From assembly GCA_025360005.1 (NCBI GenBank), contig JANYDA010000009.1, positions 124,001-188,000 on the forward strand: a DNA stretch of 64,000 nucleotides. The letters run 5' to 3'. This document shows positions 1-64,000 of this stretch, in pieces. The stretch is from Fibrobacteria bacterium (GTDB lineage Bacteria; Fibrobacterota; Fibrobacteria; UBA11236). The notes beneath the pieces are model-generated. The model was not told the origin of the DNA. It made no database searches and saw only the letters and a program-made list of their open reading frames with translations. Made by a program: the position numbers and the translations under genes. Numbering within the stretch: the first letter of the stretch is position 1; every line of letters begins with the position of its first letter.

Positions 1-1
1 G

Positions 2-577
2 CGCGTGTTCCACGCGGATTTGATCGTGCATGGACGCGAGCATGTTCCGGACGCTCCCGGGCGCAAAATCATCGTCATGTCCAACCACCAAAGCCAATTG
101 GACATCCCGGCCCTGACCCGGGCCATGGATCGCGTCACCGGTTTCGTGGCCAAGCGGGAATTATCGCGTATCCCGCTTCTCAATTATTGGATGCGGCAAC
201 TGGGTTGCGTCATCATCGATAGGGCGGACAAGCGCGGCGCGCATCAGGCGCTGGAGGCCGCTGCGCGCGGAATGGGCCGCAACCCGCTGGTGGTCTTCCC
301 GGAAGGCACGCGCAGCCTGGACGGGAAACTGCTTCCGTTCAAGCTGGGAGGCACCCGTCTGGCCCTGCTGGCGCAGGCCATCATCGTGCCCGCTCTCATA
401 GAAGGATCGCGCGACGCGGTGGAAAACCGCCAAGCCCGTGGCCCCGGTACCGTGCCTGTGCGCCTGACATTCTTCCCTCCCCTGGACACGCTCGGCCTGG
501 ACGAAGGCAAGGCTTCCCAGAACAAGATCAAGGACTACGTGGAGCAGTGCTGGCGCAACCCAAACGCACCCATCTGA
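2..577 (+). CDS. plsC: 1-acyl-sn-glycerol-3-phosphate acyltransferase (PlsC family), 5' end outside window
   Basis: Transfers an acyl chain to lysophosphatidate to make phosphatidate, at the inner face of the cytoplasmic membrane. The catalytic NHxxxxD motif is visible as SNHQSQLD (about residues 26-33 counted from a GTG at 5), and the glycerol-phosphate-binding FPEGTRS block lies near residues 98-104. About 190 residues are present. The family normally has 220-260 with an N-terminal membrane segment, and the frame stays open to the window edge, so the true start is most likely upstream and the GTG at 5 is only the first possible start in view. Its last 31 bases overlap the next gene, which suggests translational coupling. 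Family assignment is firm; acyl donor and exact substrate are not visible. Confidence 0.85.
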   Translation, partial: RVFHADLIVHGREHVPDAPGRKIIVMSNHQSQLDIPALTRAMDRVTGFVAKRELSRIPLLNYWMRQLGCVIIDRADKRGAHQALEAAARGMGRNPLVVFPEGTRSLDGKLLPFKLGGTRLALLAQAIIVPALIEGSRDAVENRQARGPGTVPVRLTFFPPLDTLGLDEGKASQNKIKDYVEQCWRNPNAPI

Positions 578-1368
578 ACCGGGCGCTTTCCAAGCTAGGC
601 CTTTGCTCGCGAGGGATAGCCGCGCGTTGGATAGCGGACGGCAGGGTCTTCGTCAACGGCTTGCCGGCGGATTCGCCGGAACAATGGGTGGAGCTGGGCG
701 CGGACAAGATCGAAATAAGGAACCATGCCCAAGGTAACTCGCATGGTACGTACGGAACGGATGCGTCCGCGGCGGAAGGCGGCTCTTTTACGAGCCCTCA
801 TCCCACCATCGCGGAGGCCTCCCGGCCGCATGTCTATCTCGCCCTGCACAAGCCGGCCGGCTATGTCACCACCCGCAACGATGAGCTGGGGCGTAAAACC
901 GTGTATGACCTTCTGCCGCCGGAATATTCCGGCTGCTGGCTTTTCCCGGTCGGCCGCCTGGACAAAGATTCCGAAGGCCTGCTCCTCATGACGGACGATG
1001 GGGAATGGGCCAACCTGCTGACCGATCCGGAATTCCACGTTGAAAAGACCTATCGCGTCAAACTCGATGGCAAACCCTTGCCGGCCGAACTAGAGCGGTT
1101 CCGCACCGGAGTGATGCTGGATGCTACGGTAACCTTGCCGGCACGGGTGAAGGCGGAAGGAAGGGGTTGGTACCTGGTGGTTTTGACGGAAGGCCGCAAT
1201 CGACAGATCAGGCGCATGTTCCACGAATTGGGCTATAAGGTGAAAAGGCTGGTGCGGCTGGCTATCGGCCCGTTGGAGTTGGGAGATTTGCCGGCAGGGA
1301 ATTCGCTCGGGTTGGGAACGGAGTGGGTAGAGAGGCTGCGCGCTTCGGCGGGCGGAAAATCGCTCTGA
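547..1368 (+). CDS. RsuA/RluB-family 16S/23S rRNA pseudouridine synthase
   Basis: Isomerises a uridine in ribosomal RNA to pseudouridine. An N-terminal S4 RNA-binding domain occupies about residues 7-55. The catalytic domain starts near residue 95 and contains GRLDKDSEGLLLMT, with the catalytic Asp at about 139, and the later NRQIRRMF motif near residue 220. A poorly conserved linker of about 35 residues separates the two domains. The start is a GTG inside the end of the plsC-like gene. The sequence places it in the RsuA/RluB/RluE/RluF group, but I cannot tell which rRNA position it modifies. It converges with the lipoprotein gene at 1388, only 19 bases away. Confidence 0.88.
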   Translation: MLAQPKRTHLNRALSKLGLCSRGIAARWIADGRVFVNGLPADSPEQWVELGADKIEIRNHAQGNSHGTYGTDASAAEGGSFTSPHPTIAEASRPHVYLALHKPAGYVTTRNDELGRKTVYDLLPPEYSGCWLFPVGRLDKDSEGLLLMTDDGEWANLLTDPEFHVEKTYRVKLDGKPLPAELERFRTGVMLDATVTLPARVKAEGRGWYLVVLTEGRNRQIRRMFHELGYKVKRLVRLAIGPLELGDLPAGNSLGLGTEWVERLRASAGGKSL

Positions 1369-1387
1369 TCCCGGGCTAGGCGGCGGT

Positions 1388-3034
1388 TCAGGGCAGAGGC
1401 TGGGCGGGGATATCGAGGGTCGCCTCGTTCCGTCCGTTATGGTCATCGAACACTTCTACGCGCAGCCTGCGCTCCCCCAATGCGGGCGGAGTAGAAAAGT
1501 GGTGGCGCAAGAGCTGGTCGAACTCTTTCCCTACCTGGGTTGACGTGTCCACAATGGTCGAGTCCCCCCAATCGATGGTGATGTGGGTGAATCGATCCAG
1601 GCCTTCATAGACATCCAAATCCTTGACCGTCAATTGCACCTGATAGAAAATCTTGCCGGCGATGGACGGGTATGGATTGGACTGGGGCGTTAGCACGATG
1701 TCCGGGTTGATGTCCTTACGGATGGTCAAATATTCCCTGTTCTGGAATTCATTGACATCCCCGCAATTGTCGACCACGCCGGCCCTTACAATCACGGAGT
1801 CCTTGGGGTACTGATAGGCATGTGTCAGGGTGTCCAGCAGGAAGTGGACATTGTCCTGCTTCAGATCCACCTTGGGTTCTTCCCCGTCCCCCCAATTGAT
1901 GAACCGATCGTAGACCGGGCCATCGCTGTCCTTCGCCGCGATCCAATAGGAAACGGGTTCATTGGTGAAGAATATGGTTCCGCGACTCGCTTTGCCGCTG
2001 CTGACCGTGGGGAGGCTGTTGGATGTGACCGTGAAAGACATGGTGCTGTCCGTATGCTCCTTGTTGTCGTCATATACGGATACGAAAAGTTTTTCGTTCG
2101 CCGTCAGGATTTCCTCCCTGGATCCGCCGAAGATGTTTTTGGGATGGAGGACGAAACGCCGGGGATCGTTGCAATTGCGTCGTTCATAGATTCGCCCGAA
2201 GGCGGAAGCGGAATCCATGGCTTGGAACACCACGGAATCGCAATGCCCGTCCGAATCATCCGCTTCAAAGCCAATGCTGATGGAGTCCCCAATCGGCCCG
2301 CATCCCACCCGTATCTGCTCCCGGTTAGCCGACAGCTTCAGGGTGGGCAATACGTTCCGGGTCCAATTCACCGCGATGGAAGCTGAGTCCACCAGGTATT
2401 CCTCATGCCCGGCCAAGCGCGATTTGACCCTGAGGGTGAGAACGTCCGGCCCCTCGAAGACTTTGGCGGGGTCGGCGATCAAAATGAAAAAGGATTTGCC
2501 GGCCGATTCCCTGGCAAAGTACTGATTGAACCTGGGATTGTTGGCGAAGGTCCACTCATAGCGGAAAGTGCCATTGTCGACGGGAGGATACGCGGTGATC
2601 TTGAAGGTCAGGGGAGTGCGGAACTGGGAGGGCATTTCGAGGGCACGGATCTTTTTGCCGGGATCCTCGGGATACCATTGATCCCCGCCGCGACGCGCGA
2701 GCCCCATGGGAAAGGTGCCCCCATTACCGCGGAGATCGAAATGCATCGTCCTGTCGTAATACCATTTCGTATTGCACAGCAGATCGTAGGAGCCGGTTCC
2801 CGCGTCTTCCATCGCGAAGTCGCCCGTACTGTCGGTGGTGAAATCGATCCCGCGGGCGGAATCCGTGCAATGGGCTTCTTCCAGGGGTTTGCCGGTAAAT
2901 GCGTCGCGGACCTGGATCCTCAAGGGCACCACGGTAACGGCCTTGGTGTCCACCAGGTTCCGCCAATAGTCGCAACCGGCCGCCAGCAATCCGGCGATCG
3001 CCGCGGCCGCCGGCAGCAACCGTGGAACTCTCAC
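1388..3034 (-). CDS. Large lipoprotein with tandem Ig/PKD-like beta domains
   Basis: A 548-residue predicted lipoprotein. The N-terminus is a signal peptide ending in the lipobox LLAAGC, with the lipidated Cys at about residue 21. The mature part begins with a region like a carboxypeptidase-regulatory fold (residues about 35-110). It continues as several beta-sandwich-like repeats that carry INWGDG and IDWGDS, the W-G-D pattern of PKD-type Ig domains. No catalytic motif is visible, so a surface structural or sensory role is inferred. Its GTG start overlaps the stop of the FHA-sigma54 regulator by 4 bases, so it is the last gene of the kinase operon and may be an envelope partner of that pathway. 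Confidence 0.8.
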   Translation of the reverse strand: MRVPRLLPAAAAIAGLLAAGCDYWRNLVDTKAVTVVPLRIQVRDAFTGKPLEEAHCTDSARGIDFTTDSTGDFAMEDAGTGSYDLLCNTKWYYDRTMHFDLRGNGGTFPMGLARRGGDQWYPEDPGKKIRALEMPSQFRTPLTFKITAYPPVDNGTFRYEWTFANNPRFNQYFARESAGKSFFILIADPAKVFEGPDVLTLRVKSRLAGHEEYLVDSASIAVNWTRNVLPTLKLSANREQIRVGCGPIGDSISIGFEADDSDGHCDSVVFQAMDSASAFGRIYERRNCNDPRRFVLHPKNIFGGSREEILTANEKLFVSVYDDNKEHTDSTMSFTVTSNSLPTVSSGKASRGTIFFTNEPVSYWIAAKDSDGPVYDRFINWGDGEEPKVDLKQDNVHFLLDTLTHAYQYPKDSVIVRAGVVDNCGDVNEFQNREYLTIRKDINPDIVLTPQSNPYPSIAGKIFYQVQLTVKDLDVYEGLDRFTHITIDWGDSTIVDTSTQVGKEFDQLLRHHFSTPPALGERRLRVEVFDDHNGRNEATLDIPAQPLP

Positions 3035-4965
3035 CCTTCCACTCCTTCGCCCGTATCGGGATCATCGTGATCGCCCAGCAATTTGTATTTGCGGAGCATG
3101 CTCTTGCATGTGTTACGGGAGATTTGCAGGTGCTCGGCGCATTTGGTGATGTTGCCTCGGTAATGCTTGAGGCAGCGGCGCAACAGCGCCGTCTCGTATT
3201 CCTCCCGGTACTCTTCCAGGGTCTTCTTCTCCAGGCCGTCCTCGGCCGGTGCGCTTCTGGGAGCCGGGGCTCCAGAATCCAGGCCCAAATCGGAAGCGGC
3301 AATGGAGTTGCCGGCGTGGAAAAGCCAGGCGCGCTGCAGTTTATTCTCCAGTTCGCGCACGTTGCCGGGCCAGGCATGGGTACGGATGGCATCCGACGCA
3401 TCCGGGGTGAAGGACCAGGAAACCTGGCCGAAATGCTTTTGGATGAAATGGCGCGCCAGTACGGGGATGTCCTCCGTGCGCTCGCGTAAGGGGGGCATCA
3501 GCAAAGGCAAAACATGCAGACGGTAGAAAAGATCCTGGCGGAATTTCTGCGCCTTAACCCTTTCCATGAGATCGTAATTGGTGGCCGCTACGATGCGCAC
3601 GTCCACATGGACGGTTTCATTGCCGCCCAGCCGCTCGAACTTGCCTTCCTGGACGAAGCGCAGGAGTTTGCCTTGCAGCTCCAGGGGCAGATCCCCGATC
3701 TCGTCCAGGAACAAGGTGCCGCCCGCGCAGGTTTCCACCTTTCCGGACTTGCGCGCCATGGCCCCGGTGAAGGCGCCCTTCTCATGCCCGAACAGTTCGC
3801 TCTCGATGAGGTTGGCCGGCAGGGTGGCGCAGTCGATGACCAGGAAGGGTTTGGCCGCGCGCGCGCTGAAATGGTGGATAAGCTTGGCGATATAGGTTTT
3901 ACCGGTGCCGGTTTCGCCGGTAATAAGCACGGGCAGATCCACGGTGGCCAGCTTGCGCGCCAGGGTTTGCACCTTCTCCATGGGCCCGCCCTCCGCGAAC
4001 ACCAATTGGTTCCGCATCTGGCGGAGGAAATCGTCCAGCTCCCGGTTCTGCCGCTGCAGATCTTCGATGCGGCCTCGGCTTTCGCGTCCCTGTTCCTCCA
4101 GCAGGCGCCCGGTTTCCGCGCGGTGGAGGTTTTCAATGTCCTGTAGATTGCGCCATAGCACGGAGGCGAAGAGCAGGATCATATCGAGCAGATCGCGCGT
4201 TTCCTCTTTGGGTTCAACGTGGATCCCGTCCGCCAGGAATGCTACCCAGCCGCGTTCGGGCGCGGGTTGGAAGGCCAATTGCACACGCCAACCCGCCGTG
4301 CCCGGGGTAACCTTCAGCCATCTGCCTCCGTCCGCGGATCCCGTCTTGGCCTCGGGGGCTTCCCAGGGAATGGTTTCCAGCGCGCAGGCTTTCGGCAGGT
4401 CCTGGCTTTTTTCCGCCGCCAGGCAGACGGAACGGCATTCCAGTTTGCGGGTAAGCACCTCGCCCAGCCGTTCCGCGAAATGGGCCACGGTGCGGGATTC
4501 GGTCAGGGCGCTGACCGTTTCCACCAGCGCCTTGAGGAATTCCTGATGCCGTTCCACTTCGCGCAGGATTTCTTCCGCTTCCTTGCGAAGGCCCGGGCTC
4601 TGGATGGCCATGGTATGGATTTTCTGGTTGAGGCGCGCCAGGGGCATGGGCGTATTGGGAAACGGCGTCAGGGACTTGAAACGGAATCGGATGTCCCCGA
4701 AAGCGATGGCGTCTCCGTCTTGCAAGGCGCAAGCCGAGACCGGCTTGCCGTTGACGGTGGTGCCGTTGCGGCTTTTCAGATCGAGCAGGTGGAAGCCGTC
4801 TTCGCGGTTGAGGATGTTCCCGTGAAAGGAGGATACCTTGGGATCGTCCAGATAGATGTCGTTGGATTCATTGCGGCCCAGGGTGGTGATCACCTTGTTC
4901 AGCGGATAAGGGGGATGTTCCCCGGATTCCCAGACAAGGTGGGCGCCGATGCCGAAACTGGCCAT
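3031..4965 (-). CDS. FHA-domain sigma54-dependent transcriptional activator
   Basis: A bacterial enhancer-binding protein that remodels sigma54 RNA polymerase. An FHA phosphothreonine-binding domain (about residues 8-95, with LGRNESND and KVSSFHG) is followed by a GAF-like or coiled-coil region (about 110-320). The AAA+ domain has GETGTGKT at about 350, GAFTGA at about 397 and FLDEIGD at about 419, and the C-terminus is a Fis-type helix-turn-helix. It has no receiver domain, so input is expected through the FHA domain. I chose the ATG at 4965 because it has a GGGAG ribosome site and sits 2 bases after the upstream gene. A longer start at 5049 would run back into that gene. The Ser/Thr kinase two genes upstream is the obvious candidate input; this is inference. 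Confidence 0.9.
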   Translation of the reverse strand: MASFGIGAHLVWESGEHPPYPLNKVITTLGRNESNDIYLDDPKVSSFHGNILNREDGFHLLDLKSRNGTTVNGKPVSACALQDGDAIAFGDIRFRFKSLTPFPNTPMPLARLNQKIHTMAIQSPGLRKEAEEILREVERHQEFLKALVETVSALTESRTVAHFAERLGEVLTRKLECRSVCLAAEKSQDLPKACALETIPWEAPEAKTGSADGGRWLKVTPGTAGWRVQLAFQPAPERGWVAFLADGIHVEPKEETRDLLDMILLFASVLWRNLQDIENLHRAETGRLLEEQGRESRGRIEDLQRQNRELDDFLRQMRNQLVFAEGGPMEKVQTLARKLATVDLPVLITGETGTGKTYIAKLIHHFSARAAKPFLVIDCATLPANLIESELFGHEKGAFTGAMARKSGKVETCAGGTLFLDEIGDLPLELQGKLLRFVQEGKFERLGGNETVHVDVRIVAATNYDLMERVKAQKFRQDLFYRLHVLPLLMPPLRERTEDIPVLARHFIQKHFGQVSWSFTPDASDAIRTHAWPGNVRELENKLQRAWLFHAGNSIAASDLGLDSGAPAPRSAPAEDGLEKKTLEEYREEYETALLRRCLKHYRGNITKCAEHLQISRNTCKSMLRKYKLLGDHDDPDTGEGVEG

Positions 4966-4967
4966 GC

Positions 4968-5804
4968 TCAATCTCCCGCCGAAGCGATTAAAGAGAAAAG
5001 GTAAGCGCCTAAGGCGGTGGACAATGAGACCCTTTGCACCCATTGCCATGATTGCAGGTTACCGCGCTCATTTTCATTTTTCACCCTGAACGCGTCATTC
5101 TCCTCCCGCGATTGCATTTCCGAGGCATAGATGGATATCGCGATGCCGCCCGCCTGCAGGATTCCCAAGGCCACCCCATGCTTGACGCGGTTGCGAACCA
5201 GCCAACCCGCGCCCAAAGGCACGGCCCCCAAAGCCAATCCGACATGCGCGTTCCCGGGACCGGTTTTTTCCGTTAAGCCGCCGGAAGCGCGCAAGGATAA
5301 GGTTTCCGTTGACCCGGCCGGCGCCGGCGGAGCCGACCGCAAGGAAAGCCCCGCGAAGGTTGCAGGCGCGGACTCCGAAGGCGCCGGGGGCGGAGCGGAG
5401 GGATTTCCAGCCCCAGGAATCGCGCTCGCCTCGGGGATGCCGGCGGCGTTCTTCGCTTCATGCGCGCGATCGAAGGCCTGCAAAACCTGCGCGTCTTCAT
5501 TCTTGGGAAACTGGAAAAGGCTATCCAACCGGAGCAGTCTGGTGAAATAGGCGACGGCTTGCGAGTCCTGTCCCAATCGAGCCGAAGCCATGCCCAGGTA
5601 TTGGTAGAGGGACAGGGAATCCCGTCGTTTGAAAGGCCCCTGGGATTGCAACGCCTCCAGGCGCACCAACGCTGAATCGAACAAACCTTGATGGTAAAAA
5701 TGCGCGGCGTCATTGACGATGGCTCCCGCGCGCTTTGCATCGGCCTGGGAGGATGCGACCACGGCGGCGATCGCCAAAGGGCAGAGAGCGGCCGGGTATC
5801 GCAT
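4968..5804 (-). CDS. Exported TPR protein with C-terminal membrane segments
   Basis: A 278-residue protein with a signal peptide (about residues 1-22). It has two to three TPR-like helical repeats (about 25-115, including YQYLGMASARLGQDSQAVAY), a Pro/Ala/Ser-rich linker (about 125-175), and a C-terminal part with hydrophobic segments near 185-225 and 250-275. The tail resembles DUF5683-type domains, though I am not certain of that match. The start ATG shares one base with the kinase stop (TGATG), so it is translationally coupled to the kinase. Role unknown; a scaffold or sensor partner for the kinase and activator is a reasonable guess. Confidence 0.72.
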   Translation of the reverse strand: MRYPAALCPLAIAAVVASSQADAKRAGAIVNDAAHFYHQGLFDSALVRLEALQSQGPFKRRDSLSLYQYLGMASARLGQDSQAVAYFTRLLRLDSLFQFPKNEDAQVLQAFDRAHEAKNAAGIPEASAIPGAGNPSAPPPAPSESAPATFAGLSLRSAPPAPAGSTETLSLRASGGLTEKTGPGNAHVGLALGAVPLGAGWLVRNRVKHGVALGILQAGGIAISIYASEMQSREENDAFRVKNENERGNLQSWQWVQRVSLSTALGAYLFSLIASAGD

Positions 5805-7564
5805 CAGCGCCGATTACGGGTTACGGAGAAACCGCCGTCCGCTTCCAGGCTGAGCAGATAAAGCGTATCCGCCGATACGAACAGGCTGCTGCTGATGGGC
5901 CGGTGGCTGCCGGGAGTTGTGAGGGTGATATTGACGAGTCCGGGCGATAGCGGCCAACCCCGGGCTGGGCTTGGGGAAGTCCATTCCGCGGTATCGTCAA
6001 TGGTGACTTTGGTGCCGGCGGGGCCTGACAAAGCCACGGCCGGGGACTTATGCCTCGGAGCGCGCCCGGCCCAGGGTAACACGGAAGATACTTTATCCCG
6101 GATGGTGGCCTGCGAGCGGGAGGGCTTCGCGGTATTGGGGCCATGGACGGAGAGCGATCCCGTGAGCGCGGGAAGATGCGCGGGCATATCCGGGGCATCG
6201 GTAGGCCCGCGTCGCCCCACGCCCGCATCTGCGGCTTCGCCCGGGCCGGGAGCGGGCCCGGTTTTGGCGATAGCCACGGCGCCCGAGACCGGGGCGGGAT
6301 TTGCCGCCGGAGTTTGCGCCTTGCCCCATGCCAGCAACCCGGCCGTAACGGCCAGGATACCTACCGTTCCGGCGATCCATTTCAGACGGCCGCTTGGGGC
6401 GCGATTCCCGGTTCCCGTTCTTCCGGCCTTTGCCGGCCTATCCGCGCCGGCCGTTCCCGAGGCTTCCACCAGCACGGTGACGGGGGCGGATTTGGCCTTG
6501 GCAGGGGGGGTGGAAAGGAGCTCCCGCAAAAGCGGGTTGTCCGGTTCGCGGCGCAGGGCCTTTTCAAGCAACGCTACCGCTTCCCGGTGCCTGCCGCCTT
6601 CGCGCAGGCGGAAATAATGATCGCGCAACTCCCGGCCCGCAGGCACCTCGCCGCCCGGGTCGCCCTCATCGAGGTCGAGCGACAACTCCCTTTTAAGGAC
6701 CGCCTCCGGACGTTCCCCGCTTTCGATTCTATCCCAGGCGGCGAGCAGATCGCGGTGCAGGGCTTCCGGGTCCTTGCTTTGCAAAGCGGTCAGCACCGGT
6801 TTGGCGAGGAGATGGGGGAGGCGCCCGATGCGGTCTTCCGGCGGGGCGGCGCGCGCGTTCCCGATTTCCAGCAGGGCTTGGTTAACCCGCATGTTACCCT
6901 GGCCCGGATCGAACAAGGGTTCTCCGGTGGCGAGATAATAAAGCAGAGATCCGAAGCTGAACAGATCCGAACGCGTGCTTCCCGGCGCGCCGGACACGTG
7001 TTCCGGGGAAAGGAAGGCGGGCGTGCCCACTATCCTGCCTTGCGCGGCGCGGAACTTCTTTCCCGCCATCCCGAAATCGGACAGCTTGGCCACCCCGGAC
7101 CTTCCCACCAGAACGTTGGCCGGGGAAAGGTCCAGATGCAATACGTCTTGCGAATGCGCGTACAGCAGTCCCTCCAGGGTCTGCACGGCCGCGGCCAACG
7201 CGGCGGATACGGAAAGCGGACCGCGGGACTCGGTGAGTTCCATCAGGTTCCAGCCTTCCACGTATTCCATGCAGATGAAGGCTTTGTCCTCCTGCACGCC
7301 GAAATCATAGATGCGCACCACATGGCCGTGCTCCAGGCGCGCCATCAAGGTTGCCTCCGAAAGGAATTCGTCCGGCGTGAGGATGTCCCCATCGTTGCTG
7401 AAAGACGGGATCTTGAGGGCCACCAGGCGGTTGATGGGTTGTTGCAGCGCTTTGAAAATCCTGGACGTGCCGCCTTCGCCGATCAATTGCACCAGATAGA
7501 ACTTGCCAAAGGATTGACCAGGCTGAAACAAGTCTGACCTTCCAGGTGCATCCATGGGTGGCAT
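5804..7564 (-). CDS. Membrane-anchored Ser/Thr protein kinase (PknB-like)
   Basis: A Hanks-type kinase of 586 residues. The N-terminal kinase domain (about residues 20-285) has the glycine loop IGEGGTSRIFKA, the ATP-binding Lys in VALKIP, the catalytic loop HLDLSPANVLV and the metal-binding DFG in LSDFGMAG. The usual Arg of HRD is Leu, making it a non-RD kinase, and the loop Lys is Ser, as in some myxobacterial kinases. The catalytic Asp and Asn are kept. After a helical region comes a Pro/Ala-rich linker and one membrane segment near residue 385 (GTVGILAVTAGLLAWG), then an extracytoplasmic tail ending in a PEGA-like beta domain. It is the first gene of a four-gene overlapping operon with TPR, FHA-sigma54 and lipoprotein genes. 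Confidence 0.9.
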   Translation of the reverse strand: MPPMDAPGRSDLFQPGQSFGKFYLVQLIGEGGTSRIFKALQQPINRLVALKIPSFSNDGDILTPDEFLSEATLMARLEHGHVVRIYDFGVQEDKAFICMEYVEGWNLMELTESRGPLSVSAALAAAVQTLEGLLYAHSQDVLHLDLSPANVLVGRSGVAKLSDFGMAGKKFRAAQGRIVGTPAFLSPEHVSGAPGSTRSDLFSFGSLLYYLATGEPLFDPGQGNMRVNQALLEIGNARAAPPEDRIGRLPHLLAKPVLTALQSKDPEALHRDLLAAWDRIESGERPEAVLKRELSLDLDEGDPGGEVPAGRELRDHYFRLREGGRHREAVALLEKALRREPDNPLLRELLSTPPAKAKSAPVTVLVEASGTAGADRPAKAGRTGTGNRAPSGRLKWIAGTVGILAVTAGLLAWGKAQTPAANPAPVSGAVAIAKTGPAPGPGEAADAGVGRRGPTDAPDMPAHLPALTGSLSVHGPNTAKPSRSQATIRDKVSSVLPWAGRAPRHKSPAVALSGPAGTKVTIDDTAEWTSPSPARGWPLSPGLVNITLTTPGSHRPISSSLFVSADTLYLLSLEADGGFSVTRNRR

Positions 7565-7609
7565 AGTGGTTCGATCTTGACCGAAAGTGTTTAAAATTAG
7601 CTGGATTCT

Positions 7610-7638
7610 AATATAGCGGCGACGCGGTTTTTCTACAA
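7610..7638 (-). promoter_or_regulatory. Candidate sigma70-type promoter of the kinase operon
   Basis: On the minus strand TTGTAG (7633-7638) and TATATT (7610-7615) are separated by exactly 17 bases. They lie about 45 bases upstream of the kinase start, in an AT-richer gap between lipA and the kinase. The -10 box matches consensus at 5 of 6 positions; the -35 box is weak (3 of 6). This supports the kinase operon having its own promoter rather than reading through from lipA. A short inverted repeat (TCTCC/GGAGA, about 7689-7702) lies just after lipA and could be part of its terminator, but it has no T tract. Confidence 0.4.
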
Positions 7639-7715
7639 CCCAAACCTCTAAAGATCCCCGTTTGAGCGGGTCCGAGGGTCAGGATTCGCTCTCCATTGGA
7701 GAACAGTCCGGCTCC

Positions 7716-8690
7716 TTACAAGAGCGGTTTTGGAAAGGGAGTTCCCGGAAACAAGGGAGCGGATTGCTGATCGGCATGATAGGAGGACCGGACCATAGGT
7801 CCCGAGACGCAAATCCGGATGCCGTTTTCCCTGGAAAAGATCCGCAAGGATTCGAACTCGGCGGGGGGGACATAGCGATGCACGGGCAAATGCTCCCGGG
7901 TGGGCTGCAAGTACTGGCCCATGGTAAGGATGTCCACTTTTAGAGAAGCGATGTACCGGATCATCTCTTGGACTTCCGCCTCCGTTTCTCCCAGGCCCAG
8001 CATCAAGCTTGTCTTGGTGGCGAACCCGGCGGCTTTGGCGTGGGCCAACACCGCGCTGCTGTCCGCGATGTTCCCGCGGCCGCGCACGTTTTTCTGGAGG
8101 CGGGGAATGGTCTCGAAGTTATGGTTAAGGATATCCGGCTTGGCCGCCAGGATCCTGTCCACTAGTCCCAGATTCCCCTGCATATCCGGGATCAGGACTT
8201 CCACCCGGCAATGCGGCGAGCCCGCGCGCACGGCATGGATGGTTTCCGCCCATACGCCAGCGCCTTGATCGGGCAAATCGTCCCTGGCCACGGAGGTGAT
8301 GACGGCGTATTTCAGGTTCATCAGTTTTACGGAATCCGCCACCCTGGCCGGTTCCTTCCTGTCATACGCGCCCGGCTTGCCTTTAGGGACATCGCAAAAC
8401 CGGCAGCCGCGCGTGCAGACATTGCCCAGGATTATGAAGGTGGCCGTGCCCTTGGCCCAGCATTCGCCCAGGTTGGGGCAACTGGCGCTTTGGCAAACGG
8501 TGTTGAGTCCATGCTCCTCGACAATGGCGCGCACCTTTGCATAGGCTTCCCCACCCGGGATTTTGGCTTTGAGCCAGGTGGGTTTGCCCGGCGCGGGGCG
8601 CTTGTCGAGTAACGCTACGGCTTGGGAGGATCCGGAAAACGGGCTTGTCTGGGGGGCAGGCGTGGGCTGCATATTCGTCTCGGCGGTCAT
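7716..8690 (-). CDS. lipA: Lipoyl synthase
   Basis: A radical-SAM enzyme that inserts two sulfurs into octanoyl chains on lipoyl-dependent enzymes. Both iron-sulfur sites are visible. The auxiliary cluster is at Cys66, Cys71 and Cys77 (CQSASCPNLGEC), and the radical-SAM cluster is at Cys92, Cys96 and Cys99 (CTRGCRFC). The C-terminal RSSYHA carries the conserved Ser ligand of the auxiliary cluster. The length of 324 residues is typical. About 40 non-conserved residues precede the family core, so a start a few codons downstream is possible. No lipB is adjacent. It is divergent from the barrel gene that starts at 8751. Confidence 0.96.
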   Translation of the reverse strand: MTAETNMQPTPAPQTSPFSGSSQAVALLDKRPAPGKPTWLKAKIPGGEAYAKVRAIVEEHGLNTVCQSASCPNLGECWAKGTATFIILGNVCTRGCRFCDVPKGKPGAYDRKEPARVADSVKLMNLKYAVITSVARDDLPDQGAGVWAETIHAVRAGSPHCRVEVLIPDMQGNLGLVDRILAAKPDILNHNFETIPRLQKNVRGRGNIADSSAVLAHAKAAGFATKTSLMLGLGETEAEVQEMIRYIASLKVDILTMGQYLQPTREHLPVHRYVPPAEFESLRIFSRENGIRICVSGPMVRSSYHADQQSAPLFPGTPFPKPLL

Positions 8691-8750
8691 AATCTAAAGA
8701 TAACAGAATTGTATGTTTATGACCCAATCACCAAGCGAAAGGCCCTAAAC

Positions 8751-9854
8751 TTGACCTGGAAACACAGTGCGCTATTGAGCTATAGCCTCGCGATTTTAGG
8801 GTTCTGGAACGCCGTCGCCATGGAAAAGCCGGAGTTCCAGACCGGAGTGAAAATGGGATATGACTACGGCCAGAACGGAGTGGGCTGGCCCAACCTGGCC
8901 AAGGATCCCTTGGGCAATTCCGGGCGGGGCGGTTTTTACGTCACCATGCTGAGGCTGAAGGCTTCCGTGGCGTTTGATAGTACCTTCTCCGCCGTTGCGC
9001 TAGGCAATTTATACTACTCGGATATCCAGGAAATGTACCTGGTGAAAAAGTTTGAAAACTATACCTTCACGGCCGGAAAATTCCGGGGCGCGGGCCTCAA
9101 ATCCGGATCCGGCACGGATGAGTTTGAACGCACTACCATCAATGCCCCGTTATACGCCAGATACTGGTCCTATTATAAACGCCTCAACAATTTCCGGGAC
9201 TTCGGCGTGCAGGTGGAGGGCGATTATTTCGGGGGCGATGTCAAACATCGCTTCTACATCCATAATGCCAACCGGGAAAACGTCTATGTGGATGATCCCA
9301 GCAACGGCGGGACGCCCACCCAGGCCTTGGGTTTGGACTATGCCCTCGATTGGCGCATTTCCCCTTTCACGCAATGGGGCGGGCATGTGGGCGCTCTCGC
9401 CAACCGGGAGCTGGCTGATTTCGTGGGTAAGCATAACGGTTGGCAGGCGGGTTATTGGTTCAAATCCAATCCGGTCGTGGATGCGTCCTTGAACCACCAG
9501 ATGGACGTGGGGAAGTTCCACATGTTCAACGAGGCCATGCTTTTATACAACCGGGAAATCCCCAATCCGGTGGATAGCGCCGCCACCAAGACCTGGGGCG
9601 TCTCCTCGCAAATCCGCTTTGATCATACCGAAAGGGCCTCATCCTTTTTCCGATATGAATTTTTCGATAACACGGATGGAGCCATTCCCGACGACGCGCT
9701 CCATTTGATCACATTGGGAGGGATCTTCCGGCCCTCGCCTCGGAAATTCCCCGGCCTCAAGGTAACGGGGGAATACGTGCGGACACTGGAAGAAGGCGCG
9801 TTAAATACCTTCTCCAATGACGTGCTTTATGCCCAGTTGGAAATGCTTTTCTGA
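8751..9854 (+). CDS. Outer-membrane beta-barrel (porin-like) protein
   Basis: About 367 residues rich in alternating aromatic and polar beta strands, as expected for an outer-membrane barrel. Examples are RYWSYYKRLNNFRDFGVQVE and HRFYIHNANRENVYVD, and the chain ends in an aromatic residue (LYAQLEMLF), typical of BAM substrates. The reading frame extends 5' to 8622, but that part overlaps lipA and is not signal-like. I favour the TTG at 8751, which has AAAGG 8 bases upstream and opens a clean signal peptide (TWKHSALLSYSLAILGF, cleavage near AVA). Substrate unknown. The start choice is inference. Confidence 0.75.
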   Translation: MTWKHSALLSYSLAILGFWNAVAMEKPEFQTGVKMGYDYGQNGVGWPNLAKDPLGNSGRGGFYVTMLRLKASVAFDSTFSAVALGNLYYSDIQEMYLVKKFENYTFTAGKFRGAGLKSGSGTDEFERTTINAPLYARYWSYYKRLNNFRDFGVQVEGDYFGGDVKHRFYIHNANRENVYVDDPSNGGTPTQALGLDYALDWRISPFTQWGGHVGALANRELADFVGKHNGWQAGYWFKSNPVVDASLNHQMDVGKFHMFNEAMLLYNREIPNPVDSAATKTWGVSSQIRFDHTERASSFFRYEFFDNTDGAIPDDALHLITLGGIFRPSPRKFPGLKVTGEYVRTLEEGALNTFSNDVLYAQLEMLF

Positions 9855-9882
9855 GAACGGAAAGCCGCCCCCGCCTTCTGGT

Positions 9883-10776
9883 TCAAGGCTTGATCTTCCA
9901 AGCCCGGTAGGTCCTGGCATCCAATCGGCCGGTGGCCCGGCCCTTGTATGCGCCCGCATCCGCCAAGCGGCCCTGCAATGCCTTCACTTCCTCGCCTTCC
10001 GATCCGAAAACCAGCCAGGGGTTCCGGCCCTTGGGTGCCGAGCGATTTCCCAGCACCAAAGCCGCCGACTCCGCGGGCAAGAGCAGGATGGGGAAGCGTT
10101 TTTGCCCGACGGCGTAGATCAGATCGTGGAAGATTTTCCAAGGCCCCGTATCCAAGGTTCGCTCCTCGCGCCTGGGGCAATGCGGCATGCCCGCCACCAC
10201 CAGGCAACCCGCGCTGGAGTAGCCCGGCCGTTTCCCATCCGCGTTCCAGCCGCAGTGCAGGTTATCATATGGGTTACCGTAATAGAGCGGCGAGGTTTCC
10301 CGGTACGGGACTCCGGAAAGGCTGCGCCGGTACAATCTGGATTCCGTCTGGCGCAGGGCCTGATGCCCGTTCCGCTTGCCTTGCAGATGCTCGCCTTTGG
10401 TAAGGTCGGCATAGAATCCAGGCTCCAGTTGGTTGGTGCCCTTGCCTTTGGCCCGGCCTTTCCGGGCCGCCGCCTTTTCCACGTTGTCCCGATAAGGCAC
10501 GGTGGAGCCGGCAGCGGCGAACACGCGCTCGCCTTCCCGATCCCAAATCCCCAGGGTGCAGCGCATATGGAGATAATCGAGGGCGACGGTGCGGACCGTC
10601 AGGGAACGGGTCCATCCCATCGCCTGCTTAACGGGCAGGGCGCCGCGCAAGGCGAAGAGGACCAGGCCTTTCCCTTCCGGATGGACGTGGAAGGCCGCGA
10701 AGAGTTTTTCCAGGGCCGCGTGGGACAACGTGATGGCATGCGGGGGAGGAGAGGGCGGACGGGGTGTTTTGGTCAT
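9883..10776 (-). CDS. YkuD-like (L,D-transpeptidase-type) protein with peptidoglycan-binding tail
   Basis: A 297-residue protein with no clear signal peptide. The middle carries His174 in NLHCGWN followed by GYSSAGCLVVAG with Cys191. The spacing and surroundings resemble the HxG...SxGC catalytic block of YkuD L,D-transpeptidases, although the usual final Arg/Asn context is different. The C-terminus (about residues 255-297, GSEGEEVKALQGRL) looks like a peptidoglycan-binding type 1 repeat. I infer a cell-wall enzyme or a phage/endolysin-like relative. The family match is suggestive only. It stands alone on the minus strand between the barrel gene and hsp20 and is divergent from hsp20. Confidence 0.55.
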   Translation of the reverse strand: MTKTPRPPSPPPHAITLSHAALEKLFAAFHVHPEGKGLVLFALRGALPVKQAMGWTRSLTVRTVALDYLHMRCTLGIWDREGERVFAAAGSTVPYRDNVEKAAARKGRAKGKGTNQLEPGFYADLTKGEHLQGKRNGHQALRQTESRLYRRSLSGVPYRETSPLYYGNPYDNLHCGWNADGKRPGYSSAGCLVVAGMPHCPRREERTLDTGPWKIFHDLIYAVGQKRFPILLLPAESAALVLGNRSAPKGRNPWLVFGSEGEEVKALQGRLADAGAYKGRATGRLDARTYRAWKIKP

Positions 10777-11060
10777 GATAGTCGATACTTAAAATAATTA
10801 AAACCAGGATCCCGGTTCTCCATCGTCGCAAGATGCGACGTCTGTTTCAAGCTATGGTTGCAGAACCGGCGGGCGCCGGGAGGTTTCCCGCGAAACCTCC
10901 CGTGCCGGCGCCGTCCCGGCCCTATTTCCCGGGACTTTCGGGCCGTTTCGGCCGATGAGATCCTTTTGGACCATGGATGGGGAATGGCATGCCCGTTGCT
11001 TTTCCATTCCCCGCATAGAGAGCCATCCAGGCTCGCAACCCAAAAAAGGAGATGATAGCC
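10777..11060. promoter_or_regulatory. Divergent intergenic region with two perfect hairpins upstream of hsp20
   Basis: A 284-base gap between divergent genes. It holds a 7-bp hairpin with a 3-base loop (CGTCGCA at 10824-10830 pairing with TGCGACG at 10834-10840). It also holds a 10-bp perfect hairpin with a 4-base loop (GGGAGGTTTC at 10878-10887 pairing with GAAACCTCCC at 10892-10901). No CIRCE operator (TTAGCACTC/GAGTGCTAA) and no clear sigma32 promoter is visible. A ribosome site AAGGAG (11046-11051) precedes the hsp20 start. The hairpins may be an operator, a terminator for antisense reading, or an RNA leader. Confidence 0.4.
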
Positions 11061-11480
11061 ATGAACAGTTCCCTCGCATACAGCCCCGCCCGTTGGTTGG
11101 ATCAATTCTTCACCGATTTCGACAAAGCCGACGCGACCAAGAACGACTTCGCGCCCGCCGTTGACATCCTGGAAGAGAAGGAAGACTATGTGCTGCGGGC
11201 CGAATTGCCGGGCGTGGCCAAGGAGAACATCAAGATCGAAGTGAAGGAGAACCGCCTGACACTGAGCGGTAAGAAGGAAAGCTCCTGGGCGGACAAAGGC
11301 GCCGATGCGCAAGCCGAATACCGGTATTCCGAATCCCGCTACGGCGGCTTCACGCGCGTCTTCGAGCTTCCGCGCAATGTTTCCGGAGAATCCATCCGCG
11401 CGGAGTACAATAATGGAGTGCTGTTCTTGAGGATCCCCAAGGCCAAGGAAGCCTTGTCCCGGGTCATCGAGATCAAGTAA
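11061..11480 (+). CDS. Small heat-shock protein, Hsp20/alpha-crystallin family
   Basis: An ATP-independent holdase chaperone of the cytoplasm. The alpha-crystallin domain spans about residues 33-136, with ELPGVAKENIKIEV, NRLTLSGKKE and the closing NNGVLFLRIPKAKE, whose LRI resembles the hydrophobic G-x-L core; it ends VIEIK. Length is 139 residues from the ATG at 11061. That ATG is preferred over the one at 11052 because AAGGAG directly abuts the earlier codon, leaving a normal 9-base spacing to the later one. It is monocistronic and converges with cysC. Confidence 0.95.
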   Translation: MNSSLAYSPARWLDQFFTDFDKADATKNDFAPAVDILEEKEDYVLRAELPGVAKENIKIEVKENRLTLSGKKESSWADKGADAQAEYRYSESRYGGFTRVFELPRNVSGESIRAEYNNGVLFLRIPKAKEALSRVIEIK

Positions 11481-11548
11481 CCAAGTAACTGGAAGCGGAT
11501 TGGGCCGGAAGCTCCGGGGATGGCCTCGGAGCCCACGGCTCGGGAAGT

Positions 11549-12151
11549 TTAGAGATAACCTTTTTCCGCCAGCAGTTTCATAATGCGTTCGAGGGACTCT
11601 TCGATCTTTTCTTTGTCCGTGTGCAAAGTGATCTCCGGATGTTCCGGAGGCTCATACGGCGAAGAGATACCGGTGAACTGGGCGATCTCGCCCTTACGCG
11701 CCTTTACGTACAGGCCCTTGGGATCGCGCGTTTCGCAAATCGCCAGCGGCGTGTCGACGAAGACTTCGATGAAGTCCGTCCCGATCAGGTTGCGCGAAAT
11801 TTCCCGCTCCTCCCGGAAAGGGGAGATGAAGGAAACCAAGGTGAGCACGTTGGCATCCCACAGCAACCTGGCCACGTGGGCGACGCGGCGGTTGTTCTCT
11901 TTGCGGTCGCTTTCCGAGAAACCCAGATCGGAGCAAAGGCCCATGCGCACATTGTCGCCGTCCAACAGGTAGGAAAGCTTGCCGGCCTGGTTGATGCGTT
12001 GCTCCAGCGCGTTGGCAATCGTGGACTTGCCGCTTCCGGAAAGACCCGTGAACCAGATCACGGCGCTTTTCTGGCCCAGCACGCGAGCGCGCGCATCCCG
12101 ATTCACGGAGGTGTTGTGCCAAACCACGTTCGGGGATTTGATCGGATCCAT
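11549..12151 (-). CDS. cysC: Adenylylsulfate (APS) kinase
   Basis: Phosphorylates adenosine 5'-phosphosulfate to PAPS in sulfate activation. It is 200 residues long with P-loop GLSGSGKST at about 36-44, substrate loop [12 protein letters not shown], and [11 protein letters not shown] containing the conserved Ser. The reading frame continues upstream to 12502, but that part overlaps cysN and is not family-like. The ATG at 12151 lies 10 bases after the cysN stop and gives the normal N-terminus ([15 protein letters not shown]). It is last in a cysD-cysN-cysC operon. All catalytic motifs are intact, in contrast to the degenerate copy at the end of the adjacent CysN. Confidence 0.95.
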
Positions 12152-12161
12152 GGCTTTAAAT

Positions 12162-13994
12162 CTAAATACCGCCGATGGCGCCGGACGCCCGCAATTTCGC
12201 CAGCGCCTCCTCGACCAGCCCGGCTGTGGTTCCGGTGGCCTCTTCCGCATCGGCGGGAGCTTCCAATTGCAGCACCGCATGGGGTTCGACCAGGTTTTCC
12301 AGGGTCTTGATATCCTCTGAGTCCAGGCCTTTGGCGGCGGCCACAACCAATAGGCCGGCATCCAACAACAGCGAGGCGGCCTGGCCAAGCTGCGCGGCGG
12401 GGATTTCCGCTTCCCATCCGGATACGATCTTGGCGTCGCCGCTTTCCGAACTCTGATGCGAATCGGCTTCCTGCGCATCCTCCAACCCCAGGTAGAAAGC
12501 ATGCCTGCCCAGGCCGATGAGCCTGGCTTCCAGGGCTTTGGCTGCGACCTTGGGATCCCGTCCGGGGCCGCCGGAAAGGATCACCAAAGCGGGTTTCTGG
12601 CCCATAAGCTCGGCGCGCGCTTCCGCGGAGACGGCGGAGCGGGAAAGCAGGGAAGGCTTGGCCGAACCTATGGCCTGCGCATCTTCCGGCAAGGCTTCGC
12701 GTACGATGCCGCCGCCTGCGATTTCGTATTGATCCACTATCACGAAGCGTCCCGTGGCTTCCAAGCGCGCGATGGGATCGAAGGCCAGGGGCTTGGAAAG
12801 CTCGATGATGCAATCGGCCACGTCATGGCGTTCCACCGCGGACTTGGTCTGGCCGCCGGTTTCGGAAGCGTCGATGAGGTAGTTGATCTTCTCCAACCGG
12901 CACGGCACCTTGGCGGTGCCTAGTTTGAGATGGTAGGTTTTGCCCGGCTGGAAAGGCTTCTTGCCCATCCAGAACAGGTTGATGCGGAGCCGCCGGGAAA
13001 CTTCCGCCTGCACCTCCGCGGCTTTGACCATCAGTTCGCCGCGGCCTACGTAGATCTGCTCCGCCAAGGTGAAACCGATGGAGATGTCCGCGCCGATTTC
13101 CTCTCGCGCTACCGCATGGAAGGCCTCGATGGAAGCGATGCGGCTTTTCTTCCCGGAGGGCAGGAACACCACGGGATCGCCGGCTTGGATGGAACCGGAT
13201 TCCACGCGGCCGGATACGATGCGGCGATCGTCGCCCAAGGAGGTGAACTTGTAGATGTCCTGCACGGGCATGCGGAAGGGCTGGTTCGCCTTGGGCGGTT
13301 CCTTCTCGAAATTGTCCATGGCGGAAAGCAGGTTGGGGCCTTTGTACCAAGGCATTTTGTCTGAAGCATGGATCAGGCCTTCCCCGTTGAACGCGGAGAT
13401 GGGCAGGAAAAAGCGCGGAGTGGCGCCGATGCGCGCCAGGAAGGCGACGTATTCGTCGCGGATGTCTTCGAAGGCCTCGCGGGAATAGCCCACCAGATCC
13501 ATCTTGTTGACGGCCACGGCGATTTGCTTGATGCCGAGCATGGACAGCAGGTATCCATGCCGCTTGCTGTTCTCCCGGATGCCTTCCTTGGCGTCGATGA
13601 CCAGCACGGCCGCTTCCGCGCGGGCCGCGCCCGTCACCATGTTCTTCAGGAACTCGATATGGCCGGGGGCATCGATGATGATATAGTCGCGCTTGCCGGA
13701 TTTGAAGAATGTGCGCGCGGTGTCGATGGTGATGCCCTGGGCCTGTTCATCCTTGAGTGCGTCCAGCAGGAAGGCGTATTCAAAGGGACGCGAATTACGC
13801 TCGCAGAAGGCCCGCACGGATTCCAGTTTGCCGTCGGGCAGGGATCCCGTGTCGGCCAGCAGGCGGCCCACCACGGTGCTCTTGCCGTGATCGACATGGC
13901 CGACGATGACGATGTTCATGCGGATGCGGCCGTCCACCATGGAACCGGGAACGCCGGTGGGGGCGAAAGGCGTGGCGATGCGGGTGGGTTCCAT
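12162..13994 (-). CDS. cysN: Sulfate adenylyltransferase subunit 1 (CysN) with degenerate APS-kinase-like tail
   Basis: The GTPase subunit of ATP sulfurylase. G1 is GHVDHGKST (about residues 32-40), G3 is DAPGH and G4 is NKMD, followed by the EF-Tu-like beta-barrel domains to about residue 440. From about residue 468 the C-terminus ([14 protein letters not shown], then [19 protein letters not shown], then [13 protein letters not shown]) aligns in order with APS kinase. The P-loop GLSGSGKST has become GGPGRDPKV and DGDN has become GLED, so it should not bind ATP normally. The start is the second ATG at 13994, with AAGGA 8 bases upstream; the frame reaching back to 14369 lies inside cysD. Total length is 610 residues, against about 475 for stand-alone CysN. 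Confidence 0.93.
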
Positions 13995-14005
13995 GGTCAT
14001 GATCC

Positions 14006-14917
14006 TTACATGTATCCGTCGCGGCGGAGGGTTTCCAGGCCGCCGCCGTCTTCTTTGTCCTGGGCGCGGCCGGAGCGCTCCGCGATGTTCGCGAACTTTC
14101 CGGTCTTGAGTTCCGCCACTATCTCGGCGACGTTCTTGGAGGTTGAATCCACGGGCGTCGTGCAGGGGTAACATCCCAGGGACCGGTAGCGCTTGCCGGT
14201 CCCCTTGTCGAAATACAGATCGGTGATGGGGATGTTCTCGCGCTGGATGTATTCCCAGATGTTGAGCTCGGTCCAATCCAGGAGCGGATGGATGCGCAGA
14301 TGGGTGCCTGGGGCGAAATCGGTCTTGAACTGGTTCCAGAGTTCCGGGGGTTGATCGCCCACATCCCACTCGTTGTTCTTGTCGCGGGGGGAGAAGTAGC
14401 GTTCCTTGGAACGCGATCCTTCCTCATCGGCGCGGGCTCCCACGATCACGCCGGTATACGGATCCTTGTTCTTGTCGGTTTCGTACTTGCCGGTCTGCAG
14501 GTTGAGGCGATAGCGCGGCCACTCCCCGGAGAGGGTATTCTTCAACGCGTCCGTCTTCAGGTTCTTGCAGCATTGCAGGCGCGTGATGTTCCCGTCCGGA
14601 AAGGTCTCCTTGCGTTCCAACGCGCCCTTGTTCTGACCATAAACCATGGTCAGATGCCAATCCATCGCCAATTGATCGCGATAGCGGATCATCTCCGGAA
14701 TCTTGTAATTGGTGTCGATGTGGACCAGGGTGATGGGCACATGCCCGAAGAAAGCCTTGCGCGCCAGCCATAACAGGACGGTGCTGTCCTTGCCGATGGA
14801 CCAGAGCATGGCCAGGTTCTTGAAATTGGCGTATGCTTCACGGAGGATGTACACGCTTTGGTTTTCGAGCTGTTCCAGATGATCGTGTTCCATACTGTCT
14901 TTCGCAAAGAGGGACAT
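14006..14917 (-). CDS. cysD: Sulfate adenylyltransferase subunit 2
   Basis: The catalytic subunit of ATP sulfurylase, making APS from ATP and sulfate with CysN. The PP-loop signature [10 protein letters not shown] is near residues 40-49. Other family blocks are [12 protein letters not shown], the [14 protein letters not shown] loop, and a C-terminal [10 protein letters not shown] followed by the conserved [10 protein letters not shown]. Length is 303 residues. It is first gene of the cysD-cysN-cysC operon, with a candidate promoter just upstream. An alternative start is the Met at residue 9 (MEHDHLEQ). Confidence 0.96.
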
Positions 14918-14942
14918 ATTAACATATTATTTTAGTCTGGTA

Positions 14943-14971
14943 AATATACCCCATTAACCTGGCTGATTGAA
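14943..14971 (-). promoter_or_regulatory. Candidate promoter of cysDNC
   Basis: On the minus strand TTCAAT (14966-14971) and TATATT (14943-14948) are 17 bases apart, about 26 bases upstream of the cysD start. They sit inside a markedly AT-rich 223-base gap (14918-15140) between cysD and the divergent barrel gene. The -10 box matches 5 of 6 consensus positions; the -35 box matches 3 of 6. I see no SAM or other sulfur-related riboswitch fold in the short leader. The rest of the gap shows nothing further that I can support. Confidence 0.4.
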
Positions 14972-15140
14972 GTTGAAAATTGGATGAAATCGAAGCAATC
15001 AATTCCTATTAGTACTATAGGATAAAATTAACCCAGATTAAACATAGCGGATTAGTATGTGTAAATTGAAACTTCTCGACGAAGGCAAAGATGCCTAGGT
15101 TTAAGTGCGAAAATTTCATCCATCCCAGAAGGAACCTGAT

Positions 15141-15743
15141 ATGCCGATTCGATCCGGAAAAAAGAATGCCTCCCCTGCCGAGCTTTGCATCCGCGCCGCT
15201 TGCTTGCTGGCCTTGACAATGGGCAGCGCCCTCGCTGCAGGGGAATCCGCTCCCTCCGCCTCCAGCGGTTCCTCCTTCGCCACTACCGGCGCCGATCCCT
15301 TTGCAATAGGTGAGAAGGTGGCTTTCGCGGGGTTGTCGGTAGGAACCTTTGGAACCTACGGAAGCAGCCTTATCCCGCCCGTCAGCGCCGGATTCGATTA
15401 TGCGTTCCATGAATACATGACACTCGGGGGATTCTTCGCTTTCTCCCGCTATGATCTGTACAGCGCCGATCTGACTTACCTCACCTTCGCTGCGCGCGGC
15501 ACCTTCCACCCCACCTTCTGGTTCAAGAAGCTGAAGATCCCGCTGGATCCCTATGGTATCGCCACGGTGGGATATACCAATGCTTCCTGGTCGGGAACGG
15601 GCAGCAACACCTATAGCTATGTCGTCATCGGACCCAGCGTGGGCGTGCGCTATTGGTTCCTGCCGAATCTGGCGGGACAAGCCGAGGCCGGCTTGGGATA
15701 CGGTGTGTCCTTGGCCAGCATCGGGCTCGCGCTTAAGATTTAA
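15141..15743 (+). CDS. Small outer-membrane beta-barrel protein
   Basis: A 200-residue exported protein. A signal peptide covers about residues 1-33 (core AACLLALTMGSALA, then AGES). After it come about eight amphipathic strands with aromatic edges (FDYAFHEYMTLGGFFAFSRY, FHPTFWFKKLKIPLDPYG), resembling OmpA/OmpW-type 8-stranded barrels. The ATG at 15141 is chosen because AAGGA lies 7 bases upstream and the signal peptide follows at once; an upstream in-frame start at 15105 is less likely. The last residues (SIGLALKI) lack a terminal aromatic. Function unknown. Confidence 0.7.
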   Translation: MPIRSGKKNASPAELCIRAACLLALTMGSALAAGESAPSASSGSSFATTGADPFAIGEKVAFAGLSVGTFGTYGSSLIPPVSAGFDYAFHEYMTLGGFFAFSRYDLYSADLTYLTFAARGTFHPTFWFKKLKIPLDPYGIATVGYTNASWSGTGSNTYSYVVIGPSVGVRYWFLPNLAGQAEAGLGYGVSLASIGLALKI

Positions 15744-15843
15744 TCCCCGGCCTCCATGGCCGCCCGGGACCGGGATCGCGTTCCACGATTTTATTGCCGC
15801 GCGCGGTCCCATTTATCCATATTTACGGCAAAGGAATTCACCC

Positions 15844-16647
15844 ATGGCCAGCATCGGTTCCGCCGTATACCTCTCCACCTTCCTGCTCGAGAAGAACCGC
15901 ATCAACGGCAAGGGCCCAAGCCTCCTGGTGAGCGATTGGATCGAGGAGGCCGGAGAGGCAGGGTTTTCCGGATTGGAAATCTGGATGAACCATCTGCTTT
16001 TTTCCTCCCGATCGGAATGGGAATTGATCCGGGATCGATCCTCGGAAGCGGATTTCCCCATCTCCATGATCTCCGCCGTGGTGCCGGCGGACTCGTCCGA
16101 CAAGAGCCAGCGTTATCGCGATGCCATCATCGAAGCTTGCGACTATTTCCGGCCGAACGGCCTCAAATTCAGCCTGCCCGGCGGCAAGGGCATAGGGCCG
16201 GAATCCTTGGACTCCATCAAAGAATGGTCCCGGGACGTTCCCAGGGAAATCGGCTTGCTTTTCGACGGCGGGGAAAACGCGGGGCCGGCGGAAATCGAAA
16301 CCGCCCGCAAGGTGTTGGAGGGCGAACGTTATAAAGCGGTCCTGCATCCTTTCCTATTCGCGCCCAAGGAGCTGGAAAAGGCGCTTACAGTGGCGGGGGA
16401 TTTCATAGCCAACCTGGGAGTGCAGGCGAAGCTGGGCGGCGAATGGATCCTGTTGGAAGACAATGCGGCGGAAAACCGGCGGATCATCGCTGCCACCCAT
16501 GCCAAGGGATTCAAAGGGACCTGGTCGATGGAGTACACCAAGGGAGCGGGATTAAAGGGCGAGATTATCGAGGATCTGTTCGATAATGCGGAAAAGGATC
16601 TCAACTTCCTGATAGAATCCCATGCCCGGGCCGCAGTGGGAAGATAG
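15844..16647 (+). CDS. Sugar phosphate isomerase/epimerase-like TIM-barrel protein
   Basis: A 267-residue protein with the AP-endonuclease-2/xylose-isomerase-like TIM-barrel pattern. Successive strands include GFSGLEIWMN, FPISMISAVV and GLKFSLPGGKG, and a late metal-site-like block is TWSMEYTKGAG. The start ATG at 15844 has AAGGA 8 bases upstream. Reading further 5' would overlap the barrel gene in another frame. The exact substrate cannot be read. It sits apart from the larger sugar cluster at 21-26 kb but is the same superfamily as the protein at 22206, so a shared carbohydrate role is possible. Confidence 0.75.
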   Translation: MASIGSAVYLSTFLLEKNRINGKGPSLLVSDWIEEAGEAGFSGLEIWMNHLLFSSRSEWELIRDRSSEADFPISMISAVVPADSSDKSQRYRDAIIEACDYFRPNGLKFSLPGGKGIGPESLDSIKEWSRDVPREIGLLFDGGENAGPAEIETARKVLEGERYKAVLHPFLFAPKELEKALTVAGDFIANLGVQAKLGGEWILLEDNAAENRRIIAATHAKGFKGTWSMEYTKGAGLKGEIIEDLFDNAEKDLNFLIESHARAAVGR

Positions 16648-16656
16648 CTTCCCTTC

Positions 16657-16673
16657 CCGGCGCGTAGCGCCGG
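16657..16673. terminator. Hairpin between convergent genes, possible bidirectional terminator
   Basis: CCGGCGC (16657-16663) pairs perfectly with GCGCCGG (16667-16673) over a GTA loop. It sits in the 33-base gap between the stop of the TIM-barrel gene and the stop of flgB. There is no T tract on either side, so intrinsic termination is uncertain. Confidence 0.4.
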
Positions 16674-16680
16674 AGTTACC

Positions 16681-17097
16681 TCAGCCGCCGCGGCCGGAGA
16701 TGGCGGAGTTCATCTTGTCGAACCCTACGAATTTGGTGAGGAACTGGTAGTAGATCTGGTTCTCCGCCAGCTTGGCGCCTTCCATATCCACATCCACGTT
16801 GTTGATTTCACCCGGCAGGGTGGCATCCTTGGGCTCGAATACGAACGGCTGTATCTTGCTCAGATCGATGCCTTTGCCCGCAGGCATATGGGGATCCTGA
16901 TCGTTCACGGCTTTCAGCTTGGCCTTCAGCGCATTCTGCAATTGCTCTTCGAAGTTGACTTCCTTGCGTTGGTACCCCGGCGTGCTGATATTGGCCAGGT
17001 TCTCCGCGATAGCCTTGCCCCGCAAGACGGTGGCATCCAGGCTTTTATAGGCTAATTGGCGGGTCTCATTGCCGAATAGGAATTTCCGTACGTCCAT
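16681..17097 (-). CDS. flgB: Flagellar basal-body rod protein FlgB
   Basis: A proximal rod subunit of the flagellar basal body. The N-terminal rod signature NLANISTPGYQRKEVNFEEQ is near residues 33-52. The C-terminal rod helix (VDMEGAKLAENQIYYQ) is the usual FlgB/FlgC pattern. Length is 138 residues from the ATG at 17097, matching the family; 10 extra residues would follow from an upstream start. Normally flgB is followed by flgC and fliE. Here the next gene downstream is convergent and nothing flagellar is nearby, so this copy is an orphan. Confidence 0.9.
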   Translation of the reverse strand: MDVRKFLFGNETRQLAYKSLDATVLRGKAIAENLANISTPGYQRKEVNFEEQLQNALKAKLKAVNDQDPHMPAGKGIDLSKIQPFVFEPKDATLPGEINNVDVDMEGAKLAENQIYYQFLTKFVGFDKMNSAISGRGG

Positions 17098-17542
17098 GCC
17101 GCATGGCAAAAGCAATAGCCATTCCAATCGTGCGGAAGCGGGAAATCCGGCTCATCCATGCGGAAGCGGCGCGGGCCACGTTGGCGTGTGCGCGGTACGG
17201 GGAAAAATTGGCCGGGCGATTTTGCCGCCCCGGCAATATTTCCCCCGTGGTCTTGGGGAACCCGGAGACCGGCTTTTGCTTCTTCGGCGTGGGCCCGGAA
17301 AAAGTTAAGGCCTTTTTTGAAGGCATCTCGATTACCGGATTGGCAGGGGCTGCGGCAGGCTGGCAAGCCGGCCGGCCAGCACCGTGTTCCAAACTGGAAC
17401 GATGCGCCCATGGATGTGGAACTGCTTCTTGAATCCTTTCCATCGCGTTGCGCAAAGAGTTGATTTTAGACTTGAATCGTCGGCGGTAACGGGGCGCCGG
17501 GAGAAGCAACTCCAGGCACCGGGTTTGCTTCAGAGGGGGAAT
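17098..17542. promoter_or_regulatory. Divergent flgB/clpB intergenic region with a long imperfect hairpin
   Basis: A 445-base gap. The strongest structure is an imperfect inverted repeat: a left arm at 17199-17218 starting GGGGAAA and ending CGGGCG, and a right arm at 17226-17245, 17 of 20 positions pairing over a 7-base loop. No CIRCE element is visible, and no convincing sigma32-type promoter, although CTTGAA occurs at about 17472 and 17430. The clpB ribosome site is GAGGGGGA just before 17543. I see no open frame here that looks like a gene. Confidence 0.4.
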
Positions 17543-20251
17543 ATGAATGAGATGACCCGTTTATCCCAGGAGGTTTTGCAGAAGGCCCAGGAGATAAGGC
17601 AGGCCAACCGCGATCTGGAATTGACGCCGCTCCATCTCGCGGCCGGATTGCTGCTCGCTGCGTTTGAATTCCTGGAGCCCAGCCTAAAGGGCGCCGGAAT
17701 CAATCCCATCGCATTCGCTGAGGACGTCGAGACGGCCGTGGCCCGGTTGCCTAAGGCGCAAACGGGCGGCGAGGGCGACGAAGGGGCGGCGTCCCCGGAT
17801 CTGAGCCGCGTATTGCGCGCCGCCAAAGGGGTAAGCCTGGACATGGGCGATACCGTGATCACGGTGGAACATCTTCTCTTGGCCTTGGAAAAAGCGGAGA
17901 TGTTCGATCTGAAAACCGTGCTGGCCAAGCACAAGGTGAATTTCAAGAAACTGAAGGATGCCATCATGAAGAATCGCGACCGCGCGGGATCCGGCGAAGC
18001 CCCCGGGGCCCACTCCCCCAATGCCGAGAACGAATACAACGTGCTCCAGAAGTACGGGCAGGAACTGGTGGCGCAGGCGCGCGACGGCAAGCTCGATCCC
18101 GTCATCGGCCGGGAAGAGGAGATTCGCCGGGTGGTGCGCATCCTATCCCGCAAGACCAAGAACAATCCCGTCCTGGTGGGGGAACCCGGGGTGGGCAAGA
18201 CCGCTATCGTGGAAGGCTTGGCCCAGCGCATCGTAAAGGGCGACGTTCCGGAGTCGCTCAAGGGCAAGAAGATCTATAGCCTGGATCTGGGCAGCCTCAT
18301 CGCGGGCGCCAAATACCGCGGCGAATTCGAGGAACGGCTCAAAGCGGTGCTCAAGGAGCTTGAGGCCGACGAGAATACTTTGCTCTTCATCGACGAGTTG
18401 CACACCATCGTGGGGGCGGGGAAGTCGGAAGGCTCCATGGACGTGGGCAATCTGCTCAAGCCCAAGCTGGCCCGCGGGGAGCTGCATTGCATCGGCGCGA
18501 CCACCTTGAACGAATACAAGAGCCATATCGAAAAGGATCCGGCGCTGGAGCGCCGCTTCCAACCGGTGATGGTGGGGGAACCCAGCGTTCCGGAAAGCAT
18601 TTCCATCCTGCGCGGAATCAAGGAACGCTTCGATCGCCATCATGGCGTGCGCATCCAGGACAACGCCATCGTGGCCGCCGTCAAACTATCCTCCCGCTAC
18701 ATCGCGGACAGGTTCCTGCCGGACAAGGCCATCGACTTGATGGATGAAGCGGCCGCCATGGTGAAAACCCAATTGGACACGGCGCCGGAAGAGTTGGATT
18801 CCCTGAGCCGCCGCTTGCTGCAAGCGCAGATCGAAGAGCAGGCGCTCAAGCAGGAAAAGGACGGGAAAAGCCGCGAACGGCTGGAGATACTCCGCGGTGA
18901 GATAGCCGGGCTGCGCGAGCGGGTGGAAACCATGCAGCGCCAATGGAAGTCCCATTCCAAGCTGATAGAGAAATCGCGCGCCATGCAGGCCGAAGTGGAT
19001 TCCATCAAGCAACAGATCGAAAAGGCCGAATCCGAATACGACTTGAACCGCGCGGCGGAGCTGAAGTACAAGACCCTGCGGGAAGCGGAACGCAAGGTAC
19101 AGGAGGCGCAGGACCTGGCCGCCAAGTCCCAGGTGGCCGGGAAGCAATTCCACGAAGAGGTGACCGAAGACGAAGTGGCGGAAGTGGTTTCCCGTTGGAC
19201 CGGCATACCGGTGACGCGCTTGCAGGAAGCGGAGAAGGACAAGCTGCTGCATCTTCCGGAGCATCTGGCCAAACGCGTGGTGGGGCAAGTGCCCGCCATC
19301 GAAGCGCTTTCCAACGCCATCCTCCGCAACCGCTCGGGCCTGGCGCGCGAGAACCGCCCTATCGGCAGTTTTCTGTTCCTGGGCCCCACGGGCGTGGGCA
19401 AAACGGAATTGACCAAGGCCATCGCCGAGTTCCTGTTCGACAGCGAGAACTACGTGGTGCGGTTGGACATGAGCGAATACATGGAAAAACACGCCGTCTC
19501 CAGGCTAATCGGGGCGCCCCCGGGCTATGTGGGTTATGAAGAGGGCGGCCAATTGACGGAGGCCGTGCGTCGCCAACCCTATGCGGTGGTGCTGTTGGAC
19601 GAAGTGGAGAAGGCTCATCCGGACGTATTCAACATCCTCTTGCAGGTGCTGGACGAAGGCCGCCTCTCCGATTCGCAAGGCCGCACGGTGAGTTTTCGCA
19701 ACACCATCATCGTAATGACCTCGAACATCGGCTCGCAAAAGATCTCCCAGGCGTCGGCTCCGCTGGGGGTGGAGGATCTGATGCCGGAGATCCGCAAGTT
19801 CTTCCGCATCGAATTCGTAAACCGGATCGATGAGATCCTGGTCTTCCAGCCGCTGGGCAAGGCGGAACTGGAGCGGATCGCCGGCCTGCGCTTCCTGGAT
19901 TTGGCCAAGCGCCTGGGCGAACGCGGCATCGAATCCGAGATCACCTCGGCCGCTGCCAGGGCGATCGCGGAGCGGTCTTTCGATCCGCAGTTCGGCGCCC
20001 GGCCCATCAACCGTTATATCCAGACCCAATTGGAGAATCCATTGAGCCGGATGATCCTTTCCGGGTCCCTGCAAACGGGCGCCAAGTTGAGGGTCGATTT
20101 CCAAGCGGACGCGTTCACCTTCAAGTTCACGCCGGGAAAAGGCCCCGTCCCGGGCGCCGGAAGCAACGGGGATACGGGCGCCGGAGCCCGCCTGGCGCGC
20201 GGTCCCGAGGCGTTGGACGTGGAGGACGCCGAGTACACGGAAATAGGCTGA
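17543..20251 (+). CDS. clpB: ClpB-type AAA+ disaggregase
   Basis: A hexameric ATP-driven protein disaggregase working with DnaK. Clp N-domain repeats span about residues 1-150. The first AAA+ domain has GEPGVGKT and [14 protein letters not shown] coiled-coil M-domain (about 405-525) contains long Glu/Lys/Arg helices. The second AAA+ domain has [23 protein letters not shown] and the C-terminal small domain. Length is 902 residues from the ATG at 17543, within family range. The reading frame could start 53 codons earlier, but those residues are not conserved. The tail after residue about 865 is Gly/Pro-rich and ends EDAEYTEIG. It is monocistronic. Confidence 0.96.
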
Positions 20252-20261
20252 ACGGGCCGGC

Positions 20262-20400
20262 GCGGGTGAACTATCCGGAACACCCGCCCCAATGCCCCTA
20301 AAAGCAGGATCGATTCCCGGAAATCTCCCCAATAGCCCAAGGGAATTCCCTTGCCGCTAGCTTATATTGGAATTGCATTCACGGTCATCCTTTGGGATGA
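20262..20400. promoter_or_regulatory. clpB 3' hairpin, 16-bp palindrome and leader hairpin
   Basis: GCGGGTG (20262-20268) pairs with CACCCGC (20281-20287) just after clpB and may be a weak terminator. A perfect 16-bp palindrome CAAGGGAATTCCCTTG lies at 20338-20353. TCATCC (20385-20390) pairs with GGATGA (20395-20400) over a TTTG loop, immediately before the GGAGGAG ribosome site of the next gene. The palindrome is symmetrical enough to be an operator for the secreted-protein gene at 20427; this is inference. Confidence 0.4.
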
Positions 20401-20426
20401 TCGATAGACAAGGTGGAGGAGTCCCC

Positions 20427-21224
20427 ATGACAGCACGGAAATTATTCGCATCGGCTTGCCTGTCGGGAGCGCTGCTCCTGCCCTGCGTGGCCAAGGCTCA
20501 GGGGAGGACCTTCCACGGCGCGAACTACGACATCACTTTCCAGCCTACGGCGAAGACCAGCGCCTGGGATACCGTGAAGACGGGGAACATCATAGCCAAG
20601 TTGGGCGGGCTTTACGGCATGGCGACCATGGGCGCCGCGGCGGGAACGTCTTTGCCCAATCTGGATTCCCTTACGGCATCCTTCTCGGATTCGCTGGGCG
20701 GCACGCTCAAGAAGGATTCCACCAAGACCATAATGCTCGGCCAATACGAGGTCCACTGGCAGAAGTACACCTACGACACCTTGCCCAAGCTGAGCAAATT
20801 GGTTTCGGATGCGGCGGGATTCACGGTCATGCTTAAGAACGGGAGCTTCCGCGTGTATTACCTGGTCTCGGGCGGATACCAATTCACTCTCGCCTGCATG
20901 AGCATCCTCAGCGGCGGCATCGCTCCCTATCCCGACGTGGAGGAGGCCATCAAGACCCTGAGGCTGGGATTGCAGGCCGGTATCCGCGACAGGGCCCGCA
21001 CGGTCACCCGCGATTTGTGGATCCGTGACGGCCGCCTGGGCGGGGCCTGGCTGGAAGCCAACAAGCCCACCGCCATCGAGGCTTTCGATACGCGCGGATT
21101 CCGCATGGGAACGGGCGTGCTCGATTCCAAGGGCACTTGGAGCCTGCCGGTTTCCCGGCAAGAGATGTTCTTGCGCGTGCGCGCGGCGGACGGGTCGAGC
21201 CTGCAATTCGTCGTGCATCCCTGA
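20427..21224 (+). CDS. Secreted protein of unknown function
   Basis: 265 residues with a clear signal peptide (MTARKLFASACLSGALLL, cleavage near AKA-QG). The mature part looks like mixed alpha/beta and carries no motif I recognise: an N-terminal GANYDITFQPT strand region, then LGQYEVHWQKYTYD, and a C-terminal beta-rich stretch (about 200-265) that could be a small carbohydrate-contact or sorting-type domain (AFDTRGFRMGTGVLDSKG). The start is set by GGAGGAG at 20415-20421. It lies 10 bases upstream of the ThuA-like gene, so the two are probably co-transcribed. Confidence 0.7.
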   Translation: MTARKLFASACLSGALLLPCVAKAQGRTFHGANYDITFQPTAKTSAWDTVKTGNIIAKLGGLYGMATMGAAAGTSLPNLDSLTASFSDSLGGTLKKDSTKTIMLGQYEVHWQKYTYDTLPKLSKLVSDAAGFTVMLKNGSFRVYYLVSGGYQFTLACMSILSGGIAPYPDVEEAIKTLRLGLQAGIRDRARTVTRDLWIRDGRLGGAWLEANKPTAIEAFDTRGFRMGTGVLDSKGTWSLPVSRQEMFLRVRAADGSSLQFVVHP

Positions 21225-21234
21225 ACCTACCATC

Positions 21235-21990
21235 ATGGCAGGAAACCTCAACGTTACCGTCTGGAACGAGTTCATCCACGAGCGGAGGGCCGGCGGGAAG
21301 CCCATGGAAATCTATCCAGCCGGGATCCATGTCGCTTTGGCGTCGCATTTCTCCGCCCAGGCCGGGATCACGGCCCGCACCGCCACCCTGGATGAGTCCG
21401 AGCATGGCCTGACCCGGGAAGTCCTGGACCGCACCGACGTCCTTTTCTGGTGGGGCCACCTTGCGCATGACAAAGTGGAGGATGCCGTGGTTAAGCGCGT
21501 CCAGGATGCGGTGCTGGACGGGATGGGCCTGGTGGTCCTGCATTCGGGCCACGCAGCCAAGGTTTTCAAAAACCTGCTGGGGACCAGTTGCGGCCTCAAG
21601 TGGCGCGAGGCCGATGAAAGGGAAATCCTCTGGAACGTCGCCCCGCATCATCCCATAACCCAGGGCGTGGCCGAGCATATTGAGATCGATCGTCACGAAA
21701 TGTACGGAGAAAGACACGACATCCCGGAACCCGATCAGCTGATCTTCATCTCCTGGTTCCAAGGAGGGAACGTGTTCCGCAGCGGATGCACCTTCGAGCG
21801 GGGGTTGGGGCGCATCTTTTATTTCAGCCCGGGACATGAAACCTATCCCATTTATCATCGGGCGGACATCCTGCGCATCCTGACCAATGCGGCGCGTTGG
21901 ACGGGGGAATATTCGGCGCGCGCTAGGGAAGGGAACGGGCGGCGGCCGGACCTCCGGAAAACCGTGAACCAAAACGTCCCTCTGGCATAA
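21235..21990 (+). CDS. ThuA-like (trehalose utilisation) glutamine-amidotransferase-fold protein
   Basis: 251 residues. The ThuA pattern is clear: NVTVWNEFIHERR at the N-terminus, TDVLFWWGHLAHDKV, then GLVVLHSGHAAKVFKNLLGT, HHPITQGV, and IFYFSPGHETYPIYH near the end. ThuA proteins are linked to disaccharide and keto-sugar metabolism, but their chemistry is poorly defined. The frame is open upstream into the previous gene; the ATG at 21235 gives the family N-terminus, though its ribosome site is weak. The following genes are a TIM-barrel isomerase and two oxidoreductases, a common genomic partnership. Confidence 0.85.
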   Translation: MAGNLNVTVWNEFIHERRAGGKPMEIYPAGIHVALASHFSAQAGITARTATLDESEHGLTREVLDRTDVLFWWGHLAHDKVEDAVVKRVQDAVLDGMGLVVLHSGHAAKVFKNLLGTSCGLKWREADEREILWNVAPHHPITQGVAEHIEIDRHEMYGERHDIPEPDQLIFISWFQGGNVFRSGCTFERGLGRIFYFSPGHETYPIYHRADILRILTNAARWTGEYSARAREGNGRRPDLRKTVNQNVPLA

Positions 21991-22112
21991 CAGGCCTACG
22001 CGAGGAAGGCCCATGCGGGAAGGCCCGGAAGCTGGGTATAAAAACCGCACCGGCATGGAAAAAAACGGCGTCGACTCCGCCGCAACCGGATTGCGCCCGG
22101 ATTCGCGCCCCC

Positions 22113-22205
22113 TTGACCCGGATTGAAGCATTAATCTATATATCACGACCGCCCGCGCAGGGCGGACTGCGATGCGCATCCCGCAGTCCTTGAAAGGAAA
22201 ATCCC
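22113..22205 (+). promoter_or_regulatory. Candidate promoter plus double-hairpin leader of the sugar isomerase gene
   Basis: TTGACC (22113-22118) and TATATA (22137-22142) are 18 bases apart. The predicted transcript start near 22149 coincides with the first of two back-to-back hairpins: CCGCCC/GGGCGG (22149-22154 with 22160-22165) and GACTGCG/CGCAGTC (22165-22171 with 22182-22188). The loop of the second holds the palindrome ATGCGCAT. They share base 22165, so they may compete. The ribosome site AAAGGAAAA follows directly. The remaining upstream part of the 215-base gap shows nothing else. Confidence 0.45.
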
Positions 22206-23447
22206 ATGGCCGTGAAGTCCTTTGAACCGAAATTCATGAAGATGAGCGTGCTGACCGCGGCCTTGCAGGAATTGACGCCGCGCGACGTGCGCGATCCGGA
22301 TCCCGACAAGGCCATCGAGGATTGGCTCCAGTTCGCCCGGGAGCTCGAGATCGAGAACATCCAGCTTTCCGCGGCCCTGCATCCCAGCGAATCGGATGTG
22401 CCCCAGGAAGCGATGTTGGATCCGGTCGCCAACCATTTGGACTTGCGCAAGCCCTTCGATAAGTCCCGCGCCAGCCGCGTGGCGGCCGCCATGAAGGAAA
22501 CGCGCGTGGGCATGACCGACATCGGCTACTTCGACAACATGCTCACTGACGACAACGGCAACCGCAAGAAGAAGCATGAATTCATGGTGCGCGCCATGGA
22601 CGCGGCGGTAGCCCTGGGGATGAAGGCGGTGTGCGGCTTCGTGGGCCGCAACATCAAGCTGAGCATGGATCAGAATTACGATATGTTCGAGAAGGAGTTC
22701 GTCCCGCTGCTGAAGGCGGCCAAGGATCGCGGCCTCCAGTACCGCGTGGAACAATGCCCCATGCCGGGCTGGAACCCTACCGATCTCTGGGTGAACAATA
22801 TCGCGCATGTGCCCGGCGCTTGGATCGCGCTGCATAAGCTCGCCGAAAAGCACGGTGTCGGCGATCAATTCCGCATCCATTACGATCCTTCCCACGCCAT
22901 TCTCATGGGCCAGGATACGCGTTCGATTTTCCAATATCTCAAGGATACCGGATACAACTTCCTGATAGCGGGCTTCCACGTCAAGGGCCAGGTCATAGAC
23001 TCCAAGGGCGTGGCCGCCTGGGGTTACCAGGGGCAGGTAGCGCGGCGAGGCGATTGGAACAACGGGCATATCTCGGAAAACCCCGTCGATCATCTCAATG
23101 CCTGGAAAAAGCAGGTATCCTTCAGCCAACATGAGTTGCCCGGCACCGCCAAGCACGATCCGCTCGCTTACCTGCAGAACCGCACGGTGGATTGGCTGGA
23201 TCATCAACTGGCCGCGCGGGAACTCCTGCAGCTCGATGTTTCCGAAACTCCCCTGGTGGTCGAACATGAATACCCGCTCGCGCGCATCCAGGACAAGGAA
23301 AAGCTGAAGCCGATCCTCAAGGGCTCGCTGGCCTTCACGCGTAAAATCGACGAAGCCGCGGCATGCATGCACGCCCTGCAAACCGAAGTGCTCAAGGCCC
23401 AGGGAATCCCCGTGCAGGGGAATGGGCGCGAGGCGTATCGGACATGA
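22206..23447 (+). CDS. Sugar phosphate isomerase/epimerase family protein (TIM barrel)
   Basis: 413 residues, longer than the usual 270-300 for this superfamily. TIM-barrel strands and metal ligands are suggested by [45 protein letters not shown] and [11 protein letters not shown], a Glu/Asp/His/Glu pattern like xylose isomerase-like proteins. The region after about residue 290 is an extra C-terminal section ending in a [14 protein letters not shown] block that may supply the last ligand. The start is set by the AAAGGAAAA ribosome site. It is followed by two Gfo/Idh/MocA oxidoreductases, so action on the same oxidised sugar or inositol is inferred. Confidence 0.82.
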
Positions 23448-23470
23448 GGGAAGAGGGCATGAGGGAAGAG
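23443..23470 (+). repeat. 13-bp direct repeat at the end of the isomerase gene
   Basis: CATGAGGGAAGAG occurs at 23443-23455 and again at 23458-23470, with a 15-base period. The first copy contains the stop codon of the upstream gene. It abuts the large inverted repeat that follows. Confidence 0.8.
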
Positions 23471-23595
23471 TTTTGCAAATTGCAAATTGAAAATTGCAAA
23501 TTGTAAAACCGAAGATACGGAGCCCAGGCGTTGGTACGCATTGGGCTCTTTCAATTTGCATCCTTCAATTTTCGATTTTCAATTCGCAAAATTCC
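23471..23595. repeat. 125-base imperfect inverted repeat of GCAAATTG-type units
   Basis: The left arm (about 23471-23503) is built from repeated GCAAATTG and GAAAATTG octamers. The right arm (about 23551-23595) carries the same units in inverted order, with a few mismatches and one 5-base insertion. In the middle GAGCCCA (23520-23526) pairs with TGGGCTC (23542-23548). The whole stretch fills the gap before the first oxidoreductase and is far more AT-rich than the coding DNA around it. It could fold into one long RNA stem, or it may be a miniature repeat element. Confidence 0.7.
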
Positions 23596-23632
23596 GGTTA
23601 AACGAAGCACTGACAGCAGAGGGCGCATTCCT

Positions 23633-24787
23633 ATGACAAAAAGAAAACTCCGTGGTGGCATGGTAGGCGGCGGCATCGGGGCGTTCATCGGTCCCGTGCA
23701 TCGCATGGCGGCCACCTTGGACGGGGAGGCCGAGTTCGTGGCGGGCGCGTTTTCGCGCGATGCCGCGAAATCCAGGAAGTCCGGCGATGAGTTGGGACTG
23801 GATCCCAAACGCGTCTATCCCACCTACCAGGAGATGGCTGAGAAGGAAGCCGGGCTGCCGCCCGATCAACGCATCGATTTCGTCTCCATCGTGGTGCCCA
23901 ACAGCGGGCATTTCCCGGCCTCCAAACTGTTCCTGGAAGCCGGCATCAACGTCATCTGCGACAAGCCCATGACCACCACGCTTGCCGATGCCAAAGCGCT
24001 CCAGAAAATCGTCCGCAAGACCGGTAAGGTCTTCGCTCTCACGCACAACTACACGGGCTATCCCATGGTGAAACAGGCGCGCCATATGGTGGCCAAGGGC
24101 CAGCTGGGCAAAATCAACAAGGTGGTGGTCGAGTACCCGCAGGGTTGGATGAGCGGCATGATCGAAAACCCGGGCAATTCCATCGGCATGTGGCGGATGG
24201 ATCCGAAGATCGCCGGCGGCTCCTGCTGCATGGGCGATCTGGGCACGCACGCGGAAAACCTGGTTCGGTATATCACCGGGTTGGAAATCGACGAGGTGTG
24301 CGCCGAGCTCACCGCATTCGTCAAAGGGAACCGCCTGGAAGACGACGGCAACGTGCTGGTGCGCTATAAGGGCGGCGCACGCGGCATCCTATATGCTTCG
24401 CAGATTTCGGCGGGGGAGGAAAATCCCCTCAGCATCCGCGTGTACGGCACCAAAATGGGGCTGGAATGGAAGCAGGAAGACCCGAATTACCTCATCGTCA
24501 AGAGTCCGGAAGGCACGCAAACCCGTTATTCCAAGGGGAACAACAACCTTGCCAAGGAAGCGCAGGAGGCCGCGCGTTTGATCTGGGGACACCCCGATGG
24601 CTATATTGAAGCCTTCGCCAACATCTACCGGGAGGCGTTCAAAGGCATTCGGGCCGTGAACGCGGGGAAGAAAATCCCCGTTTGCGATCACCCGAATGCG
24701 GATGACGGCCTGGTCGGCGTCGCTTTCATCGATGCCCTGCTCGCGAGCAACAAATCGAAGAGCAAGTGGACTAAGATGAAGGTCTGA
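23633..24787 (+). CDS. Gfo/Idh/MocA-family NAD(P)-dependent oxidoreductase
   Basis: 384 residues. The N-terminal Rossmann fold has the glycine motif GGMVGGGIGAFIG. It is followed by FVSIVVPNSGHFPASKLFLE and the catalytic-lysine motif INVICDKPMT, in which Lys is the usual CEKP/CDKP lysine. The C-terminal alpha/beta substrate domain runs from about residue 135 and includes GGSCCMGDLGTHAENLVRYI, whose GxHxxxL-like His is a second catalytic residue. The ATG at 23633 follows the inverted-repeat region with only a weak ribosome site (GAGGG). The substrate is likely a sugar or cyclitol, given the neighbours. Confidence 0.92.
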   Translation: MTKRKLRGGMVGGGIGAFIGPVHRMAATLDGEAEFVAGAFSRDAAKSRKSGDELGLDPKRVYPTYQEMAEKEAGLPPDQRIDFVSIVVPNSGHFPASKLFLEAGINVICDKPMTTTLADAKALQKIVRKTGKVFALTHNYTGYPMVKQARHMVAKGQLGKINKVVVEYPQGWMSGMIENPGNSIGMWRMDPKIAGGSCCMGDLGTHAENLVRYITGLEIDEVCAELTAFVKGNRLEDDGNVLVRYKGGARGILYASQISAGEENPLSIRVYGTKMGLEWKQEDPNYLIVKSPEGTQTRYSKGNNNLAKEAQEAARLIWGHPDGYIEAFANIYREAFKGIRAVNAGKKIPVCDHPNADDGLVGVAFIDALLASNKSKSKWTKMKV

Positions 24788-24833
24788 GCGGGCTGGGAAC
24801 ACAATCAGGGGAACCGGGAACAGGGAGAATCTT

Positions 24834-25919
24834 ATGGCAGTGAAGATAGGGATTATCGGCGCCGGCGGCATGGCGGCATATCATATCCAGGGATTCCGGA
24901 GCGCGGGCGGCGAAGTGGCCGCCATCGCGGACATGAACGCGGACGCGGCCAAGCGGGCGGCCGAGAAACACGGCGTGGACAAATCCTTCGCCAGCGTTAA
25001 GGAAATGTACGAGACCCTGAAGGACCTGGATGCGGTCTCGATCATCACTCCCAACGCCTTCCATCATCCTTTGGTACTGGAAGCCCTGGCCAACGGCAAG
25101 CATGTGTTCTGCGAGAAGCCCCCGGCGCTGAACGCCGCGGATGCTTCCGGCATGGCCAAGGCGGCCAAGGAAACCGGCAAGACCCTGATGTTCAACTTCA
25201 ACAACCGCGCCAGGCCGGAATCCTGCGCGATGATGGAATACGTCAAAGGCGGCGCCGTGGGACGCATCAATTCCGCTCAGGCCGCCTGGATCCGCAGGAC
25301 CGGCATCCCCGGTTTCGGCGGTTGGTTCACCAACAAAAAGCTGTCGGGAGGCGGACCCGTCATCGACTTGCTCCACATGATCGATCTCGCCCTCCATTTC
25401 ATGCGCTACCCGGAACCCGCCTACGTCCTGGCGCAAACCTTCAGCGACTTCATCGACAACAAGGAGTTCAAGGGTCCGTGGAGCATTCCGGACATCAAGG
25501 ACGGCCTGACTGATGTGGAAGCGGCGGCGCACGGTTTCGTCACCTTCAAGACCGGCCAGGTGCTGACCCTGCGCAATTCCTGGGCGGAAATGAACAAACG
25601 CGAAGAGGTTTCCGTAACGTTCCAGGGCCAGAAGGCGGGCGGCATGGTGCGCAGGCTGTTCGGCGTGGACGGTATCGACGCTACCAGCATCGACGAGTGC
25701 GAGTTGTATACGCAGGAGAACGGACGCCCGGTGAACCGTTCCATCATCGTCCCGCAGGACGAGGCGATGGGCCGCACCCGCGCCGCCAGGAATTTCGTCC
25801 TGGCCGTGGAAGGCAAGGAGGCCCCCCTCAACACGCCCGATGAGGCCGTCAAGCTGATGAAGATCATCGACGGTATTTATGCTTCCGCGCGAAGCGGCAA
25901 GCCCGTCGAAATAGTTTAG
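24834..25919 (+). CDS. Gfo/Idh/MocA-family oxidoreductase
   Basis: 361 residues. The Rossmann motif IGIIGAGGMAAYHIQGF is at the N-terminus, then VSIITPNAFHHPLVLEAL and the catalytic lysine in HVFCEKPPA (about residue 96). The C-terminal domain has GGGPVIDLLHMIDLALHFM, the second-His region of the family. The ribosome site is AGGGAGAA, 7 bases before the ATG. It shares the family but only limited sequence with the preceding oxidoreductase, so the two probably act on different intermediates. It converges with the small membrane gene at 26029; the 109-base gap shows no clear terminator. Confidence 0.94.
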   Translation: MAVKIGIIGAGGMAAYHIQGFRSAGGEVAAIADMNADAAKRAAEKHGVDKSFASVKEMYETLKDLDAVSIITPNAFHHPLVLEALANGKHVFCEKPPALNAADASGMAKAAKETGKTLMFNFNNRARPESCAMMEYVKGGAVGRINSAQAAWIRRTGIPGFGGWFTNKKLSGGGPVIDLLHMIDLALHFMRYPEPAYVLAQTFSDFIDNKEFKGPWSIPDIKDGLTDVEAAAHGFVTFKTGQVLTLRNSWAEMNKREEVSVTFQGQKAGGMVRRLFGVDGIDATSIDECELYTQENGRPVNRSIIVPQDEAMGRTRAARNFVLAVEGKEAPLNTPDEAVKLMKIIDGIYASARSGKPVEIV

Positions 25920-26028
25920 CCGGTAGGCCGCTTTCCGTGGAGGTTGGTGGGTACTTCAGGTACGGCGTAGAAGATCAGCCCAGGGGCCGGTTCGCCGTGG
26001 GATGATTCTCAATAAGGGTCATGCGGCA

Positions 26029-26463
26029 TCATTCCGATATTTCCTTCTCTTGGGGGCCGTTGGCCTTGAGATAAAGATCTCCGTATAGTTTGACGCCGCA
26101 ATCGGGGCAAATGGTATGCGAAAAATCCGCGTAGCTTCTTTCCTGGATATATTCCTCGATGGGGCTCCAGCGGTTCTTGTCGTCCCGGATCTTCTTGCAA
26201 TGGGCGCAGACGCTGAGCATGCCTTCCAGCATCTTGATCTTGTTCAGCACCTGGAGTTGGATGTAGATAGCCAGCAGGAAAAGCAGGATGACGCCCAGCG
26301 AATCCAGCATGCCGGCGATGACCTTGGGGGTGTAGGGAAAGTTGGCGCTGACGACCATGGGAATCAGATACTCGTCGTCCACGGAAATGAAAACCACCAG
26401 CAGCGCGAAGCAGATGGCTTCGATCCAGATCAACCTGTTGATAACGCGCCGGCCGTCCAGCAT
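26029..26463 (-). CDS. Small membrane protein with C-terminal CxxCKKIRDD zinc-ribbon-like motif
   Basis: 144 residues. Two membrane helices (about 10-28 and 50-72) are followed by a short helix and SVCAHCKKIRDD (Cys86, Cys89), then TICPDCGVKLYG (Cys119, Cys122). The CAxCKKIRDD...FSHxICPDC pattern is well known at the ends of PAS and response-regulator proteins of unknown biochemistry. Here it is attached to a membrane anchor instead of a sensor domain. A four-Cys metal site is inferred. The start is uncertain: ATG at 26463 has a poor ribosome site, and a TTG at 26502 would add 13 residues and overlap the upstream gene. It probably shares the transcript of the pterin dehydratase. Confidence 0.68.
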   Translation of the reverse strand: MLDGRRVINRLIWIEAICFALLVVFISVDDEYLIPMVVSANFPYTPKVIAGMLDSLGVILLFLLAIYIQLQVLNKIKMLEGMLSVCAHCKKIRDDKNRWSPIEEYIQERSYADFSHTICPDCGVKLYGDLYLKANGPQEKEISE

Positions 26464-26491
26464 CTGGACATAGCCGCTGGTCTTGCCTTTG

Positions 26492-26839
26492 CTAGGCCGC
26501 AACGGGAATCGATTCGATCTTGGCCGCCAGGATAAAATCGCTTTCCGTAAGACCCTCTATCTTGTGCGTCCAAATGGTAATGCGGACCTTGCCCCAGGAC
26601 AACTGGATGTCCGGATGGTGGCCTTGGGCTTCCGCCACGGCCCCTACCCGGTTGGTAAAGTCCAAAGCTTGGCGGAAATCCTCGAAGTCGAAACTCTTTT
26701 CCAGGTGATGCCCGCCGACGACGCTCCAACCATGTTGCAATTCGGCATCGAGCCGCTGCAGGTCCGCGCCTTTCAGGGGCGGAACTCCGCCTTTACAGGG
26801 GACGCATTCCTTGGCCGCCAAAAGTTCACATGAGTCCAT
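26492..26839 (-). CDS. 4a-hydroxytetrahydrobiopterin dehydratase (pterin-4a-carbinolamine dehydratase)
   Basis: Dehydrates 4a-hydroxytetrahydropterin to recycle the cofactor of aromatic amino-acid hydroxylases. 115 residues. The active-site block GHHPDIQLSWGKVRITIW matches the family's two-His plus Trp pattern, followed by THKIEGLTESDFILAAKI. The start ATG at 26839 has AAGGA 8 bases upstream. A hydroxylase partner such as phhA is not in the window. It is divergent from the carboxynorspermidine genes across a 261-base gap (26840-27100) in which I see no strong promoter match. Confidence 0.93.
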   Translation of the reverse strand: MDSCELLAAKECVPCKGGVPPLKGADLQRLDAELQHGWSVVGGHHLEKSFDFEDFRQALDFTNRVGAVAEAQGHHPDIQLSWGKVRITIWTHKIEGLTESDFILAAKIESIPVAA

Positions 26840-27100
26840 GATGGTTTCCTTTTCAACACCCTGTTAAAGGAAATTACTCTCTGATGGGGGTGACGCAAAC
26901 GTCCGCGATGACCGCAGCGGGCTTGGTTTTCTTCCGAATCGGGTTACAAACCCTATACCGATCCTTTGCCGGACCTTTGCGAAGGGTTTACCGGCTCATT
27001 ATCAACCTTCATCGACCCCTCCGGGCCCGGGTCCAGGCTTCACGGGTCGGGAATTATGTTAATTTTATCCCGGTTTTACGATTTCTGAGAAGGAGACGGG

Positions 27101-28300
27101 ATGAGCAAGGTCTTGTTGATAGGCGCCGGCGGAGTAGGGGGCGTGGTAGCGCATAAATGCAGCCAGGCTCCGGAAGTGTTTTCCAGCCTGGTGCTGGCCA
27201 GCCGCACCGTGTCCCGATGCGAACGGATCAAGGAACAAATCCTCAAGCGCCGGCCCGGATATAAGATCGAGACCGCGCAAGTGGACGCGGACAAGACCCC
27301 GGAAGTGGTGGCGCTCATCAAGCGCGTGCAGCCCAAGCTGGTCATCAACACCGCGCTGCCCTACCAGGATCTGGCCATCATGGACGCCTGCCTGGAAACG
27401 GGCGTGGACTACCTGGATACGGCCAATTACGAACCGCCCAACGAGGCCAAGTTCGAATACAAATGGCAATGGGCCTACCGGAACAAGTTCGAGGAACGCG
27501 GCATCATGGCCCTGCTCGGCTGCGGTTTCGATCCCGGCGTCACCAACATCTTCTGCGCCCACGCCATGAAGAACCATTTCGACGAGATCCACACCGTGGA
27601 TATCATCGATTGCAACGGAGGGAGCCACGGGCATCCTTTCGCGACCAATTTCAATCCGGAGATCAACATCCGGGAAGTCACCGCCAGGGGGAAGTTCTGG
27701 GAGCAGGGAAAGTGGGTGGAAACCGAACCCATGGCTATCCACAAGAGCTTCGACGCGCCCGAGCTCGGCCCCATGGAAATCTACCTGATGTACCACGAGG
27801 AATTGGAATCGCTGGCCCTGAACCTGAAAGGTCTGAAGCGCATCCGCTTCTGGATGAGCTTCTCCGAGAATTACCTGACGCATCTGCGCGTACTGCAGAA
27901 CGTGGGCATGACCCGCATCGACGGGGTGGAATTCCAGGGCCAGAAGATAGTGCCGCTGCAGTTCCTGAAGGCGCTGCTGCCGGATCCGGCTTCGCTGGGC
28001 CCGCGCACCAAAGGCAAGACCAACATCGGCTGCGTCATCGACGGCATCAAGGACGGCAAGCCCAAGAACCTTTACGTCTACAATGTTTGCGATCATGAGG
28101 AAGCGTACCGGGAGACGGACAACCAGGCCATCTCCTATACCACCGGCGTGCCCGCCTTCATCGGCGCCATGATGATGCTGCAAGGCAAATGGAAGGGCAA
28201 GGGCGTGTTCAACGTGGAGGAAATGGATCCCGATCCTTTCATGCAGGAGCTGCTGGTGCGCGGCCTGCCTTGGATCGAAACCGTCAACTACGATATCTGA
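27101..28300 (+). CDS. Carboxynorspermidine dehydrogenase (saccharopine-dehydrogenase fold)
   Basis: Reductively joins aspartate semialdehyde to diaminopropane or putrescine, giving carboxynorspermidine or carboxyspermidine. 399 residues with Rossmann motif LLIGAGGVGGVVAHK at the N-terminus, KLVINTALPYQDLAIMDAC, GVDYLDTANYEPP, LLGCGFDPGVTNIFC, then a catalytic domain ending ETVNYDI, all as in the CASDH family. The start is set by AAGGAGACGGG. It is followed 4 bases later by the matching decarboxylase, which makes the assignment firm although the enzyme belongs to the large Lys9 superfamily. Confidence 0.93.
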   Translation: MSKVLLIGAGGVGGVVAHKCSQAPEVFSSLVLASRTVSRCERIKEQILKRRPGYKIETAQVDADKTPEVVALIKRVQPKLVINTALPYQDLAIMDACLETGVDYLDTANYEPPNEAKFEYKWQWAYRNKFEERGIMALLGCGFDPGVTNIFCAHAMKNHFDEIHTVDIIDCNGGSHGHPFATNFNPEINIREVTARGKFWEQGKWVETEPMAIHKSFDAPELGPMEIYLMYHEELESLALNLKGLKRIRFWMSFSENYLTHLRVLQNVGMTRIDGVEFQGQKIVPLQFLKALLPDPASLGPRTKGKTNIGCVIDGIKDGKPKNLYVYNVCDHEEAYRETDNQAISYTTGVPAFIGAMMMLQGKWKGKGVFNVEEMDPDPFMQELLVRGLPWIETVNYDI

Positions 28301-28304
28301 GCCG

Positions 28305-29492
28305 ATGGCCAAACCGCTCGACGTTTCCCTGGTGCCGACTCCCGCCTATGTCCTGGAGGAGGGGTTGCTTAAGCGCAACCTCAAGCTGCTCGATCGCGTG
28401 CAGAAGGAATCCGGCGGGAAGATCATCCTGGCCCTCAAGGGCTTTGCCTTCTGGAGCAGTTTCAAGTGGGTGCGGGAAGTGCTGCACGGCGCCACCGCCA
28501 GTTCCCTGCACGAGGCCCGCCTGGCCAAGGAGGAAATGCGCAAAGAAGTGCATGTCTATTCCGTGGCCTTTACGGACAGGGAGTTCCCGGAAGTCCTGAC
28601 CATCGCCGATCATATCGTCTTCAATTCATTCGGCCAATGGCGGCGTTTCAAGCCGCAGGTGATGGCCGCCCGCAAGGCGAGCGAAGAAGCGGCCCGCGCG
28701 GGTTCTGGGAAACCTGCCCGTTACGTATCCTGCGGGATACGGGTGAATCCGGGCCATTCCGAGGTCAAGACCCCGCTGTACGATCCCTGCTACGTCAATT
28801 CGCGCCTGGGCGTGACCCGGGATGAGTTCCGGCCGGAGGAGCTGGACGGCATCGACGGGCTGCATTTCCACGCCCATTGCGGCAACGACTCGGATACCCT
28901 GGAACGCGTGGTCGCTTCTTTCGAAGAGCGGTTCGGGGCTTTTCTTCCCGGTCTCAAGTGGGTCAATTTCGGGGGCGGGCACCACATCACCAAGGAAGGC
29001 TACGATGTGGAGCGGCTGATCCGCGTGGTCAAGGGCTTCCGGGAAAAGCATGGCCTGGATGTATACGTGGAGCCGGGCGAAGCCGTGGGCTGGCGCACCG
29101 GAACGCTGGTCTCCTCCGTGGTCGATATCGTCCGCAACGGCATGGACATCGCCATCCTGGACACGTCCGCGACGGCGCATATGCCGGACACGCTGGAAAT
29201 GCCTTACCGGCCGGAGATCCGCGGCGCGGACGAACCGGGCAAGCTGGCGCATACCTATCGCCTGGGCGGCCTCACCTGCCTGGCCGGGGACGTGATCGGC
29301 GATTATAGCTTCCCGCAAGCTCTGCGGATAGGCGACAAGCTGGTGTTCGAGGATATGATCCATTACACCATCGTCAAGAACACCACCTTTAATGGTATAT
29401 CCTTGCCTTCCCTATGCCTGTGGACGGAGGACGGCAAGCTGGAAGTGGTGCGCGAGTTCGGCTACGACGATTATAAGTTGCGCAACGGCTGA
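28305..29492 (+). CDS. nspC: Carboxynorspermidine decarboxylase
   Basis: A PLP-dependent fold-III decarboxylase that turns carboxynorspermidine or carboxyspermidine into norspermidine or spermidine. 395 residues. The PLP lysine lies in IILALKGFAFWS (about residue 46). HAHCGNDSD, NFGGGHHITKEGYD and the PLP-phosphate region VEPGEAVGWRTG are all present, and GGLTCLAGDVIGDY supplies the dimer-interface Cys. It starts 4 bases after the dehydrogenase stop and is clearly co-transcribed. No S-adenosylmethionine decarboxylase or speE is in view. Confidence 0.95.
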   Translation: MAKPLDVSLVPTPAYVLEEGLLKRNLKLLDRVQKESGGKIILALKGFAFWSSFKWVREVLHGATASSLHEARLAKEEMRKEVHVYSVAFTDREFPEVLTIADHIVFNSFGQWRRFKPQVMAARKASEEAARAGSGKPARYVSCGIRVNPGHSEVKTPLYDPCYVNSRLGVTRDEFRPEELDGIDGLHFHAHCGNDSDTLERVVASFEERFGAFLPGLKWVNFGGGHHITKEGYDVERLIRVVKGFREKHGLDVYVEPGEAVGWRTGTLVSSVVDIVRNGMDIAILDTSATAHMPDTLEMPYRPEIRGADEPGKLAHTYRLGGLTCLAGDVIGDYSFPQALRIGDKLVFEDMIHYTIVKNTTFNGISLPSLCLWTEDGKLEVVREFGYDDYKLRNG

Positions 29493-29505
29493 ACCGGTCC
29501 GGCAA

Positions 29506-31269
29506 TTATAGAGGTAACAGCGTCACCAAGGTGGAACCGGGCTTTTGGTTGTAGTAGATCAGGCGCATGAACGTTTCCGATCGCGCCGTCGAGGAGACCC
29601 AGACTTCATCCAGCATGCCGTGCAATCCCAGGGCTCCGTTTTCATCCAACGCGCCGATCACGGTCTGGGCCGTGGCCGACTGTCCTTGCTTCCAGGGCGT
29701 CGATTCCCGGAGGAATCCGTCCACGTATAGGTCCGCCTTGCTGCCGTCGTAGACGACGGCGACGCATTGGGTCAGGCTTACGGAGGATTTGGACTTGGAG
29801 ACGTATTCGCTGCCGTCGCCCCATAAGGAAAAGACCTTGCCCAGGAAGATGCTCAGCCTGGCGCGGAGGTTGATTGGGAGAAGACCGTCGCCCTTATTGA
29901 ACAATACGCATGGTTCCTTGCCTATCCGCTTCACCCACATCTGCAGGGTCCAGGCTTGCGAGCCGGGATCGAATTCGGGCGGGACGACCAATGCGGTTTG
30001 CATGTCGGCCGCGTTGAAATCCTGTCCATAGCCTGCCGTTACCTTCTTTCTCGTCGGGATGCGTTTCCCTCCGCCGGCCGCGGATGCATTGAACTTGCCG
30101 GTCGCATCCTTGAATTCCCCGGCGATGCCATTGCCCGTCTCTTCCAAATGCCATACCGCCGTCCAGTCCGCCCGGGCGGGGAAAACCGCGGCGGGGTCGG
30201 AGGCGGCTGCGGCCGCGCCGTTGCCCCAATACATCAGGATGGGGGAAGAACCCCATTGCGATATGAGGGTATCGGTCTTGATCCAAACATCGCCTTCGCC
30301 CAACTGCGGATCCCAACGGGAGATCTCGTAGGGGAGCGCGCGTCCGTCGGCGGTGACGAAGCGGAGATCCCTGCCCCCGGCGGCGGCATCGGCGAGTTTG
30401 AAATTACCCGGAGTCAAGCGCAGCAGCAGCGGAAAGTCCGTCACCATCGCGCGTGAGAATATGCCGGCTAGGATGAAGTTCACGTTCACCAGGGCGGCAT
30501 GTCCCCAGTTCAGCCGGTAAACCTCGTTCGGATCCGGTTTCTGGGTGTGATTGGAATCGTCGCTTCCCTTGCCGGAATCCCCGACCGCAGGGACCGCGCG
30601 GGTAACGGTGAGATAATATTGGGTGGCCGTATCGGCGGCCGTGACGTTGATGGTGAAATGGTTTTCCCCCACCTGGGCGAAGATGGGATCGGAGGCCTGA
30701 GCGGCGGAAACCCACGCGACCCCCACCAGCATGGCGGCGGAAGCGTAGGCCGGCGCCAGCGTGACTGTGAATGAGGATTGAGAGTTGGTTAAGGCAACGG
30801 CGTACTCCTTGACGGCAGGATCGAAGGGCGGTACCAGGGCCCCCGCCGACAATTGCAACGAGGCCAACGCCGGGGATGGACGGGGCAAAGGCAGCGGCAG
30901 CACGGTGACGGCTTGCCGATCGCCGTCCTTGGTGATGAGCATGTCCAGCGCCAGCCGGCCGTATTGATCGAAGCCCATGACACGGATGGACAGTGTGCGG
31001 GTTTCCCCGTCTTCGATGCGGTAGCTGGGAATGGACCCGGGAGCGGCCAAGGCGCCGTCCCACGCCGTTCCCACCACTTGCGAGGTGTCTCCATTCGCCA
31101 GGATCAGGACCTTTACGCTGTTGAAGCGGCTGAGGGAATCGTTCAGCCTGACGGTGACGAACTTTTCTTCGCGCGGAGAAGAGTTATCGAGGCGGCAGCT
31201 GGGCAGGATTCCCAGGCATGCGGATAGGCATAGCAGGCGCAAAGGGCGCCGGAGGATTTCACGGTTCAT
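29506..31269 (-). CDS. Lipoprotein with cadherin-like, DUF2341 and LamG/concanavalin-like domains
   Basis: A surface lipoprotein of 587 residues. The signal peptide ends in the lipobox ILPSC (Cys25). After a beta-rich region (about 30-125) comes a cadherin-like beta-sandwich (about 130-220, LSAGALVPPFDP to YYLTVTRAV). A DUF2341 segment follows (about 255-355, MVTDFPLLLRLTPGNF to SSPILMYWGNG), then a LamG/ConA-like jelly roll (about 365-587, WTAVWHLEETGNGIAGEFKD). Such stacks are typical of surface or matrix carbohydrate-contact proteins in Fibrobacterota and relatives. Start 31269 is favoured over 31287 because GAGCAGG lies upstream. It overlaps the preceding small gene by 11 bases. Confidence 0.82.
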   Translation of the reverse strand: MNREILRRPLRLLCLSACLGILPSCRLDNSSPREEKFVTVRLNDSLSRFNSVKVLILANGDTSQVVGTAWDGALAAPGSIPSYRIEDGETRTLSIRVMGFDQYGRLALDMLITKDGDRQAVTVLPLPLPRPSPALASLQLSAGALVPPFDPAVKEYAVALTNSQSSFTVTLAPAYASAAMLVGVAWVSAAQASDPIFAQVGENHFTINVTAADTATQYYLTVTRAVPAVGDSGKGSDDSNHTQKPDPNEVYRLNWGHAALVNVNFILAGIFSRAMVTDFPLLLRLTPGNFKLADAAAGGRDLRFVTADGRALPYEISRWDPQLGEGDVWIKTDTLISQWGSSPILMYWGNGAAAAASDPAAVFPARADWTAVWHLEETGNGIAGEFKDATGKFNASAAGGGKRIPTRKKVTAGYGQDFNAADMQTALVVPPEFDPGSQAWTLQMWVKRIGKEPCVLFNKGDGLLPINLRARLSIFLGKVFSLWGDGSEYVSKSKSSVSLTQCVAVVYDGSKADLYVDGFLRESTPWKQGQSATAQTVIGALDENGALGLHGMLDEVWVSSTARSETFMRLIYYNQKPGSTLVTLLPL

Positions 31270-31564
31270 CGGTGAATACCTGCTCATTGTGCTTTACCGA
31301 GGACGGCTTGGACTGTTCTTCATGCCAATACCAGCCTATCCCGCCGGCCACAGCGGTGGCGCCCAGCGCCCACAACACCCAACCGCGGCTGCCTGGTCCC
31401 GATTGGGAGGCTGCCGTCGGCGCATCCTTATCGCCGTCCTCGGTGAAATCGAGATCGACGACCTTGGGTTTAGGATGCGCGGGCTTGGGTTGAATGCGGA
31501 CGGCGTCGCCGCAAGCCAACTGCGAACCCAGGCACAGGCCGACTACCAAAGCGGTCGCTCTCAT
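31259..31564 (-). CDS. Small exported membrane protein
   Basis: 101 residues. A signal peptide (about 1-20, MRATALVVGLCLGSQLACGD) is followed by a polar Pro/Lys stretch and a single membrane helix (about 61-78, VLWALGATAVAGGIGWYW), then a charged tail. The Cys at 18 is not in a convincing lipobox. It overlaps the LamG lipoprotein gene by 11 bases, so the two are translationally coupled and likely act together. No family recognised. The 218-base gap 31565-31782 separates it from the SET-domain gene and shows no further gene. Confidence 0.6.
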   Translation of the reverse strand: MRATALVVGLCLGSQLACGDAVRIQPKPAHPKPKVVDLDFTEDGDKDAPTAASQSGPGSRGWVLWALGATAVAGGIGWYWHEEQSKPSSVKHNEQVFTDEP

Positions 31565-31782
31565 GGAATGCGGATTCCCATCCTTCCAACCGGAACCCGG
31601 CCGGAGTAGTGAAATTTTAGGAGGTGGCGCCGGTGCGGCACAAGCGGAATGGCATGTTAAAATAGGACTCTTGCGCGGCCAGGCGGCAATGGGGCGGGAA
31701 GCCTGAAAAACCCCAAGCAGGAGAAGACGCGGGACCGGAATCCCGAGGTATCAGCGGGCGGGACCCGCGCCGGGAGTGGCGG

Positions 31783-32334
31783 TCAGCGCAGGTATTCCAG
31801 CACGATGCCGCGCAAGCGGATTCGCTCTTCTTCCGGCAGGTCGCAGTAGCTCTGGATCTTGCCGCTGCAATTGGACGCGCCGCAGGTACAGTCCACCGCC
31901 CAGCCCGCTTCATTGATGCTGGTGCGGTAGTCCCAGAACAACTCCTCTCCCGCGGCGATGGCGCGGATGGCGAAAAGCTTGGGGGAGCCGTCGACGAATC
32001 CTACGTTGGGCGCGCAGCTATGGTTGATGAAATCGTCCAGGCGGGGATGCTCCGGATCTTCCGCCAGATAGGTTTCCGGCCCTATTTGCAAGGCGCGCAT
32101 GCCTTCCACCACCTCGTCCTTATGGCGCAGGATGCCCTGGCATTGGATCACGAAGGCGCCGGCGGGGATGGCCGATCGCGTGAACACGCCCAAGCCGTGG
32201 ATGCCGGATTGTTCCGAGAAAAGATCCGCGGTCGCTTCTGCTGTTACCAAGGGAGCCTCCAAAGGATGCGCTGTCGCGCGGGCCGGCGCGCGGCGCTTGC
32301 CGTTCGCATGGAAATCTAAATACATGCGGGGCAT
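31783..32334 (-). CDS. SET-domain protein (predicted lysine methyltransferase)
   Basis: 183 residues. The SET core is complete: GIHGLGVFTRSAIPAG (SAM-binding GxG region), FINHSCAPNVGF (the NHSCxPN motif), and GEELFWDYRTS (the ELxxDY motif with catalytic Tyr). A post-SET zinc cluster CTCGASNCSG follows, which is the same order as eukaryotic histone methyltransferases. Target protein unknown. Starts at 32334 or 32325 are both possible; ribosome sites are weak. A longer reading frame to 32499 crosses the repeat block and the photolyase end and is not protein-like. It sits in a same-strand run with photolyase and tag. Confidence 0.85.
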   Translation of the reverse strand: MPRMYLDFHANGKRRAPARATAHPLEAPLVTAEATADLFSEQSGIHGLGVFTRSAIPAGAFVIQCQGILRHKDEVVEGMRALQIGPETYLAEDPEHPRLDDFINHSCAPNVGFVDGSPKLFAIRAIAAGEELFWDYRTSINEAGWAVDCTCGASNCSGKIQSYCDLPEEERIRLRGIVLEYLR

Positions 32335-32351
32335 TCTCAACGGGCTCGAAC

Positions 32352-32372
32352 CGCAATGCGCAATGCGCAATG
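32352..32372 (+). repeat. Three tandem copies of CGCAATG upstream of the SET gene
   Basis: The heptamer CGCAATG is repeated three times without gaps, followed by diverged copies (CGCGAATCG, AAGCGCAA) to about 32391. It lies in the gap between the photolyase stop and the SET-gene start, so it would be in the SET leader. The block resembles the GCAAATTG-type repeat at 23471 in structure but not in sequence. Confidence 0.75.
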
Positions 32373-32446
32373 CGCGAATCGTAAAGCGCAAAGCCCCGCA
32401 GTGCCGAGGCGCGCGGCAAAGCGGGCCGGCGGCAACAGGTCCGGAT

Positions 32447-33916
32447 TCACCCGCGTAGGGAACGATAGGCGGCCAAGGCGCGCTCGCGGGCCATGGCATG
32501 ATCGACCAAGGGCAGGGGATAGGTCTTGCCCAGTTTCACGCCCGCCTCAGCCAGCATGGCTGCGGGCGCTTCCCAGGGGCGGTGGATCCGCCCGCCTCGC
32601 AAGCCCGCCAGTTCCGGAACCCAACGCCGGATATAGTCCCCTTGCGCGTCGAACCGCTCCCCCTGAGTCACGGGATGGAAGATGCGGAAATAGGGCGCCG
32701 CATCGGCGCCGCAACCGGCCACCCATTGCCAGCCCAGGGTGTTCTGGGCCAGGTCGGCATCCACCAGGGTGTCCCAAAACCAACGGGCGCCGTCTTGCCA
32801 GGGCAAAAGGAGATGCTTGACAAGGAAGGAGGCGGCCGCCATGCGCACGCGGTTGTGCATCCAGCCGGTGGCCCAGAGCTGGCGCATACCCGCATCCACG
32901 TAAGGATAGCCGGTGCGGCCCTGTTGCCAGGCGCGCAGGCCCGCGGCATCGCGCCGCCAGGGAAAGGCGGCGAACTTGGGACGTAACGGTTGTTCCGGCG
33001 TATGGGGGAAATGGACGAGCAGATGATGGGCGAATTCCCGCCAGGCCAATTGCCGTTGCCAGGCCAGGAGCGAACTTCGGCCTTCCTGGCCGCGCTCCAG
33101 GGCGGCCATGCGCCCTTTGACGGCAGCCCAGATTTCCCGCGCTCCGATTTCCCCGAAATGGAGATGCGGGGATTGGCGCGAGGTGCCTTCCAGGGCCGGG
33201 ATGTCGCGCTGGGACTCATAGGCGAGCAGGGTGGATTCGATGCGATCGCCCAGCAATTCCCTGGCGCCCCGCGATCCCGGCCGCCAGGCCCGCTCCAGGC
33301 CCCCGGCCCAGGGCGCGCGGGGCCATAGTTCCAGGGCGGCCAAGTCCAGGGAGGCGGGCCAGGCCTCCGGCCCAGGTAACCTGGACGGTACGGGTAGGGG
33401 CGGCGGCGGTTCCGGGGCCGCCTGGCAAGCCCGCCAATACGGGGTGAAAACCTGGTAGGGACCGCCGGATTGGGTACGGATGCTTTCCGGTTCGAACAAC
33501 AGCGCGGAACCGAAAACCCGGACTTGGCATCCCTCCTGGGCCAAGGCGGCGGCTATCTCCCCATCCAAGGCCGCGGCTGCGGGCTCATAGCGCCGGCTCC
33601 AATGCACCGCGCCCGCGCCGGTTTCCCTCAGCAAATCCCGCAGCACTGTGAGCGGATCGCCCCGCCGCAGGATCAGTTGCGATCCTTTTCGGCGCAGGTC
33701 CGCATCCAGGGCGGCCAGGGAATGGTGCAGCCACCAACGGGACGCGCCTCCGGGAGCCCATGACCTTTCGCCCCCGCTTTTTTCCACCGGGTCCCCGATG
33801 TACACGGGGATCACGGCGCCGTACTCGGCGGCTTGGCGCAGGGCCGGATTATCGGAAAGGCGCAGATCCTGCCGGAACCAGACCAAGGCGGTTCTGCCCG
33901 CCGGGGTAACCCGCAT
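32447..33916 (-). CDS. Deoxyribodipyrimidine photolyase
   Basis: A light-driven repair enzyme for cyclobutane pyrimidine dimers; a cryptochrome is the alternative. 489 residues. The N-terminal antenna domain starts VWFRQDLRLSDNPAL. The FAD-binding helical domain carries SRQSPHLHFGEIG, WQRQLAWREFAHHLL, GRTGYPYVDAGMRQLWATGWMHN (shown here split: GRTGYPYVDAGMRQ then LWATGWMHNRVRM), and WQWVAGCGADAAPYFRIFHP. These match class I CPD photolyases. An FAD-contact Asp/Asn region is intact. It is third in a minus-strand run after the transporter and tag genes, 77 bases from tag. Confidence 0.93.
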   Translation of the reverse strand: MRVTPAGRTALVWFRQDLRLSDNPALRQAAEYGAVIPVYIGDPVEKSGGERSWAPGGASRWWLHHSLAALDADLRRKGSQLILRRGDPLTVLRDLLRETGAGAVHWSRRYEPAAAALDGEIAAALAQEGCQVRVFGSALLFEPESIRTQSGGPYQVFTPYWRACQAAPEPPPPLPVPSRLPGPEAWPASLDLAALELWPRAPWAGGLERAWRPGSRGARELLGDRIESTLLAYESQRDIPALEGTSRQSPHLHFGEIGAREIWAAVKGRMAALERGQEGRSSLLAWQRQLAWREFAHHLLVHFPHTPEQPLRPKFAAFPWRRDAAGLRAWQQGRTGYPYVDAGMRQLWATGWMHNRVRMAAASFLVKHLLLPWQDGARWFWDTLVDADLAQNTLGWQWVAGCGADAAPYFRIFHPVTQGERFDAQGDYIRRWVPELAGLRGGRIHRPWEAPAAMLAEAGVKLGKTYPLPLVDHAMARERALAAYRSLRG

Positions 33917-33993
33917 GTTTCAGGCGGTCCCGAAGCGTTCGCGGAGCTTGCGGGCGCGGAAGCCGGGCAGGGGCCGCACGGAATAGCGCGGCA

Positions 33994-34662
33994 TCAGGCC
34001 CGGATAGATCCGGGGCGGCGGGCCCGCTTGGCCAGGAGCGAAGCCGGGCCCGGTTTGCCCGTCTTATCCATTTTGCCCGTCTTGCCCACCTGCTTGTGCC
34101 TGTGGCAGGCGACGATATGATCGTTCACCATCCCCGTGGCCTGCATATGCGCATAGCAAATGGTGGATCCCACGAATTTGAAGCCCCGTTTTTTCAAATC
34201 CTTGCTCAGCGCGTCCGACTCCGGGCTGGTGGCGCGATAATCGCTTTTGCCGCGCAGCTTGTTGTTCAACGGCTTGCCTCCGGTGAAGCGCCAGATATAG
34301 GCGTCGAAGCTGCCGAATTCCTTCTGCACTTCCAGGAAGCGTTTGGCGTTGTTGACGGCCGCCAGGATTTTCAGGCGGTTGCGGACGATTCCGGCGTCCG
34401 CCATCAGCTTCTCCACTTTGCGATCATCGTAGCGGGCGACCTTGATGGGATCGAATCCGGCGAAGGCGGCGCGGTAATTTTCGCGCTTGCGCAGTACGGT
34501 ATACCAACTGAGACCGGCCTGGGCCCCTTCCAGGGTGAGGAATTCGAAGATGCGGATATCGTCGTGCACGGGCACGCCCCATTCTTCGTCATGGTAGGCC
34601 ACATAATCCGGTTTGTCGGGGGAGACCCAGGGGCAGCGGATCCGTTCTTTCTTAGGGGCCAT
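33994..34662 (-). CDS. tag: DNA-3-methyladenine glycosylase I
   Basis: Excises 3-methyladenine from alkylated DNA. 222 residues. RCPWVSPDKPDYVAYHDEEW at the N-terminus provides the first zinc Cys and the family HDxEWG block. QAGLSWYTVLRKRENYR is the helix motif, and STICYAHMQATGMVNDHIV with a following CHRH gives the second zinc site. A basic C-terminal extension of about 30 residues (HRHKQVGKTGKMDKTGK) exceeds the usual length. It lies 2 bases from the end of the upstream transporter gene, so the two are co-transcribed; the functional link is not obvious. Confidence 0.93.
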   Translation of the reverse strand: MAPKKERIRCPWVSPDKPDYVAYHDEEWGVPVHDDIRIFEFLTLEGAQAGLSWYTVLRKRENYRAAFAGFDPIKVARYDDRKVEKLMADAGIVRNRLKILAAVNNAKRFLEVQKEFGSFDAYIWRFTGGKPLNNKLRGKSDYRATSPESDALSKDLKKRGFKFVGSTICYAHMQATGMVNDHIVACHRHKQVGKTGKMDKTGKPGPASLLAKRARRPGSIRA

Positions 34663-34664
34663 GA

Positions 34665-36683
34665 CTATTTCTTCTTCAAGTCGATGCGGATGGGCAGGAT
34701 GATGAACGGGATGCCTTTATGGTAGAGGCGGCGCTGCACGGCGAACACGGTATTGTTGTGCAGCAGGCGGGAGAAGATGGTCTCTTCCGGGAACACCAAC
34801 TGGCCCATGAAGAAAATGGCTTGCGGAAAGCGCTCGATGACTTCCGCCGCCACGTCCCCCGTGCCTTCCACCACGTCCGGGCTCAGGCTCATGATGCCCT
34901 CCGCGTAGATGCCGTTCCGCTTCACGAACTCGACGTATTGATCCAGTTCCTCCCGCACGTGCTTCTGCAGGTTCTCTATCTCTTCCACCCCTTTGAAGCT
35001 GCCCGCGTCCAGCACGCCCACTTCCACGAACACGATGTTCTTGAAGATGCCGCCGAACATGCGGATGATGGCCAGCAGGGAATGCAGGCCGATGCCGTTG
35101 AACCCGTTGACCAGCAGCACGGCCGTTTTCGCCTTGGGGTCGAATTTCACTTCCGCGCCTAGGCCCCCCATCTGCTTGGGCATGTTGCCGGTGTCCTTGG
35201 TTTTGGCGATGGCGACCAGGTTGTCCATTCGCTTGAGCACCTTCTCCACGAAATTGTAATGTCCTTTGATGGCCATGGAGAGCGCGATGAGCGCGCCGGT
35301 GATCACCAAGGTGATCCAACCGCCCTGGCGGAATTTCAGCACGGTAACGGCCACCAGTATGAAAGAGCAGAGGATCAGGCCGGCCGTATTCACCATGAGC
35401 TTGCGGCGCCAATGCTTCAGCTCGCTGCGGTTGTTGAGCCAATAGCGGACCATGCCCAATTGCGAGAGCACGAAGGTGACGAACACGGTGATGCTGTAAA
35501 GGACCACAAGGTACTTGACCGAGCCCTTGGTCAGGATCATGGTGGCCACCGAGGCCGCGCCCATGATGAAGATGCCGTTCTGGGTGACCAGCCGATCGCT
35601 GAGCAGGCTGAAGCGGGTGGGGAACCATTTGTCCAAAGCCATGTTGGCGAGTACCCGAGGGCCGCCCATGAATCCGGCCTGGGCGGCGGCGAACAGGATC
35701 AGGGCTTCCGAGATGAGGGAAACGTAGACGAACCAATGTCCGCTGGATCCCGGCCAGCCGGCGGTAATGCTCTCGAACAGGACCGCGTTCAAGGTCTTGC
35801 CGGGCTGGTGCTGCACTTTATAAAGCAGGTAGGCCAAGGTGAGGCCGAATACCGTGAAGGCAAGCGAGACCGCCATGTAGAGCATGGTGCGCTTGCCGGT
35901 GCGGACCTTGGGTTCGCGCAGGATGGAGAGGCCGTTGCTGACGGCTTCGATGCCCGTATAGGTGCCGGCGCCCATGCTGAAGGCGCGCAAGAGCAGGAAG
36001 GCCATGCCCATCAGGCCAAGCTCCGAATGGGTCTTGGCCACTTGGGCGCTGGTCTCCGCGGCCAGGGCGGGGAAGTCCAGCATATGCGTTCCCAGTGCGT
36101 AGACGATGGCGAAGGCGTGAGAGAAGACGAATACCAGGAAGATGGGCACCAGCGGCATCACCGTTTCCTTGGCGCCGCGCATGTTGAGGATGGTGAGCAG
36201 CACCAGCGCCAGCAGCGAGAACCCCAGCTTGTAATGGAGGTATTGCTCGGGGATGAAACTGAAGATGGCATCCGCGGCGCTGGCGATGGAGATGGTGATG
36301 GTGAGGACGTAGTCGATGATCAGGGCGCATCCGGAGACCATGCCCGCGGTGGGCGAAATCAGTTTGCTGGCCACCAGGTAGCCGCCGCCGCCGGAAGGGA
36401 AGACTTCGATGAGCTGGGCATAGCTGGCGCTGATGAGGAGCACGGTGACCGCGGATGCGATGGCGATGAGGATGGCCAGATGCGTGTGCGCGCCCAAGGC
36501 CAGGAAGGCTTCCTCGGGACCGTATGCGGAAGAGGACAGACCGTCGGAGCCCAGGCCCACCCAGGCGAAGAAGGCGGCCAGGGTAATGCTGTGGAATGCC
36601 TGTTTGTTGGTGGGATCGATGGCTTTGCCGATGATGAGGCATTTAAGGCGATAGGCGAGGGAGGGTTTGGCGGATTTTACCAT
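34665..36683 (-). CDS. APC-superfamily transporter, possibly KimA-type potassium/proton symporter
   Basis: 672 residues. About 12 membrane helices lie in the first 460 residues, including GLGSDGLSSSAYGPEEAF, the unwound first-helix motif region of this APC subgroup, and YTGIEAVSNGLSILREPK. A cytoplasmic C-terminal domain of about 200 residues follows. The GLSSSAYGPEE signature and long soluble tail resemble KimA/YdaO-type potassium importers, which are often annotated as amino-acid permeases. Its place immediately downstream of a full Kdp system supports potassium, but the substrate cannot be read from sequence. The 154-base upstream gap 36684-36837 contains no clear promoter match. Confidence 0.8.
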   Translation of the reverse strand: MVKSAKPSLAYRLKCLIIGKAIDPTNKQAFHSITLAAFFAWVGLGSDGLSSSAYGPEEAFLALGAHTHLAILIAIASAVTVLLISASYAQLIEVFPSGGGGYLVASKLISPTAGMVSGCALIIDYVLTITISIASAADAIFSFIPEQYLHYKLGFSLLALVLLTILNMRGAKETVMPLVPIFLVFVFSHAFAIVYALGTHMLDFPALAAETSAQVAKTHSELGLMGMAFLLLRAFSMGAGTYTGIEAVSNGLSILREPKVRTGKRTMLYMAVSLAFTVFGLTLAYLLYKVQHQPGKTLNAVLFESITAGWPGSSGHWFVYVSLISEALILFAAAQAGFMGGPRVLANMALDKWFPTRFSLLSDRLVTQNGIFIMGAASVATMILTKGSVKYLVVLYSITVFVTFVLSQLGMVRYWLNNRSELKHWRRKLMVNTAGLILCSFILVAVTVLKFRQGGWITLVITGALIALSMAIKGHYNFVEKVLKRMDNLVAIAKTKDTGNMPKQMGGLGAEVKFDPKAKTAVLLVNGFNGIGLHSLLAIIRMFGGIFKNIVFVEVGVLDAGSFKGVEEIENLQKHVREELDQYVEFVKRNGIYAEGIMSLSPDVVEGTGDVAAEVIERFPQAIFFMGQLVFPEETIFSRLLHNNTVFAVQRRLYHKGIPFIILPIRIDLKKK

Positions 36684-36837
36684 GTGAAGCGATTTGTCTC
36701 CGAACGTCAGAATAGCAAAGGCGGATAAGTCCGAATGGCGATTCGATAGCTTATCCGTTCCGGGGAAAATCTAGAAATGGTTGCAAAATCCCCGGGGTGG
36801 GAGGCGGCATTAGGCGGATTTAAAGGCGCACCGGGGG

Positions 36838-38478
36838 CTAGGAGTTTTCGGATTCCTTAAGGATCGCGAAAATATCCGCGGGGTGGTTTTTATGCCGTAG
36901 CAGGTTCCGCAAAGATCGGTTCTGCATCAACCGTCCCGTGACCGCCAGCAGTTGCAGGTGGGAGCGGTGCCCTTCCTTGGGAGTCAACAGCAGAAATACG
37001 GCCTCGATGGGCATTTCCGTGAATGCGTCCAGGATCCCGGCGCGGCAGATGCCCAAAGCCACCATGGGCGCCTCCAATCCTTCCATGCGGGCATGGGGCA
37101 AAGCTACGCCTTCATTCAAGAAGGTGGAACCCTGGTTTTCCCTCTCGAGCAGTTTTTCCAGCAACGCTTCGCCCGTGAACGGGGATCTGCCTTTCAAGGT
37201 TCTCACCAGCGCTTTCATGGCCTGGAACTTCGTCAGGGGTTCGTCCCAGATGACTATCTGATCCGGCTTCAGGAAATCGGTAAGCCGTATCCTATCCGGG
37301 CCCGTTCCCGGAGCGCTTGCGGAAGCCGCGCGGGGCCCGCCTTCCTTTCCCGGTACGGAAGGATGGTTGTTGATGACGATGAGGTTGAACGGACCTTCGT
37401 TCCGGAGCAACCTTCCGGCCACGTCCCGGGATCGGAATTTTTTCCACCAGGGCCGGGGACGCGGCTTCCCGATCAGGACATGGCCCACGCGGTATTCCCC
37501 GGCGAACCGGGTCAGGGTGTCCGCGACGTTTTCGCCTTTCAATGTGAACACGGTGGCGCCGAGCTGATTGGCAAGGGTAAGCGTGTCGGCGAGCAGACGC
37601 TGGCGTCCCGCATCGATGGCGGTAGGCTCCTCGTCCAAAGTCTGAACGTAGACGGCGTACCAATTCCGGTTCAAGCGGCCCGCCAGCCTTGACCCGTAAC
37701 GGAGCAGGGTCGCGTTCTCCGGCCCGCGGGCGTCCAGGCATACCATGACCTGATCGGTGGCGCCTTTGCCGCCTTCGCCCGTCATCTCCCGCCGGCGGAA
37801 GTCGATTTGCGAGGCGGCTTCCCGCAGCGTCAATTCCCGCAGCTGTTCCAGGTGCGCGGCCTGGAAAAAATTCACCAAGGCCACCGGCACCCTTTCCATG
37901 GGATAGATCTTTCCCTCGCGCAGGCGCTTTTGCAAATCCTCCGGGGAAAGATCCACGTTGACGATCTGATCCGCTTCGGCGAGCACGGAATCCGGCAGGC
38001 GCTCCCGTACCTTGACGCCGGTGGAGCGCTCCACCGTATCGTAAAGGCTTTCCAGATGCTGCACGTTCAAAGTGGCGATGACGTTGATCCCCGCGGCCAG
38101 GATGTCCTCCACATCCTGGTACCGCTTGGCGTTCCTGCTTCCGGGCGCATTGGAATGCGCCAGCTCATCCACCAGGACCACCTTGGGCCGGCGCGCCAGG
38201 ATGGCGTCCAAATCCATTTCCTCCACTGCGATCCCGTGGTATTCCGAGATTTGCATCGGGATCCGATCCAACCCTTCGATAAGCTGCCCGGTCTCCTTGC
38301 GTCCATGGGATTCGGCCACGCCGATGACAAGGTCGATGCCTTCCGCCTGCAAGCGATGGGCCTCCTGGAGCATCAGATAGGTTTTGCCCACGCCGGCGGC
38401 ATAGCCCAGATAGATTTTCAAGCGGCCCCGCCTGTCCCGGCGGATCATCTGCAGAAACGATGCGGCTTTGTCGGCCAT
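36838..38478 (-). CDS. Kinase-less KdpD sensor fused to a PTS EIIA domain
   Basis: 546 residues. The N-terminal KdpD domain (about 1-230) has the Walker A GYAAGVGKT (25-33), VLVDELAHSNAPGS near 102-114 and LNVQHLESLYDTV. A USP-like domain follows (about 240-375, VMVCLDARGPENATLLR). There are no membrane segments and no histidine-kinase domains. Instead the C-terminus (about 400-546) is a PTS EIIA type-2 (PtsN/fructose) domain, with LNEGVALPHAR and the phosphorylatable His at about 462. In enteric bacteria separate EIIA-Ntr binds and stimulates KdpD; here the two are one chain. It is the last gene of the kdpFABC operon, 12 bases after kdpC. Confidence 0.9.
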   Translation of the reverse strand: MADKAASFLQMIRRDRRGRLKIYLGYAAGVGKTYLMLQEAHRLQAEGIDLVIGVAESHGRKETGQLIEGLDRIPMQISEYHGIAVEEMDLDAILARRPKVVLVDELAHSNAPGSRNAKRYQDVEDILAAGINVIATLNVQHLESLYDTVERSTGVKVRERLPDSVLAEADQIVNVDLSPEDLQKRLREGKIYPMERVPVALVNFFQAAHLEQLRELTLREAASQIDFRRREMTGEGGKGATDQVMVCLDARGPENATLLRYGSRLAGRLNRNWYAVYVQTLDEEPTAIDAGRQRLLADTLTLANQLGATVFTLKGENVADTLTRFAGEYRVGHVLIGKPRPRPWWKKFRSRDVAGRLLRNEGPFNLIVINNHPSVPGKEGGPRAASASAPGTGPDRIRLTDFLKPDQIVIWDEPLTKFQAMKALVRTLKGRSPFTGEALLEKLLERENQGSTFLNEGVALPHARMEGLEAPMVALGICRAGILDAFTEMPIEAVFLLLTPKEGHRSHLQLLAVTGRLMQNRSLRNLLRHKNHPADIFAILKESENS

Positions 38479-38490
38479 GCGGACAATCTC

Positions 38491-39072
38491 CTATTTCATG
38501 CCGTCAAGGGCGAGATTCAGCATGAGTACGTTTACCCCGGGATCGCCCAGCACGCCCAGGCTGCGCCCGCGGATATGGTTCCGGATCAATGCAACTATCC
38601 GAGGAGCCGCAAGGCCGCGCGCGCGGGCCACGCGATCCGCTTGCAGGAGCGCATTGGCTGGGCTGATCTCCGGATCCAGACCGCTCCCGGAAGCGGTTAC
38701 CGCATCGGCGGGAATGAGGACGTTCGCCGCCAATCCGTTTTCCTTGCGATAGGCGGCGACCCGCTCCTTGACGGCGTCGAATTGCTTTTGCGAGGTGGGC
38801 CCCAGATTGCTGCCGCTTGAGTTGGCGGCATCGTAGCCGTTGCCGGCGGCGGAAGGGCGGGGATGGAAATATTTCTCCGCGGCGAAATTCTGGCCCAGGA
38901 GTTCCGAACCCACGGCCTTGCCCTCGCGTTCAATCAGGGAGCCGTTCGCCTTAGCGGGGAATAGCGCCTGGGAAAGGCCCCAGATAGCCGCGGGGTAGAT
39001 GCCGCACAGCAGAATCAAAGTCAGCAGGGACACCAACAGGGAAATCTTGAGTTGTTGCAGCCCGTTTTTCAT
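38491..39072 (-). CDS. kdpC: Potassium-transporting ATPase subunit C
   Basis: An accessory subunit of the Kdp pump. 193 residues. It has one N-terminal membrane helix (LLVSLLTLILLCGIYPAAI), then ANGSLIERE and the family blocks SELLGQNFAAEKYFHPRPSA, SGSNLGPTSQ, and VTASGSGLDPEISPANALLQ. It ends VNVLMLNLALDGMK. The start at 39072 lies 2 bases from the kdpB stop; a GTG-free alternative ATG at 39084 would overlap kdpB by 10 bases and add four residues. Part of the kdpFABC operon. Confidence 0.95.
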   Translation of the reverse strand: MKNGLQQLKISLLVSLLTLILLCGIYPAAIWGLSQALFPAKANGSLIEREGKAVGSELLGQNFAAEKYFHPRPSAAGNGYDAANSSGSNLGPTSQKQFDAVKERVAAYRKENGLAANVLIPADAVTASGSGLDPEISPANALLQADRVARARGLAAPRIVALIRNHIRGRSLGVLGDPGVNVLMLNLALDGMK

Positions 39073-39074
39073 GG

Positions 39075-41099
39075 TTATACCCATCCTGCCAGGTTAAGGC
39101 AAAAGTCGATGATTTTGATGCCGAGGAACGGACTGATCACTCCGCCCAATCCGTAGATGAGGAGATTGCGCCGCAGGATGGCGCCCGCGGCCATGGGACG
39201 GAAGGACACGCCTTTCAAAGCCAGCGGTATCAGCGCGATGATGACCAGCGCGTTGAAAATCACCGCGCTCAGGATGGCGCTATGCGGCGACCCCAGGCCC
39301 ATCAGGTTCAAAGGCGCTATCTGCGGATAGGCCCCCAGCAGCATGGCCGGGATGATGGCGAAATATTTGGCCACGTCGTTGGCGATGCTGAAGGTGGTGA
39401 GCACGCCACGCGTCATGAGCAACTGCTTGCCTATCTCCACGATTTCGATCAGCTTGGTGGGATTGGAATCCAGGTCCACCAGATTGCCGGCTTCCTTGGC
39501 CGCCTGGGTTCCCGAGTTCATGGCCACGCCCACGTCGGCCTGCGCCAGGGCCGGCGCGTCGTTGGTGCCGTCACCGGTCATGGCCACCAGGTGGCCTTTA
39601 GCCTGCTCTTTGCGGATCAAGGCGAGCTTGTCCTCCGGCGTGGCTTGCGCCAGAAAGCCGTCCACGCCCGCTTCCTTGGCGATGGCGGCGGCCGTGAGCG
39701 GATTGTCGCCCGTGATCATGATGGTGCGGATGCCCATGGCGCGGAAGCGGAGGAAACGATCGGGCAAGCCGCCCTTCACGATATCCTTGAGGTAGACGGT
39801 CCCCAGCACGCGCCTTTCATCGGCCACCAGCAAGGGCGTGCCGCCCGCGCGGGAGATCCGTTCCACCGCCTCCAGCACTAAAGGCGGGCAGGCTTCCTTC
39901 GCGAACTTGAGCACGGAATCGGAGGCCCCTTTGCGGATGGAGCGCCCATCGGTATCCAGTCCGCTCATGCGGGTTTGGGCCGTGAACGGGACGAACCGGG
40001 CGGACGGCATTTCGTGGATTTGCCGGGCGCGGATGCCGAACTGCTTTGCCAGAACCACTATGCTCCGGCCTTCCGGCGTCTCGTCGGCAAGCGATGCGAG
40101 TTGCGCCGCGTCCGCCAGTTCCAGGGAGGTTACCCCCGGGGCGGGAAGCAATTCCACGGCCTGGCGGTTTCCCAAGGTGATGGTGCCGGTCTTGTCCAGG
40201 AGCAATACGTCCACGTCGCCGGCCGCCTCGATGGCGCGGCCGCTCATGGCCAGCACGTTCTTCTGCAACAGCCTGTCCATGCCCGCGATGCCGATGGCGC
40301 TGAGCAGGCCCCCGATGGTGGTGGGGATGAGGCAGACCAGCAGGGATACCAGCGAGGTGACGGAGAAGAAAACGCCGCCGTAGGTTCCGAACGGCCGCAT
40401 GGCCATGATCACCGCCAGAAAGATGATGGTCATCCCGGAAAGCAGGATGGACAAGGCGATCTCGTTGGGGGTTTTCTGCCTGGTGGCACCTTCCACCAGG
40501 CCTATCATGCGATCGAGAAAGCTCTCTCCGGGGCCCGCGGTGACCTTGATCTTGATCCAATCGGAAAGGACCGTGGTTCCCCCCGTGACCGCGCTGCGAT
40601 CGCCGCCCGCTTCGCGGATGACGGGAGCGGATTCGCCCGTGATAGCGCTTTCATTGACCGTGGCGGCGCCCTCGATTATCTCCCCGTCCGCCGGGATGAT
40701 TTCATTCGCCGTGACCATGATGATGTCGTCCTTACGGAGATCTTCGGCGGAAACGGAACTGATCATGCCGTCCTTGTCCACCCGGGTGGCGTTGGTCTTG
40801 GTCCTGGCGTTCCTGAGCGTGTTGGCCTGCGCCTTGCCGCGCCCTTCCGCGATGGCTTCGGCGAAGTTGGCGAACAAAACCGTGAACCATAGCCACAGGC
40901 TGATCTGCAAAACGAATCCCAGCGACTCGTGGTTCGCCCGTAATGCGAAAAGCTGGGCCGTGGTGATGGCCGCGGCGATTTCCGTAACGAATATGACGGG
41001 GTTTTTCACCAGATGGACCGGGTTCAGCTTAAGTACCGCCTGCAGCAGGGCGGTAAGCAGGATTTTCCTGTCGAATAGGGAGTTCTCTTGTCTTTTCAT
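39075..41099 (-). CDS. kdpB: Potassium-transporting P-type ATPase subunit B
   Basis: The catalytic ATPase of the Kdp pump. 674 residues. The phosphorylation motif is [11 protein letters not shown]. The TGES motif appears as [12 protein letters not shown], and the hinge/ATP-binding end is [34 protein letters not shown] block and helices at both ends are typical. The ATG at 41099 is preferred over 41105 because AGAGG lies 8 bases before it and only 2 before the earlier codon. It lies 12 bases after kdpA. Confidence 0.97.
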
Positions 41100-41111
41100 T
41101 TTCATATCCTC

Positions 41112-42821
41112 TTAGAAAAGCTTTCCGGACAGCATGAGGAAGTGTTCCACCACCGGGCCCATGACCAGGGCGGGCAGGAAGGTGAGCCCTCCCACGATGA
41201 TGATGACGCCGATGATGAGCATGGTGAAAGTGATCCCGGAGACGGGAAAACTTCCGGCGCTGGCGGCGGCGATTTTCTTCTTGGCCAGGTTCCCGGCCAA
41301 CGCGAGGACGGGGATGATCATCAGGAACCGGCCGATGAGCATGGCGAAGCCGAGCGTGGTGTTGTACCAGGGATTGTTGGCGCCGATGCCGGCGAAGGCG
41401 CTGCCGTTGTTGCCCGTGCCGGAGGAGAACGCGTACAGCAGTTCGCTGAATCCATGGGGGCCGGCATTGTTCAAAGCGGCCGTTCCCCATTTGGTTGCGG
41501 CGGCCCAGGCGGAGAATCCCAGGATGGAGAAGGCGCCCACCAGGGCATAGAGAACCGCCACCTTAACATCGAAGGCTTCGATTTTCTTTCCCAGGTATTC
41601 CGGAGTGCGCCCCACCATGAGGCCGGCTATGAAAACGGAAAGCACCACGTAGACGATCATGGCGTACAGCCCGGCTCCCACGCCTCCGAAGATCAACTCC
41701 CCCAACTGGATATTGAAGAGCGGCACCAGGCCTCCCAGCGGCGTGAAGGAATCGTGCATGGCGTTCACGGCTCCGCAGGATGCGTCGGTTGTTACCGTGG
41801 CGAAGAGGGCGGAATTGAAAATCCCGAAACGGACTTCTTTGCCCTCCATATTGCCGCCGGCAGGATCCACGCCCAGGGTGGAGAGCAAATGATTGGGATG
41901 GGCCTCGGCCCACCAGCATACCAAGGTTCCCGCCAGGAACAGGATGGCCATGGCGGCCCAGACGGACCAGCCGTGTTTCTGGTTCTTGACCATGCGGCCC
42001 AGGTAATAAGTGAGGCCGCTGGGAATGAGGAAGATGGAAAGCATCTGCACGAAATTGCTCAAGGCATTGGGGTTCTCGAAAGGATGCGCGGCATTGGCGT
42101 TCATGAAACCGCCGCCGTTGGTGCCCAACATCTTGATGGCGACCTGCGAAGCCATGGGGCCTTGCGCGATGGTCTGGCTCCCTCCTTCCAGTCCAATCGC
42201 CGCCGTGTAGGCGGAGAAGTTCTGGATCATACCCTGGGAGACCAGGAACAAGGCGTAAACCACGCACATGGGAAGCAGCAGGTACAGGGTGGTCCGGATC
42301 AAATCCACCCAGAAATTCCCCAGCGTCCGGGCGGATGCCCGGGCTATGCCCCTCACCAGGGCCGCGGCGATGGCGATGCCGACCGCCGCAGACATGAAGT
42401 TATGCCAGGCCAATCCCACCATTTGCGAGAAGTAGGATAGCGTGGTTTCCCCCACATAGCTTTGCCAATTGGTATTGGTGGCGAAGCTGACGGCGGTATT
42501 GAACGCCAGGTCCGGCGTGGCGGCGGCGAATTTCTGGGGATTGAGGGGAAGTAAATGCTGCGCCCTCAGGATCAAGTACGTGATCAGCGTGCCGACCAGA
42601 CTGAATAGGAGCATGGACGAGGCGTAGCCTTTCCAGTCCTGTTCCTTTTCATCCACCCCGCAGAAGCGGTAGAATATCCTTTCCAACGGGCCCAGGATGG
42701 GGGAGAGAATGTTTTTGCCTCCCGGAGTGAGTACCTGGAGCAGGTAAAGTCCCATGGGCTTGGTGAGCAGGAGCAGGATGAGCAGAAAGAGAAGCAATTG
42801 GATGCAACCGAACATATCCAT
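41112..42821 (-). CDS. kdpA: Potassium-transporting ATPase subunit A
   Basis: The channel-like potassium-binding subunit. 569 residues with about ten membrane helices and the four-repeat MPM-type pore architecture. Visible family blocks include LNTAVSFATNTNWQSY near 118, GTNGGGFMNANAAHPFENPN near 230, SCGAVNAMHDSFTPLGG near 345 and SSGTGNNGSAFAGIG near 465. These match the four selectivity-filter segments. The ribosome site is AGGAGG, 7 bases upstream. It lies 12 bases after kdpF. Confidence 0.97.
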   Translation of the reverse strand: MDMFGCIQLLLFLLILLLLTKPMGLYLLQVLTPGGKNILSPILGPLERIFYRFCGVDEKEQDWKGYASSMLLFSLVGTLITYLILRAQHLLPLNPQKFAAATPDLAFNTAVSFATNTNWQSYVGETTLSYFSQMVGLAWHNFMSAAVGIAIAAALVRGIARASARTLGNFWVDLIRTTLYLLLPMCVVYALFLVSQGMIQNFSAYTAAIGLEGGSQTIAQGPMASQVAIKMLGTNGGGFMNANAAHPFENPNALSNFVQMLSIFLIPSGLTYYLGRMVKNQKHGWSVWAAMAILFLAGTLVCWWAEAHPNHLLSTLGVDPAGGNMEGKEVRFGIFNSALFATVTTDASCGAVNAMHDSFTPLGGLVPLFNIQLGELIFGGVGAGLYAMIVYVVLSVFIAGLMVGRTPEYLGKKIEAFDVKVAVLYALVGAFSILGFSAWAAATKWGTAALNNAGPHGFSELLYAFSSGTGNNGSAFAGIGANNPWYNTTLGFAMLIGRFLMIIPVLALAGNLAKKKIAAASAGSFPVSGITFTMLIIGVIIIVGGLTFLPALVMGPVVEHFLMLSGKLF

Positions 42822-42833
42822 GACTCATCCTCC

Positions 42834-42917
42834 TCAGAATTTTTCCGGGTAAAACAAGGTGGCGAAAAGATATCCGAGCAACGCCAGGCACAATACGGCC
42901 ATGATCAGGGTGGCCAT
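42834..42917 (-). CDS. kdpF: Potassium-transporting ATPase subunit F (27 residues)
   Basis: A very short single-helix stabilising subunit of the Kdp complex. The reading frame encodes 27 residues starting MATLIMAVLCLALLGYLF and ending LFYPEKF, with the LLGYLxxxL...PExF pattern of KdpF. The GGAGGG ribosome site lies 7 bases before the ATG at 42915-42917. It follows the 34-residue peptide gene by 2 bases and precedes kdpA by 12, the normal operon position. Confidence 0.93.
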   Translation of the reverse strand: MATLIMAVLCLALLGYLFATLFYPEKF

Positions 42918-42919
42918 GA

Positions 42920-43024
42920 TCAACCCTCCCTGCCGTTTTGCGTATCCTGATTGCCGAAAAGGCGCAGACCCAAACCGCAGAGGAGGAAAAACCCTACCGT
43001 AACGGCTACGTAAACAAAGTCCAT
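42920..43024 (-). CDS. 34-residue membrane peptide between the histidine kinase and kdpF
   Basis: The frame starts MDFVYVAVTVGFFLLCGLGL and ends NGREG. There is one predicted hydrophobic helix (about 3-22), then a polar tail (about 23-34). A perfect AAGGAG ribosome site is 6 bases upstream. The start lies 1 base after the histidine-kinase stop, and the stop lies 2 bases before kdpF. Position, spacing and ribosome site argue that it is translated. Similar short peptides preceding kdpF or kdpA occur in other phyla from memory, but I cannot verify that here. Role inferred: Kdp assembly or sensor coupling. Confidence 0.75.
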   Translation of the reverse strand: MDFVYVAVTVGFFLLCGLGLRLFGNQDTQNGREG

Positions 43025-43025
43025 T

Positions 43026-44858
43026 TCAGGCTCCTTGGCCGTCCCCGGCCGCTTGCAATGTGAATGAGAAGGTGGTCCCCTTGCCTTCCGCGCTGGTCAC
43101 ACCCATTTCCCCGCCATGGGCCTCCACCACTTCCTTGGCGATGGCGAGCCCCAGACCCGCTCCGCCCGGTTCGCCTTCGCGGGTGCCGCGGTAGAACTTT
43201 TCGAAAACCCTGGGCATTTCCGAGGCCGGTATGCCCACTCCGGTATCCGCCACGCTGAACAGCACGGCTTGGCCGCGGGCGGCGGCGCGGATTTCCACGC
43301 GGCCGCCGGCAGGCGTGTATTTCAACGCGTTGGTAAGCAGGTTGGCGAGAATCAGGTGGACGCGGGAAGGATCCGCGGAAACCTTGGGCAGCGCCGCATC
43401 CGCCGCATGGTCGAGCTTGATGCCCTTGTCCTGGAAGGCATGCCGGACCGCATCCAACGACTGGAGGATCAAATCCTGGGCATCCATGGGCTGCAGTTTC
43501 ATCTTGAGATTGCCGGAGCGGATGCGGCCGATGTCCAGCAGGCCTTCGATGATCCGGTGCAAGCGTTCCGTATCCTCGCGCGCGGTCACCAGCAGGTCGG
43601 CCTGGCGCGGGTTCAGTTCCCCAACCTTTTCATCCAAAAGCAGATGGACCGCCATCCTCACCGAGGTCAGCCGGGTCTTGAGTTCATGGGACACGGTCGC
43701 CAGCAGATCGCTTTTGCTTTCGTCAAGCTTCCGCAATGCCGTTACGTCGGCCAGCACCAGGGTCATGCCGTTGAGCAGCTTGGACTCATCCAGGATGGGA
43801 ATGAGATGGGGCAGGAAAAAACGCTCATTCCCGTCGGGGAAAACCTGGATGGCGGACTGGTAGCCTTCCGGGTTGAAGGCGCGCAGATGCTCCCCCACTT
43901 TCCGGAACAACGGTTTGAGCCAATCCAATCCCAGCGAATCCACGTGGGTGCCGGGTTTGATCGCGAACAGGGATTGCGCCGGATTGTTGGACATCTCGAT
44001 CGTCCCGTCCGCGCTGATGACGGCCACGGCGTCCGGCAGGCTGTTGATCGCCATTTGCGTTGTCTTTTGGGTGCGCATCAATTTCGCCTGGTCCGTCCTC
44101 CGGAATTCCCGCAGCCGCGCGGTCATGGCGTTGAAGGCTTCCGCCAACTGCCCCAACTCATCCCGCGACTTGGCCTCCAAAGCCAGGTCCAGATTGCCCC
44201 GTTCGATTTCCTGCGCGGATCGCGTCAGGGTCCGCAGCGGCTTCAGGATTGCCTTGCCCAGGAGGTAGAAGAAGAGCAGCACCAGGGCCGCTCCGGAGGT
44301 CAGCAGCAACGTCATGGCCTTGCGGGCGGCCCGCGCTTCCGCGCGCACTTGGCCGTCCGTGGAAAGGACGTTCCGGGAATTCACATCCGCGATGGAGCTG
44401 GCATGGCTCCGGATCGCTTGGAAATACGGCCTCACCGCTTTCAGGTAGTAACTCCGGCGTTCCCCTATCGATCGTTGCGACGGGGGCATTCCCGCATAGT
44501 TGGCGGCAAAGGATTCCCAGGCGATAGCCAGACTGTCGGTAAAAGCCTTTTCGCCGCGGACGGTCACATTGCCTTTTTGGAAATCCAGGCTGCGGTTGAA
44601 TGTCCGGATCTCGGATTTGACCGCGGCCGTGTCGAGATCGGCGTTTTCCCAGAGGCTTTCCAACAGAGTCTGGTTCATTTCCTCCGCCGCCTGCCGCATC
44701 TCCCGGCTGGCGTTGATACTGGTGAGGTTTTCCCGGAAGATCCGATCGAAAGATTGGGAGACCCTTTCGATGACTACGCTCCCCAGTCCGGCTATCGTGA
44801 CAAGCAGTAGGGAGAGGCAAGCGAAGGCTATCAGGAGTTTATGGCGGAGTCCGAGCAT
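43026..44858 (-). CDS. Membrane histidine kinase of the Kdp system (HAMP-PAS-HisKA)
   Basis: 610 residues. The first membrane helix is about 4-30 and an extracytoplasmic four-helix sensor is about 31-180. The second membrane helix is near 183-205, HAMP near 205-255, and PAS near 265-375 (INSLPDAVAVISADGTIEMS). HisKA has ATVSHELKTRLTSVRM with His391. The HATPase domain has NLLTNALKYTPAGG, VADTGVGIP, and GAGLGLAIAKEVVEAHGG. The H-box Pro (SHELKTPLTS in relatives) is Arg, from a CCG to CGG type change at 43671-43673. I chose 44858 because the helix follows at once and a candidate sigma54 promoter sits directly upstream; longer starts (44936, 44981) are possible. It pairs with the regulator at 45027. 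Confidence 0.9.
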   Translation of the reverse strand: MLGLRHKLLIAFACLSLLLVTIAGLGSVVIERVSQSFDRIFRENLTSINASREMRQAAEEMNQTLLESLWENADLDTAAVKSEIRTFNRSLDFQKGNVTVRGEKAFTDSLAIAWESFAANYAGMPPSQRSIGERRSYYLKAVRPYFQAIRSHASSIADVNSRNVLSTDGQVRAEARAARKAMTLLLTSGAALVLLFFYLLGKAILKPLRTLTRSAQEIERGNLDLALEAKSRDELGQLAEAFNAMTARLREFRRTDQAKLMRTQKTTQMAINSLPDAVAVISADGTIEMSNNPAQSLFAIKPGTHVDSLGLDWLKPLFRKVGEHLRAFNPEGYQSAIQVFPDGNERFFLPHLIPILDESKLLNGMTLVLADVTALRKLDESKSDLLATVSHELKTRLTSVRMAVHLLLDEKVGELNPRQADLLVTAREDTERLHRIIEGLLDIGRIRSGNLKMKLQPMDAQDLILQSLDAVRHAFQDKGIKLDHAADAALPKVSADPSRVHLILANLLTNALKYTPAGGRVEIRAAARGQAVLFSVADTGVGIPASEMPRVFEKFYRGTREGEPGGAGLGLAIAKEVVEAHGGEMGVTSAEGKGTTFSFTLQAAGDGQGA

Positions 44859-44870
44859 GCGTCCGGCTAG

Positions 44871-44887
44871 TGCAATTGGAATGCCAA
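44871..44887 (-). promoter_or_regulatory. Candidate sigma54 (-24/-12) promoter of the histidine-kinase/kdp operon
   Basis: On the minus strand TTGGCAT (44881-44887) and TTGCA (44871-44875) carry the GG and GC dinucleotides exactly 10 bases apart. This fits the TGGCAC-N5-TTGCA consensus with a single mismatch. It lies 13 bases before the proposed ATG at 44858, so a transcript would begin almost at the start codon. The operon's own regulator (45027-46403) is a sigma54-type activator. A perfect hairpin CATCGCC/GGCGATG (44934-44940 with 44949-44955) stands further upstream between regulator and kinase. Confidence 0.55.
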
Positions 44888-45026
44888 CCGGAGTAGGGGT
44901 TAGGAGCCGGGTTAGATAGGCTTGGCGCCTTTGCATCGCCGCTTCGCAGGCGATGAAAATCGCGAAGCTTGCACTTTGCAAGAACGGGCGGGAGCCGCCT
45001 TGCAGACTGCAATCAGGGGTTCCGGG

Positions 45027-46403
45027 CTAGATGCCGTATTTCTTGCGCCGGCGCCACAAGGTGGCGGCATCGATGCCCAGGATCCGCGCCGCCTCGTCCA
45101 GGGATTTGGCGGCGGCCAGGATATGGCGGATATGCGCCTCTTCCAATTTATCCAAGGAAACGTCCGCGCCCACGTGGACGGGGCCTTCGCCATTGCCGGG
45201 TTTCAAGCCCAGTTCCGCGAGGCCTATCCGCGGTCCCCGCGCGATGATGGAGGCGCGTTCGATGACGTTGCGGAGCTCGCGGATATTGCCCTGCCAGGCA
45301 TGCGCCTTCATGGTCTGCATGGCCTCCTCGGTGAAGCCGTGGAATTGCCGCTGGTTCTTGCCTGCGTAGAAGGCCAGGAAGCGATGGGCCAGCAACGGGA
45401 TGTCCTCGGCCCTTTCGCGCAGCGGCGGTAATTCGATCTGGACCACGTTGAGCCGATACAGCAAATCCTCCCGGAACCGTCCCGTCTTGGCAAGGGCATC
45501 CAGATCCAGGTTGGAGGCGGCCAGGATGCGGATATCCGCCTTGCGGGTGGCGCTTTCGCCCACGCGCTCGTATTCATGCTCCTGCAGAAAGCGCAACAGC
45601 TTGGGCTGCACTTGCACGGGAAGATCCCCGATCTCGTCCAGGAACAGCGTGCCGCCGTCGTTGGCGGCGATGCGGCCGGGATGATCGCGCAGGGCCCCGG
45701 TGAAGGCGCCGCGCGCATGGCCGAACAACTCGCTTTCCAAAAGTTCCGCCGACAGGGAAGGGCAGGAGACCACGCCGAAGGGACGCGCCGCGCGCGCGCT
45801 CCAGGTATGGATGAGGCGCGCCAATACGCTTTTGCCCGTGCCGCTCTCGCCGCGGATAAGCACTCCCGCGTCCGTGGGCGCCACTTGCCGGGCCAGGGTA
45901 AGGGCCCTCTGCATGCCGTTGCTTTTGCTGTCCAGATCCGTGCCCGCATCGTCTTTGTCCGCGGCGGCTCCCAGCGCGGCCACGCCCGCTTCCGCCCGTT
46001 TGGTTTCCAAGGCGCGCGCAGCGATGCCCCGCACTTGTTCGGGGGTGAAGGGTTTGGGCAGATAGTCCACGGCCCCCAAGCGCATGGCTTCCACGGCCGT
46101 TTCCACGGAGGCATAGGCGGTGATGATGACGATCTTGATCCAGGGGCTGCCGGCGATGAAGTCGGCGATGAAGTCGGTTCCTTTCTCCGTGCCCAGGCGC
46201 AGGTCCAGGAAGAGGAGATCGAAGGCGTGCAGGGAAGCCTGCTGCAGGCCGTCGCGGCCGTTGCTGACGGAGACCACCCGATGGCCTTCCACTTCCAGGG
46301 CCATGGCCAGGGTCTTGCGGATATTGGCCTCATCATCCACGATAAGGATGTTTAGGCCGGCGCCGGGATTGGATCGCGGCCCCGGTTTCTGCTTGTCGGA
46401 CAT
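45027..46403 (-). CDS. Sigma54-dependent response regulator of the Kdp locus (NtrC family)
   Basis: 458 residues. The receiver domain spans about 17-130 with phosphoacceptor Asp67 in LLFLDLRLG and acidic pocket VDDE. The AAA+ domain has GESGTGKS, HARGAFTGALRD (the sigma54-contacting GAFTGA loop) and TLFLDEIGD. The C-terminal Fis-type helix-turn-helix is LDEAARILGIDAATLWRRR. Most Kdp loci use an OmpR-type KdpE; a sigma54-type regulator here is the less common arrangement seen in Bacteroidota-like Kdp loci. It is 168 bases before the kinase gene. Confidence 0.94.
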   Translation of the reverse strand: MSDKQKPGPRSNPGAGLNILIVDDEANIRKTLAMALEVEGHRVVSVSNGRDGLQQASLHAFDLLFLDLRLGTEKGTDFIADFIAGSPWIKIVIITAYASVETAVEAMRLGAVDYLPKPFTPEQVRGIAARALETKRAEAGVAALGAAADKDDAGTDLDSKSNGMQRALTLARQVAPTDAGVLIRGESGTGKSVLARLIHTWSARAARPFGVVSCPSLSAELLESELFGHARGAFTGALRDHPGRIAANDGGTLFLDEIGDLPVQVQPKLLRFLQEHEYERVGESATRKADIRILAASNLDLDALAKTGRFREDLLYRLNVVQIELPPLRERAEDIPLLAHRFLAFYAGKNQRQFHGFTEEAMQTMKAHAWQGNIRELRNVIERASIIARGPRIGLAELGLKPGNGEGPVHVGADVSLDKLEEAHIRHILAAAKSLDEAARILGIDAATLWRRRKKYGI

Positions 46404-46459
46404 GCCGGGAAAACTAGGAATATCGCGGTGATATTACTGCTTCGATTTCGCGGGCCGGC

Positions 46460-47404
46460 CTACTTAGCCCTTGCGAAAGCCGCGGCGGTTTCCTTCACGC
46501 CTTGCGCGTAGGGCGTGGTCCGGAAGGCGAAGCGCTTATCGAACTTGGAGGAATCGAAAATATACTCCCTGTCGTATTGATACATCATCTCCGGGAATTC
46601 CCGCATGATGGGCATGAACAACCCCAGCATCCTCATCAGCCATACCGGCAGCAGGGAAACCCCGGCGGAGCCGCCCATCTCCTTGGCGAACAAAGCCGCC
46701 AATTGCGCGCCGGTAAGCGCATCGGGGTCTGTCGGCAGATGCCAGACCTGCCCATAGGTATCTTCTGCGTTACCCAGGACGGCGGTGGCCTTAGCCGCGT
46801 CCGGCGTATAGGTGAGGGAATGCCTTTTGCCGGCGTCCATCATCCAGTTCGCCTTCTTGCCTTTGGCCAGGTTCTTGCAGATCATTTCCGTGACCAGGCT
46901 TTTCAGGTTGTCCGGCCCGTAGAAATCGGCGGAGCGCGCGATCAGAGCCTGCAGGCCTTTGCCGCGGGTAGCCGCCATGAGCATGTCGGAGATTTCCTTG
47001 CGCACCGCCCCTTTCTTGCTGGGCGGGTTGATGGGGGATGCTTCCGTCATATGCGGGATGGCTTCCTTATCGTACATGTATACGTTGTCGAAGAAGACCA
47101 GCTTGGCCCGGTGCTTGACGCAGGCGTCGATGACCGCGCGCATCAGCCTGGGCCAGGCCTCCCGCCAGACGTTCAGGTTATAATCGAAGCCCACCATCAG
47201 GTAGACGATGGCCGATCCCGCCACCGCCGCGTCCACCTGTTCCGGCTTGGACAGATCCGCCGGGAACAGTTCATCGCCCGCATTGACCTTGCGGGGAGCG
47301 CGGCTCACCAGGCGGATGCTGTCCGTATAGGCCGCGAGTTCCCGGGCTAACGGGGCCCCGATGGTTCCGTTCGCTCCCAAGATGGTTCGCCTCTTCCCTT
47401 GCAT
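46460..47404 (-). CDS. NAD-dependent epimerase/dehydratase-family protein
   Basis: 314 residues. An extended SDR (atypical) fold: nucleotide motif TILGANGTIGAPLARELA (Gly-x-x-Gly-x-x-Gly near 8-15). AIVYLMVGFDYNLNVW and KLVFFDNVYMYDKEAIPH carry the YxxxK-region equivalents, and RSADFYGPDNLKSL is the substrate side. The start at 47404 has a strong AAAGGAGG site 6 bases upstream; the frame to 47488 has no such support. It is 56 bases upstream of the Kdp response regulator on the same strand, but no metabolic link is obvious. Substrate unknown. Confidence 0.85.
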   Translation of the reverse strand: MQGKRRTILGANGTIGAPLARELAAYTDSIRLVSRAPRKVNAGDELFPADLSKPEQVDAAVAGSAIVYLMVGFDYNLNVWREAWPRLMRAVIDACVKHRAKLVFFDNVYMYDKEAIPHMTEASPINPPSKKGAVRKEISDMLMAATRGKGLQALIARSADFYGPDNLKSLVTEMICKNLAKGKKANWMMDAGKRHSLTYTPDAAKATAVLGNAEDTYGQVWHLPTDPDALTGAQLAALFAKEMGGSAGVSLLPVWLMRMLGLFMPIMREFPEMMYQYDREYIFDSSKFDKRFAFRTTPYAQGVKETAAAFARAK

Positions 47405-47579
47405 ACATGCCTCCTTTCCCGCCCGCCCGTGCGGGCTCGATCGCTTTCCAAAATAGTTCGTCCCGCGGCAAAGAGGGACACTGGCCATGAGGATTCAGCC
47501 CGCCCTCTAGCGGCAAAGTTTTTCGCGTCTTTGGGGTTTTTCGATTTGCGCGCTCCCCGTTCCCTGGGCCCGGCCGTTG

Positions 47580-47588
47580 TGGTATACT
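47580..47588 (+). promoter_or_regulatory. Extended -10 promoter for the SPFH gene
   Basis: TGGTATACT at 47580-47588 has the TGn extension and a -10 box matching 5 of 6 positions. It lies about 55 bases before the SPFH start, in the 239-base divergent gap (47405-47643). No good -35 box is present, which is normal for extended -10 promoters. The rest of the gap shows nothing further except a T-rich stretch near 47518-47550. Confidence 0.4.
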
Positions 47589-47643
47589 AAACGGACGGTT
47601 TTCGGCTTTCCCGAATCCCGCTGTTTCGATGAAAGGCGACCCC

Positions 47644-48639
47644 ATGGGACTATTCGATCCGATCCGCAGGCAGCTTCGCTCCGTGATAGAATGGGAGAAC
47701 CCCGCCGAAGGCGAACTCTTCCGCAAATGGTCAGACGACGGGGACGAAATCAAGAACGCATCCAAGCTCATCGCCAATCCCGGCCAGGGTTGCATCTTCG
47801 TCTATGAAGGCAGGATCCGCAACGTGCTGGAGCGGGAGGGCATGATTGATCTGGCTACCGCCAACATCCCTTTCTGGACCACCCTCACCAAGACCATGCA
47901 ATCCTTCGAGAGCGAGCATAAGGTGGGCCTTTATTTCTTCCGCCGCACGCGCATCCTCAACCAGAAATGGGGCACCACCGCGCCCATCAAATATCAGGAT
48001 CCGGAATTCGGATTTCCCGTGGCGCTCAGGGCTTTCGGGAATTTCGCCTGCCAAATCATGGAACCGGAAAAATTCTTCCTCAACATCGTGGGCGCGAGCG
48101 ACCGCTATCTGGTTTCGGATTTGCGCGAGGCCTTGCTCAGCCTGTTGGTGCCCTGCATCGGAGAATACCTGGCGGAAAAAAAGCTGGCCTACATCGAGGT
48201 CGATTCCCGCCGGCACGAGATAGCCGCCGGGGCCTTGCAGCGCTTGGGTCCGGACTTCGCCAAGCTGGGTTTCGCCATCACCGATTTCCGCATCGAAGGC
48301 ACCGATTTCGACGATGGCACCAAGCAGCGCATCGGAGAGATTTCCGATAAGCTAGCGGATAGGCATGCGGCGGACAAGTTGGGGATTTCCTACGGGGAAT
48401 TGCAGAAACTGATGGCCCTGCGCGAAGCGGCGCGCAACGAAGGCGGGGCCGCGGGCGTGATGCTGGGGGCCGGCGCGGGATCGGGATTGGGAGGAATGCT
48501 GGCCGCCGGGGGTACGGCGGCGGAGGCGTCGGAAGGGTCGCTCTCCCGGTTGCGCAAGCTGAAGGGCCTGCTCGACGAGAAATTGATTTCCGATTCCGAA
48601 TTCGACGCCAAGAAGGCGGAGATCCTGAAGACGCTATGA
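47644..48639 (+). CDS. SPFH-domain protein of the YdjI type with C-terminal SHOCT-like helix
   Basis: 331 residues. It begins MGLFDPIRRQLRSVIEW, the YdjI-type opening of SPFH virion-core-like proteins. The SPFH domain (about 25-225) includes QGCIFVYEGRIRNVL, TKTMQSFESEHKVGLYFF and KLAYIEVDSRRHEI. A Gly/Ala-rich stretch (about 270-300) leads to a short SHOCT-type helix at the C-terminus (RLRKLKGLLDEKLISDSEFD). The start is the ATG at 47644 with AAGGCGA upstream; the ATG at 47629 lacks a ribosome site. Family members work with PspA-type membrane-stress proteins. It is followed 37 bases later by a zinc-ribbon gene. Confidence 0.85.
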   Translation: MGLFDPIRRQLRSVIEWENPAEGELFRKWSDDGDEIKNASKLIANPGQGCIFVYEGRIRNVLEREGMIDLATANIPFWTTLTKTMQSFESEHKVGLYFFRRTRILNQKWGTTAPIKYQDPEFGFPVALRAFGNFACQIMEPEKFFLNIVGASDRYLVSDLREALLSLLVPCIGEYLAEKKLAYIEVDSRRHEIAAGALQRLGPDFAKLGFAITDFRIEGTDFDDGTKQRIGEISDKLADRHAADKLGISYGELQKLMALREAARNEGGAAGVMLGAGAGSGLGGMLAAGGTAAEASEGSLSRLRKLKGLLDEKLISDSEFDAKKAEILKTL

Positions 48640-48676
48640 ACCCTCAAACCTTTCCGGTCCTGCGGCCCTTGTCCGG

Positions 48677-49327
48677 ATGGACGCCATGAACCGTTGCCGG
48701 AATTGCGCCGCGCCATTGCAAGCCTTTCAAGGGCGCTGCGAATATTGCGGCTCCAGCAACGACATCGATAGGGAACTGCTGATCCGCGATCCCGGCGCGC
48801 CGGGCCGGCCCGACGCAGCGGTTTCCAAATACCCATGTCCGGCCTGCGGCGGCGCGATGAAGAACCTGGATCTGGGAAACCCGGGGGGAGAACCCGTATC
48901 GGCCGATCAATGCGGCCAATGCTTCGGCCTGTTCTTCCCTTTCTACAAACTGGAAGCCGTGCTCAACGATCTTTCCAAATACGGATTTCTGACCGATGCC
49001 AAGCGCCTGGAGGATCTGAGCCGCAACGCGGTCGCCGAGACCGGCGTCGCCTACCGCAAATGCCCGGTATGCGCCAAGCTCATGAACCGGATCAATTTCG
49101 GCCAGCGTAGCGGCGTGGTTACCGATCAATGCCACGGGCATGGAGTATGGCTGGATTCCGGCGAACTGCGGCGTCTGGTGGAGTGGCGCAATTCCGGCGG
49201 GCAATTGCACGATGAATTGTACCGGAAGCAAATGGAAGCAGAGCGCCTAAAAAGGGAGCAGCGCGAGAAGGAAAAGGTGGCCCGGTACAAGCGCGAAGCC
49301 AATAGCCGGGATGGGGTGGGGTACTAA
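48677..49327 (+). CDS. Double zinc-ribbon (TFIIB-like) protein
   Basis: 216 residues carrying three cysteine clusters. An N-terminal ribbon is CRNCAAPLQAFQGRCEYCG. A zf-TFIIB-type motif is CPACGGAMKNLDLG...CGQCFGLFF (about 50-90). A second copy is KCPVCAKLMNRINFG... with CHGHGVWLDSGELRRLV (about 130-170). A basic, coiled-coil-like C-terminus (about 175-212) is rich in Lys, Arg and Glu. Such ribbons are found next to YdjI-type SPFH proteins and likely bind zinc as an adaptor; this is inference. It starts 37 bases after the SPFH gene. Confidence 0.8.
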   Translation: MDAMNRCRNCAAPLQAFQGRCEYCGSSNDIDRELLIRDPGAPGRPDAAVSKYPCPACGGAMKNLDLGNPGGEPVSADQCGQCFGLFFPFYKLEAVLNDLSKYGFLTDAKRLEDLSRNAVAETGVAYRKCPVCAKLMNRINFGQRSGVVTDQCHGHGVWLDSGELRRLVEWRNSGGQLHDELYRKQMEAERLKREQREKEKVARYKREANSRDGVGY

Positions 49328-49360
49328 GGGACGAAGAGGACTCCGCACCGGACGGGTGAG

Positions 49361-50125
49361 CTACGCTTCCTTTCGAGAGGCATCCGTAAATTTCCCGGGG
49401 AAGAGATCTAAAAAGTAGTTCCAACCTTTCTCGTGCCCTCTTCCACCGTCAGTATCGGGAAGGCCGGAATGCACGAGAGTCATCAGGGTGCCTTCCACTT
49501 GTTCCTTAAAGGTCACCGTTACCATCGACTCCAGGCCTGAGGTATTCGGGGACATCCAGGTATGCTGGATTCGTCCCGGCCGCTCCATCTCCGTAAATCT
49601 CCCGTAATGGGGAGTCCCCTTGATGGCCCAATAAAAGAATCCGTCTACATGTGGATTCAAAAGCAGCTTGTCGGCCATATTCCAGGGATTGCCCGGAATC
49701 TTTGGATCCAGCCACGCATCGAACACCTCACCGGGAGAGGCCGGGATTGTCCGTTCAACCTTGACTTCAATGTTCCTCTTCGGTTCACTCATCGCTTCTT
49801 CTCCTTCTTTTTTTTTCTTGTCCTTAAAATACTGCTCAAACAGGTCGAGTTGCTTGTTCCAGAACCGCTCGTACTCAAGCACCCATCCTGCCACCTCGCG
49901 AAGAGGCTCGGGTCGAAATGAAATGAAGACTTCCCGCCCCTGTTTCCTGCGTTCAATAAGCCCGGCTCTTTCCAGCAGCTTAAGGTGTTTCGTCACTGCG
50001 TTCAGCGCGGTGTCAAACGGCTTTGCGACATCCAGGAAGCGGGCAGGACCGTTTGCCAGCTGCCCGATAATCGCCCGTCGAGTCGGGTGGGAAATGGCTG
50101 TCATCACATTCGTCAGTGGATCCAT
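49361..50125 (-). CDS. ArsR-type repressor fused to an SRPBCC (AHSA1-like) domain
   Basis: 254 residues from 50125. An ArsR winged helix covers about residues 1-105 (MTAISHPTRRAIIGQLANG, then AVTKHLKLLERAGLIERR). A Lys/Glu-rich junction (KDKKKKEGEE, about 101-111) leads to an SRPBCC domain (about 115-254, VERTIPASPGEVFDAWLDP and KGWNYFLDL). In many bacteria these are two overlapping genes; here a single frame reads through an A9 run (49808-49816). A start at 50125 is supported by a consensus promoter ending 6 bases before it. A second start at 50179 has a strong ribosome site and would add 18 residues. Base composition is lower in GC than the neighbours, a hint of transfer. Confidence 0.8.
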   Translation of the reverse strand: MDPLTNVMTAISHPTRRAIIGQLANGPARFLDVAKPFDTALNAVTKHLKLLERAGLIERRKQGREVFISFRPEPLREVAGWVLEYERFWNKQLDLFEQYFKDKKKKEGEEAMSEPKRNIEVKVERTIPASPGEVFDAWLDPKIPGNPWNMADKLLLNPHVDGFFYWAIKGTPHYGRFTEMERPGRIQHTWMSPNTSGLESMVTVTFKEQVEGTLMTLVHSGLPDTDGGRGHEKGWNYFLDLFPGKFTDASRKEA

Positions 50126-50131
50126 GTTTAT

Positions 50132-50160
50132 ATTATACCTTATGGTGTAATGTTTGGCAA
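50132..50160 (-). promoter_or_regulatory. Consensus sigma70 promoter giving a possibly leaderless ArsR-SRPBCC mRNA
   Basis: On the minus strand TTGCCA (50155-50160) and a perfect TATAAT (50132-50137) are separated by exactly 17 bases. Only six bases (ATAAAC) separate the -10 box from the ATG at 50123-50125, so transcription would begin at or next to the start codon. The promoter overlaps the only stretch that would encode extra residues if a longer start (50179) were used. It may be autorepressed by the ArsR domain; this is inference. Confidence 0.6.
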
Positions 50161-50233
50161 GTGCTTTCTTTCCTTTCATTTCCCCTTCCTTTCTAACTTG
50201 AGTCCGCAGTCTCCGGACGGAAGGAAATCAAAA

Positions 50234-51031
50234 ATGGAATCCGATCAAATCCGCTTCCTCGACGGCGCCGGCTATGAACGATACATGGGGATTTGGAGCC
50301 GGCTTGCGGGCGCGACTTTCCTCGACTGGCTGGATCCAAAAGCGGGCTTGCGTTGGCTCGACGTGGGTTGCGGCAACGGCGCCTTTACCGAAATGATCGT
50401 CGAACGGTGCGGGCCCGCATCGGTGCAAGGAATAGATCCGTCGGAGGAGCAACTCGCCTTCGCCCGCACGCGCCCTGCCGCGCGCATCTCCCAGTTTCGC
50501 CGGGCCGATGCCATGGCATTGCCCTTCCCCGACGACGCGTTCGATGCGGCGGTCATGCCGCTGGTGATTTTCTTCGTTCCCCAACCGGCCAAGGGCGTGT
50601 CCGAGATGGCGCGGGTGGTTTGCCCGGGCGGCGCCGTCACGGCCTACGCATGGGATTTGACGGGAGGTGGTTTTCCTTACGAGACCTTGCAGGCCGAGAT
50701 GCGCGAGCTGGGCGTTGCCGCCCTGGCCCCGCCGAGCCCCGGCGCCTCCCGCATCGAAGCCCTGCGGGAACTGTGGACGGACGCGGGTTTGGAAGCCGTC
50801 GAAACGCGGGAGATCACCGTGCAACGGACATTCGCCGATTTCGAGGAGTACTGGAAGACCATCTTAATGGGACCGAGCGTGGGTCCTAGGCTCGCGGCGA
50901 TGGCGGTTCCGGATATCGCGCTGCTGCAAACGCGCATGCGCGCGCGCCTTCCGGCCGATGCCTCCGGACGCATCTCGTATAGTGCCCGGGCCAATGCGGT
51001 GAAAGGCCGCGTAGCGAATGGATTTCGCTAA
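50234..51031 (+). CDS. Class I SAM-dependent methyltransferase
   Basis: 265 residues. Motif I is LRWLDVGCGNGAFTEMI (about 43-59), motif II is VQGIDPSEEQL, and post-I ADAMALPFPDDAFDAAVMPL is followed by the UbiE-like VVCPGGAVTAYAWD. It resembles small-molecule (UbiE/Methyltransf_11) methyltransferases. The start ATG at 50234 has AAGGAA upstream; the frame to 49985 lies inside the ArsR gene on the other strand. It is divergent from the ArsR-SRPBCC gene with about a 108-base gap. Substrate unknown. The 168-base gap to the next gene shows nothing I can name. Confidence 0.88.
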   Translation: MESDQIRFLDGAGYERYMGIWSRLAGATFLDWLDPKAGLRWLDVGCGNGAFTEMIVERCGPASVQGIDPSEEQLAFARTRPAARISQFRRADAMALPFPDDAFDAAVMPLVIFFVPQPAKGVSEMARVVCPGGAVTAYAWDLTGGGFPYETLQAEMRELGVAALAPPSPGASRIEALRELWTDAGLEAVETREITVQRTFADFEEYWKTILMGPSVGPRLAAMAVPDIALLQTRMRARLPADASGRISYSARANAVKGRVANGFR

Positions 51032-51199
51032 GGGTCCGTTAAGAAATAACTGCCTTACACCGAGGGCGGATATTCGGCCCACCCATGCGATCCAGGCCAT
51101 AGGGAACCCCGTTATCCGCAACAAAGGCATTTCCCCGCCGCCTCGGTAACTCGGTAACTTGATCGCGAGGGGTAAGGAAATGGGTATCTTTCCCCGATC

Positions 51200-51664
51200 A
51201 TGGCGGCCCTGCGCAAAGGATCCTGCATACCCTTAGGGTGGGGCCTATTCTTGTTGGCCGCTTGCGCGCCGCGGTCCCCGGGCCTTGCTCCTTTCGCCAG
51301 CGATGGATGCAGCCTGTTTCCGGACCGGGACTACGCCAGCGGCGAGAGTTGGTGCGATTGCTGCGTCGATCATGACTATGCCTATTGGAAGGGCGGCAGC
51401 GACGGCGCGCGGCAACTCGCCGACCGGGCGCTGGGGGACTGCATCCTGAAGCGTACCGGGGATTCGGCTCTGGCGGAGGCCGTATACCTGGGCACCCGCG
51501 CGGGCGGGTTGGGCAGGCTCCCCACCTGGTACCGTTGGGGTTACGGGTGGCCGTATCGCTCAGAAGGGATTTCGGACAGCGTGCGCGCGGAAGCGGTCAG
51601 GGAAAAAGGCGCCGTGGATCTTGCCGGCGCCAAGCGGAAGGTCTGCGGGGAAAAAGTCCGGTAA
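51200..51664 (+). CDS. Lipoprotein with phospholipase-A2-like CCxxHD motif
   Basis: 154 residues. The signal peptide ends in a lipobox-like LLAAC (Cys22). The mature domain has SDGCSLFPD (Cys37), then WCDCCVDHDYAYWKGGSDG. This aligns with the phospholipase A2 calcium/catalytic block CCxxHDxCY, with His58 and Asp59 in the HD dyad positions. A later Cys is in ALGDCI. Eight or more Cys residues suggest disulfides. The canonical calcium-binding glycine loop is not clear, so activity is uncertain. The start ATG at 51200 lacks a good ribosome site. It lies 70 bases upstream of the thioredoxin-like gene. Confidence 0.65.
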   Translation: MAALRKGSCIPLGWGLFLLAACAPRSPGLAPFASDGCSLFPDRDYASGESWCDCCVDHDYAYWKGGSDGARQLADRALGDCILKRTGDSALAEAVYLGTRAGGLGRLPTWYRWGYGWPYRSEGISDSVRAEAVREKGAVDLAGAKRKVCGEKVR

Positions 51665-51734
51665 GGTTGAAAAATTCTTTCCGCCGCCTGGTTTCGGTTT
51701 CCCAATTCCTGTAACTAACATTGGGAGGCAACTC

Positions 51735-52280
51735 ATGAATTACCGGATACCCATCTTCTGCCTAGCGTTGTTATCGGGCGCGCTTTTCCCCGGTTCGCTC
51801 TGCCGGGCCCATGAAAACGGCCCGCCGGAAAGGGTCTACCCCGCGTTCTGGGCGCTGAAGCTTCCTACCCTGGCCGGCGATACCGTGGCATTGCGTAGTT
51901 ATCGGGGAAAATACCTGCTCCTCAATTTCTGGGGGGAATGGTGCGCCACCTGCGTGGAAGAGCTGCCCTTTCTCGTGAAGCTGCAAGCCAAATACGGAAA
52001 GGATCGCTTGCGTATCGTAGGGTTCCTGAAAAGCTACGACCGGAAGCGCGCGGAAACCATGATCGCGAAAAACGGATTGAGCTGGCCGCAGTTGCCCCTA
52101 ACGGAAGGGGTGGAAACCGGATTCGCGATCCGAAAATTCCCCACCAACCTCCTGATCTCGCCCAGCGGGGAAATCGTCATGGATGGCTTCTCCCATCATT
52201 TCCGGGATTTCAAAAGGCGGATGGGGGACGGGGATTCCTCCCAGGTGGGAAAAGAAGCCATCCGGGTCCGTCCAGAATAA
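51735..52280 (+). CDS. Exported TlpA/AhpC-type thioredoxin-fold protein
   Basis: 181 residues. A signal peptide covers about 1-25 (IPIFCLALLSGALFPGSLCRA). A thioredoxin-like fold follows with LRSYRGKYLLLNFWGEWCATC, in which WCATC is the redox pair (shown split at 20 residues: LRSYRGKYLLLNFW, then GEWCATC). The cis-Pro region is RKFPTNLLI. It is periplasmic and probably disulfide-active. The ribosome site is GGGAGG before the ATG at 51735; the frame to 51621 overlaps the lipoprotein gene. A neighbouring Cys-rich lipoprotein could be a client; that is inference. Confidence 0.88.
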   Translation: MNYRIPIFCLALLSGALFPGSLCRAHENGPPERVYPAFWALKLPTLAGDTVALRSYRGKYLLLNFWGEWCATCVEELPFLVKLQAKYGKDRLRIVGFLKSYDRKRAETMIAKNGLSWPQLPLTEGVETGFAIRKFPTNLLISPSGEIVMDGFSHHFRDFKRRMGDGDSSQVGKEAIRVRPE

Positions 52281-52285
52281 CCCTG

Positions 52286-52846
52286 TTAAGACAGCAGCTT
52301 CACCAGCCAATCCGGATGGATGGTCCAGCCCAGCAGTCCCGCCAGCCCCATCAGCAACCCGAACACGCCGAAGGACCAGGACAGCCCCAACAGCCATCTT
52401 TTCCGCGTCAAGGCGGCCACCCCCAATACGCCCAGCGAAATGGAAAGCGCGGCATCGGAAATGTCGAATTGATCGTCCCGGTTGTTCAGGCTGTCGTAGC
52501 GCGCCTCGAAGGCCCTGGCCTTGGATTGGAGGGTGATTTTCTCTTCGTCGTATTTCTTTATCTCCCCGCTGTACTCGCGGATTTGGCTTTCCATGGAATC
52601 CTTGGCGATGCCGGGCGCCAACAGCGACATGTCCCGGGTTTGGTTGCGCCCCATTTCCACCAGGTGCTGTTTGATTTTCTTGGCTTGGTACTCGGACCAG
52701 GTATCTACCGCGTCGGACTTGGCCTGCATCATGGCCTGCACGATGTTGTCATCCTTCACCTTGGTCACTGCCATGAAGGCGGATAAAAGGGCCACCGTGA
52801 TCCCTATCCAATCGCCCATATCCCTGGGGCCCGCGCCATCCGCCAT
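52286..52846 (-). CDS. DUF4337-family membrane protein
   Basis: 186 residues. An N-terminal helix (about 12-30, WIGITVALLSAFMAVTKVK) is followed by the family stretch MQAKSDAVDTWSEYQAKKIK (about 40-59) and a long coiled-coil-like middle (about 60-125). Two more membrane helices are near 132-152 and 152-178, with a WLVKLLS end. The DUF4337 match (TWxxYQAKxxK) is recognisable. Function of this family is unknown. It converges with the thioredoxin-like gene, 5 bases apart. Confidence 0.82.
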   Translation of the reverse strand: MADGAGPRDMGDWIGITVALLSAFMAVTKVKDDNIVQAMMQAKSDAVDTWSEYQAKKIKQHLVEMGRNQTRDMSLLAPGIAKDSMESQIREYSGEIKKYDEEKITLQSKARAFEARYDSLNNRDDQFDISDAALSISLGVLGVAALTRKRWLLGLSWSFGVFGLLMGLAGLLGWTIHPDWLVKLLS

Positions 52847-52919
52847 GCTGCCGTCCTATCCGCCGGAGTTTATCCGACGGGGCTAATTTACTAGTTGCGC
52901 GAGGCAAGCGTTAGCGCGG

Positions 52920-53279
52920 CTAAAGTAGATCCCCGCCAAGCGCGGCATAGTCGATAATCGCCTCGGACAGGTAAACCTCGGTTTTCCGGATCACCCTATC
53001 CCGCTCCGCGGCCATGTCAACCCGCGCCGGATCCTTCATGAAGGTATCGAACTCCGCCCTGTCCGCCATCTTCAGGATTTGGATTTCATCGGGCATTTCT
53101 ATTCCGGGCCCGGCAGGCGCGGGCGCGAATGCCGCCACCACCTCGCCGCCATGCTTCCGGAAAAGATCCAGGGCCTTATTTTCATATTCCCAGAATTCGC
53201 CCCGCACGCCGGCGCGGCCGAATAGTTTGACCACCAGGTACAACACGATATGCCCCCGTTTCTTATGCGCCTTTCCCAT
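52920..53279 (-). CDS. Small DUF1330/ABM-like protein
   Basis: 119 residues, soluble. It begins with a beta strand pattern HIVLYLVVKLFGR and contains WEYENKALDLFRKHGGEVVAAF, split here as WEYENKALDLFRKHGG and EVVAAFAPAP. It continues with MPDEIQILKMADRAEFDTFM. This is the dimeric alpha/beta barrel (DUF1330/ABM) arrangement. No catalytic residues can be assigned. It is divergent from the pectate lyase gene across a 200-base gap in which I see no strong promoter. Confidence 0.6.
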   Translation of the reverse strand: MGKAHKKRGHIVLYLVVKLFGRAGVRGEFWEYENKALDLFRKHGGEVVAAFAPAPAGPGIEMPDEIQILKMADRAEFDTFMKDPARVDMAAERDRVIRKTEVYLSEAIIDYAALGGDLL

Positions 53280-53479
53280 GGAAAACTATCTCTTTTCACC
53301 AGCGCGCACACCGGTGGATCAACTCCAAATGCCCAAAATTCCTCAGGCTGCGGAAGCCGCCGGACACATAAGTGCCCACTCGCACCGATTTTCACTCCTT
53401 CAAAGCGCCCGGTGCCCGGTACTTTCGGCGTTACGATGGCGAGCCGATGGATTGCCGCCCATAACCGAAAGGGTAATGC

Positions 53480-54724
53480 ATGTACCGGATACTGATTTTT
53501 TGCGTAGTGAACCTTTCCTTGCTGGTTTCGGCATGGGCTGCTTCTCCCACCGACAAGCCCACTGGGTGGGCCTCCATGAACGGCGGCACCACGGGCGGCG
53601 CAGGCGGCACCGAAGTGACCGTGAAGACCATAGCCGATCTCCAGAAATACGCGAAGACGCCCGGCAAGTATCTCATCTGGGTGAGCGGAACCATGGGCAG
53701 CGCCGGCACCAGCGGCCAATCGAACGGGGATCGGGTTGTCCTTTCCTCCGACAAGTCCATCCTGGGGTTGCCCGGGGCGACGATCAACGGCGGCTTCGAC
53801 ATCAAGAAGGGCGTCGCCAATATCATCATCCGCAATCTCAAGATCCAGGGTCCCGGAGCCACCGACGTCAACGGATTGGACGCGATCACGGTGCAAGGCC
53901 AGGTCAAGAACCTATGGCTCGACCATCTCGATATTTCCGACGGCGAAGACGGTAACACGGACATTACCCATGCCTGCGACTACATCACCGTAAGCTGGAC
54001 CAAGTTCTCCTATACCGCCAAGTCGACGCCCTCCGGAGTGGCGGGAAAATCCCACCGCTTCTGCAACCTGATCGGGCATTCGGACAAAAACGCGGCCGAG
54101 GACACCGGGCATCTGCTCATCACCTTCTTCAAGACCTGGTGGGCGGACGGCGTGGCCGAGCGCATGCCGCGCGTGCGTTTCGGCAAGCTGCACGTGGCCA
54201 ATTGCCTTTTCACCAGCAAGGACCCGGGCCAGGCCTATTGCATCCGCGCCTGCCATATGTCGGACATCCTGGCGGAAAGCAATTCCTTCATCGGGCAGAC
54301 GGATCCCATCGATATCGCTTTCGATCCCACCTTCACCGCAATCACGGAGCGGAACAACCTCTATACCGCCTGCAAGGGCAACACCGCGGGCAAGGGAACC
54401 TCCTTCACGCCTCCCTATGCCGCGCTGGCCTTCACCGATCCGGCCAAACTGGAAGCCGAAATAAGCGATGCGAAGAACGGGGCCGGAGCGACTTTGACCT
54501 GGGGCGGCTCCACGACGGGGCTGGTGAACGCCGACAGGAATGTTTTGGCATCCTCCCGCACTCTCCGGAATCCGCTCAGCGGAGACGTGAGCAATCAAAC
54601 CGGTAAGGTCCTGGATTTGCGCGTGATGGATATCGCGGGACGGCAGTTGCTCAATCTGAGCCTGCGGCCGGGAGAATCCTCAAGGCTTCCCGCTCGCGGG
54701 GAAATGACCATCCTGAATCCCTAA
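53480..54724 (+). CDS. Secreted pectate lyase, polysaccharide lyase family 1, with sorting-type C-terminus
   Basis: Cleaves polygalacturonate by beta-elimination. 414 residues. A signal peptide covers about 1-20 (VVNLSLLVSAWA, then ASP). The PL1 parallel beta-helix includes LGLPGATINGGF, LWLDHLDISDGEDGNTDITH and DYITVSWTKF. The catalytic Arg block is RMPRVRFGKLHVANCLF. Calcium ligands are the DGEDGNTD acids. After about residue 375 a short region (LDLRVMDIAGRQLLNLSLRP to MTILNP) looks like a T9SS/Fibrobacter-type C-terminal sorting segment. The ribosome site is AAAGGG. Exported to the surface or medium; plant-matter degradation is inferred. Confidence 0.93.
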   Translation: MYRILIFCVVNLSLLVSAWAASPTDKPTGWASMNGGTTGGAGGTEVTVKTIADLQKYAKTPGKYLIWVSGTMGSAGTSGQSNGDRVVLSSDKSILGLPGATINGGFDIKKGVANIIIRNLKIQGPGATDVNGLDAITVQGQVKNLWLDHLDISDGEDGNTDITHACDYITVSWTKFSYTAKSTPSGVAGKSHRFCNLIGHSDKNAAEDTGHLLITFFKTWWADGVAERMPRVRFGKLHVANCLFTSKDPGQAYCIRACHMSDILAESNSFIGQTDPIDIAFDPTFTAITERNNLYTACKGNTAGKGTSFTPPYAALAFTDPAKLEAEISDAKNGAGATLTWGGSTTGLVNADRNVLASSRTLRNPLSGDVSNQTGKVLDLRVMDIAGRQLLNLSLRPGESSRLPARGEMTILNP

Positions 54725-54762
54725 TCGCGCTTCCCCAGGGGGCCCGGCCTCATGGCCGGCCC

Positions 54763-56421
54763 TTACTTGCCCAGATCGTCCACCACTTCGTGGACCATCA
54801 CCTGCCGCGATTTTCCCTTGAGCTGGGTGGAGCCCAGCAGCACGGTGCGGAAGCGATCCTTGACCTTCTCGTACACGCTTTCCGTGATTAGGATCTGGTT
54901 GGGCTTGGCGATGCCGCAAACGCGCGAGGAGATGTTCACCGTATCGCCGATGGCGGTGTACTCCATGCGGGAGCTGGTGCCGATGCTGCCTACCACGGCT
55001 TCGCCCGTGTTGATGCCGATGCCCACCTGGAAGTCCGGGATGCCGTTTTCCTTCCAGGTCGGCAGGATTTGGCGCAGGCGGGTCTTCATTTGCAACGCGG
55101 TCCTGACCGCCATGAATTCGTGATCGGGAACGTTCACGGGGGCGTTGAAGAGGACCATCATGCAATCGCCGATGAACTTGTCGAGCGTCCCGCCGTTGGC
55201 GAATACGATGGCGCACATCTCCGAGAAATAGCTGTTGAGCAGGCGGGCCACTTCCAGCGGGGCCAGCGTCTCCGACAAGGGGGTAAAGCCGCGGATATCC
55301 GCGAAGAGGACGGTGAGGTTGGTCTTCTGCGACTGCAGGTGGAAGTCGCTGCTGCCGCGCTCGGCGATGATCTTCTCGGCGATATTGGGCGAGCAGAAGC
55401 GCTTGAGGTGGTCCCGGATCAGGGATTCGGTTTCCAGTTTCTTGTAGAGTTCCATGTTCTCGATGGCCACGCCGGCGATCCCGGCGATGTTCATGCACAG
55501 ATCGAGATCATCCCCGTTGAATTTGGCCCCGCGCTTTTTGTTGTCCAGGTAGATGACGCCGTAGATCTGCCCTTCCGAATGGATGGGGCAGCAGAGCGCG
55601 GTCTTGATGCGCAATTGGAAAATGCTCAGCGATTGATCCTGTTCGCCGCTCTCATCGCTGTCGAAGATGAATCCGGATTTCTTCTGGATGACGGTGGAGA
55701 CGAGCGTACGGCTGTAAAGCTTCTCCTCCAGGTTCTCCTTGCGCTTGCCGCGCTCGTAGGCGATATGCGCGTTGATGGCGTCGTGGTTGGCCGGATCCGT
55801 GACCAGGATATAGCCGGTGTCGCAATTGACCGCCTCGAACAGCAGGGTCATGGTGCGATCGAGCAGATCCGGTACGGTGATGGTGGCGCTCACGGATTTG
55901 ATCATGCGGTTGATGACCTGCATGCGCTTGGCGAAATTCTCCAGTCCGGGTTGGTCCGCGCCCGGTTGCGCATCCCCGCCGATTTTCTTTTCCTGGACGA
56001 TGTTGAAATCGAAGTTGGCGTTGTTGAGGGCCAGGCTGGAGGCGGTCTGGCCGGAAAGGGTCAGCGAACCGGAAGCGGATTTGTCCCCCCATTTGGGAGG
56101 CGGCCGGGTGAGCCCCGAGTCCGCCGCGCGTTCGCCTTTGAGGCGCATCTCGGTATTGCCCATGAATACCGTAGAACCCATGGGCCACGCGCCCTTGCGC
56201 AACCGTTGATCATCGATGTAGATGCCATTGGTGGAATTCTGGTCAAGGAACTCGACGCTGTCTCCCTGGACCATGATGATGGCGTGCTTGGAGGAAATGC
56301 GCGGATCGGGGATCTCGATATCGCAGCCCTTTTCCCGTCCCAGCACGTTGGCGCCTTCGCGGAGGAAAAAACGATGGGTCGTGAGATTGGCCGGGCTGCT
56401 GACGACTTCGATGAAGAGCAT
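54763..56421 (-). CDS. FHA-GAF class III adenylate cyclase
   Basis: 552 residues. An N-terminal FHA domain (about 10-95, LGREKGCDIEIPD and SSKHAIIMV) is followed by a linker and a GAF domain (about 160-320). The class III cyclase domain (about 365-545) has the metal Asp in FADIRGF, the second metal Asp in FIGDCMMVLF, substrate Lys in GTLDKFIGD, Asp in AIGDTVNISSR, and the transition-state Asn/Arg pair in VNISSR. The Lys/Asp pair predicts ATP rather than GTP. FHA would recruit it to a phosphothreonine. It lies 158 bases from recD; the gap shows no further gene. Confidence 0.93.
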   Translation of the reverse strand: MLFIEVVSSPANLTTHRFFLREGANVLGREKGCDIEIPDPRISSKHAIIMVQGDSVEFLDQNSTNGIYIDDQRLRKGAWPMGSTVFMGNTEMRLKGERAADSGLTRPPPKWGDKSASGSLTLSGQTASSLALNNANFDFNIVQEKKIGGDAQPGADQPGLENFAKRMQVINRMIKSVSATITVPDLLDRTMTLLFEAVNCDTGYILVTDPANHDAINAHIAYERGKRKENLEEKLYSRTLVSTVIQKKSGFIFDSDESGEQDQSLSIFQLRIKTALCCPIHSEGQIYGVIYLDNKKRGAKFNGDDLDLCMNIAGIAGVAIENMELYKKLETESLIRDHLKRFCSPNIAEKIIAERGSSDFHLQSQKTNLTVLFADIRGFTPLSETLAPLEVARLLNSYFSEMCAIVFANGGTLDKFIGDCMMVLFNAPVNVPDHEFMAVRTALQMKTRLRQILPTWKENGIPDFQVGIGINTGEAVVGSIGTSSRMEYTAIGDTVNISSRVCGIAKPNQILITESVYEKVKDRFRTVLLGSTQLKGKSRQVMVHEVVDDLGK

Positions 56422-56579
56422 GGTTAAGCAGCCATCTTGTTATCCGGGTGTTTTCTCCGCGGTCCGAATCAATTAAACCATGCGCCCGAGGGCCGGGCAA
56501 GGGAAAGTTGCCCCTGGCGCATCCGCTTCGGCCCTTTCCGGGTAAATCCCGGCCTAAAAATAGCAAATGCCTTGCGTAC

Positions 56580-58805
56580 TCATCCCCCGCTCAATGTTTG
56601 CAGATATTCAGGCAGTCCGGATTCACGCACCACTTTGCGGCCCACCGCTTCCAGGAACACCTCCGCGGGTCCGTACACGCCCGCGAAATCGCGCGCGCGC
56701 GTCAGCGCCGTGTAGAGGGTTTCCTTGTAAAGCAGACGGTTGCCGGATTCCGGGAGCACCACCAACGCCTGATCGTATTCGGACCCCTGGCTTTTATGCA
56801 CCGTCATGGCGAAGGCGGTTTCATGGCGGGGGAGGAAGGCGGCGGGGAACCCCTGGAAGCCGTCGGCGCGGCGGAAAAAGACGAGGTCGCGGCCCTGAAT
56901 GCGGAGCTGGACGCCCACGTCCCCGTTGTAAAGGCGCTTGGCATGATCATTTTCCAGGACCAGGACGGGCGATCCCGTGAAGCCGCCGGCGCCTTCCAGG
57001 GGAGCGCGCGGATCCCAGCGGCGCAGGAGGCGATCGCGAATGCGGCGGTTGACGTTAACGGCGCCGTGCCAGCCTTTGCGGGTGAGGGTGAGGATGCGGG
57101 CCTGATCGAGATAGGCGAAGACCTCTTCCAGCAAACTATCGCGGCGCGGGTCTTCGGAGGCGGGCAAGGCGCAGAGTTCCTGGATGGTATCTGCGTAGGC
57201 GGCGCGGCGCGGGGCGGCCAGGATGCGGCCGGGAAAGCGGGCGGCGGCGAGAGAGTGGTTGAGGTAATGGAAGTCCACCCACGCCTCCAGCCAATCGTCC
57301 CAGCCCGCGCGGTATCCGGCGGCGGCGGTACCGATGCCGGCGGGCAGGAGCATGCGGCAGCCGCCGGCGGGACAAATCCTTTTGCCGTTATCCAGGAATG
57401 CGATGGGCCAGGGGGCGACGGGCATCCCGGTATCGGCCGCCAAGGCGAGCGGCGCGGACATGGCGGCCAGGGCTCCGGCCCCGTCCATGGCGTTGATGCG
57501 GCGGGTAACGTCCAGGATACGGGCCTCGGAACGGTGGCTGCGCTCGAGCAGGATGAGATGATCCTGGAGCGGATGGGTGGATCCCGGCGGGACCAGATCG
57601 GCCAGCACCGAGCCCGCTTCCACGGAGGGCAATTGATCCATGTCCCCGAGCAGCACCAGGCAGGCGCCGCCTTCCAGGGCGGCGAGCAGGGATGCCAGGG
57701 CGAAGATGTCGACCATGGAGACTTCGTCGATGAGCACCAGATCGGCGGGCAGGGGGCGATGGGCGCGATGGAAGAATTCGCCGGTGCCGGGGTTATAGCG
57801 CAGCAGGGAATGCAAAGTGCCGCAGGCAAGTTCGCGGACCAGCCCATCGGCGCGGGCGTCGGGATGGTTCTCCGGTGGCTGGGGGCGCACGCTTTCCAGG
57901 CTGCGGCGGACGGATTCGGAAAGGCGCTGGGCGGCGCGGCCGGTGGGGGCGGCCAGGCGGATGCGGGGCGCGGTGCCGTGGGAGGCCTGCCAGGCGCGGG
58001 TCCAGGCCCGCAGGAGGTTGGCGGCCAGGGAGGTTTTGCCGGTGCCGGGTCCTCCGGAGATCACGGTGAACCGTTTGCGCAAGGCCAGGGCCAGGGCTTC
58101 CCGTTGCCGCGGGTCGAATTCCATGGCGGGGGCGTCCGGGGCGTGGGATAGGCGCAGGGGATACCGGTGCAATACCGTATCCAGCACGTTACCTATGCCG
58201 TCCGGAGGCGGGGCGTCCGGGGCGGTCAGCAGTCCTTTGAGGCGGGCGGCGACTACGGCTTCGGCCGCCTGGTGCTTTTGGAAATACAATCCCCGTCCCG
58301 CATGGATCAGGGGAAGGAAGGTCGCGGGGCCGCCCAGCACGGCCGCATAGGCGCCCGCCAGGCGCGCTTCCGTGAATTCCGCGGCCGCGCGCCGGGCCAG
58401 GGCCGGCAAATCGTCAATCCCCCAATCCGCGGGTTCGTTTTCCGGGGCGGGCCATGGGGATCGGGAGGGAGATGGAGATGTAGTAGGCGCCGAAGCCGGC
58501 GGCGCTGTCGCGGGAGGCCCGTCCGGCGCAGGCGCGATGCCCCGCAAGTAGTCCATCAGGCGTTCGGCCAAAATATCCGCTTCGATGGGAATGCGCAGTC
58601 CCCCCGAGCGGACCGCGGCTATCAGGCAACCCATCACCGCGTGAAAGGCCTGGTCGTCGCTGCGATCGGCCTTGCGGGCCAGGGTGCGCATCAGAACCAG
58701 ATCCACTCCGTCCAGGGCGCCTTTTTCCAGGGCCGAAGCCTCCAGGCGCACCCACCATCGGTCTTCCAGGCCGTCCGCCACGGCCATGCGGTTCTCACAC
58801 GCCAT
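56580..58805 (-). CDS. recD: Exodeoxyribonuclease V subunit alpha (RecD)
   Basis: The 5'-3' helicase subunit of the RecBCD double-strand-break repair enzyme. 741 residues. N-terminal helical part (about 1-180) with a Pro/Ser/Ala-rich insert (about 85-135). Motif I is ISGGPGTGKTSL near 247-258, then VLIDEVSMVDI, VLLGDMDQLPSV, and the C-terminal MTVHKSQGSEYD (motif V/VI) with YTALTRARDF. It overlaps recB by 11 bases and is last of the three genes. Confidence 0.95.
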   Translation of the reverse strand: MACENRMAVADGLEDRWWVRLEASALEKGALDGVDLVLMRTLARKADRSDDQAFHAVMGCLIAAVRSGGLRIPIEADILAERLMDYLRGIAPAPDGPPATAPPASAPTTSPSPSRSPWPAPENEPADWGIDDLPALARRAAAEFTEARLAGAYAAVLGGPATFLPLIHAGRGLYFQKHQAAEAVVAARLKGLLTAPDAPPPDGIGNVLDTVLHRYPLRLSHAPDAPAMEFDPRQREALALALRKRFTVISGGPGTGKTSLAANLLRAWTRAWQASHGTAPRIRLAAPTGRAAQRLSESVRRSLESVRPQPPENHPDARADGLVRELACGTLHSLLRYNPGTGEFFHRAHRPLPADLVLIDEVSMVDIFALASLLAALEGGACLVLLGDMDQLPSVEAGSVLADLVPPGSTHPLQDHLILLERSHRSEARILDVTRRINAMDGAGALAAMSAPLALAADTGMPVAPWPIAFLDNGKRICPAGGCRMLLPAGIGTAAAGYRAGWDDWLEAWVDFHYLNHSLAAARFPGRILAAPRRAAYADTIQELCALPASEDPRRDSLLEEVFAYLDQARILTLTRKGWHGAVNVNRRIRDRLLRRWDPRAPLEGAGGFTGSPVLVLENDHAKRLYNGDVGVQLRIQGRDLVFFRRADGFQGFPAAFLPRHETAFAMTVHKSQGSEYDQALVVLPESGNRLLYKETLYTALTRARDFAGVYGPAEVFLEAVGRKVVRESGLPEYLQTLSGG

Positions 58806-61800
58806 GCGGGCCCCCGTGTTTTTCCAGGACGGCGCGGAACAGGGAAGCGTCGGCGCGGCCGCCGGGTCCGGTAACGCCCATGATACCGGCCAGATGGATC
58901 GGGTAATCCTCGCTCATTTGCTCCGGGGCGGGCTTGAGGGCGAAGACGCCGCTTGTTTCGCGGGCGGGTTCCGAATCGGCGCGCATGCCCCGCAGGTAGA
59001 GGTAATACACCCCGCCGAAATGCTCCGCATAGCTATAGCCGGATATGAGGCTGCCCAGCCATTTGTCCAGGGCCAGGGAGTAGAGCATGTACTGGACGTC
59101 GTAGCGGGAGTCGCGCATGCTGCGGTCCAGCTCGGCCGGGCCGTAGGCATCCAGGTGGTTGGATTTCCAATCCAGCAGATAATAGCGTCCGCGATGGCGG
59201 AAGACCAGATCGATGAAGCCCCACAGATAACCGTCCGGTCCCGCTTGCCCGGCGCGCGCGGGGTAGGGGAACAGGAATTCCATTTCCGGGCGGCGCTGCG
59301 TCACGTCGGCCAGGCGGAATGGCTCGCCTCCGGCGGGATCGGGAAGCGGGGCGCGCAAGGTATTCCACACCACTCCGGCCACGCCGTGGCGCCACTCCGC
59401 GCCCAGGCGATGGTCTTCCATGCGGCCGTCGATGAGATCCCTGGTAGGGGCATGATCGAAAAGGGCCCCGGGGGTTCCGGCTTTAAGGGCCTGGGCGAAA
59501 TCGATGCCTTCCAGGATTTCATGGAACATGTTGCCGATGTCCTTGCCGCGCGGCAGGGCGTTTCCGGGAAAGGCGGAAGCCGCCGAGGCCGCGGAAGCCG
59601 CGCCTTCGGCGTCGGCCGGTTCCTTGGGTAACCCGTTCGTTACGGGGGCTTCTTCCTTGTCGAAACGGCCTTCCACGGTTTCCGAGGAGAGACCGTGGCT
59701 GTTGCGGACCAGAAGCGAGTAAGAGGCTAGCCGGCGCCGGCGCCGGGAGAAATCCGCGTCCGGGCGGGCCAGGCGGTCTTCGTGCGGGTAGTCGGCGAGG
59801 AAGGCTTCCGGATCGGTTGCGGGAACGATGGACGTGGCGGCTACGGATGGGGTCCGGGCGATTGGGGCGATCGGGGTTAAGGCGGAGGCGGTGCGAGTCG
59901 AGGGGACGGAGGCCGCCGGGGTCGCGCGCGCCGATCCCGCGTGGTCGATACGCGAAAGCGGCGTCAATGGCTTGCCATAATCTTCCGGTGGAGCGAAATG
60001 ATACAGATCCGGTCGCAAGGCCGCGGCGGCGCGCAGGGCTTCGGCTACGAACCCGCCCAGGGGTCCGGTGGCGGAGGCGCCGGAGCCTGCCGAGCCTGCT
60101 GAACCTGCTGTACCGAAAGGCAGCAGGGGCACGTACAGTTTGTAGCGCGCGCGCGTAAGCGCCACGTAATAGAGGCGGCGGTCCTCGCCTTCCGATTCTT
60201 CCTGATAGGCTTTGCGGGCGATCTCGTCTTTGTTGTCCAGGTGGAACACCGTATTCAATCCGGCGCGGTATTTCAAATGCGTAGGCGTGGGGTTGCCGGA
60301 AAAGCTGGCCAGGAAAACCACCGGGAATTCCAGTCCCTTGCTGACGTGCATGGTCATCAGCACCACCTTGCCGCCCTCCGATTCCTCGCGGTGCATGTCC
60401 GCGTCTTCGTCGGCACCGGCGGGCGCGGCCCGCAAATCCTTGAGTCGTTGCACCAGGCCCGCCAGGCCCAGATTCTCGCGGAGGGCCTCCTGCACCAGGT
60501 TCTGGCCGATATGGGTGAAGTCCATGATGCGGCGATCCGCGTCTTCGTGGAAGCTTTCGCGATAGAGCAGGCCGGATCGGTATTGCAGGGAATGGAAGAG
60601 GCGCTGCCAGCGGCGGTGTTCCGCCAGGCGGATCCATTCCTCGAAAAGCGGATGGGGCGAGTCCGGCGGGCGGGCGGGCGGAGCCTCGCTTTCGGCGCGG
60701 AAGAAACGGGTCAGGAGCGCGCGCGCATGCTTGCCTGGATCGGCCGGATCCTCCAGCGATTCCAGCACGGCCAGGTATTGCCCGGCCGCGTCCCCTTGGT
60801 ACAGGCCCGGTCGGCGGTTGACCTGCACGGGGATGCCCGCCTCCGCGAGCACGCGCTCCAGTTGATCCTTCTCCTTGGACTTTCGCACCAGCACGCAGAT
60901 GTCGCTCCAGGCGAGGGAGCGGAAGCCGCCTGCCTTCTCGGGGATGCCCAGGCGTTCGGGCGCAGCCATGAGGGCGGAGATTTCCGCGGCGATCCAATGG
61001 TTGACGCGCTTCTTGATCGCGCGCTTGTCCGGATCCCCGTCCGCGAAATCCTTCAGGATAATCGGCTTGGATGCGGCGGTCGTATCCAGGGGCGTTTGGA
61101 TGGGGAGGGCGCCGTATTTGACGGGCACGTAGCCCAGGGGATCCGGCTCCGCGGGCAGGCGCCAGGCTTTGTCGGCGGGATCGATTGGATGCGCGTGGAA
61201 CCAGCCGCGATGCGTAAAGGCCGCGTTGTAGGCTTCCACCATGGCGCCGCTGGAGCGGTAGTTGGTGTCCAGCCCCGTGCCTTGGGCTTTACCCTGGCGG
61301 CTCAGATCGAACAAAGCCTTGCGGGCTTCCATGTAGGTGTAAACGTCCCCGCCGCGGAAGCGGTAGATGGCTTGCTTGGGATCGCCGATTAGATAGAGGG
61401 GATTGGCGGAACCGCTGTCCAGGAACACGCGGCGGAAGATCTCCCATTGCAAGGGGTCGGTGTCCTGGAATTCGTCCACCAGGCAATAGCGATAGTCCTG
61501 GCGCAACATGCGTACGCGGTCTTCCTTCTGCCGCAGGGCCACGCATACGTCCTCGATCATGCTGTCATACGTGATGAGCCCTTGGGAGCGCAGCCAGGCT
61601 TGCGCTTTTTCCCGCAGCTCCAGGATCACTTCCCGCTTGGGCGCGAAGGCGCGCGCCGCTTTTTCCCTATCGATGCGCGCGGCCGCGTTCCTAACGCGGT
61701 CCAGCAGATCCAGAAAGGCTTCCAGCTCGGGCCAGGGTTCCTTCATTTCTCCGGGCGTGGGCAGGAGAAAGCGGAAGCCATCCTTCTTCACGCCCCGCAA

Positions 61801-62709
61801 ATCGATTTCCTCCACCCGGGAGGGAAAGGTAGCGGCTGCCAGGGCGCGGGCCTGGGCGTCCCGCAGGGAGTCGCAGAGCGTGGCCATGCGCAGGGCGGTC
61901 AGCACCAGTTGCTGGCCTTTTTTACGGGTGGGCCCGCTGGCGAACTTGATGGCCGCGAAGCGTTTGGCAAAGGGGTGATTCTCCTCCTGGCCGGATGCCA
62001 ACAGAGGTAACATATTCGTTACCTCCGAGAAAGCCGCGGCCATTTCCGATTCCCATTCCGCCACGCGTTCCGGATCGAATTCCGGAAGCAGCACGTCCCC
62101 GCGCAGGGGATTCAGCCCCTTGGCGATATCGACGATGCGCTTGCGCCATTTGGTAGTGGCCCCCATGCCCAGCGACGCAGCCTTGTCCCGGAATGCGGCC
62201 ACCCCTTCCGCCCCCGGTCCCGCTTGGGTGAGCCAGGTGGAGCGCATTTCCTCGTTCAGCACCTGCTCCAGGACCTGGTTTACGTTCTTCTCCAGGTCCT
62301 GGCGGAACAGAGCGTTGTTCTCGAACGCGTATTTTCGCAGCACCCGCTGGCAGAAGCCATGGATGGTATGGATGGAGGCCCGATCGAATTCCAGATGGGC
62401 CCGCTTGAGCCTTTCCATCACCTTGTCCGGCAGGCCCCCCTTGGCGATGCGCCAGGCGATGCGGGCGCGGATCTTGTCCTTCAATTCCCCGGTGGCTTTT
62501 TCCGTGAAGGTCAGCACCAGGATTTGCGGCAGTTCGATTTGCCCGCCTTCGATCAGGAGGCGCAACACCAGATGCTCGATAGCGTAGGTCTTGCCCGTGC
62601 CCGCGGAGGCTTCCAACAGGCCCGGCTTGGCAAGGTCCAATGCCGCGATCGCTTCCGGGCGTTCTTCGGGATTGGCGGGCGCGGCCGAAACCTGCGGGTT
62701 ACCCTGCAC
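58795..62709 (-). CDS. recB: Exodeoxyribonuclease V subunit beta (RecB)
   Basis: The 3'-5' helicase and nuclease of RecBCD. 1304 residues from a GTG at 62709, which has GGAG 8 bases upstream and overlaps recC by 11 bases. Motif I is LEASAGTGKTYAIEHLVL near 32-49. Other helicase motifs include CLVDEFQDTDPLQW, LYLIGDPKQAIYRFRGGDVY, VVLMTMHVSKGLEFPVVFL and LYYVALTRARYKLYV. The C-terminal nuclease keeps WGFIDLVFRHRGRYYLLDWK with its conserved Asp and Lys, followed by SNHLD. Ala/Ser/Thr/Pro-rich linkers of unusual length are near residues 863-880, 915-970 and 1033-1046. The frame runs 57 codons upstream of the GTG without family similarity. Confidence 0.95.
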   Translation of the reverse strand: MQGNPQVSAAPANPEERPEAIAALDLAKPGLLEASAGTGKTYAIEHLVLRLLIEGGQIELPQILVLTFTEKATGELKDKIRARIAWRIAKGGLPDKVMERLKRAHLEFDRASIHTIHGFCQRVLRKYAFENNALFRQDLEKNVNQVLEQVLNEEMRSTWLTQAGPGAEGVAAFRDKAASLGMGATTKWRKRIVDIAKGLNPLRGDVLLPEFDPERVAEWESEMAAAFSEVTNMLPLLASGQEENHPFAKRFAAIKFASGPTRKKGQQLVLTALRMATLCDSLRDAQARALAAATFPSRVEEIDLRGVKKDGFRFLLPTPGEMKEPWPELEAFLDLLDRVRNAAARIDREKAARAFAPKREVILELREKAQAWLRSQGLITYDSMIEDVCVALRQKEDRVRMLRQDYRYCLVDEFQDTDPLQWEIFRRVFLDSGSANPLYLIGDPKQAIYRFRGGDVYTYMEARKALFDLSRQGKAQGTGLDTNYRSSGAMVEAYNAAFTHRGWFHAHPIDPADKAWRLPAEPDPLGYVPVKYGALPIQTPLDTTAASKPIILKDFADGDPDKRAIKKRVNHWIAAEISALMAAPERLGIPEKAGGFRSLAWSDICVLVRKSKEKDQLERVLAEAGIPVQVNRRPGLYQGDAAGQYLAVLESLEDPADPGKHARALLTRFFRAESEAPPARPPDSPHPLFEEWIRLAEHRRWQRLFHSLQYRSGLLYRESFHEDADRRIMDFTHIGQNLVQEALRENLGLAGLVQRLKDLRAAPAGADEDADMHREESEGGKVVLMTMHVSKGLEFPVVFLASFSGNPTPTHLKYRAGLNTVFHLDNKDEIARKAYQEESEGEDRRLYYVALTRARYKLYVPLLPFGTAGSAGSAGSGASATGPLGGFVAEALRAAAALRPDLYHFAPPEDYGKPLTPLSRIDHAGSARATPAASVPSTRTASALTPIAPIARTPSVAATSIVPATDPEAFLADYPHEDRLARPDADFSRRRRRLASYSLLVRNSHGLSSETVEGRFDKEEAPVTNGLPKEPADAEGAASAASAASAFPGNALPRGKDIGNMFHEILEGIDFAQALKAGTPGALFDHAPTRDLIDGRMEDHRLGAEWRHGVAGVVWNTLRAPLPDPAGGEPFRLADVTQRRPEMEFLFPYPARAGQAGPDGYLWGFIDLVFRHRGRYYLLDWKSNHLDAYGPAELDRSMRDSRYDVQYMLYSLALDKWLGSLISGYSYAEHFGGVYYLYLRGMRADSEPARETSGVFALKPAPEQMSEDYPIHLAGIMGVTGPGGRADASLFRAVLEKHGGPHGV

Positions 62710-64000
62710 CGGGCGGCTCCGGCTTGAAGTTGAAAAAGAAAGCCAACCGGCGGCGGATCTTGGCCTCGGCATCGTCCGGTACCTGCGGGGCGAGGAGGAT
62801 CTGGCTTTCCGGAAGGTAAGGCGCGAACCAGTCCGGAGCGTCCTCGGCGGCTTCCAGGCCTTCGCGCAGGGTGTGCGCATAGTCGACGCCGTCGATCAGG
62901 CCGCCCTGGGGGGCCAGTTCCTTGGCGATCAGATCGAAAGGCAACAGATCGAAATCCGTTCCCGTCAGCATGGTTCCGGCCAAGTCGCCCAGCCAGACGC
63001 GCGCCTGCTCGCGGGTCATGCGGAAAGGAGCCCAGTTGCCGGTTTCGAACTTGGCGTATTTCTTGTGCACGTAGTGGATTGTGAAGGGCGCGGCGCGCAG
63101 CCATTCGCCCAGCTGCGAATCCGAAGCGACCGCCGCCGCATAGAAGAGGAAGGCCGGCAACAGGCGCCGGGGGGTGAACTGGCCGGCGACGAAGACCACG
63201 GTGGTGCAACGCCCGTCGGCCGGATCGCGGAACAGGCAGGGCAGTTCCCCGTGCAATTCCAATTCCCGATCGGCGGCGCGCAGGCCCAGGGCGGGAAAGC
63301 GCCGCACGGGAATGTCCCGCATGCGATGGACCAGGCCGTGTTCGGCGCCGTCGCCCAGGACCAGGCCGGGCACGCATTCCTGGCGCCGTCCGTCCTTGGC
63401 CATGCCTTCGAAATATTTGTCCAGCCCGTCCAGCATGGCTCCGGCGCGGTCCCACAATTGATCCTGGTCGAGAAGCCGGAAAGGGCCGCCGGGCATCAGG
63501 CCGCGCAGGGCCAGGTTGGCGTACATCCCCAGGAAGTGGCTATGGCTTTGTTCCCGCGTTCCGTCCGCGCCCATGGCGATGCGCCGATGGATGACCCGCT
63601 GCAGCAGGTCGCTACCCGTGCGCGAGGGACAGAAGAACGGTTCGTCCTCCTCGTCCATGGGATCCTCTTCCCGGTTGTCGCGGATGCCAAGGCGCTTGCG
63701 CAGGGCGTATTGCGCCGGGTTCTCCAGGAAAAGGCGGATATCGTCGAGCGGCACGGAGACGGCGCCGGTTTCCGCTTCCCGGGGCTCGCCCGCGGGGATG
63801 GGGAAGAGTTCCCGGTAAGGATGGCGCCGGGCCCGGGCCCCCAGGAGTTCCGGCAGGTCCGGCCGCGCGGCGCGTTTGCTTTCCAGCCAGGCCAGCAATT
63901 TTTCTTCGCGGAAGGGGTTGGGAGGCGGGGCCCAGGGTGCGGCCATAGGTTGCATTCCGCCCCCCTGCTTCGCGGCTTCGGGGCCGTCCCCCTGCGCGAA
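62699..64000 (-). CDS. recC: Exodeoxyribonuclease V subunit gamma (RecC), 5' part outside window
   Basis: The inactivated-helicase/Chi-recognition subunit of RecBCD. The frame is open from the window edge; a Met at 63955 is available, but the segment before it (AQGDGPEAAKQGGG) also reads through, so the gene is cut by the edge. About 430 of roughly 1,100 residues are visible. They match the RecC C-terminal half: the PDDIRLFLENPAQYALRKRL-type block (seen as LDDIRLFLENPAQYALRKRL), FLFYAAAVASDSQLGEWLRA and TGTDFDLLPFDLIAKELAPQ. Its stop overlaps recB by 11 bases, the usual coupling in recCBD operons. Confidence 0.9.
   Translation of the reverse strand, partial: FAQGDGPEAAKQGGGMQPMAAPWAPPPNPFREEKLLAWLESKRAARPDLPELLGARARRHPYRELFPIPAGEPREAETGAVSVPLDDIRLFLENPAQYALRKRLGIRDNREEDPMDEEDEPFFCPSRTGSDLLQRVIHRRIAMGADGTREQSHSHFLGMYANLALRGLMPGGPFRLLDQDQLWDRAGAMLDGLDKYFEGMAKDGRRQECVPGLVLGDGAEHGLVHRMRDIPVRRFPALGLRAADRELELHGELPCLFRDPADGRCTTVVFVAGQFTPRRLLPAFLFYAAAVASDSQLGEWLRAAPFTIHYVHKKYAKFETGNWAPFRMTREQARVWLGDLAGTMLTGTDFDLLPFDLIAKELAPQGGLIDGVDYAHTLREGLEAAEDAPDWFAPYLPESQILLAPQVPDDAEAKIRRRLAFFFNFKPEPPGAG

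Follow-up and report, generated by a model that had tools for sequence, protein, structure and literature searches.

Why should the GTPase subunit of an ATP sulfurylase carry an APS-kinase-like domain stripped of its catalytic residues, next to a gene for an intact APS kinase? The question is raised by a cysDNC locus in the window examined here, a stretch of 64,000 nucleotides from a Fibrobacteria bacterium (contig JANYDA010000009.1). All features of this locus lie on the minus strand. The ORF cysD (14006..14917), with a short CysD-type match to the TIGR00434 profile, encodes the catalytic subunit of ATP sulfurylase. It adjoins cysN, which was correctly placed at 12162..13994 in the preliminary description and comprises 610 codons plus a stop, starting with ATG (MEPTRIA...). 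cysC (11549..12151) starts 10 bases downstream of cysN. A small heat-shock (Hsp20-like) protein, identified by eye, is encoded convergently with cysC at 11052-11480 on the plus strand. The cysH of this genome lies apart from cysDNC (L203, G000:C47:44249-44881) and scores just under the cysH cut-off, with CC present and CSPVTC in place of CxxC.

The GTPase core of CysN (aa 26-432; 12699..13919) is recognized by Pfam as GTP_EFTU (2.9e-44) and GTP-eEF1A_C (5e-18). Its G1, G3 and G4 boxes are intact, and the G1 box, GHVDHGKS (aa 32-39), is invariant across the relatives. The protein passes the TIGR02034 (CysN) cut-off with 348.8 bits versus 336.1, and remains below that of the CysNC model PRK05506 (408.9 versus 715). 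Residue 432 is followed by a linker and then by about 155 residues of APS-kinase-like tail. The neighbouring CysC is intact, as initially described: it matches PF01583 at 8e-66 and TIGR00455 with 255.9 bits (cut-off 138.7), its Walker A motif GLSGSGKS can be read directly from the sequence (12023..12046), and it keeps the P-loop, the LDGDN motif and the lid, all of which are lost from the CysN tail.

Does the tail truly descend from an APS kinase? The preliminary description had aligned it with the downstream CysC; the pairings quoted there hold, and BLASTP of the two window proteins gives an E-value of 9e-7 over CysN residues 455-504. The isolated tail also matches the NCBIfam models PRK05506 (CysNC fusion; positions 444-560 of the model, with E 3.6e-6) and PRK03846 (APS kinase; E 2.7e-4). 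A Pfam scan of the window CysN returned no PF01583 (APS_kinase) row for the tail, and phmmer with the single tail found nothing in the PDB, so the evidence from this one sequence is modest. The decisive evidence comes from the family. An HMM of tails from which all Fibrobacterota had been left out recovers the window tail with a score of 71 bits and, at Z=1e7, an E-value of 5e-17. When a profile built from 56 tails is run against the PDB, APS kinases come up at E 1e-24. PF01583 is matched by 54 of the 56 relatives' tails at E<=1, PRK03846 and PRK05506 by all 56 each. AlphaFold models were made of the isolated tail from the window (pLDDT 83, pTM 0.77) and from one relative (pLDDT 88). Foldseek ranks APS kinases first for the window tail model (E 1.5e-7), and VIA-align superposes it on them with a Z of 17.6 (rmsd 3.7, 141 residues), against 11.0 for the best unrelated family; for the relative's tail the corresponding values are 19.6 and 14.3. 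The predicted fold is thus that of an APS kinase; an unrelated fold would have counted against the first reading. We conclude that the CysN tail (aa 453-610; 12165..12638), on the evidence of the Fibrobacterota-free HMM and the structural comparison, is homologous to APS kinase.

The next question is what this domain has lost. The M. tuberculosis CysC structures (PMC4373884) served as the source of residue roles, which were transferred through an alignment comprising 43 active domains, 100 non-Fibrobacterota tails and 8 from the window's family. The catalytic P-loop and the lid are missing from 100/100 of the tails outside Fibrobacterota, the lid, about 35 residues, being entirely deleted there as well as in the window tail. 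In the same 100 tails the Asp pair of LDGD is retained at frequencies of 0.09 (D478) and 0.01 (D480), R483 and F492 at 0.00, S457 and S524 at 0.01, and the Mg-binding Ser of the P-loop in 1%. Residues of the scaffold and helices are kept: R435 (0.99), A460 (0.93), L467 (0.99), Glu499 (88%), E506 (0.93) and G515 (1.00). With the catalytic and ligand residues gone and the scaffold residues in place, the tail has lost its catalytic and ligand-binding set and retained the scaffold. The window tail has no Walker A motif (GGPGRDPK, aa 475-482; 12549..12572; GLSGSGKS in CysC) and is likewise devoid of LDGD, of the phosphosulfate clamp and of the entire lid. LDGDN is replaced by LGLED (aa 502-506; 12477..12491), and the approximate site of the missing lid, a 26-letter stretch in CysC, maps to 12231..12242. 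These alignments bear out the earlier statement that the P-loop and DGDN are gone, and the window tail fails the motif set of APS kinases (GxxxxGK[ST], LDGD, lid lysine and stacking Phe). More positions have been lost in the window's family, among them the Arg-Arg pair of the tail helix, whose opening E-H-I-R-R motif is lost in the window's lineage. Judged by its residues, the CysN tail is an inactive pseudo-APS-kinase.

Several other tails and kinase domains depart from the common pattern. Six planctomycete tails (L101, L153, L154, L156, L158 and L159) show intermediate decay, with LDGxN or IDGxN still readable, a P-loop in which GK is followed by H, Q, A or R, and the lid gone. Two clostridial tails (L124 and L128) follow another pattern, in which the FLEI strand is kept and the P-loop region rewritten, possibly through an independent loss. 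Three planctomycete CysNC proteins of the GSVDDGKS clade (L170, L172 and L174) keep the P-loop but read LDGQN or LDGRN in place of LDGDN; here the catalytic Asp seems to have been lost a second time, independently. A P-loop flagged in L005 was a chance match elsewhere in the tail.

When did the domain lose its activity? The preliminary description had proposed a CysNC-type fusion whose kinase half decayed once a separate cysC took over, and this reading is attractive in that cysC is adjacent and intact in all searched genomes of the window's family. The distribution of the tail speaks for a much older event. A gene-level search yielded 80 loci, from Fibrobacterota, Clostridia, Omnitrophota, Planctomycetota, Chlorobi, Deltaproteobacteria, Neomarinimicrobiota, Gemmatimonadota, Spirochaetes, Thermotogae, Acidobacteriota, Lentisphaerae, Hydrogenedentota, Gastranaerophilales and an archaeal bin, and the dead tail is present in those members that were read. 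Many of the tail-bearing records are metagenome bins; several, among them Clostridium carboxidivorans, C. folliculivorans, Acetivibrio mesophilus, Ruminiclostridium papyrosolvens and Chlorobium ferrooxidans, are isolates. The wider set was assembled from 299 genomes sampled around a Clostridium and 199 around a planctomycete. The dead tail is the mark of a CysN clade that has GHVDHGKS as its G1 box and spans at least 13 phyla. In a tree of the GTPase core, CysN splits into a GHVDHGKS and a GSVDDGKS clade with a support of 100/100; active CysNC is found in both, and is basal in the GHVDHGKS clade, in which 51 of 52 dead rows fall into one later clade. In the tree of the kinase domain all dead rows lie on one side of a branch with a support of 99/94, a grouping that long branches, such as that of the window genus (2.87), can exaggerate. 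Both trees fit a single ancient loss from a CysNC fusion. The origin in a fusion with a decayed kinase half thus stands, and the proposed cause of the decay does not: the dead state, by its phylogenetic distribution, is not a local decay, predates the window lineage, and is common to phyla with no detected cysC, so that a local takeover by the adjacent gene is a most improbable explanation. An origin of the tail by duplication of the neighbouring cysC was rejected, as the tail groups with the dead tails and not with the CysC of its own genus.

Relatives with an intact P-loop would also have counted against the first reading, and the main pseudo-kinase clade has none. The sole active exception inside the dead-tail clade is the CysN of L123 (G259), which carries an active APS kinase; this was probably acquired by re-fusion, because it groups with standalone CysC proteins. 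In some other relatives the tail is absent from CysN or its place is taken by an unrelated domain or by an active kinase, so the tail is not indispensable to CysN. The unrelated C-terminal domain, of about 150 residues with the motifs FDEYYY, GETYSYP, VNGRGF and NKW, replaces the kinase tail on CysN proteins of both clades (L125-L127, L130, L131, L138-L140 and L168, and L015-L017, L026 and L030 of Fibrobacteraceae); a Pfam scan of two representatives gave no family. Other short C-terminal extensions occur on the GSVDDGKS-type CysN of L141, L143 and L144. One Fibrobacteraceae genome (G068; L011, L196 and L197) has a dead-tail cysN and two intact APS kinases on one contig; its tail has its nearest relatives in Lachnospiraceae, and lateral transfer or bin mixing is possible.

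If the tail is not a kinase, does it work together with one? Intact APS kinase was sought with TIGR00455 in 46 tail-bearing genomes, and was found in 34 of them. The search found none in the other 12, some of which are incomplete bins, and cysH is present in 10 of these. In a recheck of four isolates with the window CysC, the search hit the tail, a fragment right at the limit of detection, or nothing, and no CysC beyond the tail. A sequence of the form CC..CxxC is the signature of iron-sulfur APS reductases. Of 77 loci, 21 have a cysH with this signature beside the tail-bearing cysN and another 28 have cysC there, 49 in all, and no locus has the two together; the dead tail therefore accompanies both routes. 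aprB, used as a marker of the APS-reducing route, gave only one match over the cut-off and was uninformative. In Chlorobium ferrooxidans the dead tail is the only APS-kinase match in the genome. As this organism can nevertheless grow with no sulfur source other than sulfate (PMC5498476), it must evidently be able to activate sulfate.

These counts bear on three of the proposals for the tail. A takeover by cysC cannot be the general cause of the dead state, given the 12 genomes with no detected APS kinase. For the same reason the channelling of APS to CysC, which the preliminary description had offered as a possible role, does not hold as a general function. A broader version, in which the tail would be a docking platform for CysC, or in cysH operons for the APS reductase, and would pass APS on to this partner, can draw on the neighbourhoods just described and on the dimeric nature of APS kinases, which makes a pseudo-active heterodimer conceivable; CysC not being a general partner, we consider it unlikely. 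The third proposal is an allosteric one, in which the tail, on binding PAPS or APS, would regulate ATP sulfurylase, as in Penicillium. A similar dead domain acts in this way in filamentous fungi (PMC4220642, PMC13213808), and outside Fibrobacterota 57% of the tails still have Arg497 of the APS site, and 72% the P-loop lysine. Both residues are missing from the window tail, however, and the APS/PAPS pocket (Asp480, Arg483, Phe492 and the whole lid) is gone in nearly all tails. With the pocket lost, and with no PAPS source detected in those same 12 genomes, PAPS sensing does not hold as a general function, and a sensor role of this kind is quite unlikely.

Might the tail then have no function at all? 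Among six species of the window's genus, its dN/dS is 0.13-0.37 versus 0.06-0.13 for the core, values that are rough because synonymous sites are near saturation. In the sister genus, where the tail shortens, dN/dS is 0.35-0.55 where computable. The reading frames of the tail are open in all relatives read. These substitution patterns indicate that in the window's genus the tail diverges fast and yet is under purifying selection, and that it is less constrained in the sister genus. A relic on its way out would account for the fast divergence, the dN/dS above that of the core, the shortening in the sister genus and the complete absence of the tail in some relatives. Such a relic would hardly be expected to show selection of this kind, or a fold that, over many phyla and at so great an evolutionary distance, is still predicted well. 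Selection and spread thus disfavour a pure relic, which is decidedly improbable as a general account, although this may be the fate of the domain in the sister genus.

We therefore favour, as the probable explanation, a pseudo-kinase that stems from an ancient CysNC fusion and is kept as a structural or oligomerisation module; the preliminary description had also considered a domain kept for structure, and this is the best explanation remaining. The fusion would be one of the GHVDHGKS clade, one of the two great clades of CysN, and ATP binding, catalysis, APS clamping and the lid would have been lost once, early in that clade. Since then more than a dozen phyla have retained the tail, without catalysis, as a module in which the APS-kinase fold and its dimer-forming helix probably hold CysD-CysN units together or support CysN, in parallel to the kinase-like domain of yeast ATP sulfurylase serving its hexamer. 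In the window's own family the domain is diverging further, and in the sister genus it is shortening. Two helices are mainly responsible for dimer formation in APS kinases (PMC4373884). A 15-residue helix of the tail (aa 533-547; 12354..12398), the counterpart of an APS-kinase helix, is the best kept part of the tail in the window's lineage, and with its E..LL.DAG pattern, among the best kept parts of the tails, we infer it to be one of the two dimer helices, a conservation that is not specific to dimerisation because the helix also lies near the active site. There is a precedent for a scaffold role: an APS-kinase-like domain is essential to a stable hexamer in several ATP sulfurylases (PMC3779200). 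It is also tempting to speculate that the dead kinase now serves the GTP-driven CysDN sulfurylase as an allosteric or gating element, an independently evolved counterpart of the fungal regulatory domain, which might sense a ligand other than PAPS, or a partner, via a remodelled pocket with a conserved GIGNxLYGVDAD loop; we regard this as rather unlikely.

How does this CysN compare with the known sulfate-activation systems? From the CysNC/NodQ type (PRK05506; M. tuberculosis CysNC) it differs in its dead kinase, the missing lid and the GTPase of the GHVDHGKS clade. CysN of the E. coli type (TIGR02034) is likewise the GTPase subunit of CysDN, with no kinase domain and with a G1 box of the GSVDDGKS type. 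The fusions of Thiobacillus denitrificans and Entamoeba also contain a non-catalytic half (PMC13213808), and represent the mirror case, since there an APS kinase is joined to a dead half that is sulfurylase-like. A search of the literature, with subscription journals mostly outside it, found no account of a degenerate APS-kinase domain on CysN. The annotation of pathways is affected: Chlorobium ferrooxidans has been credited with PAPS synthesis from 'CysN/C' (PMC5498476), whose kinase domain lacks the catalytic residues in a genome in which no intact APS kinase was found.

There is also a likeness with fungi, where Sat-type ATP sulfurylases are known to carry dead kinase-like domains. The Penicillium enzyme, like the window CysN, joins a sulfurylase to an inactive APS-kinase fold; it is, however, an unrelated Sat-type sulfurylase whose domain binds PAPS, whereas the CysN tail has neither the pocket residues nor the lid and is fused to a CysN GTPase. 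The yeast ATP sulfurylase (1g8f) carries an inactive APS-kinase-like domain as well, with which the window tail superposes at a VIA-align Z of 9.8, and is again of the Sat type, with no CysD or GTPase, unlike CysDN. According to the title of Lalor (2003), cited in PMC4220642, the yeast domain is needed for oligomer formation and not for activity. The bacterial and fungal proteins are not homologous as fusions but convergent, and the dead tail of CysDN constitutes a second, convergent case of a dead APS kinase on an ATP sulfurylase. Across closely similar GTPases, the CysN proteins provide a natural comparison set in which the kinase is an active fusion, dead, absent, replaced by a foreign domain, or active again after re-fusion.

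What the first reader, a model, noticed from the sequence alone, without database searches (positions are those of the whole stretch)
36838..38478. KdpD sensor fused to a PTS EIIA domain in a single chain
The sequence shows a KdpD N-terminal domain and USP-like domain with no membrane or kinase parts, ending in an EIIA type-2 domain with its phosphorylatable His462 (VALPHAR). Established work in E. coli shows that separate EIIA-Ntr (PtsN) binds and stimulates KdpD. Here the two are physically joined while the kinase is a different protein, so nitrogen/carbon phosphotransfer status could set potassium uptake directly. No HPr- or EI-like gene is visible to say what phosphorylates His462.
Basis: partly seen in the sequence, partly recalled or inferred. 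Interest (0 to 1): 0.8.

Follow-up and report, generated by a model that had tools for sequence, protein, structure and literature searches.

The report
PTS-wired soluble KdpD potassium regulator
A gene in a bacterial potassium-uptake operon joins the sensor/kinase end of the potassium regulator KdpD to a phosphate-accepting domain of the sugar/nitrogen phosphotransferase relay; the same joined protein occurs in at least 82 genomes from several phyla, usually in the same operon, so it probably wires the cell's energy state into potassium uptake.

Summary
Window 36838-38478(-) encodes one 546-aa chain: KdpD domain (PF02702), a Usp fold, and a C-terminal PTS EIIA type-2 domain with His462. It is not an assembly artefact: full-length fused homologues occur in 82 genomes (own phylum, Aminicenantes, Syntrophaceae relatives, Desulfobacteraceae, Lentisphaeria, and most often the Chlorobiaceae class, 42 of 98). 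In 66 aligned copies the phosphoacceptor His and its partner Arg never vary. The operon is conserved: sigma-54 response regulator, histidine kinase, kdpABC, fusion, often with a KimA-like K+ importer; a sigma-54-type promoter and paired TTGCA-N3-TGCAA sites lie upstream.

'No kinase parts' is wrong: the KdpD domain is a serine kinase that phosphorylates and inhibits KdpB, and its catalytic residues are kept here. The missing phosphoryl donors exist elsewhere in the genome (EI, GAF-EI, HPr; no EIIC hit). The genome, like all sampled fused genomes of its phylum and of the Chlorobiaceae class, lacks a diadenylate cyclase, so c-di-AMP, the known signal for short KdpD, is unlikely.

Best reading: a PTS-controlled short KdpD that adjusts K+ uptake, probably through KdpB phosphorylation. 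The biochemistry is untested. I found no earlier description.

The parts
36838..38478 (-). KdpD-Usp-EIIA fusion gene, 546 aa
   Evidence: conserved full length in 82 genomes
37804..38433 (-). KdpD domain (residues 16-225), atypical serine-kinase domain; Walker A G25-X5-G31K32T33, Walker B D104/E105, R185
   Evidence: PF02702 E 3.5e-92; motif counts over 66 homologues; 2r8r TM 0.96
37369..37758 (-). Usp-like domain (about residues 241-370)
   Evidence: AlphaFold2 model and Foldseek match to 7ji4, TM 0.86; no Pfam hit
36853..37275 (-). PTS EIIA type-2 domain (residues 402-542)
   Evidence: PF00359 73 bits, cut-off 27; 3urr TM 0.85
37093..37095 (-). codon of predicted phosphoacceptor His462
   Evidence: aligned with PtsN active-site His; 66 of 66 fused homologues
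38491..39084 (-). kdpC
   Evidence: PF02669 E 1.6e-68
39075..41105 (-). kdpB, with TGES motif (target of the serine kinase in E. coli)
   Evidence: E1-E2 ATPase and hydrolase domains; TGES read in the translation
41112..42821 (-). kdpA
   Evidence: PF03814 E 3.4e-236
42834..42917 (-). kdpF-like ORF, MATLIMAVLCLALLGYLFATLFYPEKF
   Evidence: read from the sequence printed; named by resemblance and position only
43026..44981 (-). histidine kinase ORF (4HB, HAMP, PAS, HisKA, HATPase); the part conserved with homologues begins near ATG 44858, the likely true start
44871..44886 (-). sigma-54-type -24/-12 promoter TGGCATTCCAATTGCA
   Evidence: score 16.5 of 17.8, shuffle p 0.003 or less; same place in other loci
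44969..44981 (.). palindrome TTGCA-N3-TGCAA, candidate response-regulator site
45000..45012 (.). second palindrome TTGCA-N3-TGCAA, 31 bp further from the promoter
45027..46403 (-). NtrC-family sigma-54 response regulator
   Evidence: PF00158 E 5.7e-62, PF00072 E 3.1e-24
34665..36683 (-). KimA-like potassium importer, directly downstream of the fusion gene
   Evidence: phmmer to KimA 6s3k E 6.1e-63; near the fusion in 10 of 38 other loci

Best explanation
The protein is a soluble short KdpD that has gained a PTS EIIA domain as an extra signal input. EI or GAF-EI and HPr, encoded elsewhere in the genome, phosphorylate His462 according to the PEP (and perhaps nitrogen) state of the cell. The EIIA phosphorylation state then switches the KdpD-Usp part. 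The likeliest output is the serine-kinase activity of the KdpD domain on KdpB, encoded two genes away, which in E. coli shuts the pump. Transcription of the operon is set by the histidine kinase and the sigma-54 response regulator acting at paired palindromes. Shown here: architecture, conservation, operon, presence of donor genes, absence of the known c-di-AMP cyclase family, kept catalytic residues. Inferred: His462 phosphorylation, its effect on the serine kinase, the role of the palindromes, and the sign of the effect.
For: Full fusion in 82 genomes; His462 and Arg446 66/66, with E447, T452 and P461 also invariant. Serine-kinase residues kept: G25, G31-K32-T33, D104, R185 66/66, E105 65/66; TGES in KdpB of all 36 fetched loci that carry kdpB, 34 of them fused. 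The KdpD domain is the KdpB serine kinase, and a short KdpD was shown to do it in vitro (PMC11018627). EI found in all 12 fused genomes tested for it; HPr, EI, GAF-EI and a separate EIIA in the own genome, no PF02378 EIIC. Diadenylate cyclase PF02457 absent in 5/5 own-phylum and 20/20 Chlorobiaceae-class fused genomes, present in 15/16 unfused split-KdpD genomes. The window's Usp keeps little of the c-di-AMP motif (CLDARGPE against (A/G/C)XSXSX2N). kdpABC directly before the fusion in 34 of 38 further fused loci. Separate EIIA genes near kdp in Archangium, Methylocella and Magnetospirillum; about 10% of alphaproteobacteria carry a ptsN copy in the kdp operon (PMC13104625).
Against: No biochemistry. 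PtsN is known to act on KdpD through its histidine-kinase or GAF part, which this chain lacks (PMC9239096). The adenine-stacking Trp (E. coli W39) is Tyr in the window and Cys or His in three relatives in its phylum. In four fused loci kdpABC is not beside the fusion, so KdpB is not an evident target there. The fusion also occurs in genomes with a diadenylate cyclase (32 of 60), so EIIA is not simply a replacement for c-di-AMP.
Confidence: 0.45

Rival explanations
1. The EIIA domain works as in E. coli: its phosphorylation state sets how the fusion protein binds and stimulates the separate histidine kinase, so the main output is transcription of the kdp operon through the sigma-54 regulator.
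For: PtsN stimulates KdpD through the transmitter or GAF domain in E. coli and rhizobia (PMC9239096, PMC13104625). The histidine kinase and sigma-54 regulator lie in the same operon in most fused loci, also where kdpABC is missing (L196, L225, L228).
Against: Unfused split systems have the same kinase, regulator and promoter without EIIA, so the EIIA domain is not needed for that pair. No interaction evidence.
Confidence: 0.33
2. The fusion binds and regulates the transporters directly (KdpFABC or the KimA-like importer) through the EIIA or Usp part, without using serine-kinase activity.
For: KimA-like gene near the fusion in the window and in 10 of 38 other loci, four of them without kdpABC nearby. 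PtsN binds TrkA and YcgO in E. coli (PMC13104625).
Against: The serine-kinase motifs are almost invariant, which would be unexplained.
Confidence: 0.15
3. The EIIA domain is a passive passenger or phosphate sink without a role in K+ control.
For: The second active-site His (507) is Gln in about half of the homologues.
Against: His462, Arg446 and the surrounding motif are invariant over 66 homologues; the fusion has been kept in several phyla.
Confidence: 0.06
4. Artefact: a sequencing or assembly error joined kdpD-N and an EIIA gene.
For: None found.
Against: Same open frame in 82 genomes, one of them on a single 6.5-Mb contig, G327.
Confidence: 0.01

Closest known systems
Short KdpD (KdpD/Usp only), e.g. 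Deinococcus geothermalis DgKdpD; NCBIfam NF038185 KdpD_non_kinase
   Same: KdpD domain with serine-kinase motifs plus Usp, no histidine-kinase part; encoded with kdpABC; the tree places fused and unfused short forms together, apart from kinase KdpDs
   Different: Extra EIIA domain; scores 347 against the NF038185 cut-off of 550; own genome has no PF02457 diadenylate cyclase; accompanied by its own histidine kinase and sigma-54 regulator
PtsN (EIIA-Ntr) acting on KdpD in E. coli, P. putida and rhizobia
   Same: EIIA type-2 fold and active site; potassium control; regulatory PTS
   Different: There a separate protein acts on a membrane histidine kinase; here a domain is fused to the soluble KdpD-Usp part; TIGR01419 cut-off not met (57.6 against 138.7)
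ptsN copies inside kdp operons of alphaproteobacteria (PMC13104625)
   Same: EIIA encoded together with kdp
   Different: Separate genes, full-length KdpD kinase with KdpE; no fusion
Split KdpD systems with serine-kinase and histidine-kinase on two chains (PMC11018627)
   Same: The two activities are on two chains
   Different: There the commonest partner is TM/GAF/DHpCA; here a 4HB-HAMP-PAS kinase with an NtrC-type regulator, and EIIA on the short chain

Membership tests
KdpD domain family PF02702 | Pfam gathering score | tested here: met
   308 bits, cut-off 26.1
NCBIfam NF038185 KdpD_non_kinase | curated score cut-off 550 | tested here: not met
   347.3 bits, residues 7-340
KdpD atypical serine kinase | Walker A G-X5-GKT, Walker B D/E, adenine Arg | tested here: met
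   66/66, E105 65/66; motif definition PMC11018627
KdpD atypical serine kinase | adenine-stacking Trp (E. coli W39) | tested here: not met
   Y34 in window; Y 42, W 14, F 7, C 2, H 1 over 66
KdpD atypical serine kinase | phosphorylates the Ser of TGES in KdpB | not testable with these tools
   TGES is present in the operon's KdpB
Canonical KdpD histidine kinase | TM, GAF, DHp and CA domains | tested here: not met
   no HisKA, HATPase or GAF found by Pfam
PTS EIIA type 2 (PF00359) | gathering score and active-site His | tested here: met
   73 bits, cut-off 27; His462
PtsN equivalog TIGR01419 | curated cut-off 138.7 | tested here: not met
   57.6 bits
PTS EIIA type 2 | phosphorylation by HPr | not testable with these tools
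   HPr and EI genes are in the genome
c-di-AMP-binding KdpD Usp | motif (A/G/C)XSXSX2N..(Y/F) | tested here: not met
   CLDARGPE with later Y in the window; motif from PMC8214093

The most novel reading that the evidence does not exclude
A phosphorelay-controlled serine kinase: the PTS, through a fused EIIA domain, gates KdpD-domain phosphorylation of the K+ pump, serving as the signal in lineages that lack diadenylate cyclase, so that PEP status sets potassium uptake after translation.
Probability: 0.35. Interest if true: 0.85.

Novelty: new variant of a known kind. Interest (0 to 1): 0.72.

Why it matters
The PtsN-KdpD link was known from Proteobacteria as contact between separate proteins. 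Fusion of the two kinds of domain in distant phyla is independent evidence that PTS input to potassium control is widespread and selected. It also bears on a question left by the 2024 serine-kinase work: what signals to short KdpDs where c-di-AMP is not made. The protein is soluble and its donors are standard, so a test in vitro is direct.

Tried and rejected
Assembly-error reading: rejected by conservation. Residue 507 is mostly H where diadenylate cyclase is absent (26 H, 2 Q) and mostly Q where it is present (27 Q, 5 H), but it changed only once on the tree, so this is not evidence. Link of EI with the fusion across the Chlorobiaceae class: uninformative, EI is in 90 of 98 genomes with or without the fusion. 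Sigma-54 promoter directly before kdpA in the window: not found; it lies between regulator and kinase instead. That promoter pattern fails in most of the Chlorobiaceae class (2 of 14 regions). A third palindrome at 23473-23485 is in a low-complexity A/T stretch and was dropped. Sequence search of the Usp part in the PDB gave only chance hits for the window. Paper searches found no description of the fusion; the open-access library is incomplete and supplements were not readable.

Full report
What is there. The minus-strand ORF 36838-38478 encodes 546 aa. Pfam finds KdpD (PF02702, residues 16-225) and PTS_EIIA_2 (PF00359, 402-542) and nothing else. NCBIfam aligns the first 340-369 residues with KdpD models and the end with PtsN/fructose EIIA models, all below their curated cut-offs. 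The AlphaFold2 model (mean pLDDT 82, pTM 0.46, low-confidence linker 374-394) shows three folds matching KdpD-N 2r8r, the KdpD Usp 7ji4 and PtsN 3urr.

Operon. On the same strand, in order of transcription: sigma-54 response regulator (45027-46403), histidine kinase with 4HB-HAMP-PAS-HisKA-HATPase (43026-44981, true start probably 44858), kdpF-like ORF, kdpA, kdpB, kdpC, the fusion, then a transporter whose best solved relative is KimA (6s3k, E 6e-63).

Distribution. Within the window's phylum the full fusion is in 5 of 168 genomes: four of the six held of the same genus (own included) and one of another family at 51% identity. Class surveys then gave full-length fusions in 16 of 142 genomes around the first Aminicenantes, 16 of 42 around the Syntrophaceae, 42 of 98 around the Chlorobiaceae and 2 of 198 around the Lentisphaeria. 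With the Desulfobacteraceae that makes 82 genomes.

Conservation. Over 66 full-length copies (six are second reads of the same locus) His462, Arg446, Glu447, Thr452 and Pro461 never vary; the second active-site position 507 is His in 34 and Gln in 32. In the KdpD domain the serine-kinase residues named in PMC11018627 are kept (G-X5-GKT, D104, R185 all 66/66; E105 65/66), but the Trp next to Walker A is usually Tyr.

Origin. On a tree of the KdpD-Usp part, all short forms separate from kinase KdpDs; the fused label needs three changes, and one clade is not rejected (AU p 0.33). This fits one gain and two losses but does not prove it.

Synteny and control DNA. In 38 further fused loci read at up to 20 kb, kdpABC is directly upstream in 34, a same-strand sigma-54 regulator in 34, and a KimA-like gene nearby in 10; four loci have no kdpABC in the stretch read, and all four have a KimA-like gene. 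Between regulator and kinase lies a -24/-12 promoter-like site: 29 of 31 regions outside the Chlorobiaceae class pass shuffle p 0.02, against 2 of 14 within it (the scoring weights are my own). Upstream are TTGCA-N3-TGCAA palindromes, perfect in 21 of those 31, often in pairs 31-33 bp apart. In the window the palindrome occurs 3 times with 0.06 expected. Two unfused split systems share this layout (L231, L232), so it belongs to the split Kdp system rather than to the fusion.

Signal. The own genome (98% complete) encodes HPr next to EI, a GAF-EI, a second EIIA and no PF02378 EIIC, that is, a PTS that looks regulatory; other EIIC families were not searched. All 12 fused genomes tested for EI have it. 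Diadenylate cyclase is absent from all 25 sampled fused genomes of the own phylum and the Chlorobiaceae class and from 3 others, and present in 32 fused genomes and in 15 of 16 unfused split genomes. The window's Usp also lacks the two Ser and the Asn of the c-di-AMP motif. So c-di-AMP, the signal shown for the D. geothermalis short KdpD, is unlikely in this organism, and the EIIA domain is the one recognisable input.

Mechanism. The KdpD domain phosphorylates KdpB at the TGES serine and stops the pump, also in a short KdpD (PMC11018627). The most economical reading is that the EIIA phosphorylation state gates this activity. The main rival is the known route, contact with the histidine kinase (PMC9239096; PMC13104625). 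Sequence does not decide between them, nor the sign: unphosphorylated PtsN is active in E. coli and rhizobia, phosphorylated PtsN in P. putida.

Comparison. It works like a short KdpD plus PtsN but meets neither curated NCBIfam cut-off, so I file it only at domain level and call it a new variant of a known kind. I found no paper describing it; the library is incomplete.

Noticed in passing
window 44871-45012: Sigma-54-type promoter and paired TTGCA-N3-TGCAA palindromes between regulator and kinase, conserved in distant phyla; a candidate sigma-54-controlled Kdp system.
   Followed up: yes
L194, L196, L225, L228: Fusion and histidine kinase near a KimA-like importer with no kdpABC within the stretch read; the module may control KimA there.
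   Followed up: partly
L056:1555-2076, L057:1465-1971: Archangium: separate EIIA gene about 1.5 kb upstream of kdpA, with an unfused short KdpD in the operon.
   Followed up: partly
L081:11368-11838; L063:11367-11834: Methylocella and Magnetospirillum: separate EIIA gene just after the kdpE-like gene.
   Followed up: no
window 42920-43024: 34-aa membrane-like ORF (MDFVYVAVTVGFFLLCGLGLRLFGNQDTQNGREG) just before the kdpF-like ORF.
   Followed up: no
G391, G418, G433, G436, G437: Several genomes of the Chlorobiaceae class carry two copies of the fusion; some second copies have an in-frame TAA within the match.
   Followed up: no
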